A stretch of DNA of 64,000 bases from the NCBI GenBank assembly GCA_946699065.1, contig CAMPDV010000909.1, positions 1-64,000 on the forward strand. Direction: 5' to 3'. This stretch comes from Loxodes magnus (taxonomy: Eukaryota; Ciliophora; Karyorelictea; Loxodida; Loxodidae). Positions 1 to 64,000 of the stretch are shown piece after piece. Position 1 is the first letter of the stretch. The number at the start of each line of letters is the position of its first letter. The translations under genes were made by a program, and so were the position numbers. The notes beneath the pieces were generated by a model. The model saw nothing but the letters and a program-made list of their open reading frames with translations, searched no databases and was not told where the DNA came from.

Positions 1-123
1 TCCTCATTTTTATTTTTCAGAGGTATCTCCATTTTTTTCGTTGATAGGAATATGTACTTGCTCTTCTGTTTTGCTGGAGTGGATTTGAGTATTTCCTGGT
101 TAATATTTCTATTCTTTAGGCAT
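1..123 (-). CDS. Partial Gag-like ORF, cut by window edge
   Basis: With TAA/TAG as Gln, an ATG at 123 on the minus strand opens a reading frame that runs off the left edge. The first residues (MPKEQKYQPGNTQ) are Lys/Gln-rich and resemble the starts of the ORFs at 19090 (MASKKQQ), 49188 (MAPKKQQ) and 55902 (MTPKKQQ). About 40 residues are visible, hydrophilic and rich in Glu/Lys/Gln. No zinc knuckle can be seen because the C-terminal part lies outside the window. Assignment to the Gag-like family is inference from the start motif and from its position among other minus-strand copies. Confidence 0.35.
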
Positions 124-209
124 CTTAAACCTTAGGAAAATCTCCCCTGTTTTTAATTGTAAGATAAATGATATAATGTTCGCCTTTCTTTTTAATATAA
201 TGATTTAGT

Positions 210-530
210 TCACTTATTTCTTGATTTGCTGTTTCTTATTCAATCTGAAGTGGACCCACTTTCGTATTTATAGGTATAAGCCATCAATTAAGACTCATTT
301 CTCGATTTGATAGTGACCATCAAGCTACCCTAACTAAAATTATTGGGCGTCGAATAAATATCCGTTTTTGATGGCCTCTTATTCCGAAAACAGAAAGAGA
401 TGCAATTGAGATCTAACATTTTGGTTATACAACTAAGACTTCCAATTAATTTGATAATTGAAGTTAAGCTGCTGAACTCCAATAGAGGGCCTTAGGAGGC
501 CGTATCCAGCACGAGGGATTGCTATTCCAT
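210..530 (-). CDS. Small uncharacterised protein, 106 aa
   Basis: A single minus-strand frame runs from ATG (530) to TGA (210) in exactly 107 codons. It is clearly richer in G+C than the flanking spacer. The protein begins MEQQSLVLDTASQG and ends in a Ser/Arg/Lys-rich tail. It has a short hydrophobic stretch near residues 20-35 but no recognisable domain. It lies just upstream of the partial ORF at 1-123 on the same strand. It may be an element-encoded peptide or a small host gene. The code cannot exclude other frames, so the call rests on composition and on the clean TGA ending. Confidence 0.4.
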
Positions 531-539
531 AACAAGTTC

Positions 540-2018
540 CTCTGAATATGCTAAAAAATTTTATAAGATTCAAGGTCCAAAATTCTAACCTTCCATTTTT
601 CAATTATTTAAAAAAATTTGATTTAATTAATTTTTATGGACTTTAAAATTAATGATGATGGTATTAAAAAAATTATATTAAGTTTAAGAATTAAAATCTA
701 GAAAATAAAAAGTCAATGGAAAGTATTAACGTTAATATTATGTTACTTAATAATAAAAAAATAATAAAGCAACTTTGAAAATAAAGCATAAGTAAAATTA
801 AAATGCTGCAATCTTAAACTAATTCAAAAATATTTTCTTAAAAATACAAGAAGAACAATTACCTTGATGAAATTAAGTTAGAAGAAGAATCTGAAAATTA
901 TGATAAAATTCTTTATTAATGTATTTTCCTTTTTTTTAAATATAATAAAATTACAAATTTTTCATTTTTTTCTTTCTTAAAAATTAAAAATTAAAAAGAA
1001 AATCTAAAATACACACGTATATTTAAAAAAATAATTTATATAATATATTAAATATTGAAAGTAGAAGGATTAGTAATTGTGTTTTCACTTCAAAGATAGA
1101 ATAATTATGCATAAAAATAAAATTGAAAAAAGTATATTTTCTTTGAAAAAGTTTTTAAATTATAAATTAAAATTTAAACGTGAACAATTTTTATGCATTT
1201 TCATTTTGTATCATGTGCTAAAATTTTAAGACTTATTTAATAATATATAAATACCATATTAAAAGTGATTGGATTAATTTTTAACTTGATTCTAAAATTC
1301 TATAAACCATTGTTTTGAATACTACTGATTTAATTTAAAAGAAAATTCAATTTTTTGCATTATTATTATTCAGCAGCTTAAAGATGATTTTATAAGGTTA
1401 TTATTTTTTTATTTTGCTTACATTATTTTTTTATCTATAGCTAATAAAGTAAAGTGAACAATTTAATAAAATTTAAAAGCCTTCGTATAAATGATTATGC
1501 TTTCATTCATATTTTGTCATTTTTTTATTTTTCAAATCTTCCTAAAATAAAGTTTTAATTAAGTATCTAATTGAAAATAAAAAGTATGCCGTGCAAATTA
1601 AATCAGTGACCACTTAGTTTCACCATCGAGAATCATATTACCATGCAAGCATTCTTAGTATTTTTTCAGTATATTTCATGCAATTTTTTAAATATTTACA
1701 CTAAGATCTTATATTTATATTAAAAAAATTATTTTTTAATTACATAAAACTAAATCAAAATGCAATAAAGCAAAGCAATACAATTATTTTAATAACATGA
1801 ACTTAAAATTTTTTGCAAATGACTTAGTTAAGAAGATGATTATGGTAGATTATTATGATAAAAACTTGCTAAGATAAGTAATTCTTACTGGTGATTAATT
1901 TCAATAAATCTTTTTAAGAATATAGATAAAAATTTATAATTAGTAGATTTATTTAGAGTTTATATATTAATAAGATTAAAATGAAACTTTCTTCAAGTGT
2001 AATAAAATATTAAAAAAT
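540..2018. other. AT-rich spacer, no gene seen
   Basis: About 1.5 kb of very AT-rich sequence with long A and T runs. No motif, RNA gene or repeat could be supported on either strand. Confidence 0.5.
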
Positions 2019-2990
2019 TCAAATTTTCACAATAATAATATTAATTTTAAGTTTTCCGTTTTAGGGATTTCCAACCCCGTCAGGAATACAGCAGTTCATG
2101 CTCCCTGCTGTTAAATATAAAATTTCGGGTCGCCCAATTTTAGCGAGATTGGTAACTCGGATTTTTCCAGGTTTTCCCTCCTTAACTTGCATTGGTTCCA
2201 TCTTAATCTTGTATATTGAACCATCCGGGTTGCAATGCATTCTTTTCATTCTTGCTTCTTCTTTTTTCTTCCTTTGCTGTTCTTTTATCCAATAGTTTCT
2301 TTATTTCTATTAGAATTTCTAACACTTCCGATAAAAATGTCATACGCTTCCACAGCAGAAACATTTCTTTTTTATTTTGAATTATTTTCCTTGATTTTTT
2401 TGCTCTTTCTAGGCTTCGATTTCCATTTGTATAGCTCCAGTATCGTTTTACTCTTTCTTAAAAGTTTACAATTTCTCTTCTACTTTTCCGAGTCTGCTAT
2501 CCAGTTCAGTCTGTTTCTAAAGCAAATTTTAGCATTCGTTAGTCTGACTTTGTGAGATATTTCAAAAGGCGTTAAGATCTCTTTCTTAGGACATTAGTCT
2601 TGACTCAATTCCTTCTGCCATGTCTAGCTTTGCCGTCAGCATATCATTGTCCTTCTTCAATCTCTTGACCTCTTCCTGGAGGTTCAGTACCACTTTGATG
2701 AGCTACTCCATGCTCATCTGGCCAGAAGGGTTTAACTCTGATACCTCCTGGTGGAGAACAGACTTCATCTGTTTCCTCGGTTTCTCGCTTGAGGTTGGAG
2801 TTTCCGTGTGTATATTATTCAAGGTTGGCTTTCGTTCGTTTTGTTAGATTCCAATTTGTTAGTTCAGTGTTGGTTAAGGTTGTGATAGAGAAGATTGTTA
2901 AGATTATTAAGACTTGGCTTCTTGATTCCTCCCTTCCTTTTTGGCTTAGGAAGAGGTGGTATAGAAGCCTGACTTGGAATCTTCAACCAT
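2019..2990 (-). CDS. Gag-like coiled-coil CCHC zinc-knuckle protein
   Basis: This is the best preserved copy of the window's Gag-like family: one uninterrupted frame of 324 codons from ATG (2990) to TGA (2019). Order: a Ser/Gln-rich N-terminus with KSGFYTTS, a coiled coil from about residue 95 (MEQLIKVVLNLQEEVKRLKK) to about 195, a Lys-rich linker, then a perfect CX2CX4HX4C zinc knuckle at residues 210-223 (CFCCGSVWHFYRKC). A basic linker and a C-terminal block with DGSIYKIKM follow. CCHC knuckles bind nucleic acid in retroviral and retrotransposon Gag or ORF1 proteins, so packaging of element RNA is the likely role by family knowledge. G+C is well above the surroundings, unlike the drifted copies. 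No reverse transcriptase follows. It could instead be a domesticated Gag-type gene. Confidence 0.75.
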
Positions 2991-2999
2991 TTTTTTCCA

Positions 3000-3824
3000 A
3001 ATTTTCACAATTAATTTTAATTACAACTTCTTTATTATTTGTTAGATTAAAATAACTAAATTTGAAAAAAAAGTATAACAAAAATTCATAATTTTTTTCC
3101 TTTTCAATCAAGTTGAAATTATTATTGTATTTCTATAAATTTAGATATTATAGATTTTTTATAGCAATTACACTCATACTTTTTATAACTTTACTTCAAG
3201 TGAAGCTTATTAAAGAAAGCTAATTTTATTTATAAAGCACTTTATTACTGTAATTTTTTTCTAATCTAATCTTTTAAATAATCAATTTAAAAGTGTGGAC
3301 TATTAGAATTGTTCAACTATTTTTGGAAAATTTTTGTAATTAATCTCTTTTAAAATTGATCTTTTATTTAATTAATATAGTGTTAAAAAAAGTGCTAAGA
3401 GAATTAATTTTCTGACCTCCTTTCAAAATTTTCATGAGAAATATTTAATGAATACTGAATAATTATAAGGTAGATCAAGGATCTTTAAGATGATAAAAAA
3501 ACTGAGATTGTAATGCGCATAGTTCTTTCTAATAAAAATTATTACTTAAGATATACAAATATCTAGACTCTATATTTGTAAAATTTATTTCATTTAATAA
3601 GATTTAACTGAATTTAATTTCATCAACATATTAATAACTTTAAAAACTTATATCCATTTTTTAATTAATTTAGCTATAATTTAATAATTCTTTTCTATAG
3701 AAATAAAACTTAAGGCTTAAAAAAATAATTCTTAATTAATTTTAACTATAAGGGTTAGGGTCATCTTTAATTAGAGGAAATGCTTCCTCAAATTAAAGAC
3801 AATAAAAGTTTTTATATTAAATAC
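3000..3824. other. AT-rich spacer
   Basis: AT-rich DNA between two minus-strand Gag-like ORFs. Nothing beyond low-complexity A/T runs is visible, and it probably holds their flanking control regions. Confidence 0.4.
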
Positions 3825-4677
3825 TCAACTGTACATGTCTTCATCTGAATCAATTTCAAACTGAGATAATTCTTCTTTCTCTTCAATAAGTTCATAGAAT
3901 TGTTCTTCCATCTTCTTGTAATTTTTCTCCAGCTTCTCTAAACAAATTCTAAGGTCATTGTTGTCCTTTTAAAGATATTTATTCTGTTACTATTAATTAC
4001 CAAGATCCTGTTTGATTAGTGTCACACTTGAATCATCTAATATCAGCTTCTTTCTGTAAATACCTCCAAAGTAGTTACAATATAACCTCCTCGATGTCCC
4101 AAATTATTTACGGTGCTGCTCAAGCACTCTTCTTCACTTCGGACATTACCTCCAAAAATGTCCAGACTTTTGACAACAATAGCAACGTTTTATTTAAGGG
4201 CTTGAATTAAAATTTTTATTCTGTTTACATTTTTTCAATTTCCATCTTTTCTGATTAAAGGTAGTTTTTTTTGATTGGTAATCGAATTTTTTCTTTAATT
4301 TTTTATTGATTTGCTTCTAGGTTTTTTTCTAATAGTTCAAATTAGGAAGTTAAGGCTTCAATTTAAAACTAAACTTTACTTACCAAGTCTTGATCTTCCT
4401 TTTTTCTATCTTACAAAAGAAGCCGAGGATTCAAGTTTTCCGCCTTCAGGATCTATATTTCGGTATTCATTTTCTCAATTAATGATTAAAGCTAAATAAT
4501 GTCTTGCTCGTGGGGTTTCTCAAGCTTTTTCAGTTTGCTAGGAAATTCCGTATTTCCCAATCTTTAACAGGAGTAGATTTATCTTTTTTGAATTCTTGGT
4601 TCTTGTTAGTTAACTGAGACTTAAGATTGATCTTTAAGGTTAGAATTCAAGGTTTAGATTCTCGGGTTTTTTTCCAT
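3825..4677 (-). CDS. Gag-like coiled-coil CCHC protein, frame-shifted
   Basis: The minus-strand ORF starts MEKNPRIQTLNSNLKDQ at 4677 and ends at TGA 3825 (SDEDMYS). The first two thirds form a long coiled coil (KLKKLEKPHEQDIIQLQSLI, then QIEALTSQFELLEKNLEANQ). After a change of frame at a T4 run near 4225 comes a perfect knuckle, CYCCQKSGHFWRQC (CX2CX4HX4C). Then follow the family motif GGIYRKKLILDD and a second short coil ending in a Glu/Asp-rich tail. The frame change means one base is missing, or the copy is damaged. A degenerate copy of the same ORF lies at 14215-15027, and aligned residues confirm the frame. The start codon lies about 17 bp from the conserved box at 4694-4712. Confidence 0.65.
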
Positions 4678-4693
4678 TTTTTTAAAAATATTT

Positions 4694-4712
4694 GCTACGC
4701 GCTCTATAATCC
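4694..4712 (+). repeat. Conserved GC-rich box with ATTT tail (copy 1)
   Basis: GCTACGCGCTCTATAATCC followed by ATTT-type repeats. Related boxes occur near 7281, 15931, 49111, 55834 and 57029. Here a minus-strand Gag-like ORF starts immediately to the left. At 49188 and 55902 a plus-strand ORF starts immediately to the right. The box could be a promoter, an element terminus or a priming tail. Confidence 0.55.
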
Positions 4713-5010
4713 AATTTATTTATTTAAATTAAAAAAAGAAATTTGATAAAGACATCTTTAGGAAGATATAATTTTGCAAAAATAGAATTTTTAATATTGA
4801 TCTAAATAATTATTAAATTTTAAATTCTAAATACGAAAATTATTATTCTTAAGGATTATTTTTTATACTCAAACATTTTTACGAGTATAAGTGCTAATTT
4901 AATATTTCTAGTTATATCTATTTTTTTTGTTAGGTTACTACAGTTATCATTAATAGTAAATTTTTTAAATTAGTCCTTTCTTCCATTATTTTTACTTTTT
5001 GGTCGGCACT

Positions 5011-5895
5011 TCAGATTAAGTCGTAGAGAGTTATTAATGCTTTCCTTTCTGTCTTAGAATGGTTGGCTGATTAACGTCTTTTCTATTTTTTTTTAGTATT
5101 AATTAAGAAGTCTGACCTAATTTAAGCTTAGACATTATCTAAAGAAGAGATGCTTCTGATTTTCTCTTCTGTTTTTGAGTAGAGAGTGAATAAACCTTCT
5201 TAAAGAGAGTCATTCTATATTATAAAGTAATAATAATGATAATTTATATTTTGGTGCTAGTGAAGTATTTTAACCTCTTTCCCACAAACTTCAAAAAATA
5301 TTCTTAGGTTTAAAAAAGGTATTAGAGATTTTGAAATCTGTGCCCTATTCCGCTTTTTCTTGGAAGTCTCATTCGTTCTTTCAATAATGATAGAATTATA
5401 TCCTTTTAGTTTTCCCGCATTATTGTAGTAAAACTTTTCTTTTTATTCTTTTATTTTCATTAAATGGTTTCTTTTCTTTTTTTGTTATATCTTTCTATTT
5501 TTTCAATTGTTTTAATTAAATTTCAGCAATTTATAACAAAGATTGCATTTATGTACTTGTATATCACAAAAATAGCATCTCTTTTTTTCTGAACTTATCT
5601 TTTCGCCTTTAATTTTATTAATTCTATCATATCCTTATTTAGATCTTAAAGATATTTTTCTTTTTTTGCGTTTTTTTGTTTTTCAACTAGTTAATCTATT
5701 TTGATTTTTATTATCTTTAGTTTTTAATAATAGTTCTGGAATTAACTGCATTGGTTTTACCTTATATTTAAAAAGGAATTAAGGTATCAATCTTGTGAAA
5801 TGTGTTTTTAGTAGAATTTCTTTTGTACTCTAGTTATCAATAAATTCTTGTTCTTTTTTCTTACTTTCTTGATCTTCTTGGAAATTTAGCAACAT
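5011..5895 (-). CDS. Gag-like CCHC protein with long C-terminal part
   Basis: Another family copy on the minus strand. It starts around ATG 5895 (MLLNFQEDQESKKKEQEF), continues into a coil (QLVEKQKNAKKEKYLQDLNK) and reaches an intact knuckle near 5535-5575, CYFCDIQVHKCNLC (CX2CX4HX4C). The knuckle lies in another frame than the coil, and the switch falls on an A7 run. After the knuckle one frame runs about 190 residues to TGA at 5011. It includes an AGKLKGYNSII block matching the G-x-Y block of the other copies, and a basic C-terminal tail. This C-terminal part is longer than in the copy at 2019-2990. A nucleic-acid binding role is inferred from the CCHC motif. Confidence 0.6.
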
Positions 5896-6098
5896 TTTAA
5901 CTCATCATTTGAAGTATATCTGCTCCTCAGTGGTTAAAATCATTCTTATTATAAAATATTCCTAAATTATTTCCTAAGTTTATCTTCGAATATCAGAGTC
6001 ATGGTCTAACACTGATTTTCCCAATTCCTAGAGATTCTATAAATCGCTTGTTCCTACTTTTTGTTATTGCTATAAAATAATTACATAGACTTATAACC

Positions 6099-6421
6099 AT
6101 GCCCCTTTATAAGGAATTAGCAAAAATCAAATATTAAAACTTAAAAATAGTGTTATTAAAAGATTAGATTGCAGAATAGTTTTAAATAGAAAAAGTAAAA
6201 AAGGAAGAAATAAAAGATCAAACTGTAACAAGAGTAATTAAAATTGATGAGATCGAGATTATACTTATAAAGCATTAAAAACATTTATTAACGTCTTCAA
6301 TTGAAGGAAGTAAACCTTACAGTTATAGATGTACAAAACTCTTTTAGATTAAAATCTTTTTTAGAATTATTTCAAGATCATTTCCGAAATTTCTATTTCT
6401 AATATCATATTTAGCATGTTA
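6099..6421 (+). CDS. Possible small protein, uncharacterised
   Basis: A plus-strand frame from ATG 6099 (MPLYKELAKIKYQNLKIVLL) gives about 107 residues with a helical, Lys/Glu/Gln-rich first half and a hydrophobic end. No TGA closes it nearby and no domain is recognised. It may be a fragment of a Gag-like coil. The call rests only on residue composition. Confidence 0.25.
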
Positions 6422-7060
6422 ATAATTTTAGAAATTACCATTTTCTTTTATTTCTTTTTTTCTTTAAACATATATTTAATTAATACCTGCACAACTATAT
6501 TCACTATGTATTTGTTTAAAAATTATAATAGCTTTTGTTTTATTTAAAGAGTCTAATTTTTAACTTCTATGGTTAACTTTTAATAAACCTTTTTTTGTTT
6601 TTTAAAGAAGAAAAAAATTTGTTACTAATTTAAATTATTATACAACTGAGCATTACTTCTAATAATTTTTTTAAATAGATTTGTAAAATTTTATAAAATG
6701 AAGCAGAAAAGAAAGGAGCAATTCTAGAAAATTTACTTTTCATTTTTTAAAATTTTAGCATTTGATATATTTCTTAAAATAATATACAAATAAATTTCTA
6801 TTTTCTATGACAATTTTAATTTATACCAAAACAATAAAAATAAACAAATCAGTTTGCTTTTATTATTTTTTCTAGTTCAAACTTTTTTAATTTTTTGTAT
6901 CTAGATATTAAAAAATCGTAATTAGCTTAACTTTAATTTTGAAATTATTTTATAAAATTGAAGATATTGATAAACATTTAATGGCTTAGTTTAGAATTTT
7001 TTAACTATAATAACTAAGTTTATAATTTTTTTAATAGTTGCTTTATTTTATTTTTTCATT

Positions 7061-7255
7061 ATGATTTTCATGAAGAAGAACAAGAATCTTAGTATGATCG
7101 AAGAGTAGACAACGATTGAAGAGGCATTAAGTAACGTTAATAAAGAAAGATGCCAGATACTAAGGTCTCTTAGGGTAGCATTCCGATCGTGGCTCTATAG
7201 AAGACAGAACTCACAAGGGAATGCTAGCACTGTGGAAGACTTCAGCAAATAATTT
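7061..7255 (+). CDS. Repeat-encoded peptide with RCQILRSL motif (copy 1)
   Basis: A plus-strand frame from ATG 7061 encodes about 65 residues containing ERCQILRSLRVAFRSWLYRR and STVEDFSKQFFSFKNFYQ. The DNA repeats at 15683-15925 and 48930-49110 with the same peptide partly conserved. A related stretch (LYNLRVAIWRKE) occurs in the N-terminal part of the Gag-like copy at 60478. All three copies lead directly into a TCTTTATTAAAGA palindrome and the conserved box. It may be a terminal coding exon of the element or its 5' leader. Confidence 0.4.
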
Positions 7256-7280
7256 TTCAGCTTTAAAAATTTTTATTAAA

Positions 7281-7325
7281 GAGCTAAGGTTCATTGAGGT
7301 ACTACGCCCTCTATAATTTTATTTA
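7281..7325 (+). repeat. Conserved box with ATTT tail (copy 2)
   Basis: GAGCTAAGGTTCATTGAGG then TACTACGCCCTCTATAATTT and ATTT repeats, immediately after the RCQILRSL repeat. It matches the boxes at 49111 and 55834. Confidence 0.5.
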
Positions 7326-7789
7326 TTTACATTTTATAAATATTATTTTAGATCTCATTATAAGTTCACATATACATATAATTTTATTAATTCTATTAAC
7401 GCAGATTTTTTCTATTTTTACAAGATTTATTTGAGATTCGACTTTATTGACATAAAATCAAAAAATTCTAAAAAAAGATAACAAATGTTTACATGTCATT
7501 TGCTAGTTTAGTTAAGAAATAGAAAAATATATATTGATTTTTTATGCTACTTTAATATGAAGGAGGATTCTTAATCTTATATCAGTTTATATAAATAGAT
7601 CTATATTATATATTTCACATTAATATTCTTACATTATAAATTAGAGAATTTTGATTAGATGTTCTTAGTATGATATTCAGTTTTAATGAATTTGATATTG
7701 TAATAACTCTGAATTAAATATTTAAATAGTTTAACATCTCAACTAAATGGATTCTAATTTTATATACAGAAGATGAATTAATTAATTTT

Positions 7790-8110
7790 TTTAAATATTA
7801 AACATTTGAAAACTCAGGATTTAGGACTTCCGGAAGTTTATAATTACAAGCCAAAATATCCTAACGAAATAAAGTTTGAGGATTGATATTCTCCGCATTA
7901 TCTTTAGATAGTGCCAAACCACTATTGAATCTGTAATTCAAAGTTGACGTTGTGAAAGATTAGATTCAATCGTCATTATCGAAGCCTCTTCTTCCTGAAA
8001 TAATTAAATAGGCACGTCGTTTCGCGAAACAATCCAAAGGGCAATTAGCCAAAATAATAATTTGGAGTTTAAGCTTCTTGTACTATTCCTCTTCAGTTCC
8101 TATTTAATCA
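7790..8110. other. Coding-like segment, strand unresolved
   Basis: Both strands give protein-like readings. The minus strand contains FNSGLALSKDNAENINPQTL and DILACNYKLPEVLNPEF. The plus strand contains QIQSSLSKPLLPEIIKQARR. There is no recognisable domain and no clear start or TGA end. It is probably an element fragment, since it sits beside a GC-richer ORF block and the RCQILRSL repeat. Confidence 0.3.
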
Positions 8111-8220
8111 TATATATACAGAATATAAAAATTTTAATTGAGAAGAAAAATTTTTATAAGACTAAAGATTTAAAAGTATTTAGTTCTTTAATTAATTAAT
8201 TTCAACTAAAAAAAGTTTTT

Positions 8221-8509
8221 GGACCGGAAACTCCTGTCCGATTGCACGACCCGATACTCTCTTTTTATGGAATAATGGGGATATCCCGTTGTGCTCCAGG
8301 TAAAGCTGCTAGGGAGCTCCATCGCTATGAGCAGCCAGACTTCAAGCCTCTACCAAGAGCGGATAATCTCAAAAACAGTGTTCCCTTCAGAAAATGACTC
8401 TGACCAGGGACTTTCTCAGCGACAGGAAAGGAACTTGTTCCTAGCCATAAAACCAGAAAGTTTAGTCACGAAGGTCATTCTCAACTCCCACCATCTTTTC
8501 AATTATTAG
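8221..8509. other. GC-rich ORF island, strand unresolved
   Basis: About 290 bp with near 50% G+C in an otherwise AT-rich landscape. It begins abruptly at GGACCGGAAACTCCTGTCC. Plus-strand frames (MLQVKLLGSSIAMSSQTSS) and minus-strand frames (MVGVENDLRDQTFWFYGQEQ) are both open even under the standard code for much of the length. No domain is recognised. The composition matches the GC-richer Gag-like ORFs at 2019 and 53039, so a recently inserted element piece is possible. Confidence 0.35.
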
Positions 8510-9080
8510 TTAGTTCTTTAAAATTTAGGATTTATAAAATTAAAAAATAAAGTTATAGAGTTAAATGTTTAAATGAACGTAAAAAGCAAATAATTTCGAT
8601 AAATTTACTCAGATCCTGTTTTAAAAAAATATCTACATTTTTTTTATTTTATACATACAATGAAAACTTTTAGATTAAAAAAATAAAGCTAAAATTTAAC
8701 TTTTGTTTCAGGTTTTTTACTAATTTAAATAATTTGTAAAACATTTAAAAAATTCAAAAAAAATGCTGAGTTTTCTTTTTGTAAGTGATCTTTGATAAGA
8801 ATATATTAATAAGAATATTAATTATATTTTATACTTAGAATTAAACTTTTAAATCTCGAAAACATTTTTTTGTTTCTAATTTAATTTTAATAATTACTCA
8901 TCACTATGATATTTTATTAGCTTATCTATGTTTAATTCAGAACTTAACATGCTTATTACCTTAATATTTTTATTTTTATTAATTTAAAAGAATTTATATC
9001 TATGCAATTAAAAGCTTAACTTGCTAATATAATTGAGAGCAAATTTTTTTAATAAGTGTAACTAAATATTTATTATGTTT

Positions 9081-12000
9081 TCAGGTTATGATGTTTGCTT
9101 GGTAAATATCTTACTTATCATTTTCTTCTAACTCTTTCCTATACATTTAGATAATTGATTTCTCCTCAAGAAACTATTTCAAGCTCTCATTCATTTAAGC
9201 ATTTTTAAAATTACAATTGTTTATCAATAAATCATGCTTACCTATTATTCTTCTTAAAGATCCATTTCTTTTCCAATTACTCTATACATCTTGAGTTGCT
9301 TCCTCTAAAATATTTTGTCAATCTTCAGAGTTCATGTCTCATATCTTAATAGTTTTATCCAAACTTCCTGATACTATTCATTAATCATCGCTAGAAATAC
9401 AAACTGATTTTACTTTATCTAAATGTCCTTGCAGTGTATTTCTTAATTTTCCTGTCTTCATCTCTCATATTTTTATCGTGTGATCATAACTTCCTGATAT
9501 AATTCATTTATTATCACTTGAAATACACACTGATAAAACATCACCTTTATGCCCTTGCAATACGTTTTTTAATTTATTCTGCCTTTATATCTCATATCCT
9601 TATTGTATTATCATAACTACCTGATACAATTCATTTATTATTACTTGTTATACATACGGATTATATTTTTATCTGTATGTCCTTATAAAATACTTCTTGA
9701 TTTTCCTGTTTCTCTTTATCATACTCTTATTGTTTAGTCATCACTACCTGAAATTATTAATTTATCATTACTAGATAAACATACCGACGTTACAGCTAAA
9801 TTATGTCCATTTAAGGAATTTTTAAGCAAACCTGTTTCCATTTCCCAAATTTTTATAGTCATATCTGAACTTCCTGAAATTATTCACTTGTTATCACTTG
9901 AAATACAGACTGAGTTTACAAATCATGTATGCTATGATAATGTATTTTTCAGAATCCCTGTTTCCATTTCTCATATTTTTACTGAGTTATCATCACTTCC
10001 AGAAAGGATTCACTTATTATCACTTGATATACATACGGATTTAATGCTTCCTTAATGATCATGCAAAGTATTTTATAACTATCCTGTTTCTGACTTTCAA
10101 ACTCTTATCTATTTATCATTACTTCCTGACACAATTCACTATTTATCGCTTGATATACTTACAGATGTTACACTTTCTAAATATTCCTTCTTTGTAATTT
10201 CTGAATCTTATATGTCCATCTTCCAAATTCTAATAGTCCTGTCATAACTTCCAGATATTATTCATTTATTATCGTTTGTTATACATATAGAAGCCACAGA
10301 TAACTAATGTCCTTTCAATATCTTTTTTAATTATCCTTTCTCAATCTCTCATATTCTTATTGTCTTATCATCACTACCTGAAGCTATTCATTTGTTATCA
10401 TTAGATATGCATACCTATTAAACTATATCTGTATGGTCTTATAATATTGTTTTTAATTTTTTAGTCTCCATTTCTCATATCATTATTGATTTATAACTTG
10501 CTGAAGCTATCCATTTATTATTGCTTGAAATGAATACTGACTTTATGCCTTCTGTATTTCCTTATAATGTACTCTATAATTCACCTGTTTCTATATTCCA
10601 TACTCTTATTGTTTTATCTTTGCTTCCAGAAACAATTCATTTATTATCAAATGACAAATATACCGAAGTTACGCTACCAGTATGCAAAGATAGTACTTTC
10701 AAAATTTTTCCAGTTTCAATCCAAAAAATCTTTATTGTTTAGTCACTACTTCCTGATATTATTCATGTATTATCAAAAGATATGCATACTGAATTTATAT
10801 CTGCTGTATGTTCTCAAATCTTATTTACTATTTCTCCAGTCTCTTATTCTCATATTATTACTGATCCATCATAACTTCCTGATACTATTAGTTTATTATC
10901 ATTTGATATGCATACACATGTAACAGGCAATTCATTTCCTAATAAAGTATTTTTTAGCTTTCCTGTCTCCATCTCTCATATTTTTACTGTTGCATCAGAA
11001 CTTCCGGAAACTATTCATTTATTATCATTTGCTATGCATACAGATCTAACTTTGTCTTCATGCCCTTAAATTACAGGCATTTAGTCGATTTCTAAATCTT
11101 CCATATTTGAAAATTCGAAATTACAGTTTCTTAATCAGGAGTTATTCAGCTTTACTTTTTCCAAAATTGCTCTACTTAAATTACATGAATCGAAAATAGA
11201 ATTCCTCAAATCAGCTCCTTTGATACAAATTCCTTCAAGATCTTATCTAATGAACTAATAACCCATATAGTTCAAAAAGGTAATTGCATTTGAAGCTGCT
11301 TAATCAACTTAATTCTCCTTCTTTGATAATTATACTACTTTTAGCAAATTCTCTTAAAATTCTTAGTCAGAAATTTCATTTACGAACTATAATATTTCCG
11401 AACTATCCACTAAATTGCATCTATTCAAACTACTTTCCTGGACCTTTGATAAAACTACGAATTATGTACTGAGATAATTCTTTATTCCTTTCACTAAATA
11501 ATAATCCTATATAGATGAATGCATAAACTAGAACTTTTTTGATTCTCCTTCTTTAACTTCAATAAGATATTTGAGTTAGCTATTTTCCTAGATATTTTGC
11601 TTTATCCTTTGGAAGTCTTTATTTTTTAATTTTTCTAATTAAGAATTTTTATTTTTTAGACAAATTGCAACTTCTGCATAAAACTCTTCGAATAAGACTT
11701 TTAACTATTCCATTGTCCCTCCATATTCTTATCACTTTAATTTATATAGATTATGTTCGTAGTAAGTAGAAATGAACACATCATACAAGTCTATTTTATG
11801 TATTATTCTTTGTCTATTTAAAGTTAGCTTATTTAATGTTTTATCATTTTATAAACCTATTGAGAGTAAAAAAGGATTAGTTAAGACTTGCATTAGTCCT
11901 GGAGTGGAAAGTATAGTGCTCATTACTTCCTTTTAAGACTTCAAAGAGATTGAATTTTATCTTCTCTTTTTATTATTTCCCTTACTCTATAAATCCCTCC

Positions 12001-13825
12001 ATATAAGACTTATGTATTTTTCTACTTGCTTCCTGTCAAATGGTTTTATAAATACCACTTGTAATTCTGTCATGTAAACTTATTCATCAACAAATGGAGA
12101 AAAAAGGAATTTATACTTATCATTTCTTAAAGCATAGTCAGTTCTACAAGTGATTATATATTTAGCAAAGGGATATTTAGTCTTAAGCTTATTAGTTTAG
12201 ATTATACGAATATATTCTCCAATCTCTTCATAAGCATCTAATAGAAAAAGAATCTTTCTATACTTTAGCATCTAAGAATGAACTATTTGATATTATTATA
12301 AAGCTTTTTCTAGTAAACTGTCCTCATAATTTGTGATTGTTGGTATATGAACATATACTGGAAAATATTCATGCTTTTTCTTTAATAGATCATAAGCTAA
12401 ATTTTGTAAAAATAAAGTTTTTCCTGATCCTGATTCTCCAAGAAGCAATCAACCAGTTTTTTTATCATCTTCTAGAAATTTTAAAATTTTGCCTTTAAGA
12501 TATACTTTTTTATAGGATTAAGGATTGTCAGCACAAAATAAATTGACATAGGTTTTATTTTTTTCCTTTATTTCATTTTCTAAATCTTTGAATGTCTAAT
12601 AATGAGATTCTTCAGAAATACCTGTTAGTGCATATCAGTTTTCATCTAGTGTTCTTAAATACTCCGTTAATATCATATCTTATGTGACTATGGTTATAAT
12701 TAATTGCTTTTCCTATTTATTTTGCTCTAATTCTTTTTTCTCATATTCGAAAAGTAAAAATTTAAGATCAATAGCTTGCTTGAAATTCTTCATACTCAGC
12801 TCTATCAGAATTCTCAGTGCGTAAGATCTAACCATTCAATCCTTTTCTTTGCCCAATTCCCCTAATAAATTGCACGAATTAGTTTTCAACTCTTCACTAA
12901 CTTCTTTTTTTCTTATAATACACTACAAAAGATAACACGCTCTAAACTTCATTCACTGCTTTTCTTTTAAAACTTGTTGGAACTCCATAAAGTTCTCAAA
13001 ATCAAAATTTTTTATCAAATCATATGCTAACACATTTATACATCATAGCTTTATAATTTCACTTTCTAGATCTTTTTTTATTCATCCTGAACCTCATTTA
13101 TAGTAATCTTATATCCGTGACATTATTTCTTTGTCCTTAATTCGTGTACCGAATTATAAATTTTTATCTCATAATCCAAGTTTTAATAAATTATAAAAAG
13201 ACTAACTTTAGTTTACTTCTTTAATTTTTTTTGCTTATTTTAGAATTTTTTTACTTATGTCTATAGCAAAAAACAGTTCAGGTCCTCCTAATTAGAAAAT
13301 TTTTACCAAAGTTATACTTTTTTAAATTTTGGCTATTAGTTTTTTTTTAGTTTGGACATTCAAAATTACTTACTGAGTCTCTTTTTTTAAAATAATAATG
13401 CTTAGTAACTCAGGTAGTTATCTAGCTAGATATTCTTTTAGAAGTTATGGTCAATCTTAAAGCTTTTGATCAGAAATTACTTCCAAAATTATATTAACTA
13501 AGAGTAAAGGATTTTCAATCTACCTTATATCTACTTTTTAAATAAAATTAAGTCCTTGTAATAGTTTAGTTTTATCAAGTTTACTTAATCCTAAATTCAT
13601 TAAATTAAGTCCTTTTTTAAACTAAATCTCTTCTATAGAAATTACCTTTCTATTTTCTAGTTCTTCTCTATTATCTTCTTGAGTTAAAGTTTCTTGAAAC
13701 GTAAATTACTACTTTTAGTTTTATGGACTTTAAATATCTAGCTGTTTTTGATACCTTTGATTACGATTTTAATTTTTACTGGTAATGCAACCTCCTCCTT
13801 TTGTATCCTAACTATGTAGATACAT
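9081..13825 (-). CDS. STAND-type ATPase: NACHT, pentapeptide repeats, 14 WD40
   Basis: A large regulator of about 1580 residues, ATG 13825 to TGA 9081. Order: a helical N-terminal region; a P-loop GESGSGKT at about residue 463 and a Walker B-like LFLLDAYEE at about 520, typical of NACHT/STAND NTPases; helical linker; pentapeptide-type repeats near residues 865-910 (GADLRNSIFDSCNLSRAIL); then 14 WD40 repeats of the type SVCISSDNKWIVSGSDDKTI, enough for two seven-bladed propellers; a short helical tail. Most Trp codons in the repeats are TGA, while the terminator is also TGA. Frame changes occur at two T runs (9565-9570 and 9666-9670). Removing one base at each gives 1581 codons exactly. By family knowledge such proteins are nucleotide-driven switches in signalling or stress sensing, with WD40 as the sensor. 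The ligand is unknown. Confidence 0.88.
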
Positions 13826-14214
13826 AAAAATTTTTTAATGCTAGAATTTAACAAAAAATTAGAATAAGTTAATTGCTAATTTATCACCACTCTTAATTTT
13901 CGAATTTTGCTTTCTTATATTCCTACATCAAATAGAGTTTTAATAAGTATTCATATTTTTACTTTTTTGGAGTTTTTTAAATTTTATTTTAAAATCCAAA
14001 AAAATAAAAAAATAAAGAAAAATACATCAAAGTTATTATAAATATGCTAGAAGCTTTTTTAGCTTTATTTTACTGATTTTTTTTTCTTTTAACATTATTT
14101 TCTTAGAATTAATATGGCTTTTATTATTAATTAGTATCTTTAACTAAATGAGCTAGGGTTATCTTTATTTTAAGGAAATCTTTCTTCTAATTAAAGATGG
14201 AAAAAGTTTTGATT

Positions 14215-15027
14215 TTTCTTTGATCAAATGTACATGTCTTATCTGAGTTAATCCATAATTGAGGTAATTCTTCTTTCTCTTAAATAAACTACTAGAATTA
14301 TTCTTCCATCTTCTCGTAATTTTTCTTCAGTTTTTCTTAACAAATTCTAAGGCTACCATTGTACTTTTGAAATTATTTATTTTTCTATTAATTACCGAGA
14401 TCCTGTTTGAATAGAGTCACACTTGAATCAACTAATAACTGTTTCTTTCTGTAAATACCCCAAAAGCAGTTTCAATATAGCCACTTTGATGATGATTAAA
14501 AATTCTTTCGGTACTGCTCAAGTACTCTTTTTCACTTCAGACATTATCTCCATAAATATCCAGTCTTTTGAAAACAATATTAAGAGCTTGAAGTAAATTT
14601 TTTATTTTTATTAGAATCCTTTATTAAATTTCCATTTTATCTGTTTAAGTTAGTCTTTTTTTAATTGGTAAATTAATTTCTTCTTTAATTTTATATGGAT
14701 TTGCTACAAGGATTTTCTTTTCGCAAAATTGGAAGTTAAGGCTTCAATTAAAAATTAAATTTAACTTACCAAACCTTGATCTTCCTTTTTTTTATCTTAC
14801 AAAAGTTGCCGAAAATTCTAGTTTTCCTTCCTCAGAATTTATATTTCTGTATTCATTTTCTAAATTAAGGAAAAAACTAAATAACTTTTTGCTTATGCAA
14901 TTTCTCGATCTTTTTCAATATTTCCCAACCCTTAAAAGGAGTTAATTATCTTTTTTGAATTCTAGAATCTTGCTTGTTTACTAATACTTAAGATTGATCA
15001 ATTAAGTTAGAAATTTAAGGTTTCCAT
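14215..15027 (-). pseudogene. Decayed Gag-like copy
   Basis: About 800 bp clearly homologous to the ORF at 3825-4677 along its length (start METLNF..., coil, knuckle region, LRICQEKLKKNYEKMEEQF near the end). The knuckle is destroyed: the second Cys codon is now TTT and the His codon TAT, giving YCFQKTGYLWRQC. Several small indels break the frame, including near the 3' end where the other copy ends cleanly in TGA. Unlike the host genes, these losses hit key residues, so this is a true pseudogene. Confidence 0.65.
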
Positions 15028-15682
15028 TCCCAGGCTTTTTCTTGTAGCTATTATTATTTTCTCGCTTTTTATATTTATATTTAAGACTAAAAATTCTTTT
15101 ATCACATTTATCTAATATTTATGTAAACTCTTATATTAGCAATTTTGTTTCTGTCTTTTCATCTTTTTTCATTTGTTTACTTAATAGTTTAGATTAATAC
15201 TTGTTTAAGCTAATTTTTTACTTTTTTATACATTTTAATTATTTTTATTTATACATGTTTCTAGCTTTTCAACTGTTTAGATCTTAATAAATTATGAATC
15301 GATTTAGGTTTTTTCAGTATAATATTTAAGATAATGAATGAAAATAGTTTTGACGAAAAATATGGAAGAATAAGTCGAGAATGGTTTTTTTATCCTTTCT
15401 CCTTAAGTTTTTATTTCATATTTTTCCTCCTATAATTTCAGCTTTAATAGTAGCAAATGATTTCTAAATATTTTTAATACTTTGGGTTAATAAAAAAGTT
15501 CGGAGAACTAGTTAAACAGTTAAAATAAATTAAAATTTTTACTCAAGAAGTATAAAATTTTCGAAGATTGCAAATAGTAATCCTATAAATTTAGATTAAG
15601 GGATTAAATCTATAAATTAAAATAGATACAATTTAATAATAAAAATTGGTTAATATATTTGTTATAAAAATAAATAGGGAGG

Positions 15683-15960
15683 AGAAATCCTCTAACTGAA
15701 ACTGACTTAAACTCTGGTACCAGGAAGTACCTCATATATGAAGAACCAGACAAAGGAAGAAAAGATAAGATCGAAGAGGCATCAAGTAGCATTAATGACT
15801 AAAGATGCAAGATACTAAGGTCTCTTAGGGTAGCATTCCGATCGAGGCCATATAGAAGACAGAACTCACAAAGGAATACTAGCACTGTAGAGTACTTCTA
15901 CAAGGAATTTTTAAACTTTAAAAATCTTTATTAAAGAACGCTCTACGTGCTCTATAATCT
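15683..15960 (+). repeat. RCQILRSL repeat plus box (copy 3)
   Basis: Strongly similar to 7090-7325. It includes the segment encoding RCKILRSLRVAFRSRPYRRQ, the TCTTTATTAAAGA palindrome and the terminal box CTCTACGTGCTCTATAATC followed by a degenerate ATTT tail. The peptide frame starts near MKNQTKEEKIRSK but shifts before the motif. Confidence 0.5.
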
Positions 15961-16182
15961 CATTCGTTTATTTATATTTTAGAAAGCTTATAAAATATAA
16001 AGAATTTTTAATTAAATTATTATAATAAGGACTAAACTTTAGTAAGATTTAGCCTTAAAAAAAATGAAAATTATTTTTATACTATATATATAATGAATTT
16101 TAGTGATTCCACTTAATTAGGTTTAACACTGCTAAAAGATTATTAGTTTAAAAAATTAAATTTCCAATCTTTGTCTTTATTA

Positions 16183-16760
16183 TCTTATTTAAGTATAAAT
16201 CTAGAAGTACTACGTTAATTCTTTTTAATTACCAGTTTCTTGCTTCAGTCGAGTAAAATTTCAAGTTTCTGTTAGCTTCTCCTCCATTATGCAAATTTAA
16301 TTTCAATCAAGATTTCACTCCCTTTAAGCATCATTTTTCTGTATAATAGATCTTCCGGAGTGCAATAGAAATTACTTAATAATTGCTATCTCTTAAAATT
16401 TTCTAGTACTTATTGTTGTTGAAACTTTAGCATTTCTTTCTTCTCTTTGGTATGCAATTTTTATTAGTTATATATCCAGTTTCATTTCTATAGGATCGTT
16501 CTATGAAATATTTAAAAGAAATAGGCTTTCAGTCAATTTAGTTGATTAGTTGAAATTAGTTACTGTCTGTTCCTTTCTGAAATTAGGACGGTATGGATTT
16601 AAAAATTTTAGTACTAAGGTGCTTGAATCAAGATGCTAGATTTTTCCTTCAAGCTATTGTTTATGATGTTTAAGTTTATCGTCTTTATTTTACTTTTTTT
16701 GAAGTTATTAGAAGTTGAGCTAATAATTAAAGTGGCTTCAGGAGTAGTGATTCATCTACA
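16183..16760 (-). pseudogene. Decayed Gag-like copy, C-terminal half
   Basis: The minus strand matches the C-terminal half of the ORF at 48085: CTPEDLLYRKMMLKG, FAQ, LLDWSKKLVIKKNQRSTSR align with TTEGLLYRKKIYIG, FAQ, ELDWSKMPLIKKGERSTAR. The preceding stretch (SLFLLNISQNDPIEMKLD) matches SLFIKYKTTNDSIDVELN in the same copy. The expected zinc knuckle is not recognisable and frames change more than once. It is annotated as a decayed element copy. Confidence 0.5.
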
Positions 16761-17041
16761 CCTAGATACAGGTCATTAGCATGAATGCAGCTTCCTAATT
16801 AAAATTAAAATTGAATAATCCGGCTTACCATCGGCAAGGGTTTGACGATAAGTAGACCATAGTGATGGAATTCACTGAATGCAGATATCCAAATATCAAC
16901 TGCTTATCCCCACACATGCCACCAGTATCTGTTAGCACTTAAAGTCCGTATATTAAGAGTTATGGCTGAACAGGGTGCTGAGATTCAGATCAGAATAGAT
17001 GGAACAATTTTAGTTTAATAAATATATAGAAGATAAAAAAT

Positions 17042-17790
17042 ATGTCGAACCTCAGAAAGGGATTATTTTCCGCTCCAAGGAACTAGAAGCCTTGTACCAA
17101 ACTACAGAATCAGAAAATAAATAGAACTCTGAAAACCACTAGCACTACATTAACTCCAGTCTCGAAAGTAGGCGAAGTCCACTCTATATCAGGATGTCTC
17201 GAAATTTAATCCTTCATGTCAGGTGAACATGAAATAGCTCATCAAGGTGGTGCTAAATCTCTTGGAAGAGGTTAAGAAGCTTCGGAAGAAAAACGAGAAA
17301 CTAACAGAACTATTAACCTAAGATTTTAAGACTCAATGAGCCAAGACTGGCTATCCAAGAAAGAGAAATTGTCTCACTATGGTACTACCAACGAGATAAA
17401 TCAGTTAAGAGAAATTTTAGATATAAAAGATTAAAGAGTAAAATCAATAGATTGAAAATGACATACAGAATTAAAAGAACTTCCAAAATCAACAGAATCT
17501 ACAAGAGCATAACATTGTCATAGAAAACAAAGGCCGCTGGAAACTATACGGTGTGAAGAAAAATTCAGAAAGCAATGTTATTTTTATAATAGCACATGAC
17601 ATCTGTATAAAAAATACCAGAAAATTTAGAATATTAAAAAAGAGATTGAATCGAAAAGAACAATTAGACCAGAATTAGACCAGGAAGAAGAACATATCAA
17701 AACTTTAATGATCTAGCAATTTCAGACTGTAAAACTTATTTTAAGCGACAGTGATCCAACTTTTGCTAAGCAATTTAAAATTTAAATAAA
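17042..17790 (+). CDS. Gag-like copy with degraded knuckle
   Basis: A plus-strand ORF begins MSNLRKGLFSAPRNQKPCTK at 17042. It contains the coil MKQLIKVVLNLLEEVKKLRK, nearly identical to MEQLIKVVLNLQEEVKRLKK in the intact copy at 2019-2990. The coil and flanks lie in two frames, so at least two indels are present. The knuckle site near 17565-17610 reads CYFYNSTWHLYKKY. Two of the three Cys have become Tyr (TGY to TAY), while His is kept. A helical tail follows. Probably non-functional as an RNA-binding protein. Confidence 0.5.
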
Positions 17791-18239
17791 TAGAAGTTAA
17801 TTTACTAATTGGTTTTTAAGAGAAATTTACCCTTTTTCTATGAGAATTTAGCAAAGATTTTCTATTTTATATATTATTAGCAAAAATAAGGATTTATGTA
17901 TTAAAAAATAATTAAAATTTTTGGATTTATCTTAGAAGTTCATATTAAAAGCTTTTTATTTTAAATTATTATTTTATAAAAAATCTAAAATTAATTATTT
18001 TATTTAAACGTACAAAAATAAAGTTTAAAAAAAAGAAAATTTAAATTTTTTATTTCTATTATTAAAAAAAGTATGCAACTTAAAATAAAATAGAGTAAAA
18101 TATAGTAAGTAAAAATGAAAGACTAAAATACTTCAAAGGTTTTATTTTAAGATTTTACTAAATTATACAGTATTTTAAACTAATAAAAATTTTGTTTAAT
18201 AGAAAATGGAAGATTAAAAAATGTTGTCTTGTTAAAAAA

Positions 18240-19090
18240 AACTTAAAAACTTTGTTAAAGCCTTAGTAGTCAGCTATCTGACCTATTCTATCAGCTTGTC
18301 TCTATTAGTTTGTCTTGAATTCCTACTAGGCTTAGTTAGGCGGTGTAGCATTTCATTAGTGCACCATCCTTTAATATTCGGAATAGTTTTGGTCTTGCAC
18401 TTAGCGTTCCTAATTATTTCTACAAGGATTAAGATTTGAATTAAAGAATTTTTTTCTATAAATTTTTCCGCTTTATGTTGGATATATCCTAAATAGTTTT
18501 CTAAAAATATCTTATTTATTCTTTCTTTAAATTTCGCTTAGTTAGTAGCAGTATTTTCATTGGTGTTATTTATTGTACACGTAGCATTTTATTCTTCTTT
18601 TAAACTATTATTCTTGTAACACTTATTTAATTTAAATTTACTACTTATTTTAAATAAACATTTACTGTTTATTTTAATTTGAGGCTTCATTTTCTATTTC
18701 CATAGGATCTGATTAATTCTGTTAAATCGAAAATGGCGTTACCTGAATTTATTATTAAATTTAAAGAATTCTTTGTTCCAGTTTGTTTTCTATTTCTTAT
18801 GATGATTAATATTGTTTCTCAAGTAAAGACGTTATTAGTTTTTCTAATTTTTCTACTTTATCAGTGAGGTATCTATTTTTGAACATAAACTCTTTTAATG
18901 ACTTAGATAATATTTCTATTTGAGTTTGTGTCGGAAGTTTTTTTAATTCTGGATTTCCAAGTGGTTAATGTTCGTCATATCAATCATATTTCTCACTTTC
19001 ACTCATTGTAATTATTTCGCTTTTTTATTTTTTAGAGAATTTTCCTGTTTAAATGTTTTGTTTAAAGTTCTGTTATTTCTTAGAAGCCAT
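18240..19090 (-). CDS. Gag-like coiled-coil protein, MASKKQQ type
   Basis: One frame of about 280 residues on the minus strand from ATG 19090 (MASKKQQNFKQNIQTGKFSK). It has a coil at about residues 55-110 (FKNRYLTDKVEKLEKLITSL), a Gln-rich linker, a short knuckle-like site CYVYNKQHQWKYC (second Cys replaced by Tyr and one residue short), and the family motif SGKIYRKKFFNSN. A Gln/Arg-rich tail follows. The start motif is shared with the ORFs at 49188 and 55902. No in-frame TGA lies near the 3' end, so the exact end is uncertain. RNA or DNA binding is inferred and may be lost. Confidence 0.55.
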
Positions 19091-19149
19091 TTTATATATT
19101 TAATAAAAATGCAGAAAAATGTTTTAGAATCAAAAAAAGAAACTTGTTG

Positions 19150-20880
19150 ACATTGTAATCAAAATAAAAGTTATAGCATATTATATATTCTAAAGCATTA
19201 ATAAATCATAAAGAAATTAAAATTTCGAATGCAATTTTTATTAATTTAGAAGCTTATAAAATTTTAATCTTATAAATAAAAATAAAATAAAAAAATATTT
19301 TTTTATAAATGCTTATTTTTATTTTTATTTACCTTTTTTAATATAAAAGTTAATTATTAACATTTTCAAACTCCAATCCTTTTACTCTAAACATATTTTA
19401 CTATAAATCAAATTTTCTTTATAGATTAAAATTTGTTTATATTGTTAAAAAAAGTAAATAATATTTTTAGCAAGATTGTTTGTCTTTTTTTTTCCAATAA
19501 ATGCAAGTAAAAAAATTTAAGAATTAAAAGAAGATTATTAAAATAAGTAAGTATTATGAGTGCTTATATGGATAAATTTTCTTTTTATATCTTTTATATT
19601 AAAAATTAACACTTAGCGTTAATAAAACTTTTAAGCTATAAAAATATTTTAACTATCAAGGTAATTTTGATTTATAAAATCAATTTTTTTACTCACAAAT
19701 ACTCAAAAAATTGTTAATGTTTTTACTTTTTTTCATTTTTCATCGATTTTCATAATTTTATATTATTTAAATGTTTAAATTCAAAATTTAATTTTTTGCT
19801 CTATACATGATTGAAACTTAAGGAGCCAAAAATTAAAAATAATTAACATCTTTTTTAGATTTGGTTTATTTAAATTTTCGAAAATTCTTCTTTAAATAAT
19901 TAACTAAAACTGGAAAAATGTAAATAATTAAGTTTATTTAATATTCGGGTGTATTCAAATAAATAACTATAAAAGTCTCATTCGTAAGTTTTATAAATTA
20001 ATTATAATAATCTATTATTGAGCCATTTTTTTAATTATCAAAAATAAAATAAAAAAAGATTTAATTTACCACTTTTCTTCAAAATCCGGTATTAAATTAA
20101 AATTAATTTTTTGAAAAAGTTTTATATTTGTGCTAATTTTAAATTGTCTAGCCTTTTTTTTGAAAATCATTTATTTTACCAATTTTTTTAAATCCTTTAT
20201 AAATATTTATTTTCCTTTTTTCTTCACTATTTTAACTTCTTTTGATTTATAGTTTATACGAAAAAAATTTATCAAAGATGCTATCAACTGAATAATTTTT
20301 GTTTATCTGATCTATTTATGATCGAATTTAGAACTCTTTTACAAATTTATTTTCTAATGCTTAAACTTACAAAATTTTTGTTTGATGGTGGAATTTATAA
20401 AGTATTAAAAGAGAAAATTAGAGAAAAAGGAAAAATAATCTAGACATGTTTCTTAAAATACTAAAACTGAGACTTAAAAGAATTTCAGTATAATTCTAAT
20501 TCATTTTTTAACTATTTTTACGATGACGTTAAAGAAGGATATAATTCTAAATCATACCTAAATAAATATTTCATCAATCTTAAACTTTTTTGAATAAAAA
20601 AGCTTTTTTTAAAAAAAGAGAAAAGTTTAATACAAAAATATATAGATACAATATTTTTAAAGTAGGCATTTATTTATTATTTTAACTAAGGGGTAAAATA
20701 GACTATCCCCATTCCTTTTTTATACTTCTGGTTAATCCTAATATAATTATAAAAAAAATTATAATGAAAACTGATTTTATTTTTATTATCTAGAGTTTTG
20801 AGCTGTTTTGTCTTTTTTTATTTTACAATCTGTTCTACTGAAGTTTAAATTTTGCTAATTGAGATAGGTAGTAAAAAACA
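19150..20880. other. AT-rich spacer
   Basis: Low-complexity AT-rich DNA. Some frames look weakly protein-like but no motif or TGA-closed gene can be supported. Confidence 0.4.
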
Positions 20881-20885
20881 GCTAA

Positions 20886-21142
20886 TTTTGAAAAATGTTT
20901 CGTGGATTTTTAAAAGTATTAGCTATACAAAGTTTCTTGATGAAAAAATAGAAGTATTAAAATTAGAAAAAAGTATAACCAGATTGGTAAGTTAAAAATA
21001 CGTAGAAGTAAAAAGTAACTAATATACTAAATTGAATAGTTTTAAAGGTGTATGAAATTACGAACTTAATATCTTCTTTGACTCATTTTTTACTATGAAA
21101 CTTATATATTTAATATTCAATAAAACTGAAAAAAAAACTTGA
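20886..21142 (+). CDS. Possible small coding segment
   Basis: A frame with LDEKIEVLKLEKSITRLVSQ and VEVKSNQYTKLNSFKGVWNY ends at TGA near 21142. The sequence just upstream reads KMFRGFLKVLAIQSF in another frame. No domain is recognised. It may be the 5' part of the gene that follows. Confidence 0.25.
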
Positions 21143-21289
21143 AGATTGAGTATCCCCCATTTTTGTTTTCCATTACTACTAAATCTAAAGGAATAAACAC
21201 ATCCTTGTATAATTTTATTTCAGTTCTCTAAATAGCAACGATAAGACTTGGAACATAACATCAATCTTACTTATTCAATCAAAATTTTC

Positions 21290-23296
21290 TAATATAATGA
21301 TATAATCAACAATTCAATAAAAAAAGCAAAAAAAGTGAAAAGCATAAATATCGATATAAAAGAGAAAATGAAAAATAAAAAAAGTTTAGATAAAATAGAG
21401 TATTTAGCTTAAAATCTGATTTTAACTTTTTCAAAGTACCTACTTAAAATTATAGAATATAGTCTTAATTTATTTACTAGAAAGCTTCATTTTATCCATT
21501 TTTAATAAATGTTCCTAGTTTAATAGGCTTAAAGATATGTGTAACTTATTATGTTTCTTTTGGTCATTTTTTGGAATATTTTAGAAATAAAGATTATCAG
21601 TTTCATTATTTTAAATATGTAACAAATATAAGGAAGTAAAAAATGAGGTGGAGATAAAAGAAACTTAAGGGAAAGATGAAATACTCCGTTTGCTTTGAAA
21701 AATGGATCATATAATATGGCACATCTTAATAGCTTAGAAAGTAAAGAATTCTAAATATCTCCTAAGATAAATTTGAGGTAGAAACCAAAATTCAATTGCT
21801 ATTTAGTGAATAACTGAAAGAAGATAAAATAAGCTTTAATATACTTGCAGAATTAAAATTTGAATTTTCTAACAGAAAAAATAATAAATTTGCATTTATA
21901 GCATATAAGATTAAATATCTTTTGTATCTACATAAAATATAGAATTACTTAGGCTTAAAATTAAACTTAATAAAATAGGAGTAAAAATTGAGAGACTTAG
22001 ATAACTAGTAATCATGAGGATTAAAAGAGTCTTTTTACGAAGAATTTAACTGAGCAAATTAAAGAATCTGTAATTTTATAATCAAAAAATAAGTGGTTGA
22101 GATATAAAGATCGATAAGATAGAAAGATGTAACAAAATAATTAACTTTTGGAAAAGAAAAAATCCTCTCATTATGAAAGAATTATCGATTAATAAGAAGA
22201 AGATTTGCAATAAAACTATCAATTTAAGTAACAAAAGAGCAATCTAACCTTAGTAACTTGATTTAAAACCTTTAGATTAAAAATAAACCTTGCAAAATAG
22301 AGCTTAAAAGATACTTTATGTAGGTTCTAGTGAGAAATATAGTTCTAAGATTGATGAAAATGATAACAACAAAAAGTGTGAAATTTTAGGTGGAAGAGAT
22401 AAATTCAAGCTAGGAAACCATTCATAAGAAAATTATGCGTAGCTAGAAAGAAAAAAATGAGGTATTGTGAAACAATTTTGATTTAAAATTTCAGTTAAAA
22501 ATAATAAAAAATGACTGTAATTAGATTTATCTGTCTGAGCTAAACTAAGTTGAAGTTATTTTAAATATCAGAAATTTTATTATAATAAAAGCTAATCTAT
22601 CACCTTTTTACCTATGAAACTATCAGTTAGTAGCTTATTATTAAATCTATTTACAAGTGAATATTTTATTTTAATATGCTATCTCTTTTATAGTAACTAA
22701 TGTCTTAATGAAATAAATTGAAACTAGTAGTAGACTATCTTAGTTAAAATATATTGGCGATTATGATGAAAACAGAGCCAGTATGATTGAAGCATTCTAA
22801 TTTGAATCTAATCCAGTTTATTTAAATTAACTATTGGCATTGAATTCTTTTTTCCTTTGGCTTTATTAGCGTCTTTACTTAGATAATTAATATAGAATAT
22901 TACAAAAAGGAAATTTAAAATTGGTATACTGGGTTTTTGATAGTTACTATAGCTGAAAAAGGAATTTCGAAACATAGTGTAGTTAGAGTCGAATTTTTTT
23001 AATAAAAAGCAATAGAAAATTCATTCAAAGGCTTTAAGAAAGAAAAAAAACATATTATTTATCAAACCTACAAGCTAAATTTTACAGAGAAAGACAGGGA
23101 GCTCTAAAATAAATAAATCTCTAAATCAGATTGGAAAGAAGGTTCATAAACCTAAATAATTACCTTATCTTAGTCTAAATTTGAATACATACCTATGCTT
23201 AATCTCATAAAAACACACATCTAGGAAGAACAACTTAATGAATTAGTTTATAACTTAGAAACAAAAATTAACGAAATGGGAGAAATTCCCAAGTGA
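21290..23296 (+). CDS. Unrecognised protein, several frame changes
   Basis: A plus-strand region with strongly protein-like patches and a clean TGA end at 23294-23296. Patches include SLDKIEYLAQNLILTFSKYL, FEVETKIQLLFSEQLKEDKI, KWLRYKDRQDRKMQQNNQLL, YSSKIDENDNNKKCEILGG, YDENRASMIEAFQFESNPVY and, at the end, EEQLNELVYNLETKINEMGE. They lie in different frames, so at least four indels or introns must be assumed. One hydrophobic helix is near the middle. I do not recognise the family. The start is unresolved: an ATG at 21643 overlaps a TGA in another frame. It could be two adjacent genes. Confidence 0.45.
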
Positions 23297-23713
23297 TTTT
23301 CTAAACTAAATAAGCAAATTCAAAAGTTTGATATAAAGACTAATTTCATTATAATAACCTATTTTTTGATTATTTTAAACTCTAAAGTAAGAGAAATGAT
23401 AATACTCTTAGCTCAAGAATTTTAGAGAGTTAAGCTAGTAGAAATGAGAGGTAGATATTGCAAGATTTGATCCAGTCTTTTAAGAATTTTTTTTATATGC
23501 TGCTATTTTATTCGAGACATAGATTTGTCCTTAATCTAATATTTATTGAGAGTTTACTTTCATCATGTCAATGAATAAAGATATCAACTAAGGTAAAAAT
23601 GTTTAGGTAACTATTAACTAAGTTAGATTTTAGAAATAGGTAAGGCATCATTTAGGTTACTTTACATTCTCTTTATAATAAATTTTTTAATTCAAGGTTT
23701 GGCGAAACTAAAA

Positions 23714-23784
23714 CGCACAATACAGGAATCGAACCCGGGTCACATGAATGGGAATCATGCATTCTGCTACTACACCTTTATGTT
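23714..23784 (-). pseudogene. Degraded tRNA-Gly(CCC)
   Basis: Strong match to the intact tRNA-Gly at 43113-43183 across the D-loop, anticodon arm and 5' T-arm. The anticodon CCC is kept. However, the 5' acceptor strand no longer pairs with ATTGTGC, and two T-stem pairs are broken (CCTGT for CCCGG). Unlikely to be a working tRNA. Confidence 0.75.
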
Positions 23785-24040
23785 TATTCTTTCTACTCAA
23801 TAAGGAATAAAATATAATAACTGTACTTTACCATATTTAAGTTACTATCAGCTCATCAACTTTATAAAATTATTCTTTTCTATAGCTTTCAGTTATACAC
23901 ATAACGCTTAAAAACTCAAAAGACTGAAGATTTAATGTCCTTTAAAAAAGTTCCTTTTAAATAAGTATTAAACCAAAAAAATAAGAGGAAGAAAACTCAT
24001 AAAAAAGGCTGTTTATAAATTTCCCGGTTAAGGATTAAAA

Positions 24041-27000
24041 ATGCGTAGACGAAGAAAAATCCCACAATTGTAATAAAAAGATCTTCATATTTAAACTTTC
24101 CATGAGTTTTGGGATAGAATTTTCGATACTAATTCCTCTTTATTTGTGAATGAAAATAAAGAGAAAAATATTGTAGTTACAATGCACAATGAAAGAGAAA
24201 AAAAGTAATGGATATAATCAGCGAATAAGTTAGATTTGAATAATTGTCTTTAAATTTAATTATAGTTGGTTACACAAAGAGCAATATGCGAAAGCGATTT
24301 ACTTGAAGTTAAGAGAAATTTATAACTACTCAAGGTGAAAAAAGTTTTCATTTACTATTATACTCATAAAAAAGAGTTTACCCTCTTTTGAAAATAGAAA
24401 AGAAAGATTCAAATAAAACGATTAGCTTTGAAATTAAAATTTGATGAAAGGAAAAAATGATAATCAATTAGGGGTAAATAGTAAACTGCTAATAACAGTA
24501 AGCATTAAAATCTATTACTGGAATAAAAAAAATTCCAAAGTCAGTGAGAAAAAAATAAATATAAGCATGTAGATAAAATTAATTAAGTTTTACATATTAT
24601 TTGACTTTATCATTACACAATCCCCTTTTACAATTTTTAATATCCTCGTTAATTGAAGAATGAAATATACCAAATTAGTTTTAGCTTGCAAATATACCTG
24701 CTTTTAAATACATCGATTCATGTTAAAGTTTATATATTTATTCTATATAAAATGCTTCGATTTTATTTCTATTCTTCAAACCCTAAAAATCAAATTTAAA
24801 TTATTCATTTAGATGAAAACTAAATTTCAGTATAGCTAGTATCTGATATAAAAAAGTCTTAAGCCTTTAAAATCTTGTGTATAGGTTTTTAATTTTAATC
24901 TTTCTTAATTTTTGTTTATTCTATTTCATAAAAGCATACTCTGCTTTAAATAAATGCCTTATTTTATAATCTTATGACTTATAACAATATAGCAAAAGAT
25001 CTAGACTTTTAAACTTTTGATATCCATTCTAATATTTAGGCTATAAATCAATTGATGGAGCATTTCCTTATTATGGGATTATAAAGTATTAAATAGTTGG
25101 TTAGGCTTTAGATCATTAAAATACCGTCATTACATGCTTTGACTCTTTAACTCTAGTTAGATTTATTTAAGCTATTTCAATGCTATCTCATACCTATTTT
25201 CCAAGTTTCAAATATAAAGTTATAAAAAATAAGTTTTTATATCTACCTAAATCTTGAGAAAGCAGTAAAAGCATTAGAATTTTAGTTAAACAATCAACTA
25301 GAAAAAATAATTAAAAAGAAGGTCAAGCATAAGTCATCAAATTTAGTGTTCATGCAGCTTAAAATAAAATAACAGACTAACAAGATAAAAGTTTGGAATA
25401 AGCGAGTGGTAATGATATTCAGTTTTAGTTTATGGAAATAAATAAAAATCAAACTATATCAAATGCTACTTTTATTATATATTTAAGTCCTTAATGTAGC
25501 ATATTTTATTTCAATGTGTTAGTTAAATAATAATAGTGAAAAATAGAGAAGCAGTCATAAGAATCTTGCTAATACTAACTTCCTTCTAGCATGTTTGTTT
25601 TAATAAGACCATCAAATTATGAATGCAGTGAAAAGATATTTTTCTCCAAAGACTCAAGCTATAGAATTGTAATAGATAAGTTATTCAGCTTTTGATGTAA
25701 TTATAGTGAATAAACGAGCTGAAACTCTAAATTCATTTAATTTATTTACTCCTTTAAAGATGATAAATTGCCTGCTCTTTTTGTAAAATATTTATGAGAG
25801 TTTTTTGCTTTTATGTCTACCAAATTTTCTATGCAATATAGTCAAATTATTTACTTAATTATCCCTCTTTTTTAAATCTAAGAATTTTTGAAAGTTTTGA
25901 TTGTTAGATAGTCGCATGATAAGTATATTAATGATAATAATCTTTGGACTCTAAGTACTAGGAATATATTTTAAAACGAAGTATCAAAATATATTTGCAT
26001 TACTTCGTTCTTTTCATATTTGATTATTTTACTTAGCATTCAATCTCCTAACTTAATGTGTTGGAATGATTCAATCATTTTCCTTTCTTCCCGAAGTTAA
26101 TTCTATTATAGCTACCAACTAATATTTTCCAATTCTTGATATTTAGAAGTAGAATTCAAAAAGCCTTGTAATAATGTAAGGATGAACGCTTTAATCATTA
26201 TTAGAATGCTAGCAAGATGAGATTTATATCAGTCGACTGTTTTAGTCTTAACTAAGTAGATATTTAGTAAAATATGCTTTGCACGATCTTCAGTGAAACA
26301 GATTTTAATATGAACGCAATGATTTTAACCCAAACACTCTAGATACATCGCTTGGAAGGAGAAAAGATAGATTAATCAAATAAATCGATTACTAAGCTTA
26401 GAACTAATATTAGTCCTATTTAAATGAATTCAATGTATGATATAAATAGCTTAGAATATTCAAAAAAAGTTAAATTTGGTAATTAAGATTATCAACCTTC
26501 AAATTATTTAAGGATAATAATTTAAAATTAAGGCTCCTTGTAAACCTTAAGATATGCTATCTAATCTTATGCTCTTAAATACTATATTTGGAAGCTTTAG
26601 TATGAAATTTTCTTTTTCCAAACGTTTCCTTTCAGTTACCTCAATGGTTGCTATTTAATTAAGGAATTGAAAAAAACTATCCTTAGTTATTTCATTTGAT
26701 GGTTAGTTATATGGCTTATGAGAATAGATACTTAAGTGCAAATATTCATTTTAATAGATGTTGGAGTATTACAACATTTATCATTTTGTTTCATTTTTGT
26801 AAATTAAGCTTTAGTATTTAATTTTCTAAAATATAGAGACTTTTGATTATGTCAAAAATGCAAGTTCTTAGAATTTATTTCCAGCATTTCTTTATTGACT
26901 TTTTATTAGTCCGTTAATTATAAGCTTAAAGCTCATGCAAATACAGGGTAAAAGCATGAATAGCTTAAGCGATTGTTATTTTGAACTTCTGTTATTTTAT

Positions 27001-30000
27001 CGTTTTTTTCTTTTAATAACTAGTCATCTATTACTTGATAAAGTCCCTCCTTTCTATCATTAAAGAAGGAAATAAATTTAGTTTAAAATAGATTTACTTT
27101 TAGACTGTTTATTTATACTGATATGAGAAAATGTTTATATACCTATTACTTCCTATATATGGTATGACAGTTATATTTATATAAACTGTTCTTTCCAATC
27201 TTAAGCTTGAAACTAGCAATTTCTGCTTTTTCCTATTAGTTACTTACATCTGAATACTTCTTAGATAGTCAATTATTTTTATGTCCTTTTGTCTTAGATC
27301 TACACAATATGTTTCTGAATTACTTCTGATATTTTATTTTAATTTTATTTACTGAGCTAGAAATAAAAAATAGACAGCAAATTCCGAAAAAAAACTTAAT
27401 GACATATATTTGATTTTAAGAGTCTTGTCTATTTTGAAATTCATAAGTAAAACTTATTTCTCTTTCTTTTTACCTAATTTTCTCATTTAATATTCATACA
27501 TCACTCTATTTACTTACCTTACTTAATCAAACTCCTTTCTTTTGTTATATAGCTTCAATCACAGGTTGAAACTATCGTATATTATTGAAATTTTGGTCTT
27601 TTGTCTAAGTAAGTTGTAATTAATTTTTAGATCCATTGATAATTTCGAGTCTTACTGTTTAAGACTCAATTTATGATCTAGAATTTGTTGAAAAAGATAT
27701 TATTTCCGTTTGACTTAGAATCCATTTATTTCTCTATTAGTTGGTAAAATATCTATCCTTGTGAAGTTAAGTAATATAATAACCTTGCTCTAGAATGCTG
27801 AGATGTTATGTGTATCCTATATAAAGCATAGCTTGCTTGAAAAATACAACTCTTACCATGATTTTTAGTTATTAAGAAGATTGTGGCTTATGATATTTAG
27901 TGCTATTACCATGAAAGAGAAATAGCACTACTTGTTTGTCCAGAAGCATTTGAAAAGCAATAGTTTAAACTTAAATTGATTTCAAGGGCCATAAAATTTG
28001 CTTCCTACCCTTACTTGTTTTCTTTTTTTTGAGCCATGAGCTTTAATATTCTTCTACGATTGGAGGATTAATTTTCCCTTTCTGACTCTTCTTTCCTCCT
28101 AGTATAACTTAAACATCTTGATCAGCTAATAATTTTTGGAAATATGCTTTAATCAAATTCCACTAAAAAGACTTGAAATTATTTCTTTCTTTAGACTAAA
28201 TAAACACTCCCTATCTATTTTCTAAAGACTGTTACTAATAAATATGCTTAGAAAGACAGATTGGATAAGCTCAGAGCTGACTTATTAACTAATAGATAGT
28301 TTCTAAAATTGGTAAATATAAGTATAATCTTAACTGATTAATAGAATGAGAAGAAGTATGAGCATACATAGCTGCTATTAATGGCTATACCTTAAGTATA
28401 ATCAATTTAACTTCGTGATTATTAACTCTTATTTGCCAAAATTTAGTCTAGATAATCATCAAATTAAATTTGGTTGGGAATATGAAAAAATTCATGAGGG
28501 GACAAAGGCAAAAAAAGTTAAAATAACCAATTTTTTTCCTCGTTTTCATAAAAATTAATACAAGTAGAGAATATTTACTTTATGAGACTGCTTATTAATG
28601 AGATTAGAGGATTAAAGAAATTCAGATTTAAACATATCTTCTTTAAGTTAGCTTTTCTAGGATATAAAAAGTTGGAACTTTCAGTAGTTTTTGTTTAAGT
28701 TACTTAAAACACTGAGCTTTATAAATAAACTAAGGAATTTTAGAAACTACTTTTGCATTTATCTGATACCATGAACAAACAAAATACACATTTTCTTAAT
28801 GTTGCTTTTAGTTCTTTTTTATTAAAGCATAGGATATAATCAAAAGTATACTAATATCTAAATATTATCTTCTATTATGACTTTAAATTATTTAGCGACT
28901 TTAATAATCACTTACTATCTTTAAAATAATTCTTCTCTTTTAAGAGTTTTATTTAATCTATTTAACTAGATTCCATCATCTTCACACAACTATATACTAA
29001 TCTATTTAAATTAGTTAAGTACTTTAGTACTTAACTCATCATTTCTATCTTCAAATTTTTTCCTTTTTATCTACCTTAATTTGATATTTGAAAAGCGTCT
29101 ATTCTTAAATAATTACTAAATGAAATGATAAAATCAAGAGAAATATAATTGATACTTCTCATATTTACTAATATCTTTCATTGTTATATTTATAAGAGAT
29201 ATATACATTTTCTTAGCATTCTACATTTTTATTTACTTTTGATCCCTGACTTTGTTGTAATTTTTATTTTTGGAAGCTTTAATTTAACATTGAGTCTATA
29301 AAAATAGCCAACCTTAGTTATTCATTACTAGCCAACGCTTATTGTTGTGATTTTCTATTCTGATTCTACTAGTTTTTAAGTAATATACTACAAGATCAAT
29401 CAGCATTTGCTTTAATATTATATTCCTTTTATATCTTTAGCATAGTCAAAATAAACACCAGCAAACTTTTTCCCTTAATTTTATTCAGGCTTGTTATAAA
29501 ACCATGACAGATTGAAACATACCTAAGAAAAATTTAACGATAGAAAGTTGGCGAATAATTAACTTTATAACTCGAAAATAAGAATTTATACTTATGATGA
29601 ATGTATAGCTTAGACTGATTTTCCTGATGTATAAACTTAACCTATTTTAATGAAATTTCCTTTTTAACTATATTTAAGGATTTTTTTGGGAGATTTATTT
29701 TTTGGAAAGAGAGACTTTTAAAACAAAACGATGACAAAAACTGATAATAAAGTCATGATCAAATAGCTCTTAAGCTTATATATTTAGCACTCTTGTATAT
29801 CGTTGTTTTCCTTTTACCCTTGAGTTCTTTTATCTTAATTATTGCCATTAAGTTAAACAAGCATCTGAGTTATACTCTTCTCACCTTGATATATATCTTA
29901 TTTACTTGACAGGCGATATCTTCAGTGTTTTTTGTTCTCTTTTCTTACTAGAACGGTTAATATTACATAACTACCAAAAAATTTTAGTTTATCAAGGTTC

Positions 30001-31823
30001 AATCTTCTACTGATACTCTTAAAAAGGTGGTTATTTTCTAAGTATCTTATAGATGCGGAATTAGCTATGAAAGGTATAGCTGATTTAAATTTGGTGTTAG
30101 AAGATCCTAATACTAAATCAAATATCTTTCAAAGGATTTACTATTCTATCATATCTCGATTTATCTCTCTCTTATTCTAAGCCTCTAGTACGATAATACT
30201 CAGACTAAATCAAGCTTTGCAATTTTATCGATTAGAATGGAAATTAATTCTCTTTGTCTGATCTTCAGATTTTCATAAATAACTATATCTTGATCTATCT
30301 TGAAGAAGATAAAGCAGCTTATATCATATAAATTGACTGGAAAAGCTACAAGAGGGAAACTAAGATACAGACTGAAAATACTTCAGAGTAGAATTATTTA
30401 TAGGCGAAGACAATAAAAGGACTTAAGGGCTTTTCTTTCATTTATAGGTTTATCTTATACTAGATATTAAGGAAACGTTTTGAAGACTAAAGAAAGAAAA
30501 ATAGATATAGGACTAAAATTAAGATATAGGAATACAAAGGTAAAATGATTATAGATAGCACTCTAAAATTTAGCTTGAAGAATATCAAAACGATAACTCA
30601 AAAATTAAGCTTCTTTTTCAATCATACTAGACAGTATATTTATCTCACGCTTTCGTATAAACAACCAAAAAGCTACATAAGCTTAAGAAATATACCATCT
30701 AAAAATGAGTTAAAAAAGCTCTAATAATTATCACAAAACTTATATAGATCTAATGATGAAAATAATTATATCAAATATAACTAAAAAGGAAATAGCTTAA
30801 TAATAACTATTTTTGAATTAAGCATTATAACTGTATAAGACTTCGAGGCTTATAATTAATTTCTTAATTATGGTTATTTTTTATTAGTAGCTTATAAATT
30901 AAATTTTTGATTATGATGGAAATTGTTTGGACAAGAAAGTATTGATAGTTAGGAAATTGATGAGGTCAATTTTTGCATATAGATTGAGGAAATTTAAAGC
31001 TTTTCTGATTTGGATCAAAATTAGAATAAAGTGCTATTGGATAATCAAACTGTTTCTTTGGAATATCTAAGATTAGAACATTTTTAGTTTAGAAAATCAA
31101 GGAATACGATCTAATAAGAATTAAAATAGAGTCGAAGAAAGCTGGATAAACAAAGCAAGCGAGGAGATTCAGTTTCTATAGGAAGTAAATATTAGGTGTT
31201 AGGTCCAATATTACAAGTTTGCAACATAGATATATATTTAAAAATGCTTTAAATTTAAATTGCTAGGAACAGCAAGCAAGAGGCCGATCAAGAGATTGAT
31301 TGAAGAAAGCTACGATTCTTTTTAAAGCTAAATTGAAAAGTAGACATGAGCTCTATAAGAATTTACCCGGTAATTTTTTACACTTGCTTTTTTTATGAAA
31401 GCACTATGTTCTAAAACCGAGCTTTATGAGTGGAAGCGTATATTTCCTAACCAACAAGTAAAATTATGGATAATTTTACGCGAGGAAGTTTTTCATTTAG
31501 TTAAGCAGTGATGGAAAACTGCCTTTTTAATGAATAAATATCAGTATTTAAAGTTCCAATAAGGTACTTTTGAAACTTAATAGCAAGAGATCGCTAAATT
31601 GATTAGGAAAGACAAGCTTGCACAAAAAACGTAAGTAACTTTTCTTATTTTAGGAGAAATAAAAGAAGATCTTTTTTAAGTCTTTTAGCTATCAAGTTCT
31701 AATACTCTCATAACCATTTTTCTCATTTAGAGAGAAAAGGCTATAACAATCTCTTTTTCTTAGTCTTCATATTTTATTTTATTTAATTAACTAATCAATT
31801 AAATCTACTTTTATATCATATGA
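24041..31823 (+). CDS. Very large uncharacterised coding region
   Basis: A plus-strand region of 7.8 kb with protein-like sequence throughout, bounded by ATG 24041 (MRRRRKIPQLQQKDLHIQTF) and TGA 31821-31823. An N-terminal basic, helical part is followed near 24860 by a hydrophobic, signal-like stretch in another frame. The longest single-frame stretch runs from about 24890 to 30240. Typical patches: DRLDKLRADLLTNRQFLKLV, YLIDAELAMKGIADLNLVLE, IYLEEDKAAYIIQIDWKSYK, SKTELYEWKRIFPNQQVKLW. There are many hydrophobic segments and scattered Cys, as in a multi-pass or giant surface protein. No domain is recognised. It may be two or three genes; frame changes occur near 24880, 28400, 30250 and 31385. 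Some may be indels and some introns. Confidence 0.4.
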
Positions 31824-31914
31824 AATATATATATGAGCCCATAGATAATATTGATGTATATACTTTAAAGTTTATGATTTAGATTAAAGTTTTATTTTGA
31901 AAGAGATAATTAAT

Positions 31915-32259
31915 ATGAAGAAATATTCTCGTCGTTAAACTAAAGAACGCAGGTTATCATACTATTTTTTTCGCTGTTCTTGAAAATATTTTCTTGATTA
32001 TTAACTAAAGTACTTTTGCTAACGCTTGCTAGTTCTGACACAAATGGATTGTAAATAATTCTTTCAAGCTATACTCAATCTCTTATTTCACTCCAGCTTT
32101 TGATAAATCTTGCTTCTTATCAAAACCTTAATTTTTGTACTATACTTAAATTAAATCTTTCCATCAGTCAATTTTTTATCGTATGAACCTTAGAAGATGA
32201 AGAAAAGAAGTTTTGTTGTGCTAGAATATTTTCCTATTCCGTATTTTTGGTAGAAATGA
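31915..32259 (+). CDS. Possible small membrane protein, 114 aa
   Basis: A single frame of 115 codons from ATG (MKKYSRRQTKERRLSYYFFR) to TGA. It has a basic N-terminus, a hydrophobic helix around residues 60-80 and an aromatic end (YFPIPYFWQK). No family is recognised. It sits between the large gene and the channel gene. Confidence 0.3.
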
Positions 32260-32695
32260 AGTAATTCACTAAGCTTCTGCTTACTAATTTAAAGATTATG
32301 TCTAAACATTGATTCTCAGTTTATACACTAGCAAAGAAAAGATCTTAAATTTCCCAACTTCTAACTAAGAAAAAGTGTTTCAATTACCTTTTTATATTCT
32401 TCTTTTAGTTAATCTTTCTCCCTTATACTTTAAATTTAGTTTGCCGCCATCTAACCCTTTAACAATATGCGTTTATAAAACTTGACAGTTAGCAATTTCC
32501 ACTCACGAAATATGGACAATGATAGTTTATTTTTATGCATATTGAACCACTCATCGTTGTTTAAATGGACTAGTGAGGATGGAGAAGAAAATTAGATGTT
32601 ATTACTAGTAACTGATCAAAAGATAAGCCTTTGAATAACTTTAGAATCCTCCATTTTTTCATTTAAATTCAAATTTTTTTTCTTAACTAAATAAT
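32260..32695. promoter_or_regulatory. Upstream region of the channel-LNR gene
   Basis: About 440 bp of AT-rich DNA before the ATG at 32696. It holds the probable promoter and 5' UTR, but no specific element can be named. Confidence 0.3.
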
Positions 32696-35600
32696 ATGGA
32701 AAGCTCTAAGGTAGAGAAGGCACCAACTCAAGAAGAGATGAAACTTTAGTAACTAGATAAGGAAAATCAAACCAAAAAAACTATAGCTGAAGAAAATAAG
32801 AACTAGAAAGTTTAAAATAAGTAAAATCAAGAGAAAGAAAAGAGATTCTGCTTTTGACAAAGAGCAAAAGGAAGCGAATTTAAAGAACATGGTGTAGGAA
32901 TTTAGCTTTATTTCGATTGAGCTCGCTTTCTTGTTTTAACCTTTTTCGTTATAAGTCTTTTAAGTATACCAAAGATTTGAATCAATTATAAAGGAAGCTT
33001 CTTTAGCAAAACAACAAGTGGAATCCTCGAAAGCTATAATATAGGGAACTTAGATACTGGGAATAGTATTGAATATTTTTGGGTCTTTAATTAAACGAAA
33101 GAAATAAAGAACAATGCTGATAAGGACAAATATTAATACTAATGGTACAAAAATCATGATATAGATATCGAAAACGTACTTAAATCTCTTGATAGAGATC
33201 AGCAATAGAAATCTTATGAAGATGATATTTTGGACAGAACTAGAAAACGAAATCTTTAAATTGGTCTTATAGATTTTTTCCAAAGCTTAGTTTTTCTAAT
33301 TTTTCTAATTGCTTATAGAAAAAGAACTAATTATATCATAAGTAAGGATGAAGAAAGCATCTGTGACTACGCGATTTAGATAAGAGGGCTACCAAAGTAA
33401 GGAATAGATGAATAATAAATAAAAGATTTTTTCTAAAGTAGATATGGAGAAGTGCATGAAGTAGTAATAGGAAACGCTAAACACAATCTTTTATAATATT
33501 CTGATAAGTTGGCAGATATCGAAGATGAAATAAAACAGCTTGATGATCTAAAAAGAAGTAAATTAAATGCTTTCTTAAAAAGATTTTGGACATCCTTAAA
33601 CTTAATTTTAAAAAGAGAGATGAAAAGTTACTAAATGAACTCAAAATGGAAATTAAAAATAAAATTGAAAATCTAGCGATTAAAAAGAAAAATAAGGAGA
33701 AAATTGAAGATATCGTCAAAGTATTCGTCGTTTTTAAAAATAAATAGGATAAAATAAAATGTGTAAAAGATTATAGAAAAACAAAATTTTTCACTTGGTT
33801 TTAGTCCTGAAAGCTTAAATGAGATGAAAAATATCCTCTATGCATTGAAGAAGCAAAAGATCCTTCAGTTATCATTTGGGAAAATCTCGAAGTATCATAT
33901 TGAAAAGGAAAACTGTACTCTTGAGCTGTTACTTTAATTTCATCTGCTATAATTGCTATAACAATAATTATCGTTTGAGGAATAGATTAAGCCAAAAGCA
34001 ATGATTTGCCTACGGACTTTTAATGTGAATAGTATTATAAAAGAGTAAATGAAAAATTATTCTATAATACAAATTAAAAGCTTCAGGATCTCGAAAAGGA
34101 AAAAGGACCTTAGATTTACTAAGGCAGATAAAATACTTTGGGATATTATTGCTGGTGTGGCTAAATGAATAATGTAGATTTATTTTATGAAGATAGTACA
34201 AAAGCAGAAATTTGTTAAGATTATAAAAATGAACTGATTAAATATTGAGCCATTTTAATAGGAGTAGGAGTTGTTGTTACTTTTTTCAATAGATTCATAG
34301 TACGAACTTTAAAAAGACTAAATAATTGATAAAGAAAGCAAGATAAAGTTGAAGCGGATCTTAGTATCGGATTTAAGATGTTTTTATTCCAGTTTTTCAA
34401 TTAAACTTTTACTATTTTTGTTTCAAGTACGAAATCACACGGAGACTTTACAAGAGACTGGTATGTAGAAATTGGAAGAGGGATTACTACAAGTATATTC
34501 ATAGCTATTTTTTGGCCTACCTTTGAAAAGATAATTTTTAAGAAATTTTTTGATTGATATGATAAAAGGCAATAAAAAAATTAACTTCATTACTATGTCA
34601 TAACAAGACCTGAATTTAATGTAGTTGAGCAAAGCTCGTTCATGATGGCTATCATATTTACAATTATGATATACTCAGCTGGAATACCAATACTAATTAT
34701 TTTCGGTTTTTTTTCTCTTTTAGTATAGTATTTATTAGATAGATACTTATTCTTTAACTTCTACAAGAAGCCTCTAAAGATTACGAATTAAATACATCTG
34801 CTTTTTCAAAAGGTTATACCTTTTGCTCTGCTAGCTCATGCTATTTTTTCAATATTTATGCTAGGAGCTAAAGACATTTTTCCAAGAGAGTATTATACTT
34901 GCTGAAATTAATTTGAAGATGATTGCTTTTCATACAATTACTAATAAAGTAAAGGTTTAGAAAAAGAGTTGTTGCTTGTGAGGAACTTATAAGATGAATG
35001 CAATTAAGGTTGTCTAAATTCATGAATTGGTGACGGCTTTTGTGATTTTAATTGCTATGTAGAAGCATGCTATTTTGATTAATTGGATTGTTCATTTGCA
35101 GCTTTTGACTGTTATATAGAAGGATGCTAGCTAAATAAACTTAAAAATGGAAAATGTGATCTTGATTGCAATGTTACATAATGCTTTTATGATGCTTATG
35201 AATGCATCAATATTTAAGCCTGCGACTTAACTAAAATTGGAGATTAATCTTGCGATTTAGAATGTAACTTTGAGAATTACAACTGAGATTAAGGAGACTG
35301 CTTTTGCTCTTCTGAATGCCCTATAAAATGATTAGAGGATGGAAAATGTGACATAGCCTGCAATATAAAATAATGTAATTACGATTAAAACGACTGCTAA
35401 TGCCCAAAAGAGTGCAATTCAAAAGAAGACGATGGAAATTGCGACTAAGATTGTTATAACTAAAGATGTAAATAGGATTGGAAAGATTGTGAATGTGCAC
35501 AGGGTTGTTATAAAGGATTTTTAAAAAATGGAGAATGCAATTTAGAATGCTTTAATGAACAATGCAAATATGATTATAATGATTGTATCTGTCCTAAAGA

Positions 35601-37936
35601 TTGTAGTTTATAATTAATATACAATTAAGAATGTGACAGTGAATGCTATTCTAATGAATGTTTGCTTGATGGATTTGCCTGTGAATGCTCTAATTATTGT
35701 AATCAATAATGAAATGGTGATGGATTTTGCGATACTTAATGCAATATAGATATATGTGCTTATGATGGTGGAGATTGCGAATGTAATGAAGGATGTCCTG
35801 AAACTTGAATAGGAGATTAAGTATGTGATTATAGCTGTAATGTAACTGAATGTTAATTCGATTAGAATGATTGCGTATGTCCATGTAGCGAAGAAAAACT
35901 TAATAATAAGAAATGTGATTAAGAATGTAATTTGATAAGTTGCTAATATGATAACTATCAGTGTAACTGCGCACCTAAATGTAATTAATAAATGCTTAAA
36001 ATGATATATGCAATTAAGAATGTGATAATTATAATTGTTTATATGATAATTAAAAATGTTTATGCTCACAAGGTTGTATTTACACAGAAATTGGAAATGG
36101 GATTTGCAATTAAGAATGCAACTAAGAACAATGCAACTGAGATTCAGGAGATTGTGAATGTTCAGCTGGATGTAATAGAATCAAGATAGGTAATGATTAA
36201 TGTGATTATTTTTGCTATGTTAAAGATTGTGAATATGATTAAAATGACTGCTAAAATTAAGTAATTCAACATCAAAATTAATCATGTAAAGATCCCTGTA
36301 AAAAATGGAATATGGATGGTATATGTGATTATGATTGCTATAATAAAGATTGTAACTATGACGGGTATGATTGCTCCCCAAGTAAAGAAGATAAATGCAC
36401 TTGCAGTAAAAATCTGAGGAATAATGGAATTTGTAATATCGAATGTTTGAATATTGATTGTCTATATGATTGACCTGACTGTGATAATTATATATGCAGC
36501 AAAGATTGCTATGTTTAATATGTGTAAGATGGCTATTGTGATGACTCCTGTAATGTTCCTGAGTGCGAGTATGATGGAGGTGATTGTCCATAAAGGGCTA
36601 AATAATTAGATTTTAATAAAGATTTGTGTGTATCAAATGGTTGCAAAGTTTACTGATTAAAAGATGGATAATGTGACGAACAATGTAATATTCCTGAATG
36701 CTTATATGATATGGGAGATTGTTCATATTGTTCCAAAATTGGATGTTAATTAGAATGGATAGGTGATGGAGTTTGTGATAAGATTTGTGCTAATCGTTTT
36801 TGTAAATACGATTCGAAAAATGATATGAAAGATTGCGAAAAAGAGATAGAAAAAATTAAGCTTTGTGAAATAAAAGAATGCTATTGGCATTGAATTGGAG
36901 ACTGAGTGTGTGATGAACAATGTAATATACCTGAATGTGATTACGATGGAGATGATTGTGTTGCATCCTCAGTAGAAAGAATAAGCAATTGTTCAAAATT
37001 AAATAAAGATTTTAATATATAAAATATTGGAGATAATTATTGCGATTCAAACTTTAACAATAATGATTGCCTTTAAGAGTATCAAGACTGCAAATTTGCA
37101 ATGACTTTGAAAGATAAAAAATGCTATTTTTCTAATTTTTAAAGATGCGCTTAAAATAACTCAGTAGCAGATAAGGCATTATTTAAATCAGGAATACTGA
37201 TGATCACCATAATTATATTAATATTTATAGTTTATTCGTTAAAATATATATGTATAATGAAAAAAACAAGTTGTGGTAAAAAAAATTAGGATTAGTAAGA
37301 AAGTGAGAAAATGAAAAAAGAAGAGAAAATAACTGAAAATAGTTATTTTATATTTTAGTGACAAAAAATCTAAGAGCAAGCTATAAGCAAGAAAATAATC
37401 CAGAGTATAAGAAGAGAACCGATTGATTGAATCAAATAATACAAGATCTTAGTTACTTAAGTTAATTTAAAGAAAACTTATAGAAGACCTTTGAAAACTA
37501 AAATAATTAGTTTATCTTGTAAATAAAAAAAAATTTAAAAGAAGAATAAAAGAATGAAGAGTCAAAAAGTGAAGAAGAATAGAATTAAGAAGACAATTTT
37601 ATGAATATTACAGTTAAGGAAGAAAATACGTCAAAATAAAATAATTCTAAATAAGAAGAAGAACAAAAAGATTAAAATTTAGAGTTATAAAATATTGAAT
37701 TGAATCTAAACTAAAATATCAAAACAACGGGCAGAGAAAACCAAGAACTGGATAAAAATTTTATATAAAAGTAAGCATTTTCTTAAAAATTATTGAAAAA
37801 AAGCAATAAGAAGAAAGACTAGCATTTTAAAGAAAGCGCAACTATAAAAAAAAGACCTTATAAGGTGATAAAGCTTTATGAAGAAAGTGAGTCAAGCAAT
37901 GATCTAAAAATGAAAGAGAAAGATTAGGATTTGTGA
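32696..37936 (+). CDS. OSCA/TMEM63-like channel with ~20 LNR modules
   Basis: About 1747 residues, ATG 32696 to TGA 37936. Order: Lys/Glu-rich cytosolic start; membrane helix near residues 78-95; loop; helix near 190; an RRM-like cytosolic domain (YAIQIRGLPKQGIDEQQIKD, later VKVFVVFKNKQDKI) matching the PHM7 cytosolic fold of OSCA/TMEM63; the hallmark EAKDPSVIIWENLEVS; about seven more helices including IPILIIFGFFSLLVQYLLDR; then about 20 Cys-rich Lin-12/Notch repeats (GDGFCDTQCNIDICAYDGGDC type) at 35000-37110; a last helix (ILMITIIILIFIVYSL) and an acidic, Gln-rich tail. The repeats fall in the last extracellular loop, consistent with disulfides. OSCA/TMEM63 are mechanically gated cation channels. 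Frame changes sit on A runs at 33577-33581, 35998-36001 and 37525-37533. One missing base at each restores 1748 codons. Confidence 0.8.
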
Positions 37937-38109
37937 GATGTAACTATATAACTCTTTTAAACTCTTTAGAAAGTAATTACAATATAAAATAAATAAATAA
38001 TATCTCAAATATATTTTAATCTATTCTTAAAATTAAAACCCATATGTTTATACCATTTCAGTCATGAAACAGTTAAAATATTATTTAGATATAACTCTAT
38101 TTTTAATAT

Positions 38110-41100
38110 ATGGAGTTGAGATTCTTTAAAGAAAATATTAACTCCTCAATAATAAAAGCCTTTTAAGCTTTAGAAATTATACCTAATAAAATCCATACTA
38201 AGTTTAATAAATTGAGATTTACTACTTCATATATTATAAACAAAGGTGAAGTGTAAGGTTATTAATATTAATCAAGTTATACTTTCATTTACTATTACCC
38301 AACTCTCTTTAGATTTTTACTTATCATAATGTTCATCAATTATCAAAATGTTCAGTACTCTAAAGCATATTATATCTTATCCCTTTGTCTTACTTATCAT
38401 TATAAGTTATATCTCCATCATATGATTGCTTTACATATATAAATAATATCTAAAATTTCAACTTAATATGGTTGTTTAGATATTAAGTGTTTTCTTTTTA
38501 TATCACATAAGTTTATGAATGTTACTTGTATTTCAAAGGTATTTATATACTTCTTTTCATATACTACATATCAAATTTTTTCGACTAACTTGTAACTAGT
38601 TTTTACCAATTTCAGATAGACTTATCATCGATAATTTACATATGTAGATGAATTGGTTTTTGCCTATCATTCGTAATATCACAGCTCTTAGGTCTCTGGA
38701 TATTGCATTTCTTACTAGTTGGTATGATGGAAATACATCCTCCATTGAGAACTATCAGTTGAAAATGCTAATCTAATTTAGAATTTCGATGTTTTATTAG
38801 ATCCTCCTTAAAGTGTTTCATCTTAAAAAATTAAGTGTCTAGTTGATAAAAAACGAATCAAAAAGGTTATCCAAGCAAAAAAGTAGATTGGATCTATACT
38901 AATAATCAAATAGCAATTTTCTACCAAAATTTTGTTCATTCTTAGTATGTCAAAGAAAAGGAAGAAGATACCCAACTTCCACAATATTTTATAAACATCA
39001 CAAATTAACTACAAACTGCCTATATTATGCATATCTTATCTCTTTCTTAATGGTTTTAATATGAAGGGAAGTAAAAATGAAAACAAAAAGAGAGAGAGGG
39101 AAATATGAGAGCACAACTTTGAACTAATATAGAAGAAAAAAAAGAAAAGTAGTAGGAAGAATTAACTAGAGGTTGATTATGAATTTGCATGAACTCTTAT
39201 ACTTAGCATAAATTAGTATGGAATATATCTATAAGTAGAGTAATTATGTACCAATACTCAAAGTATTGAACTCTCTTATCTTATTATTATATGAAGGGAA
39301 GTCTGATCTTCAGTTAGATAGATATTCGATAATATCCATAAGAATTCTTATCTTATATTTTAAGGATAGCTTTATAAGTACGACCAGTCTATAATTCAAT
39401 CTAACACTCTTTACTCATTTCTATAGTTAGAAAGATTTCTTTTTTAAATTAGTATTAGGGATTGTGTTTCAACATTCTGTCAGTAAAACTCTAAAGAAAT
39501 AATTGGTTATCTAAAATAATCCTATCAAGAAAAATGAAAATTAGATATAAGCTTTAGTTCTCCTTTTGGCATTTTACTAAACTTTGGTATCTAAAAAGAG
39601 AAATTAAAGCTTTAGAAATAACTAAGGTAGATATATATTATAACAAAGCACTGCGATTTTTTAACTAGCATCTGGAGAAAAGGGTATTCAACGAATCTTT
39701 TCATAATAGAAATAAAGAAAATACTAAAAATCCTTTTTTCACTTGTTTTAGATAGAGGCTTATTAGGATATAAAAGGCTAGGTTTTATTATAGAGGACAG
39801 AGGATATATAAAATTATCTCGGCTTATGTTAGCTGAATTAGTATGTTAGAAAACGTAACAAGAGGTATATCAATTTTCGAAGTGATCCTTATAATTTTTT
39901 CGACCACAATTAGTAAATATAATCTTAAGTTTTTAGTCTTACAGAGTAATCATACATTCGTGCGAAGTTGAAAGAACATAAGTAAGATAATCTTGAAGGA
40001 TAGTCTTCATTTAGACCAGCAATAGAGAAGTAATTAACTTTTGTATACTTTGAAATAATGAGTCTATTAATACTCAGACTAACCATTATAGGTATTGAGA
40101 TAGAGCTATGTATATAAATAATCTTTCATAAACCTAAAAACGTACTCTGGCTGATTATTTCCAAAAAGTACAAAAAACTGAAATTATCTATAGTTTGCTA
40201 GTGTAAATTCACTCGATCTTACTAAATCTATCTAATTTCTTTCTATTGTATAACATGTTCTTTAGGTCATGAAGAAAATGAGTCTAACTTTTCTCTTAAA
40301 ATCCGCAATATTAAAGTATAAAATTTTCTAGCAATCGAATAGTAGAAATAAGACTTTTAAACCCTAATATACAATTTAAGAGAAACCAAGCTGAAAATAT
40401 AACTCCTGCAGTACCACTGGAACTTATATGATACCTTTATAAAACCTTCATAGCTTGTAAAAATGTTTGAAATAAGCAATTAGTGGAGGAATAGATAAGA
40501 ATTAGTCCACTAATTAAACTTTAATTTAAGATAATGAATATACAAAGCGTAAGGCATAGTATAATAGTATTTTACTCATTTCAAAGATGGAATGCTAAGT
40601 ATGATGGTCTCCATTTATCTATCTAATTATGAACTTTAGTAAGGTAACTCAATCTTTCAAACAGTTAATACTTCTATACTGAGCATTGGCATAGTATTTT
40701 AGCTTGTTAAAGACTAGATAGTTACTAAAGTTTTCTATTTAATAAAGTGAAAAAAGCAAGCAAAATGTTATAACGAGTGAGTAATTACTATAGTACTTTT
40801 CATGAGCTGGATATGTGGAAATAGCGAAGCAAATATACGAAATCAATGATAGTAGATATTGATTCTTCTGACAAACTCAAGAAAAAGGTGACAGTATTTA
40901 TATTAATTAAAGCACTTAGATTTCTAGCTAAGTTTAGATCTTATATCTTACTCCAGTACCAATACTAAATAAATAGCGTAAGCTTTTTGATTTAAGAAGC
41001 TAAATATTTGATTACCAAAGTTAGATTTTATATTAATACACTTATACATGAAAGGATTCCTCTAAATGAATGCTTGATGAAGAACTAAACTTATAGTTTA

Positions 41101-42777
41101 AAAATTGGAATTAGGGATAAAAGGGATCTAAATGAGTAAGAATATGAAGGTATTTCTTTTGTAAATTTGAAACCTGGAAGCGTTTCAATTTGAGGGCGAT
41201 AAAAATATCCCTTTTTAGGAAAAAATTTAGCTAAATATGTCGAAACCTTGCTTCTAGTGACTTTAACGTAAATTTCTAAAGTTATAATCAAGTCTGAACT
41301 AATAAATTGTAAATTGTAGGTTTAATGAGAGTCAAGAGCCACTACAAGGAAATGGAAAATTAGATCAACATATATTAAGAAGATAGTTAAGCTCTATACC
41401 CTAAAAACAATTTCTTCCCAGTTAGCTAAGTTAAAAACTTACCTATTAATCAGATTCAATGTGTAACTTGATTTTATACAAGCGCATTACAATAAATACG
41501 ATCATTTACTTTATATGAGTTTTCATGTCCGTTGATTTTATATTAAAGCATATTAAAGAAATCAAAAACTTGACAATAATATATGGAATTAACGAGTTGA
41601 ATAGCATTCATGAGATGATAATGTAAGATTAAATAAAAAAGTCCTAAAATTTAGTGCTATGGTACAGCTGATTTGATCCTTTCAAAATATTATTGAGGAA
41701 CTAAATGCATTTCAGCTCGTTTTACCAAATATTAAATAATAGAATAGAAATTTGACTCTTAGCTATCTGATTCATAATACTCCAAAAAGAATGTTCAAAT
41801 TAAAATGAATAAGCTAGCACCGAGATTGGTATTAAAGAACTTAAGGAATAATATATATTTCTTATTTGATGAAATATGAAAGAAAGACACATTGCCCTTC
41901 CTGCTAATATTTAGTTGCTAATCTGTTTTTAATAAGATCATACTTTGAAAATATGACTTAAAGACAAAAGTATCAATCAGTATATTTTATAATTTTTAAG
42001 ACTGTATTGATATAGGTATTTAAATAAAAAATTTAGGGTACAAATAATTAAGGTTTTTTAATTTTAGCTTGATATTGAAATCTATTATCTTCATTTTTTC
42101 AGATTGACTGAAAGATGCAATCAGAGAGTAGAAATAATAAAGATATTCTTTGCATTAAATTATTGATGATGGAAGTTCTACGATTTTATGGTTTAATTTC
42201 ATCAACTAATTTGACATAATTTTGTCTTATAAAATGACTCTAAACTTATGATTAACTATCATGTTATCCAGTATAATTCTTTTTCGCATTTAATCCTGCC
42301 ACTTGAAGAGTTTCCAATAGTCCTTTAATTTTTTATTTATAGCAATGCTTATTTTTAATGATAGTATAAGGAATATGAGAATGGAAACAAAATAGGTATA
42401 AACTCCTAATAATCCTATTAGTCTTAGTAGTACTGTTAATGACGTTGAACTAATTATGTGAAAGTAAAGTTACTTTCTCATTAATTCCTACTCCCATAAG
42501 TAAATCTGGGTTTCTATATACATTAAGGAATCGGATATTAAAAATATGATATATGCTTAGTAGAAGCTCCGGTTCACTAATATTATTATTCCAACTAAAG
42601 AGAAGGCATTATCTAAGCATTATTGATCTCTCTAGTCTTAATAGAAATAGTTTACTAAGGAAACTTTTTTTCGTTCTTGACATCAAATTTCTAATGCAAT
42701 GAACAATAAATTACAAGTGCTTCTGCCTATTTTTCAGCAGTGATTTCTATCTTAAAGAAGCTTATGCTGACTCTTGA
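38110..42777 (+). CDS. Large putative membrane protein, 1555 aa, one frame
   Basis: One frame stays protein-like for 4668 bp from ATG 38110 (or the in-frame ATG 38329, before a hydrophobic signal-like start) to TGA 42775-42777. Well-formed patches include YDGLHLS, DSSDKLKKKVTVFILIKALR, KRDLNEQEYEGISFVNLKPG and SVSIWGRQKYPFLGKNLAKY. A strong single membrane helix lies near residues 1430-1447 (YKLLIILLVLVVLLMTLN), followed by a basic tail of about 105 residues. This suggests a type I surface protein with a large outer part. No domain is recognised. Style and size resemble the 24-32 kb region and the two may be related. In this code an open frame is weak evidence, so some of it could be wrong-frame. 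Confidence 0.45.
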
Positions 42778-43112
42778 TTTTTAAGATTCTCTTTTTTTAT
42801 AAATTTAATCATCAAACTCATGTTTTCTTCTATTTGAAGCTCTTACAGATTCAATCTCTTATTTAAGGGTAAAAAGTTTATACATAAAACCCTATTATTG
42901 TATTTATCTTCGTCTGATTTGTAAAATGCTAGCTGAATTTATTAGTACTAGAATAGCAAAAAGCAGAACTGGAATATCTTTGAGGAGATAAATAAATAAG
43001 CAAATAAGCTGCTCAAGGAGATTAACTACAAACCACAAGCTATTGGATTAATAAAAATAGCTGGGTAAATATTTTGATCCAGGGTTATTTTTCATTACTG
43101 TGTATCATAAAA

Positions 43113-43183
43113 TGCACAATCCGGGAATCGAACCCGGGTCGCATGAATGGGAATCATGCATTCTACCACTAAACCAATTGTGC
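43113..43183 (-). tRNA. tRNA-Gly(CCC)
   Basis: A 71-nt cloverleaf on the minus strand. The acceptor GCACAAT pairs with ATTGTGC, discriminator A. D-arm GGTTTAGTGGT; anticodon stem CATGA/TCATG with loop TTCCCAT giving anticodon CCC (codon GGG). T-arm CCGGG-TTCGATT-CCCGG. A short T run follows on the transcribed strand, as for RNA polymerase III. A broken copy lies at 23714-23784. Confidence 0.95.
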
Positions 43184-43310
43184 TTATAAAGTATAGCTAA
43201 TGAGTTAAATAAATATATCATAAAGAATTAGTCTCACACCGTCTATTAACTAGCCTAAGTTTTAAAATTAAAAAAGTATATAAAGGCTAAAAAGAAGTAT
43301 AGGCAAGTGA

Positions 43311-43800
43311 AAATGACCAAAAAATATAATGAAAGAACAAAGAAAAAGAAATTAATTTCTATACTACAAAAAAGTAAGAAAATAGTTCATTAATGGGAAC
43401 TAAAATAGCTAAAAGAGCATTAATTAAACTTGTCATGAAAAGCTAAAAATATAAATTAAATTGAATAAATAAAGAAATATAGAGATGCTTTTAAGTTCGA
43501 ATTCTTTAACATGAGCAACTTTAATCTAATATTTATCTCTTTAATATGATAAAGATAAAGATAAATTAAAAAGTAATAAAATTCAATAAGCAATAGCTAT
43601 CAATGATGGATATATTTTATCAAAAAAAATTAAGAATTTTAATTGTTTTAGCGATTTAGAAAATAGAGATTAATTAAGAAATAAAAAAGAAGAAAAAGAA
43701 ATGAAATTTATCTTACAAATAGTTTATATATAATTTTAGCTCTAACTTCACTCAAATGATAAATATAATAATTTAAGATTTAGATTCATAATTTTATAAA
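43311..43800 (+). CDS. Possible small Lys-rich protein
   Basis: A plus-strand reading from MTKKYNERTKKKKLISILQK, continuing after a frame change near 43545 with YDKDKDKLKSNKIQQAIAIN and NCFSDLENRDQLRNKKEEKE. Helical and charged, no recognised domain, no clear TGA end. It could be a fragment of a Gag-like coil. Confidence 0.3.
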
Positions 43801-44133
43801 AAGAGACAGGGAAAAATAGGATGATAAAAATTTATATTAGAAATTAAATTTAAAATTAATTTTAAAAATTGAAAAAATTATTTATGAATGAAAATCCAAA
43901 AAAAAGATAAAGAAAGAGAAAATATCTTGGAAGTAAAAAAATTAAATTTCACTTATTAAATAATTTTTAAAAGTTACTTTTTATCTTTATATTTATTTTA
44001 TTTTTGGGTTAAACATCTTGTAGAATATCGCACCTAAAATATAAAATTCCTAAAACTTCAATTTTAAAAAAAGAAAAGGAATATTTTTAATTTTATAAGT
44101 ATATTATTTTTTAAATCAAATTAAAAGTTTTTT

Positions 44134-45720
44134 TCAATTTTCTTTCCATAAAACTTTACTTTCCAATGTATCTAAATTCATCTAAATTACAAATTTATTT
44201 TCCTTATTTTGTACAAAAGCGTATACGAAATTTACCACTTTCTTGTATGTTTAGACAAACTAAACTTTTTCTCCAATGCTAAATTCTTATCACTGTTATC
44301 CATCTTATTTATAAGCTTTGTCCGTTTCAAAATTAAGTTCGTTTTATAATTAAGTGAGGCCACCAAAGATAAATATTTATGATGTTTTTATTATTAAAGC
44401 ATTTGATAAATTTAGGGGCATAAAAATGTTATCCTATTATCATTTATCGTTATAAATATCATAGCTGAAAACTAAGTTTGTTGTCCTTCCATTTGCATTA
44501 ATTCCACCGAAAGAGTAAATTTTATTTTCTTGCTCATTTGCAACTAAAGAGAGACCATAGACTTATATGGGAAGCTAATTTGCATTTTATCATTTTTTTG
44601 TATCATTAAAATCCATCCATTCTACTGTATTTAAAACCTCGAAGTTATCAGATTTTCCTCCTGCTACAAAAAGTTTACTCTGACATATACAAATCCCAGA
44701 ACTACCTCTTCCTTATATCAAATCACCTAACTATATAATAGAACTTTCAGTAAAGAAATAAGACTGTTTAATACCTAATTCTCTTTAATAATCAATTCCG
44801 CCAACAATAAAAAGATTCTTACAATATTCTATACAAACTGCCTCACGAAAGAATGCTATTGATGTCTCTATTTCTTGTATTTTTTTATTCTTGATATCAA
44901 ATTTTTTAATCTTGTTAGAGTTGCTTTAAATTGCAAAAATACATTCAACTTTTTCTCTAAAATCTTTCTATTGATTTTTACTTTTAGGAAATAAATTTTA
45001 ATTCATAGATTAAAAAAGAATCTCCTAGCAAATATTTAATTCATTTTCTTCTATCTGTCCCATTTTTTCATATTAGTTTGTTAGTTGCAACTTGGGCTCT
45101 ATTTCATCTTCTATTTCTTAGAGTACTTAGTTTAATTAATTCTATCATGATTCCGCAAGCAAGATATTATTCTGTTCTTCGTCTTAAATTCAATAGTCAT
45201 TAAGTTGCTTATCATTTAAATTTCCTGGGTAATTTATACTGAAATCTATTATCTCTTCATATCTAAGTCCTGGATTTTGTTTTTCTTCTTCACGCTGATT
45301 TTTTCTATTTTAAGTCTTATGGAATTCTTATTCTTTCTATTACAGAACTTATTGGCTTTTATTCTTGATAAACCTTTCAACTTCTTATAAAGCTTCAACT
45401 AGAAAGTCATTAGCTACCTTTTAGATATCATCCTCAGTGGATATCAAAGTATTCACATATTTTTATATTCCAATCAAGCTCAAATTTAGTTTTTTTTCCT
45501 TTTGTTTTTTAAATTGTTCAAGTATTTTTAGATTCTAAGATTAAATATCTGGACTAAACATTGAAAATGAACTGCATATTTTGCACTTATAAGTAACTCA
45601 ATTCTTATGCTATTCAAAGACACATTTTTTGCAAATATTATGATTGCAACTCAGTTATAGAGGAAGATGATTATCATCATCGAATGCCGTTGAACAGTTC
45701 TAGCACTAGACTTCTTACAT
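44134..45720 (-). CDS. RING finger - coiled coil - Kelch protein (copy 1)
   Basis: An intact 528-residue protein in one frame from ATG 45720 to TGA 44134. A C3HC4 RING lies at residues 6-49 (Cys 6, 9, 25, His 27, Cys 30, 33, 46, 49). A helical, Gln/Glu-rich middle follows (about 60-270). The C-terminal half is a Kelch-type propeller with diglycines in FIVGGIDYQ, LFVAGGKSDN, IYSFGGINANGR and FIFGGLTQ. By family knowledge RING proteins recruit E2 enzymes and Kelch propellers bind substrates, so a single-chain ubiquitin ligase is the likely role. Paralogues lie at 50902-52449 and 61716-63262. UGA codes Trp inside and ends the gene. Confidence 0.9.
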
Positions 45721-45904
45721 TTAAAAGGCTTTATAAAATTAAATCATCTTAGTTTTTACTAAATAGTAGTACTATAATTTTAGATAAGTGCTTAGATTAA
45801 AATAACTTAAGACTGTTTAGTTCTTTTAAATTTGAAATGCTTATAAACTTTAATGCTTAGTTATAAAAGGAAAATTATTAGAATTTTATAGAGATTTAAA
45901 ATGA

Positions 45905-47080
45905 ATGGAGTGGTATGAGGTTAATGAGATATTAAAATCAAACTGTGTAAAGGTTCTCTGGCTCTCATTTTTTATATCTTGTTTGCTTCTAGATTGATTA
46001 CTTTTGGTTTTCCATTATTCAATCAGTAGGATATATAGCGAGACGTTAATATCTTCTATAAGAGTACATTTAGTAGTTTAATCTTCGTTTTGATCTTCAT
46101 AATTTTGTTCTTTTTCATTTTTATAACTCCAAAACAGCTTACAATTAACTATAAAATTAGTCTTGACTATAGATAAAGTATTTGCTTAAGGAATTTAAAT
46201 TTTTAAAAATTCAGTTGTTTTTCTTTTATTCCATCCATTTCATCTTGTGATTATTTTTTTAAATCCTTCACTTTCTTTTTTAGTTATATTTACTTATTTT
46301 TCCTATATTATAATTTCTTTTTGTGGATTATCTTTTAGCTTTAATTACTGAGGATAACTTTTCATTTATTGATTTCAGTAAGTTAAAGAAATCAATTTAG
46401 ATGTTCCATTGGACTTGAAGATCTCTTACCTAATTATCAGCTTTTCTTTAAAATTATAGATATTACTCATAAACCTAAAATTCTCTTTTTTAATAAACTA
46501 TCTCTCTTTTTAAATTCGCGTTCAATACTGTTACTTCTCCAACGCTAATCTGTTCTTCAGTCTTCTATATATCTCACATGTTTATTTGCATGGAAGCTTT
46601 CTCTAATCTTTGGAACTGGAAAGCCATTAATTTTGTTTTTTAATATTTTTCTTTTCCTCGATTTCTTCTTTTAATTCAAAACTCGATTACAATTCTTTTT
46701 AGGAGGAGTATAGTTTATAAAGCAACAGTATTGAATAAAAATACTTGCTATCCTTTTATATTAAGGTAACTTAATGATAGTTATATCACTTAATTATGCA
46801 ATCAGCAATCTATTTTATCCTATTATCTTAAATCATTCTTTTGATTTCATCCATATAGACTGGATCTAGATTTTACTTACCGAATTAGATTATAAAAATG
46901 GAGCTCATTGAAGTAAAATTCATGCTATCTAATTAGGCAGGAAAATTTCCTTTCTGCTAGTACTTTCATCGCTATCATCGACTAAAACCTTAAGAAATAT
47001 TAGCTTTCTAAGCTTTTCAATTTGTTCTAACTTCTTATTTTTATAGAGGTTGGATTACTTAATCTTTTATATATAATTAG
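45905..47080 (-). CDS. Coiled-coil protein, uncharacterised
   Basis: The minus strand is coding-like with frame changes at A/T runs. From the upstream end: KNKKLEQIEKLRKLIFLKVL, VDDSDESTSRK, MNFTSMSSIFIIQFGKQN, YMDEIKRMIQDNRIKQIADC, then coils FELKEEIEEKKNIKKQ and RLEKASMQINMWDIQKTEEQ, KADNQVRDLQVQWNIQI, KEIIIQEKQVNITKKESEGF. The C-terminal part is acidic. No domain is recognised. The gene is divergent from the Gag-like ORF at 47094, and its end runs toward the RING-Kelch start at 45720 on the same strand without a visible TGA. The exact ends are therefore uncertain. Confidence 0.45.
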
Positions 47081-47093
47081 AGGAGAATAAAAA

Positions 47094-47810
47094 ATGAAGG
47101 ATTTCACTTATAAACCTCACAGAAAAAGACTAAATATAATCAGAATGATATCAATAAATGGAGCGATAAAATCTCTGAAGTATGTAAGAAGAAAATCAAT
47201 AATTAGCATTGTGATTACAAGATCTTAGGGAGCTAATTTCGAGCATAATCTATGATATGATTTTAATAGAACAAGAGAGCTAAAAAATAAAAAATGAGTT
47301 ATATAATCATATTTATATGAAAGAAATTAATATGCGATTTGAACAACGGTAATAAAAGGTGGGTCGGTTGACCGAAATCAAAGAAAGCTTATCCCATAAT
47401 GATTCTATGGATGCTTAGTCGGAATTACAGTAAGCATAGAAACAAGAAAAACAAGAAAACCTTATTGCTGTTATTTTAAAAATCATGGACATTTCGTAAG
47501 ATTCTACTGGAGCTTTAAAATATACAAAAGATTGAAAAAATGAGAAGATCTGAAGTAAAATAAGTAAGCTGTATGTGATTGAAAAAAATTTGCCTTAGAA
47601 ATTTGAAGAAATCTAAATAAGTTGATATTTATAAATATTTGACAATAATCTGAATATCAATTAAATGACTATATTTGAGACAGTAGAAAAGAGCATGGTA
47701 GATAATTATAATGTAACACAAAACGTAGGAAAGCAAAGCAGAGCTTTATTAAATTATATGAAAAATTTGATATCAGTACTTCTTTACCCTCTATTTCTGA
47801 TTTGCTTGTG
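47094..47810 (+). CDS. Gag-like copy with damaged knuckle
   Basis: A plus-strand ORF from ATG 47094 (MKDFTYKPHRK) with coil segments ENQQLALWLQDLRELISSII and EQRQQKVGRLTEIKESLSHN. It then changes frame inside an A-rich Gln/Lys stretch to a knuckle-like CCYFKNHGHFVRFY. The first Cys and the GH are kept, the second Cys is Phe and the last is Tyr. Three frame changes are needed. The layout coil, Lys/Gln-rich linker, CCHC-like site is that of the window's Gag-like family. Beyond 47500 the reading is ambiguous. Confidence 0.45.
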
Positions 47811-48084
47811 GAATCATAAAAAACTCAAAATTTGCCAATCTTCTCGTCATCTTTTTTCTTTAAATTTCTATTTATTCAATTACTCGATTAGCCACACTAT
47901 CTCTCTTAGCTACTTCAGATATCTATGAAATTTCCTCAATTCAAATGGATTAATATTAACGCTTTTGTTTCTTTTGCTAAGATTTTTTTTCTAATAAGTT
48001 ACTTCCATAAATAAGTCGTTTCGTAATTCGATTGCTTAATGAAATCATTAGTTATCTTATTCTTTCTGAAATACTGATATATGA

Positions 48085-48766
48085 ATGGAAGGCTTCAAAT
48101 CAGGCGTCTACACCACCTCCAAGAAGGAGAAGAAACCAGAAGCCACTCTCAGACAGTCTTCTTTTGCTTAACCTAACCTTTTTCTTAATAATCCGGAATA
48201 CAGACCAAAGAAGTACAGAAGCAATCTAAGAAAGTCACACATGCAAAATTTTCAACCAGTCAATCTGAAAATTGAACAAATAGAATCTAAATTCAATCAA
48301 TTAGAGGAATTGACTGAAAGCTTATTTATAAAATATAAAACAACAAATGATTCCATAGATGTGGAGCTAAATTCTAAAGCAGCAAAAATTCGGATAGTAA
48401 AGAATAGAAAGTAATGGTGTATTGCAGGAAATATGGCTACATTTTAAGCTATTGCTGAAAATTCTAATAAAATAAAAATTTTTAAGCTTTAAGTTATGAA
48501 AATCCACAAGTAATCTATATTACACTACAGAAGGTTTATTATACAGAAAAAAGATATATATAGGAAATTAATTCTTGAAGGACTTCGTATTTGCTCAATA
48601 AATAAGAAATTTTAATATTTTTGGAATCGAACTCGATTGAAGCAAGATGCCTTTAATTAAAAAGGGTGAACGGAGTACTGCAAGAAATGTATTCTAAGAA
48701 GAAAACTCAGAAGAAGATTGGAAATGGAATAATACTTAAGACAATTTTAAATTTTAAACTTTCTGA
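48085..48766 (+). CDS. Gag-like protein, KSGxYTTS type, knuckle lost
   Basis: The start MEGFKSGVYTTSKKEKKPEA (48085) matches KSGFYTTS of the intact copy at 2019-2990. A coil (KIEQIESKFNQLEELTESLF) and a degenerate knuckle near 48420 (YCRKYGYILSYC: first Cys and His replaced) follow. Then comes the conserved C-terminal block TTEGLLYRKKIYIG...FAQQIR...ELDWSKMPLIKKGERSTAR and a TGA end at 48766. At least two frame changes occur. The C-terminal block is shared with copies at 16183 (minus) and 54158 (plus), which fixes the frame. Its function is unknown; it is the most conserved part after the knuckle. Confidence 0.55.
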
Positions 48767-48879
48767 TTTGTGGCCAACCAAATTAAGGAGGCGTTACGTT
48801 AATAAATTATTCTATGTTATAAGAAAAATCATAATTAATAAGTTTTATTATATATAGATAAGTAGGAAGAATCAATCCT

Positions 48880-49187
48880 TTAATTGACATTGACTTAAGA
48901 TTTGGTACTAGTTAGTACCCACGGACGAAAAACTGAACAAGAATCTTGGTAGAAAGCAAAGACTAAAGAGGCGTCAAGTAAATTTCTTGATGAAAGATGC
49001 CAGATACTAAGATCTCTTAGGGACATTCCAATAACTGCTCTATCGAAGACATTCTCACAAAAGAAAAGTAGCACTGTAGAAGACTTTAGCAAAGAATTTT
49101 TAACTTTAAAAATCTTTATTAAAGAGCTGTGCACCATTGAGGTGATACGCGCTCTCTAATCTTATTTATTTATTTATTTATTAAAAA
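48880..49187 (+). repeat. RCQILRSL repeat, palindrome, box and ATTT tail (copy 4)
   Basis: Homologous to 7061-7325 and 15683-15960. A frame from about 48850 encodes QEESILQLTLTQDLVLVSTH and ERCQILRSLRD. Then AATCTTTATTAAAGAG, the box GAGCTGTGCACCATTGAGG-TGATACGCGCTCTCTAATC and five ATTT-type units lead straight into the ATG at 49188. Confidence 0.6.
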
Positions 49188-50012
49188 ATGGCACCTAAGA
49201 AATAACAGACTTCATAAAAAATCAAATAATTAACCAGACCTTTCTAACAACTTCTATTTGTTAAATAGAAACTAACAAAAGAAGTCTAAGACCTTATATA
49301 AATAACCTAATCTCTTATGTTAGCAATTAACAAAATTATAAATGAATAGAATCCTAAGTAACAATGTAACTAATAGATATTTTCTAAAGAAAAAGAAAGA
49401 TAGATTACTCAAATCGAAAGGAATTTAAGATAAAATTTTGACCAGAAGATCAATTAACTGGAAAAAATCAAATTTAACTAACTATCAAATCTAGAATCAA
49501 GAGAAGAACAGAATCTGTCTTTTGGCTTCTCTTATTAGAAAATAGAAAAGATGCTGATGCTGCAAAAGATAAGAACATAAGATAAAACAATGTTATAGAG
49601 TCAAGGGAAAATAATATTGTGAAACAAAAAAAGGAATTTAAAACCTATTTAAGATTTTTTGATTTTCAAAAGGAAAACTGTATTAGAAAAAATGATTTTA
49701 ACCTAATTAGAAGCTCCAAAGATTACAGAGGCACTGAGATGATTTGAGACATTATTATCAGGATTTGACTTCTAAGCATTAGCAAGAGAAGAAAAGAAGC
49801 ATTTTATAAGAATCAACGGTCCGAAAAGCAAGATGAATACGACATCGAAGATTTATGATAAGAAAAGATTTTTAAAAACTCTAATATGTATTAAACCAAA
49901 TAAAGGTGACACCGCAATAATAAATTATGTTATTTTTTATGATATGTTAAGATAAAAATGGATTAAACACTTCTTAAATAAATAGAAAGACAGCCTTAAT
50001 CATGAATTATGA
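49188..50012 (+). CDS. Element ORF1, MAPKKQQ type
   Basis: One frame of 275 codons from ATG 49188 (MAPKKQQTSQKIKQL) to TGA 50010-50012. A helical Gln/Lys-rich first part with a coil (KERQITQIERNLRQNFDQKI) is followed by a more globular second half (LEAPKITEALRWFETLLSGF, KPNKGDTAIINYVIFYD). It begins just after the box and ATTT tail, as does the ORF at 55902. The stop overlaps the ATG of the next ORF in an ATGAATTATGA arrangement. No known domain is recognised. A role as first ORF of a retroelement-like unit is inference. Confidence 0.55.
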
Positions 50013-50580
50013 AAAGAACATAGAAAAACAATTCTTGGAGAATAAAACCCTAAAATTTCAAATTTCGGAATTAAATGAAAAAATTAGAACTTTATTATAA
50101 ACCAATATGAAGATCCAACAAGAAAATAACTAATTAAAAAGAAAATTAGCAGCAAATCGGAAATACAAGAGGTAAAATTTCAATTAAAGTAAATAGAAGA
50201 TAAACTCAACTAATTTATCATACCTTAATAATAAAATAATCCAGAAAAACTAAAAAAGGAAACTCCATAGATATTGAGAATGATTATAAACTTTATTATA
50301 TCTATAAGCAGAGAAAAATAATAAAATGCTGATTCTGCAAGAAGAGAGGACACCTGGTGAATTAATTTTAACATTTAGAGATTGAGTAAAAAATAGAAGA
50401 AAAAAATGTAAAGAAAATTTTATCAAATATATTGCACGATAAAAGGTTAAATTATAGAAGGAAATACTATCAAGAAATGTAATTACATAAATCAATAACG
50501 GAAGCAAGCAATAAAATAAAGAGGCGCATATTAAAAGGATCTACAGTATATTTAGAACTATAAGAAAAAGAAAAAGAATG
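50002..50580 (+). CDS. Element ORF2: coil plus zinc knuckle with last Cys lost
   Basis: Starts MNYEKNIEKQFLENKTLKFQ inside the end of the preceding ORF. The coil continues (ISELNEKIRTLLQTNMKIQQ), then changes frame (SEIQEVKFQLKQIEDKLNQF) and again to the knuckle CWFCKKRGHLVNQF near 50325. This is CX2CX4HX4 with the final Cys codon now TTT. The family motif RLNYRRKYYQEM follows. Its 3' end is followed by the conserved tail at 50642-50731. Probably a damaged Gag-like protein. Confidence 0.5.
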
Positions 50581-50641
50581 AAATCTGAGCAAGATAAAGA
50601 GGAGAAAAATAGAAAAGAAGAAAATATGAACAAAAAGACCA

Positions 50642-50731
50642 GCTGAAGTAAATAATTACTAGACTTTTATCAAGAATAAAATTCAGTTTCTTTTATTTAT
50701 CGTGGTGAACCTAATAAAGGTGAACTCACGT
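50642..50731 (+). repeat. Conserved 3' tail of element (copy A)
   Basis: GCTGAAGTAAATAATTACTA...GTGGTGAACCTAATAAAGGTG resembles 53479-53560 and 55080-55140. It lies downstream of Gag-like or element ORFs in each case. It is followed by five TTTAA-type units (50733-50757). A 3' terminus or terminator is likely. Confidence 0.5.
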
Positions 50732-50901
50732 TAATTTAATTTAATTTAATTCAATTTATTAATTTTTTTTAATTATGTTTTTCTTAATTTTTGTAAATTT
50801 ATTTAAGATAATTATAACTTAAGAAATTTAGAAATTACTTATTAATATTAATTTTTTTAATTTTTATTATAAATTTATCTTAATGTAAAATTAATTTCAT
50901 T

Positions 50902-52449
50902 TCATTTTGGAATTTTCTTGAGTATTTCTGCTTCCAAAGTAATTGTATTAACTTTAATGATATGATAATATTCCTTTTAGCTAGATTATCACATGAAAGC
51001 ATAAGCAAGCTTGTTTTTTACTTTTACTTAAGTGTCGCAAATACATTCTATTGGAATTGTACCCTGCTTTCAGTTATTATCTTCTCGTTTAAATATTTTA
51101 TTTTATTGAGTTTTTTAAGAATTACCTCCAAATATTAGAAGAGGATCTAAATTTACTGCAGGAAGACAAATTTCCTAAGGAAGATTAAAATTAAGCTAAA
51201 TTCATTTATCTTCTATAATATTGTATTTTAGAATTTCATTTCTATATATTTAACCTTTTTTTCCTCCAAATAAATAAATATGATTTTCTTACTAGTCTGT
51301 CACAAGGTTAATATCATAAGTATCATATGGTAATTTTGAAAGATATTTTCATTCTTTTCTATTATCTAAACTTAAATTTTCTACTGAATTTAAAGGAAGT
51401 TTTGTCTTCCCAAGTCCTCCGACCGCAAAAATAGTTCCTTTTGCTGCTGCCAATCCTAAAGCATATCTACCATCATTCATATCTGGTAACTATTAGCAAT
51501 TTCCATTATATTCAATCTACCAGCTTGTTCTAAATATTTCATTAAGGGATTTTCCCCCTACTAAATATAGTTTATTTTCATATTCAACACTCTTGAAGTT
51601 AATAGATTTCTGCAGCTATAATTTTATTTAAAAATATTCTTAATTTTCTATATTAAATAAATGAATACCATTCCCATCTGTCTTAAATCGATGGATATAA
51701 TTTTACTGCATTTTATTAACATTACTTTAAGTTACTTAAGCTTATAATGCATTAGACAAATTCTAGATATTCTAAGGTGAACTATTTTCAAAGTTTTTTA
51801 GTTTTTCTTAAGTACTTTTAATTTCTGAGTTAAAATGAGTTTAAAAGCATTGATTAAGTTAACCAAGTAGCTCTTATTTCTATAAAATAAATTTCTAGAT
51901 CTATTAATCTCCACGCATTTAAAGTGTCTTTAAATATTCTAATTTGTAATTTCCTTCAAAAAAGTTAGGCTAAACATTAAGTTTCTATTTTTTGCTATCT
52001 TTGTACTTTTCCATCGTAAATATTCTATTATTTAAGTCTTCTAAAAATTACTAAATTTCAATATAAATCTGTTTACTTTATGCGAAGTATATTTAATTCA
52101 GAAGTGATAAAACTTTTTGAACAATGGAGGATTGTTGAAAAACTAATTTTTTTCTTATTTCCTTAAGACTATTTATTTAAAATTTGAGAAGCTTTATTTC
52201 CTCACTTATTTATTAATCTAAATTTTCGCTAATTTTAATTTAATTTATCATCTATTCATTTTTTTAAAGCTTGGCTGGATGAACATGTTATATCGAATCA
52301 CAAGCAGGACATTTGTACTAATTCTGCTTTCTAAATTCATTTATTAAGCAGATTTAGCACATTGAATGCTAGCAAGGTAATAAAAATGGAATAGTTAATT
52401 GAGTATCGAATTCGTTTAGACATAAAAGACATTAACTACTCTGTTACAT
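50902..52449 (-). CDS. RING finger - coiled coil - Kelch protein (copy 2)
   Basis: An intact 515-residue protein in one frame from ATG 52449 to TGA 50902. C3HC4 RING with Cys 7, 10, 26, His 28, Cys 31, 34, 47, 50; Gln-rich helical middle; Kelch-type repeats with LYLVGGKSLNE, IFAVGGLGKTK, IYLFGGKKGQ and LLIFGGNSQK. It is closer to the third copy (61716) than to the first: both share PFxLPCxHSxCQxCLxNEFRxQNQ in the RING and NFAYAFM/KLAYAFMW near the end. A substrate-binding ubiquitin ligase role is inferred from the domains. It is divergent from the ORF at 52611 with about 160 bp between, so the two may share a promoter. Confidence 0.9.
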
Positions 52450-52610
52450 TTTTATTTTGTCAAAAAAACTAGTGATAAATAGTTATCTTTCATTGAAATT
52501 TAAAATATCTAATAAAAATTATGAAAATATATTTATTTAATTCTCAATTCTTGTTTCATATTTTCACTTTTGGTATTCAGTTCAGTTCAGTTGAATGAAC
52601 TAGTTTGCAA

Positions 52611-53105
52611 ATGGATGAAGAGTTTTAAGAATTAAACTATAAATAATTAAAAATTGTGACTGGAGTAGTGCAAATGGAGATTGAAACAAAACCGAAGAAC
52701 CTAAGTAGGAAATTTCAAGCTACATAGAGGGATTCTCGTAGCATTTTATTTAAAATGCAGGAAATACAAGATATGGAAATTGATTCCAGATAGAAGATTA
52801 TGGGCTCAAGTGACCAAATTATATCTTAACAAATGGAAATGATACAAAAAAAGCAAAATTGAAAGGAAGATAAGATTTATTTTAGAAAGCATAGTTACGC
52901 GAGTTCTATATCTCGAAAAAATGCAAACACAAATTTTTATGCCAAAAAAATTTTTTTGCTAGTTAGTCCCTAAAGAGGTAAAATCCCTGAAATTAACACA
53001 ATTTTTAGTTAAATTAATTAATAAGTATAATATCATGGATGTTGGGCTCTAGTCAGTCGAGTAAGGAATCTGGTGCAGTTTTGACTGCATTACAATTACT
53101 CTTGA
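52611..53105 (+). CDS. Uncharacterised hydrophilic protein
   Basis: One frame from ATG 52611 (MDEEFQELNYKQLKIVTGVV) to TGA 53103-53105, 165 codons. The first 130 residues are convincing: Met/Gln/Glu-rich helix (KMQEIQDMEIDSRQKIMGSS), then a basic Ser-rich stretch and IFLLVSPQRGKIPEINTIF. The last 30 overlap the ORF at 53039 in another frame and may not be real. No domain is recognised. It could be an element ORF preceding the one at 53039. Confidence 0.45.
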
Positions 53106-53431
53106 AATAGATGCCATCGCAAATAAGTAAGAACGTATCCTAATGTGATAAGCCTTATTTATGAGAGGGCCTTCTCTATCGGTATGAGAATCTGACTAGG
53201 AAGCACTGAAGTCCAAATCTCAGAGTTTTCACCGTCTCTACAAGTTGTTAATCTGAGTCGAAATTGGAAAAAGGCTAAAGACATGACTGAGATCAAAAAT
53301 AATTTTTTATTTAGAATAATTTAACTCAACTGAGTTATTTGGTTCAAGAATCAGATTATCTTCCAACCTCTTCTAACTCCTACCTTCGGATTGACTCACA
53401 AGAAATTAGAGTAAGTAGGTAATAATTTTGA
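53039..53431 (+). CDS. GC-richer ORF, 130 aa, uncharacterised
   Basis: A clean frame of 131 codons from ATG 53039 (MLGSSQSSKESGAVLTALQL) to TGA 53431. It is noticeably GC-richer than its surroundings. It has a Ser-rich start, a Leu-rich helix and WEGLLYRYENLTRKHW, which recalls the LLYRK block of the Gag-like family. The tail is Gln/Ser-rich. The element 3' tail follows within 50 bp, so this is likely an element gene, perhaps a short Gag-like derivative without a knuckle. Confidence 0.5.
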
Positions 53432-53478
53432 TTTCAAAATAGGAGAAAAGAAAAAATAAGAATAAAGAGCTAGGTAAA

Positions 53479-53560
53479 GCTAGAACATTACTAGACTTTT
53501 ATTAAGAGTGGAATTCGATTTGTTTTATTAATAGTGGTGAATCTAATAAAGATGGAAACA
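53479..53560 (+). repeat. Conserved 3' tail of element (copy B)
   Basis: ACTAGACTTTTATTAAGAGT and AATAGTGGTGAATCTAATAAAGATGGAA match the tail at 50642-50731 closely. No gene follows for about 600 bp. Confidence 0.55.
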
Positions 53561-54157
53561 CTTAATTAAATAATTAACTAATTATCATTATTTATTTATT
53601 TTAGAAGTTAATTTATATTGACTAAACTAAGTGAGAATAATTTTTAAATAATTAAAATCTAAGTATCATTTTTTGTTAATTTTTAAATAATTAAAAAAGT
53701 TAATTTAGTTTCTTATTAAATATTATAATTTCTAGGATATTTTAAAAAGTTTTCTTGGTATTTTTTTAATTATAAACTCTTAAAATAACATTATTAATTA
53801 GAACTTTTAGCAAATCTATTTATCACAAATTTTTTGTAAAGATGTATTAGAAAATTTACAAAAAGGGGAAATTTTGTAATGTAGAATAAAATTCTCTAGT
53901 ATTTAATAGCTTTTAAGACTAGATTGTTGAAATAAAATAAAATAGTTTGCTGACTGAGATTGTAAAATAATTAAATGGTCTAGATAAATTACTTTATTAA
54001 GAAAATTAGAAAATAAAAACGACAAATATATTTTCAAATGTAGTTTTTGTTTCTAATACATTCTTGAAAATGTAACTAATGTTTTAATATTTAAAATTAG
54101 GATAAAATAGCTTTGAAATTTAAAATGATATTATAATTTTTTTATAAAGAATTACTC
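53561..54157. other. AT-rich spacer
   Basis: AT-rich DNA with no supported gene or repeat. Confidence 0.4.
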
Positions 54158-55070
54158 ATGAAAGGAAACAGTAAGCGTAGCAAAAGAAAAATAGACAACT
54201 ATAACAAAGGAAAATTAAAGAGGGATTATTCATGAACTAGTTTGGAAATTTTTATAGAAAGAAACCTTTGCTGAACGGAAGACATAGTTAGAGACAATAA
54301 GAACAAGTGGGTGGGAGAGGAATAGAGACTTATAAACCATTTTTTAATCCCGGAGCAATCTAAAACCAGCATGAAGAGGTGAAAATCCTTGAAAAATGTC
54401 AAAATAAACTATCTTAATAATAATAATAATAAAATGCCTCATAGATATATGATAACTCTATCTTAAGCTCCTATTAATGAATCATCCTCCAATATCTTTA
54501 AAATGTGTAAAATTAAAAGGGCATACTTTAAAGTCTTGTGCAAGAACTTGAAGGAAAATTCTTGTATCTTATTTGAAGTACTTTAGTACTAAAAAACGAA
54601 AATCCAAAATAAGCTAATTTCAGATTTTAACAGATAGAAACCAAATTTAACTAATTAGTTAAGTTAACTAAAAGCTTATTCCTTAAAAATATATCATTGA
54701 ACGATCTTATGAATATGGAACTGGATATTCAGCCAGTAAAAATTCCTTAACTAGAGAGAAATAAATAATGGTGCTATTAAAGGAAATATGACACATTTTA
54801 AAATAATACTGAAGTTTCTAACAAAATAAGAACTAGAAAGTCATAAGATATGGTAATCAATAAATAATCTATACTGTACTCCAGAAAAATTAATATATAG
54901 AAAAAGAGGCATAAAGAAGTTAAATTTCTAAAGACATTGCATTTGAACAATAAAGAAGAAACCAAAAAATACTTGAAATGAAAAGCGATTGAAGCAAGAT
55001 ATTGGCAATTAAAAAGGTTTAACATAGTACGGCTAAATATGTACTTAAGAAGATGATCCAGACGAAAATT
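54158..55070 (+). pseudogene. Decayed Gag-like copy
   Basis: Starts MKGNSKRSKRKIDNYNKGK at 54158 and continues in shifting frames through HEEVKILEKCQNKLSQQQQQ (an AAT microsatellite encodes the Gln run). A knuckle remnant KCVKLKGHTLKSC (spacing off by one) follows. Then come SLFLKNISLNDLMNMELDIQ, matching the copy at 48085, the block TPEKLIYRKRG and finally SDWSKILAIKKVQHSTAK. Homology to 48085-48766 is clear over about 450 bp, but the frame changes often. The 3' tail follows at 55080-55140. Confidence 0.5.
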
Positions 55071-55079
55071 AGAAATATA

Positions 55080-55140
55080 GATTACTACAAAGCTAAAAAC
55101 ATTTTAAATAGTGATTAACCTAATAAAGGTGGAATCCTTA
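55080..55140 (+). repeat. Conserved 3' tail of element (copy C)
   Basis: AATAGTGATTAACCTAATAAAGGTGGAATCC, a diverged match to the tails at 50702 and 53528. It lies after the decayed Gag-like copy. Confidence 0.45.
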
Positions 55141-55538
55141 TAACTCCTTATTATTATATTATGAAGAACATAAATGTTGGAATTAATTAAGATGATTTGC
55201 GAGGTTGAGAAGCTTTATATATTTAAATTTGAACTTCACTCAATTTTTTACTTTTTAAAATAAAATAAATTTTATAAGGCAAATAACTTTATTAAGCATA
55301 TATTATTTTACGACATTCTAATATTAAAAAACAAAAGTTTATTTTATTTTTGGAGCATCTTTTATACAATTGGTTTAATTTGATGTTTTGAATATTTTGT
55401 CTGTTAAATTTTCAAAATATCCTTTTTTTAATTTACTTTGTTTCTAGAATAATTATAAAAATAATGGAAGCAATGCTTTTAATTATTTTATTATAAAAAT
55501 AATTAAATTTAAATAGGGTGGAAAGCCTTTTCCTTCGG

Positions 55539-55833
55539 ATGCTGCTTGGAGGCCCAGCAAGGCAACTAAAAATGAGCGCGGACTGAGGATAAATATTAGA
55601 AAGAGAAATCAATAACAAAAAACTCCTAGAAGGAAGATTTGACAAGCTGGAGAAATCCGAATACCAGGAGAAAACCTTCTTCTTCATAGGTCGGGGAAAA
55701 GATGTACCCATAATCGCATATTTCATCCTATACTTTTGAGGGTTAAGTTGCATGCATGCACTGCAGGAAGAGAAAAAAGGGATGGAGAGATTAATTAAAT
55801 TTTTATTTTTCGACATTAAATAAAATTAATTTA
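55539..55833 (+). CDS. GC-richer ORF before box, ~95 aa
   Basis: Plus-strand frame MLLGGPARQLKMSADWGQIL, then EREINNKKLLEGRFDKLEKS (helical) and FFFIGRGKDVPIIAYFILYF. No TGA before the box. A 127-codon antisense frame is open even in the standard code, but the plus reading has the more ordinary codon pattern. It occupies the position held by the RCQILRSL repeat before other boxes. No domain recognised. Confidence 0.35.
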
Positions 55834-55901
55834 AAGTGCTGTGCGCCAACGAGAGTGCTACGCTCTCTATAATCCAATTTATTTTTTAATTATATAATAA
55901 A
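55834..55901 (+). repeat. Conserved box with AT tail (copy 5)
   Basis: GTGCTGTGCGCCAACGAGAG-TGCTACGCTCTCTATAATCC then an AT-rich tail ending at the ATG of the next ORF. It matches 49111-49187. Confidence 0.6.
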
Positions 55902-56825
55902 ATGACACCTAAGAAATAACAGATATCTCTTTACGAATATCTTAAGAAATAAGAATAGCAATCTAATTTATCGAACAATCACCTTAATAAGATAAAGGAC
56001 AATAATCCCAGGAATCTTTTGCATAAATGGTTCAGTAAGATATCAAATATACAATATGAATTAAAACAACATAAATTAAAGTTTGAAAAATTAGAATAGA
56101 TACTAGAAAAATTAGGTGAAGAACTAAACCTTTAATTTCATCTAGAGGAGGCAATAAAAAGCATATAAACGTAAATGGGGTATAAACTGAGTGAGATTGA
56201 CAAATAATTCTACTAAATCCCTCAAATGTTTCCATTTTATTCTTCTTAATCCAAACATTAAATAAAAGAACTTTAAGAAAAATAGAATAACCAATAGAAA
56301 ATTTTATAAATAATCAATGGATAACAGGGAAATATTCCCATGGAATCAAAATAAATGAATAATAATGAAGCATAAAAAAGAAAATACGCTATAATATATA
56401 TTAAAAGAAGCCTCATAATAAAAGGTGCTGGTGAAGAAACCAAATCTATGAAATTAATAGAGGAAACATAATGAAAGACCTAATTTAAATAAGGCTTACT
56501 TAATCAGGCATAATATATAGAAAGAAGATTTATAATAGTAAATTTAAAAATCTTTAAAATAATTTTTATATGAAGAAGGATTCACTGTAATATCTAACTT
56601 ATAAACAAGGATGGAGGACTAATGAAATCCTGGGCCGCCCTCAAGTTCAAGAGAATACGTTTTCAAGTGTTGGATGCAGTCAGGAGAACTAATAGGTATC
56701 TGGCGAAGGGTATACTGCATTGCGAGTTTTATCGTACTAAATGCCACCACGGGGAAGGGTGGATAAGCTCTGAAAAGACAAGTCTAATTTGCCCGAGGGT
56801 TGTCACTAGCAGTATGTAAGTTTGA
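55902..56825 (+). CDS. Element ORF1, MTPKKQQ type, intact
   Basis: A single frame of 308 codons from ATG 55902 (MTPKKQQISLYEYLKKQEQQ) to TGA 56823-56825. It contains a coil (KLKFEKLEQILEKLGEELNL), a Gln-rich linker and a central IYIKRSLIIKGAGEETKSMK. A GC-richer basic C-terminus follows (MKSWAALKFKRIRFQVLDAV, RRTNRYLAKGILHCEFYRTK). It follows the conserved box directly, like the ORF at 49188. The basic end could bind nucleic acid. Another frame is also protein-like from about 56450 (SGIIYRKKIYNSK, the Gag-like block), so two copies may be fused or the frame may shift. Confidence 0.5.
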
Positions 56826-57028
56826 CTGGCAAGCCTGCTAATGACTTAATTACTAATTGCAAATTCTTATTTTGATCTTATTCAAGAAGACTCGAGAATT
56901 CGGTTCAAGATTCGAAAATAACCTTTAATAAGCAGATCCCCATTTGGAGAAGCTAAAGTGACTCATTGGACAGCAAGAATGAAAAAAGAAGTATAAAAAC
57001 ACTTTTTTAATATTAAATATTAATATTG

Positions 57029-57090
57029 AAAGAGCTGCGAGCTAATGAGATGCTGCGCACTCTATAACAAAATCCATCTATTAATTTATT
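57029..57090 (+). repeat. Conserved box with AT tail (copy 6)
   Basis: GAGCTGCGAGCTAATGAGA-TGCTGCGCACTCTATAACAAAATCC and an ATT-rich tail leading to the ATG at 57091. Confidence 0.55.
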
Positions 57091-57800
57091 AATGTTCTTA
57101 TAAGTCTAAAAGCAGCAACCATAACGAAAACTTTGAAGACATAGGATTAATACCTAATATTCCAAAAAAGAATAAAAATCCTTGCTAATAATAGCAAATT
57201 TTATTCATTAAACAGTAAGGCGTAGAATTTGAATCCAAGCAAACGAACTTTACTTAATTATTAATGATAGTTGTTATCTTCAAGAAAAGGTATTTAAATG
57301 AAAAATTCCTATAAGAAATCATGGATAGATTGAAAAAACTAAAGAACAGAAAGAGCATAGAATTATGTACTAAGAACGAGAGACGACAACTATCTGATAT
57401 ATCAAATAATAAATCAATAAAAGTGGCTATGCTCAATGAAAGACTTTTAAAATTATAAGGTTTAAAGGAAAAAGCTAATATAAATTGTTTTTCATAATTT
57501 AAATGAATAATGAAGATTAAAAGTGGATATAACATTGATCATGAAAAAAGCCTCAATAACTTGCTATTATTGTGATATGAAAAATCTTAGATTAAAATAC
57601 CATAACAATTTTTGCTTATAAAATAAGAAGCATTGGATTAAGTACTGAAAAAGGTCTCAAGATTTTAAATATCAACAAAAAGGTGCCATCTAAAGATAAA
57701 ATTGAATAGCATAGAATTATAGCTTTAAGACAGATGAGAAAAAGTGTAGGAAGAAAAATCTGAAGAAACTGAATTTTCAAACTCTTAAAAAATAAATGTT
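57091..57800 (+). CDS. Element ORF after box, Gag-like, damaged
   Basis: MFLQVQKQQPQRKLWRHR starts right after the box, parallel to MAPKKQQ and MTPKKQQ. Helical stretches follow (QIEKTKEQKEHRIMYQERET). Near 57555 another frame gives a Cys/His cluster CYYCDMKNLRLKYHNNFC. This keeps CX2C but has a stretched spacing to His, so it is at best a degenerate knuckle. No TGA end is convincing. Probably a decayed copy. Confidence 0.35.
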
Positions 57801-57809
57801 CAAAATTTT

Positions 57810-60477
57810 TATATTAAAAAAAATAGCATGAACTGCTGCTTCTAAAAAAGGTTGTTTCTCCAAAGAAGAAAAACTTTTAAATCAAATCTTAAAAGTTTTA
57901 CCAAATAATTGAAATTACAATCTGTAGCAAATAATTATATCAATAATTTTTATTATTATTTAGATTGCAAAATCTAATAAGTCACTGTTTCTTCTTAATC
58001 AAGAATTAAAAATTTTTTAATGAGTATATTTTCAAAATAAAATATTGTATTTTTCTTAATTTTAATTATGTTAATTATTTACCATCAATATTTTTTCAAA
58101 TTTTTTAAGAATTTAAAAATTTATGATTTAAAAGTAAATTTTCACAAAAATAAATTTAAAAAATTTTTTATTTTTTATTATTTTAATTATATCCAATTTT
58201 TTAATAAGTAGTTATTAGCTTTAAATACATTATCTCATAGATTTTTAAACTTAAAAAAATTAAATAAGCTATAAAGAAAAATATTGTCTATTATTGCAAT
58301 ATTTTATATATTTAAGTTACTAATTTTAATACTATATTATGAAAATATTATCATTAAAAATATATATATTTATTTTTATTTTGTAATGTCAATTTATTAA
58401 TTTAAGTAAACTAATAATTCTTTAATAGAATGCATTTAATTGGTCAAAGATAATTTTTAGCTCTTAAAATATATTATTTTAATATTCTGAAATCATTTAA
58501 ATTAATTTTATAAGATATAAAGTTTTATCAAAATTAACTTTTTATCATCTTTTTAATTTCCAAGAAATTAAAAAGAAAATATATATAAAAATCAACAATA
58601 TCTGATGTTTTTTTTGGCAAAGCTATTTATTGCAATTTCCATTTTTATAGTTAGGTATTAAAAAGGCATAATTAAATAAATAACTTTACTTTTTATTATT
58701 TAATATACAAATTAAATAAAAAAATAATTAATATGAAAATAAAGTTTATGCTAATTTAAAATAAGTATAAATAGTTGAAAATTAAATCTAATTTTAAAAT
58801 ATAATTTCTAAATATAATTTCTAAATATAAGTATTAATTTCAATATCAACTTATATTTTATTTATCAAATATCTTTAAAATAATTTATATTTATTATCAT
58901 TTATAAATAATTCTATTATATAGAAGAAAATATTATAGAAAGAGTTATAAAATACTTTTTTAATTTAAATCATATTAAAAAAATTTAGAAAATTATAATT
59001 GTTTGCAAATATATTTTAAATTATTTTATGATTGAAACTGAATAATTGTTTATACTCCTTATATTAAGAAAAATTTTTAACTAAAATTTTATTTTAAATA
59101 ATGATGAATTAAAATTTTTTATGTCGTAATCGATAAAAAAAATAAAATAAGAGTTACTTATTTTGCGTGTTCTAACTTAATAAGGCATTTTATTAAATGT
59201 ATATTATTATTTATAAAATTATTATTTTTTAAATAATTAAACTTATTATTATTTTTATTCATTAATTCAAAAAAATATCAAAATAGCAAAAATTACCTAA
59301 ATGTTTTTTCGTTTGAATGCTAAAAATATAATTTACTTCTTAAAAATTAAAAAGAATTTCTTATAATTATTTATAGTTAATAATAGAAATTATATTTTTA
59401 AATCAGTAAACATTTATGAAAGTTTAAATTTTAGGTTTAAATTATGGTACTGATTGAAATATATTTTAAATTAATTAAACGTCTTTAAATTATAGAAAAT
59501 CTTTTATATTTATGACAATAATACATGTTATTAAAAAAATTTAATTATCTTTAAAAATAAATCTAACTATTTTTAATAATTGTAATTGCTTTTTTATCTC
59601 ATATATAAAAAAATTTTATAATCAAAATAAGCTTCAATATTGAAGCAATTAATCTTTTCTCTTTATTTTATTTATATAATTCAAAACATAAATCTACTAA
59701 TTACTCCACATATTAGCAAACCATTAATATTTAAAGTTAAATAAAAGTAATTAAACTTTTATTCTAAATATAAAATTCAATTTTTTTAATAAAGTAAAAG
59801 CTTAAAAATTTGGGATACTTCAACTTTAATTTTACTTACTGATTTTTAATGCTCTTATAAACTATTATTTTTAAACTTAAATAATCTTCATTCAATTCAA
59901 TAAATATGTAATTTAATTTTAATTAATTTCAAATACTCTAAAATACATTATATTTTATTAGATCTTAAGATTTAATTTTAATCCAAATAAATTATAATTA
60001 AATATTTTTAAATTTAATAAATATTTTTATTAAATAGTATTCAAAAGAAGATAATACTATAAAATATAATTTACAAAAATATATTCTAAACTAAATTTTA
60101 AGTATGAAACTTTTTTACTTTTCTGCTTAAAAATATTTTGTGAATTAAATATTCCTTAAGTTAAAAAATTTACCTTATAAGCTTTAGAAATAGAAATTAT
60201 AAAAAAATATAATTTAAAGAAAAATAGATAGTTTCTTTTTAAGAATTAAAAATAATATTTGAAAAATTTTTAAAAAGATTCAGAAGTTTTCAAATATCTA
60301 TTGCAATTAAGTATAATCAAAAAAAATGAATGAAACTTAAAGACATAAATTTTAAGAGGCTAACTTTCTGTATTAAATCCTTATAGCTATCTATCATTTA
60401 TATTTTATATTTTTTATTATTACTATTATTATATTTTTAATCAACTCAATTTGAAGCATAATTTTCCATTAAAAAAA
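57810..60477. other. AT desert, no gene seen
   Basis: About 2.6 kb of the most AT-rich DNA in the window, mostly A/T runs and short TTTAAA-type words, with no motif, repeat array or RNA gene visible. It could be a spacer, a matrix attachment or an origin-like region, but nothing in the sequence decides. Confidence 0.5.
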
Positions 60478-61283
60478 TGTCGGGCTACTAAAAGGATTTT
60501 ATCTGCCAAATAGGCGAAGAAGGAGAAAGAAGATGGATTAACTTGCTCTTGAACTAGCTGAGCTGCGACAAGAGATCTAGTTACTCAGTCCGAAAACTCC
60601 CAAATGCGGTGGAGATATTCTGGTTCAAATACGAACTTTAATTAGCCAAGATTTATTTGAGGAGGGAAGTCTAGAGATTGCTGTGAGAGATTATAATGAC
60701 AAAAATTTTTTATATAATCTTAGAGTAGCAATCTGGAGAAAGGAAATTTTTTGAAGCACAAGAAAATCTTTAATTTTATCCTCAACCAAATTTAGCCATT
60801 AAAACCAATAAAGTTGGAATAAAAAGACTCTTCATTGTATCTAAATCAACTTCTCGAAAGCCAGTAAAGCTATTCGAAAAATTTATGCTTCTATTATGGT
60901 AGTGGTTGGTATCTCTACAGAAACTGTAAAGTATTCCTCTCATAATAAAATATTACTGTCGGTGATTAGAGACTGAGAAAGTATGTAGCAAAAGGCAGAA
61001 AAGGAAAGAATTAAGCTAGAATCTCTATTGAAGGTAAAGTCGCTTCTGTGACTCCCTTGGAAGGATTTATGGAAATTGATTGGAATAGAGTAAGTAAATA
61101 AAAAATAAATTTTAGTGCAAGATATGGGGAGGAAACTGAATCAAGAATGAAGTTTCAGCAACATACAAGAATATCCAAACTAATGGTTACAAAAAAGCCA
61201 TTCAAAGTAGGTACGGATGTAAAAAGAGATTTTATGAATTCAAAACACCTAAGTTTTAAAAATGATTATATAACTTCCATTTT
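60478..61283 (+). CDS. Gag-like protein with degraded knuckle
   Basis: A GC-richer ORF region. First half: MDQLALELAELRQEIQLLSP (coil start near 60534), DLFEEGSLEIAVRDYND and LYNLRVAIWRKE, the last resembling the RCQILRSLRVAFRSW repeat peptide. After a frame change near 60750 the second half reads CFYYGSGWYLYRNC, the knuckle with its second Cys and its His both turned to Tyr. Compare CFCCGSVWHFYRKC at 2019-2990. Then ITVGDQRLRKYVAKGRKGK and MEIDWNRVSKQK, matching the DWSK block of other copies, and TGA near 61283. Probably no longer a zinc binder. Confidence 0.55.
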
Positions 61284-61715
61284 ATGAAAATAACTATCAT
61301 TTATATAAAAATTTAATTTATTAATTTTAGTTCATTTAAAACTTAATAAAAATTTTATGTTACTTTCATTTTTAATAATTTGAAATATATAAAAATAAAA
61401 TTTAATTTTAAAAGATCTTTTTTTACAATTTTTACTCTAATCCTTAAAATTATGTGAGTTGTTTAAAATAATTTGCTTATAAAATTTCATTAAATATTTT
61501 TGTTTTAATCATATTTAAATTTTTTCAGTAATTTTGTTAAAATAAAAGCTTCTAAATTTTATTTTATCATCACTTTATATTTTCCCGAAAAATGTTGTTT
61601 CTGTAATTTTTTTTAGAAAAGTTTTGCTTTGTTTAGAGCTTAAAATTTTACTTATAATTATAATTATTATAAAAAAATTTCAATATAATAGATAAAAATT
61701 TAATAGTTTCTATAA
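61284..61715. other. AT-rich spacer / 5' region of RING-Kelch 3
   Basis: AT-rich DNA upstream of the third RING-Kelch gene with no specific element recognised. Confidence 0.4.
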
Positions 61716-63262
61716 ATGTAATTTTCAGAAAAGTGTAGCCCTTGCTAAAGTGACTTCAATAAGTAATAGAAAATTCCTTTTATACTACCCTGTGAACATT
61801 CTATTTGCTAAACTTGCTTAAAAAATGAATTTAGAAGATAGAATCAAAATAAATATCCCATTTGTCAGAAAATATCAAAAATTCATCCAAGCAAATTACT
61901 TAAAAATGACCAAATTATTTAAAAGTTAAAGCAAAAAGCTTAGAAATAAAAATAGATAACTGCCACTTTAGAGTCTCTAAGGGACTAGAGAAGCTAGTTG
62001 AAGGCAATAAACTAAAAAATTGCCTAATCGTAATTCTCGATTACTTGTGAAATTATCAGCCTCATTAATAAAATTTATTTTCCATAACAAAATTAAATTT
62101 CTAAGGAAATTTCTTCTAAGATACATGAGATCTCCCATTTGATAAAGGTACTTAAATAGTATAAAGAGTAGCTAACTTTTACACATATAGATAAATTTAA
62201 TGAATAATAATACTCTTAACTGTAAGAAAGTTAGAAGATACTATAACAGAAAGGAAACTAATAGATTTACAACCTTGGAAAGCAAAAAAAAGCAATTTAG
62301 CAATTTTTTCAGTAGCTATTCTAATTATCAGATAACTATGAAGCACAGCAAGTTTAATAAACAGAAAATCAGTTTGTTGAAATTAAAAAAAATAATGAAC
62401 AGTGTGGAAAGAACTAGAAGCAGTAAGAGAAAATTACAAAGCTTTAAGAGGAAAATTCTAACTTTATTAATTGTTTTTGGAGTGATAGTAAGAATCTTCA
62501 TTTATTTGATGTCAAGACAGAATAATATAAGTTAGTTAAAATATAGCAGCAAATTCCTTATAATTGAAGAAGTGTAGATTATAATAAAAAGATATATTTA
62601 ATAGGTGGAAAAATTAATGATTAAGCTGTAAATATTGCATGATAAGTAGAATATAATGGAGAATGCTTTTAGTTGAGTAATTTAAATATCGAAAGAAGTA
62701 GTGCTGGTGTAGCAGCAGCTAAAGGAGTTATTTTCGCAGTTGGTGGAAAAGGAATAAGTAATTAATTATTGAATTAAGTAGAATGCTTGAAGCTAGAAAA
62801 TTAAACTAGTTGAATATTTTGCTAGCAATTACCATATGGAATTCATGACTAAAGGCTTGTAATTGACAAGTAGTAAGAAAATATATATTCTTTTGGAGGA
62901 ATTAGATAAGGAATTTAATTTATAAGCAAGATTTTAAAGTATAATATACTACGAGATTAATGAAATAACTTGGATCTAAATTTACCTTAAGGTTTGGCAA
63001 ATATTGCGGCATGTTTAGAACCTATACTAATATTTGGAGGAAATCATAAGAATTAAAACAGTAAAATAAAATATATAAAAGAGAAAACTAAGAATGACAA
63101 TAAGGTATACTGCCAGAAGTACGTAACTGCTTATCAGAATCAAAGATAAATAAAAATTTTGCTTATGCTTTTATGTGATCATAGAACTAAGAAGATTTTT
63201 AACTGCTGATAAAAGTAAATTAATAATTTAAAAGCTGAAATATTAAAAAGAATATAAGAATT
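61716..63262 (+). CDS. RING - coiled coil - Kelch protein (copy 3), damaged
   Basis: Plus-strand paralogue of 50902-52449, starting MQFSEKCSPCQSDFNKQQ at 61716. The RING keeps Cys 7, 10, 26, His 28, Cys 31, 34 and 50, but the seventh ligand (position 47) is Tyr (TAT for TGT). A Gln-rich helical middle is followed by Kelch repeats with IYLIGGKIND, IFAVGGKGIS, IYSFGGIRQG and LIFGGNHK. Near 63065 and 63225 the frame changes at A-rich runs; the end (NKNFAYAFMW...KAEILKRI) matches KLAYAFMW...EAEILKKI of copy 2. The missing RING ligand suggests impaired zinc binding, so this may be a pseudogene or a RING-dead regulator. Confidence 0.75.
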
Positions 63263-63790
63263 AGAGTTTAAACTTAAAGTTCTAAAATTACTATTAATAT
63301 TATTAATAATTAACTTAAGTTATAATAATTATAAAAATTAAATATAATATATCATTAAATTTCAAAAGAGCATCAATAAATTTGAAGCTAAACCCAGCTT
63401 AATTGTTTCAAATCATAGACCTTGCCTTACTTTTATATATATCATAAATCATAAAAATATTTAATTATTATGGTTTATTCTTTTAGTCAAATTTCAAGTT
63501 TAAAGTGAATTTATTAATGGTTTAATTTTTTATAACTCTGGTATAAAATATTAAAATTAAATTTCAATGCTTCACTGAAAAAAATGATGATATTGCTACT
63601 TTATATTATTATATATTTAATAAGATAGATAATAAATAAATATTATAGAAATCTATAAATCGATATTAATTGGGAGATACTATAAAAGTGAAAAGTTTAC
63701 TTATTCTGCCCTTTTAATTTCGTTGAAATTATTTTAATTCTCTGAAAATAAAATTAACTTTTTATTAATTTTTTTATATTATTTTTTTAA
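63263..63790. other. AT-rich spacer
   Basis: AT-rich DNA after the RING-Kelch copy with no supported feature. Confidence 0.4.
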
Positions 63791-63792
63791 AT

Positions 63793-64000
63793 ATATAAAT
63801 AAAATTTGAAATATGGAGGTTATCAAGCTTTGCTTGCTTTGGTCGATGGAATCTACGCTTGAACTTAGGAAGCTAACTTAATGAACTATGCTAAGTAAAT
63901 TTAATCTTCATTTAAACGCTAAAAATCAATTATAGTACCAAAGATGACTTATGGTTACTCGGAAGCCTTTCTTTTTGGAAAAAAGGCTTGTAGCTTAATG
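63793..64000 (+). CDS. Partial coding segment at window end
   Basis: GC-richer sequence begins abruptly near 63805. One plus-strand frame reads GGYQALLALVDGIYAWTQEA and MTYGYSEAFLFGKKACSLM. The ATG at 63813 opens a different frame (MEVIKLCLLWSMESTLEL). The segment is cut by the edge, so neither frame nor product can be decided. The composition resembles the GC-richer element ORFs. Confidence 0.3.

Follow-up and report, generated by a model that had tools for sequence, protein, structure and literature searches.

We describe in the karyorelict ciliate Loxodes magnus a gene that probably encodes a real and new fusion between an OSCA/TMEM63-like membrane body and an array of Lin-12/Notch repeats (LNRs). 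The gene lies within a 64,000-nucleotide stretch of one contig (hereafter, the window; Table 1), and the coding region, the one-frame fusion, the number of repeats and the conservation of their calcium-ligand positions can be read directly from the nucleotides. Conceptual translation with genetic code 27 gives 1742 steps, counting two X residues and the final TGA, and a coding HMM placed a single region (32687–37954) across the gene. The codon HMM was seeded with the gene's own frames and then re-estimated on the window, which introduces circularity, and the codon table used for the junction windows came from other genes called by the same HMM and is not independent of it.

Table 1. Features of the fusion gene, in window coordinates.
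Feature	Position	Strand	Basis or remark
Whole gene	32696–37936	+	ATG 32696 to TGA 37934–37936; two frame switches and one intron
TM1	32927–32983	+	hydropathy
TM2	33260–33316	+	hydropathy
RRM-like cytosolic domain (PHM7_cyt), with the EAKDPSVIIWENL stretch at its end	33365–33885	+	PF14703
Frame switch 1	33540–33594	+	codon-score switch profile; contains A5 run 33550–33554
TM3 to TM9	33928–34869	+	hydropathy (TM3–TM7, TM9); TM8 ~34708–34764 by eye
LNR array, 20 repeats (18 six-Cys, 2 degenerate)	34999–37091	+	in TM9–TM10 loop; PF00066
Frame switch 2	35983–36008	+	within tenth six-Cys repeat; contains A4 run 35998–36001
TM10	37176–37232	+	hydropathy 2.66, highest among nine segments
Frame switch 3, probable 17-nt intron GTTATTTTATATTTTAG	37342–37358	+	intron HMM choice
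Cytosolic C-terminal tail, K/E/Q/N-rich	37359–37933	+	translation

The membrane body has ten predicted helices, nine above the hydropathy cut-off of 1.1 and TM8 placed by eye. An earlier note on this DNA had proposed an OSCA/TMEM63-like scaffold, with a profile search as the check, and both expected families were matched, but below the Pfam cut-offs. RSN1_7TM aligned to piece P0002 at 22.8 bits (E 7.1e-5), with its best stretch at 34504–34866, and dropped to 17 bits when the joined protein was searched (E 0.004); PHM7_cyt aligned over its entire profile (1–174 of 174) at 18.0 bits (E 0.0035), and was not found when piece P0001 was searched alone. As the cut-offs are 28.7 and 27, respectively, both families fall short of assignment. 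Neither was matched by the control sequences (one reversed, one locally shuffled), whose best chance match reached 15.4 bits (E 0.019). The nearest PDB chain outside the LNRs was 8k0b (E 1.3e-4 with P0002 and 0.001 with the joined protein), and CSC1-like protein 2 was matched at E 0.0023 with a two-sequence profile. Outside the LNRs, the only PDB matches with E <0.01 were to 'Calcium permeable stress-gated cation channel 1' and 'CSC1-like protein 2', which we take to be TMEM63C and TMEM63B, respectively.

The layout is also OSCA/TMEM63-like, in that an RRM-like cytosolic domain is followed by RSN1_7TM-type helices in the same order, with an IIWENL-type stretch. 'IIWENL' lies opposite 'IIWKHL' of 8k0b, in an alignment piece scoring -2.5 bits, and the TM1 region aligns very weakly (0.4 bits), in register with residues 134–206 of CSC1-like protein 2. 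OSCA1.2 has eleven helices including TM0, whereas hydropathy found no hydrophobic segment in residues 1–77 of the ten-helix Loxodes protein; because TM0 is missing, we call the protein OSCA/TMEM63-like and do not place it in the family. The two proteins differ as well in their linkers, which are all short in OSCA1.2, whereas the Loxodes TM9–TM10 loop spans 762 residues. Structure prediction, which the earlier note had suggested as a further check, gave AlphaFold2 models with mean pLDDT of 41.7 and 31.3, too low to use. The proposed scaffold thus keeps its profile matches, PDB neighbors and ten helices, and lacks scores above cut-off and TM0; with moderate confidence, we consider the body akin to OSCA/TMEM63 on the strength of matches that are weak but specific.

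The estimate of about 20 LNRs between the last two helices was borne out, with the degenerate pair picked out by eye. PF00066 was matched far above its cut-off, at E 3.8e-39 over 10 stretches in P0002 and at E 1e-47 over 9 stretches in P0003. The array holds 18 copies of the LNR core motif; none of 2000 shuffles held more than two, and the motif occurs nowhere else in the six frames of the window. Six-Cys repeats 3 to 12 are spaced at 30–32 residues. At the calcium-ligand positions (N15, D30 and D33, presumably the site numbers in use for LNRs), all 18 six-Cys repeats carry D or N at the N15-type site and D at the D30-type site, and 13 of 18 carry D at the D33-type site; this conservation makes calcium binding by the array plausible. 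Identity among the 18 repeats is 0.51, 0.62 and 0.47 at the first, second and third codon positions, so that the second is best conserved. Recent duplication within the array was rejected, the DNA identity of the repeat cores averaging 0.53 with a maximum of 0.69.

In the PDB the array matched the LNR domains of Notch, pappalysin and GNPTAB, which share with it the six Cys, the calcium-ligand positions and PF00066. The Loxodes protein differs from these in having about 20 LNRs in tandem, without a NOD/NODP, EGF or ANK match. In Notch, LNRs are reported to sit on the HD domain, and LNR-A/B of Notch2 unfold under atomic force microscopy (AFM) in a peak with a median of 179 pN, the unfolding being strongly altered by EDTA (PMC4537882). 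The comparison with a calcium-stabilised Notch lock made in the earlier note fails as worded, since no NOD/NODP (HD) match was found at E up to 1 in pieces P0001–P0004.

The RSN1_7TM match ends at 34866 and the first LNR begins at 34999, 132 nt further on in the same frame of continuous DNA, and no in-frame Met occurs for 377 residues between residue 722, the last Met of TM9, and residue 1100 in the tenth six-Cys repeat. Together these observations argue against two separate genes and agree with the earlier claim that the array is fused to a channel-like body. The codon HMM, seeded as described, keeps 33548–35991 in one frame. We consider it improbable that an OSCA-like gene and an LNR gene are merely adjacent, or were fused by misassembly. 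Such an artefact would be in keeping with the presence of three frame switches, with a TGA closely 3' of TM9 (34903–34905, taken here as Trp) that could be a stop, with 30-nt windows at the TM9–LNR junction that are each ambiguous in frame, and with contig scans (six short peptide patterns each) that showed no independent copy. It is opposed by the shared frame and the Met-free stretch, and by what a split would leave: a first part without TM10 and a second without a hydrophobic segment ahead of its LNRs. Furthermore, TM10 and the tail resemble those of P0005, a JGI metagenome protein.

P0005 and the Loxodes protein share 33% identity over 195 aligned positions that run to the end of TM9, where both have 'DIFPR.Y'. 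Its TM10 and a tail motif are also in register ('ESGI' lining up with 'KSGI' of the Loxodes TM10), whereas its TM9–TM10 loop is short and has no LNR, and its N-terminal side is incomplete, judged by alignment. In profile searches P0005 itself matched neither the OSCA Pfam families nor the TMEM63 chains. Other proteins combine LNRs with different partners. Stentor coeruleus SteCoe_11896 (P0009), also from a ciliate, combines several TM segments with an LNR array, but its LNRs are N-terminal; a beta-helix region comes next, and then a membrane part of another kind that has no OSCA Pfam match. In P0008 and P0011 (LNR + DUF6923), long LNR arrays come after the TM segments; both proteins differ in an extra repeat domain and in having no OSCA Pfam match. 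P0007 has an LNR array without a channel; its only hydrophobic segment is N-terminal, and it therefore looks secreted. No OSCA+LNR fusion was found in the protein searches or contig scans, in which code-27 genomes are probably thinly represented; the contig scans, with the peptide patterns above, yielded no relative, and the fusion was seen in no other species. A protein search with the two-sequence alignment returned nothing, probably because its length rule shut out even P0005. Full-text literature searches, with thin coverage of subscription papers, found none either, in agreement with the earlier note's view that the fusion is undescribed.

How might such a protein work? OSCA/TMEM63 proteins are reported to be opened by membrane tension, and OSCA1.2 to have its C-terminus inside; no structured extracellular domain was observed in OSCA1.2, which is gated by membrane tension (PMC6235563), a point against the interpretation that follows. 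The interpretation we tentatively put forward is a single OSCA/TMEM63-like ten-helix protein in which about 20 LNRs, inserted in the TM9–TM10 loop, couple outside cues to gating. The body would be an OSCA/TMEM63-type cation channel, or a relative that moves lipid. The array would form a disulfide-knotted, calcium-loaded ectodomain of about 700 residues, which family topology places on the extracellular side or within the lumen of a vesicle. It would link outside contact, matrix or ligand to TM9 and TM10, so that a pull or the calcium level would shift channel gating. Channel activity, the extracellular location, calcium binding and force coupling are properties that we infer. A related reading, a tethered mechanosensor made by domain insertion, in which a calcium-tuned, force-bearing LNR ectodomain passes contact, flow or statolith load to the channel, we regard as unlikely.

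Only slightly less probable than the interpretation put forward above is that the array plays no part in force gating and serves as a surface coat or as an adhesion or ligand-binding ectodomain, with the body tension-gated or lipid-moving like its relatives. The channel-free array of P0007, the LNR arrays on other membrane proteins (P0009, P0008 and P0011) and the missing HD partner are all consistent with a passive ectodomain. The array nonetheless sits in a loop of the body rather than at a free end, which, as an argument from layout only, points to direct coupling to TM9 and TM10. There is a slim chance that the protein resides inside the cell, in the membrane of a vacuole, of the cortical alveoli or of the Loxodes Mueller organelle, and that its array faces the lumen and senses calcium or load there: the topology rule allows outside and lumen equally, and Loxodes is reported to have a statolith organelle serving gravity (PMC5460273).

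A natural OSCA/TMEM63-type protein with a large, modular, calcium-site-rich ectodomain in one loop would allow testing of whether tether force and extracellular calcium can gate the OSCA/TMEM63 fold. It would also show that LNR modules, which in animal Notch belong to the force-opened lock, became attached in a distant protist to a channel-like body. A tethered mechanosensor, if true, would mean that LNRs had been taken up for force sensing a second time, independently and outside Notch.

The earlier note had attributed three frame changes to errors at A runs. All three are present, and the first two each fit one missing base, but for the third we favor a 17-nt intron. The codon HMM placed switch 1 at 33548, where one missing base is the simplest explanation. 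An intron proposed there by the intron HMM (33508–33524) would remove frame-0 coding and is disfavored. The 25-nt candidate 33558–33582 had the top gain of all (10.2 nats), but enters frame 1 and lacks the 'VFVVF' strand; against our adopted reading, frame 1 has a codon score 1.9 nats better than that of frame 2 at 33583–33702. A programmed -1 frameshift at TTTTAAAAAG (33606–33615), an in-frame U UUA AAA heptamer, was set aside because in the codon profile the switch falls upstream of it; no heptamer of this type was seen by eye at switch 2. The codon HMM placed switch 2 at 35992, and the Cys-to-Cys codon gap is 26 nt against the 27 expected from repeat spacing, which fits one missing base. 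The intron HMM's candidate at this site (35939–35961) would cut the 'CQYDNYQ' core out of the ninth six-Cys repeat and was therefore rejected.

At site 3 the codon evidence for the intron is weak, with a frame-switch gain not above 2 nats and an HMM prior that favors 17 nt; we prefer it because only an early switch yields a tail that aligns with P0005. The codon-score profile is best at 37192, inside TM10, with 37360 scoring 1.9 nats lower, and 37192 was set aside because TM10 requires the first frame. Switches at 37276, beside an A8 run (37278–37285), and at 37528, in an A9 run (37525–37533), score 3.4 and 6.4 nats below the best position, respectively; the A8 run is a less likely but still plausible site. 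Introns in Loxodes and other karyorelicts are mostly about 17 nt long; the intron HMM, with the same prior, chose several of 17 nt, but none of the 91 17-nt GT..AG stretches exceeded the gain cut-off of 6 nats.

The two one-base switches without an intron explanation would also be expected of a pseudogene or disrupted allele of a formerly working fusion, to which we assign only a small probability. Since the LNRs are intact in frame on either side of switch 2 and the second codon position is best conserved, any break would have to be a recent one. Moreover, long-read assemblies commonly contain single-base errors at A runs.

In-frame codons, counted over the pieces, include 82 TAA, 20 TAG and 23 TGA, and with TAA and TAG read as Q and TGA as W or stop the gene behaves as expected under the Loxodes/karyorelict code. 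The last 20 codons ahead of the final TGA contain a TAG, but no TAA and no TGA, a usage of the kind described in Loxodes magnus (PMC11441545). An Rfam search returned one tRNA only.

Translated with NCBI genetic code table 27 (code 27), in which TAA and TAG encode Gln and TGA is either Trp or stop, 32696-37936 (+) yields a protein in four pieces (P0001 to P0004), which we put together across three frame switches (sites 1, 2 and 3) as a joined protein. Frames never end under this table, so that an open frame is no proof of coding, and we therefore applied a codon HMM, which is only partly independent as it was seeded with the gene's own frames and then re-estimated on the window. It returned 32687-37954 as a single coding region that includes three frame switches, and placed all of 33548-35991 in one frame. 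GC content is 25% for the 64-kb window, at 28% in predicted coding sequence versus 20% in the remainder. Counted over the pieces, the gene's in-frame codons include 82 TAA, 20 TAG and 23 TGA. The final 20 codons ahead of the terminal TGA contain a TAG and are free of TAA and TGA, a depletion pattern also described for Loxodes magnus in a section of PMC11441545. These features point to a karyorelict such as Loxodes as the probable source.

The best stretch of RSN1_7TM, an OSCA/TMEM63 Pfam domain (to 34866), and the first Lin-12/Notch repeat (LNR, PF00066; from 34999) fall within one translation of uninterrupted DNA, an observation independent of the codon HMM; at the junction between TM9 and the LNRs the frame is ambiguous in 30-nt windows. 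The codon at 34903-34905, a TGA taken here as Trp, could in principle be an actual stop. Between residue 722 (TM9) and residue 1100, which falls in the tenth six-Cys repeat, there is no in-frame Met; if the LNRs formed a gene of their own, the repeats ahead of residue 1100 would thus lack a start codon. Two genes would also mean a first part that lacks TM10 and a second one whose LNRs are not preceded by a hydrophobic segment. An unfused layout is seen in P0005, a JGI metagenome protein identical to ours at 64 of 195 positions: its TM9 ends in 'DIFPRGY', its loop is short, and its TM10 and tail align with the protein here. By itself P0005 matched neither OSCA Pfam families nor TMEM63 chains, and we therefore take it as a relative of this protein, not as independent proof of family. 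A single gene carrying both LNR array and membrane body, as the earlier note had claimed, is supported at the sequence level by the common frame, the Met gap and the P0005 layout.

The array itself matched PF00066 in the Pfam profile search with E-values of 3.8e-39 (P0002) and 1e-47 (P0003). What had been counted as about 20 repeats proved to be 18 with the full six-cysteine set plus two degenerate copies. Shuffling the same residues 2000 times gave no more than two copies of the LNR core motif per shuffle, against 18 in the actual array, and outside the array the window contains none in any of its six frames. The third to the twelfth six-Cys repeats are consecutive, with a spacing of 30-32 residues. 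Across the scored core of the 18 six-Cys repeats, Cys is conserved in all three Cys columns, and the ligand-type sites, numbered as in Notch work, hold N15-type Asp/Asn (18/18), D30-type Asp (18/18) and D33-type Asp (13/18). The mean fraction of DNA letters common to repeat cores was 0.53 (0.51, 0.62 and 0.47 at the three codon positions), which rules out a recent copy burst as the origin of the array and indicates that it is old and kept at the protein level.

In the membrane body, nine helices exceeded the hydropathy cut-off and TM8 was placed by eye. Scores for RSN1_7TM were 22.8 bits (P0002) and 17 bits (joined protein). PHM7_cyt, the other family domain, reached 18.0 bits in the joined protein with the whole profile covered. 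All of these fall below the Pfam cut-offs, and the profile search of P0001 by itself gave no PHM7_cyt match. Neither family matched reversed or locally shuffled controls, in which the top chance hit reached 15.4 bits. The closest solved chains outside the LNRs were 8k0b, which we take to be TMEM63C (E 1.3e-4 with P0002, 0.001 with the joined protein), and CSC1-like protein 2, presumably TMEM63B (E 0.0023 with a two-sequence profile); structure models of the protein gave no usable fold. OSCA1.2 is described as having eleven helices (TM0-TM10), the N-terminus outside and the C-terminus inside, with no structured extracellular domain observed except short linkers, 'presumably due to flexibility' (PMC6235563). 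Unlike OSCA1.2, the protein here lacks TM0, so its N-terminus would face inside, and the TM9-TM10 loop would remain outside. The suggested scaffold is moderately supported by weak matches to both family domains that are absent from controls, and weakened by scores below the Pfam cut-offs and the missing TM0; we call the protein OSCA/TMEM63-like and do not assign it as a family member.

The frame switches had all been put down to A-run errors, a reading that holds in part, as sites 1 and 2 fit one missing base each, most simply assembly errors, and site 3 is an intron candidate. Site 1 is best located by the codon-score profile at 33540-33594. Site 2 falls within the tenth six-Cys repeat, where 26 nt (35983-36008) separate two Cys codons and 27 nt would give back the spacing of neighbouring repeats. 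Both may also reflect a recent disruption of the gene; assembly error is the simpler account. A slippery heptamer, U UUA AAA, lies in frame within TTTTAAAAAG (33606-33615), although the codon profile sets the frame switch upstream of it. For site 3, codon score alone put the switch at about 37192, inside TM10, a position we set aside because the preceding frame holds the protein's most hydrophobic segment, aligning with P0005. This leaves a T-rich 17-nt GT..AG stretch, 37342-37358, as the best candidate, 17 nt being the modal intron length reported for L. magnus in part of PMC11441545. An intron HMM, whose prior favours 17 nt, picked the same stretch; the gain for this stretch was not above 2 nats, in a test whose cut-off none of the window's 91 17-nt candidates passed. 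We consider this intron the probable explanation of site 3. Elsewhere, intron-like stretches picked by the intron HMM in two different coding regions, 4047-4063 (-) and 14439-14458 (-), have a common start, GTATTTACAGAAAGAA, hinting at a duplicated piece.

A protein search with P0002 (E up to 0.001) returned P0005 and fish GNPTAB. A stricter search (E 1e-10) with the joined protein's residues 300-1500 found five LNR proteins (P0007-P0011) among 3471 candidates, none of which matched an OSCA Pfam family at E up to 0.001. P0007, labelled 'Clim', which we take to be Corallochytrium limacisporum, is a secreted-looking LNR array; P0008 and P0011 are membrane proteins with LNRs and DUF6923; P0009, from Stentor coeruleus, has N-terminal LNRs and several TM segments; and P0010 is an LNR/kringle/glycosyltransferase protein. 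LNR arrays on membrane proteins are therefore not unique, and the Stentor protein suggests that ciliates may make wider use of them at their surfaces. Viral and genome contig scans, made with six short peptide patterns each, yielded no relative, and protein searches and contig scans together no second LNR array on an OSCA/TMEM63-like body; absence from databases is weak evidence, since code-27 proteins are likely cut up or missing there. Our full-text literature searches, part of them judged by title or abstract and with most subscription papers outside their scope, found no OSCA/TMEM63-LNR fusion, in agreement with the earlier note's view that it is undescribed. The main text of a diatom calcium channel survey covering OSCA contains neither 'Notch' nor 'LNR' (PMC11085791), and a survey of Notch origins regards LNR as a domain of ancient eukaryotic origin, with calcium binding named as the sole property common to Notch and PAPP-A LNRs (PMC2770060).

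Coding layout, fusion and conserved ligand positions are established as properties of the sequence; the mechanism they suggest becomes more doubtful with each step. The array would lie outside the cell or in a lumen; it could be calcium-loaded and disulfide-knotted; the membrane body might conduct ions; and, most tentatively, load or ligand on the array might conceivably shift TM9/TM10 and hence gating. Channels of the OSCA/TMEM63 family are described as opened by membrane tension (PMC6235563). For Notch2, passages of PMC4537882 assign an AFM peak with a median of 179 pN to LNR-A and -B, and report unfolding strongly changed by EDTA. They also describe Notch LNRs as resting on the HD domain, whereas our profile search saw no HD match here, so that the calcium lock of Notch does not carry over in the form proposed; calcium binding by the array is plausible from the conserved ligand positions. 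Taken together, what the earlier note observed is confirmed, and its interpretation is partly supported. Loxodes is described as possessing a statolith organelle and showing gravity behaviour (PMC5460273); linking these to the gene is speculation.

Other features of the window
Feature	Position	Strand	Remarks
WD40 coding region, 1583 codons	9077-13825	-	PF00400 E 1.8e-104, 11 stretches, towards its end; 0 frame switches (codon HMM); one possible 23-nt intron (intron HMM)
tRNA-Gly (CCC)	43113-43183	-	sole tRNA of the window, and its sole Rfam match at gathering threshold
RING-finger and Kelch-repeat coding region	44158-45720	-	
RING-finger and Kelch-repeat coding region	50896-52461	-	
RING-finger and Kelch-repeat coding region	61728-63146	+	

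The three separate RING-finger and Kelch-repeat regions fall within 19 kb and make up a local family.
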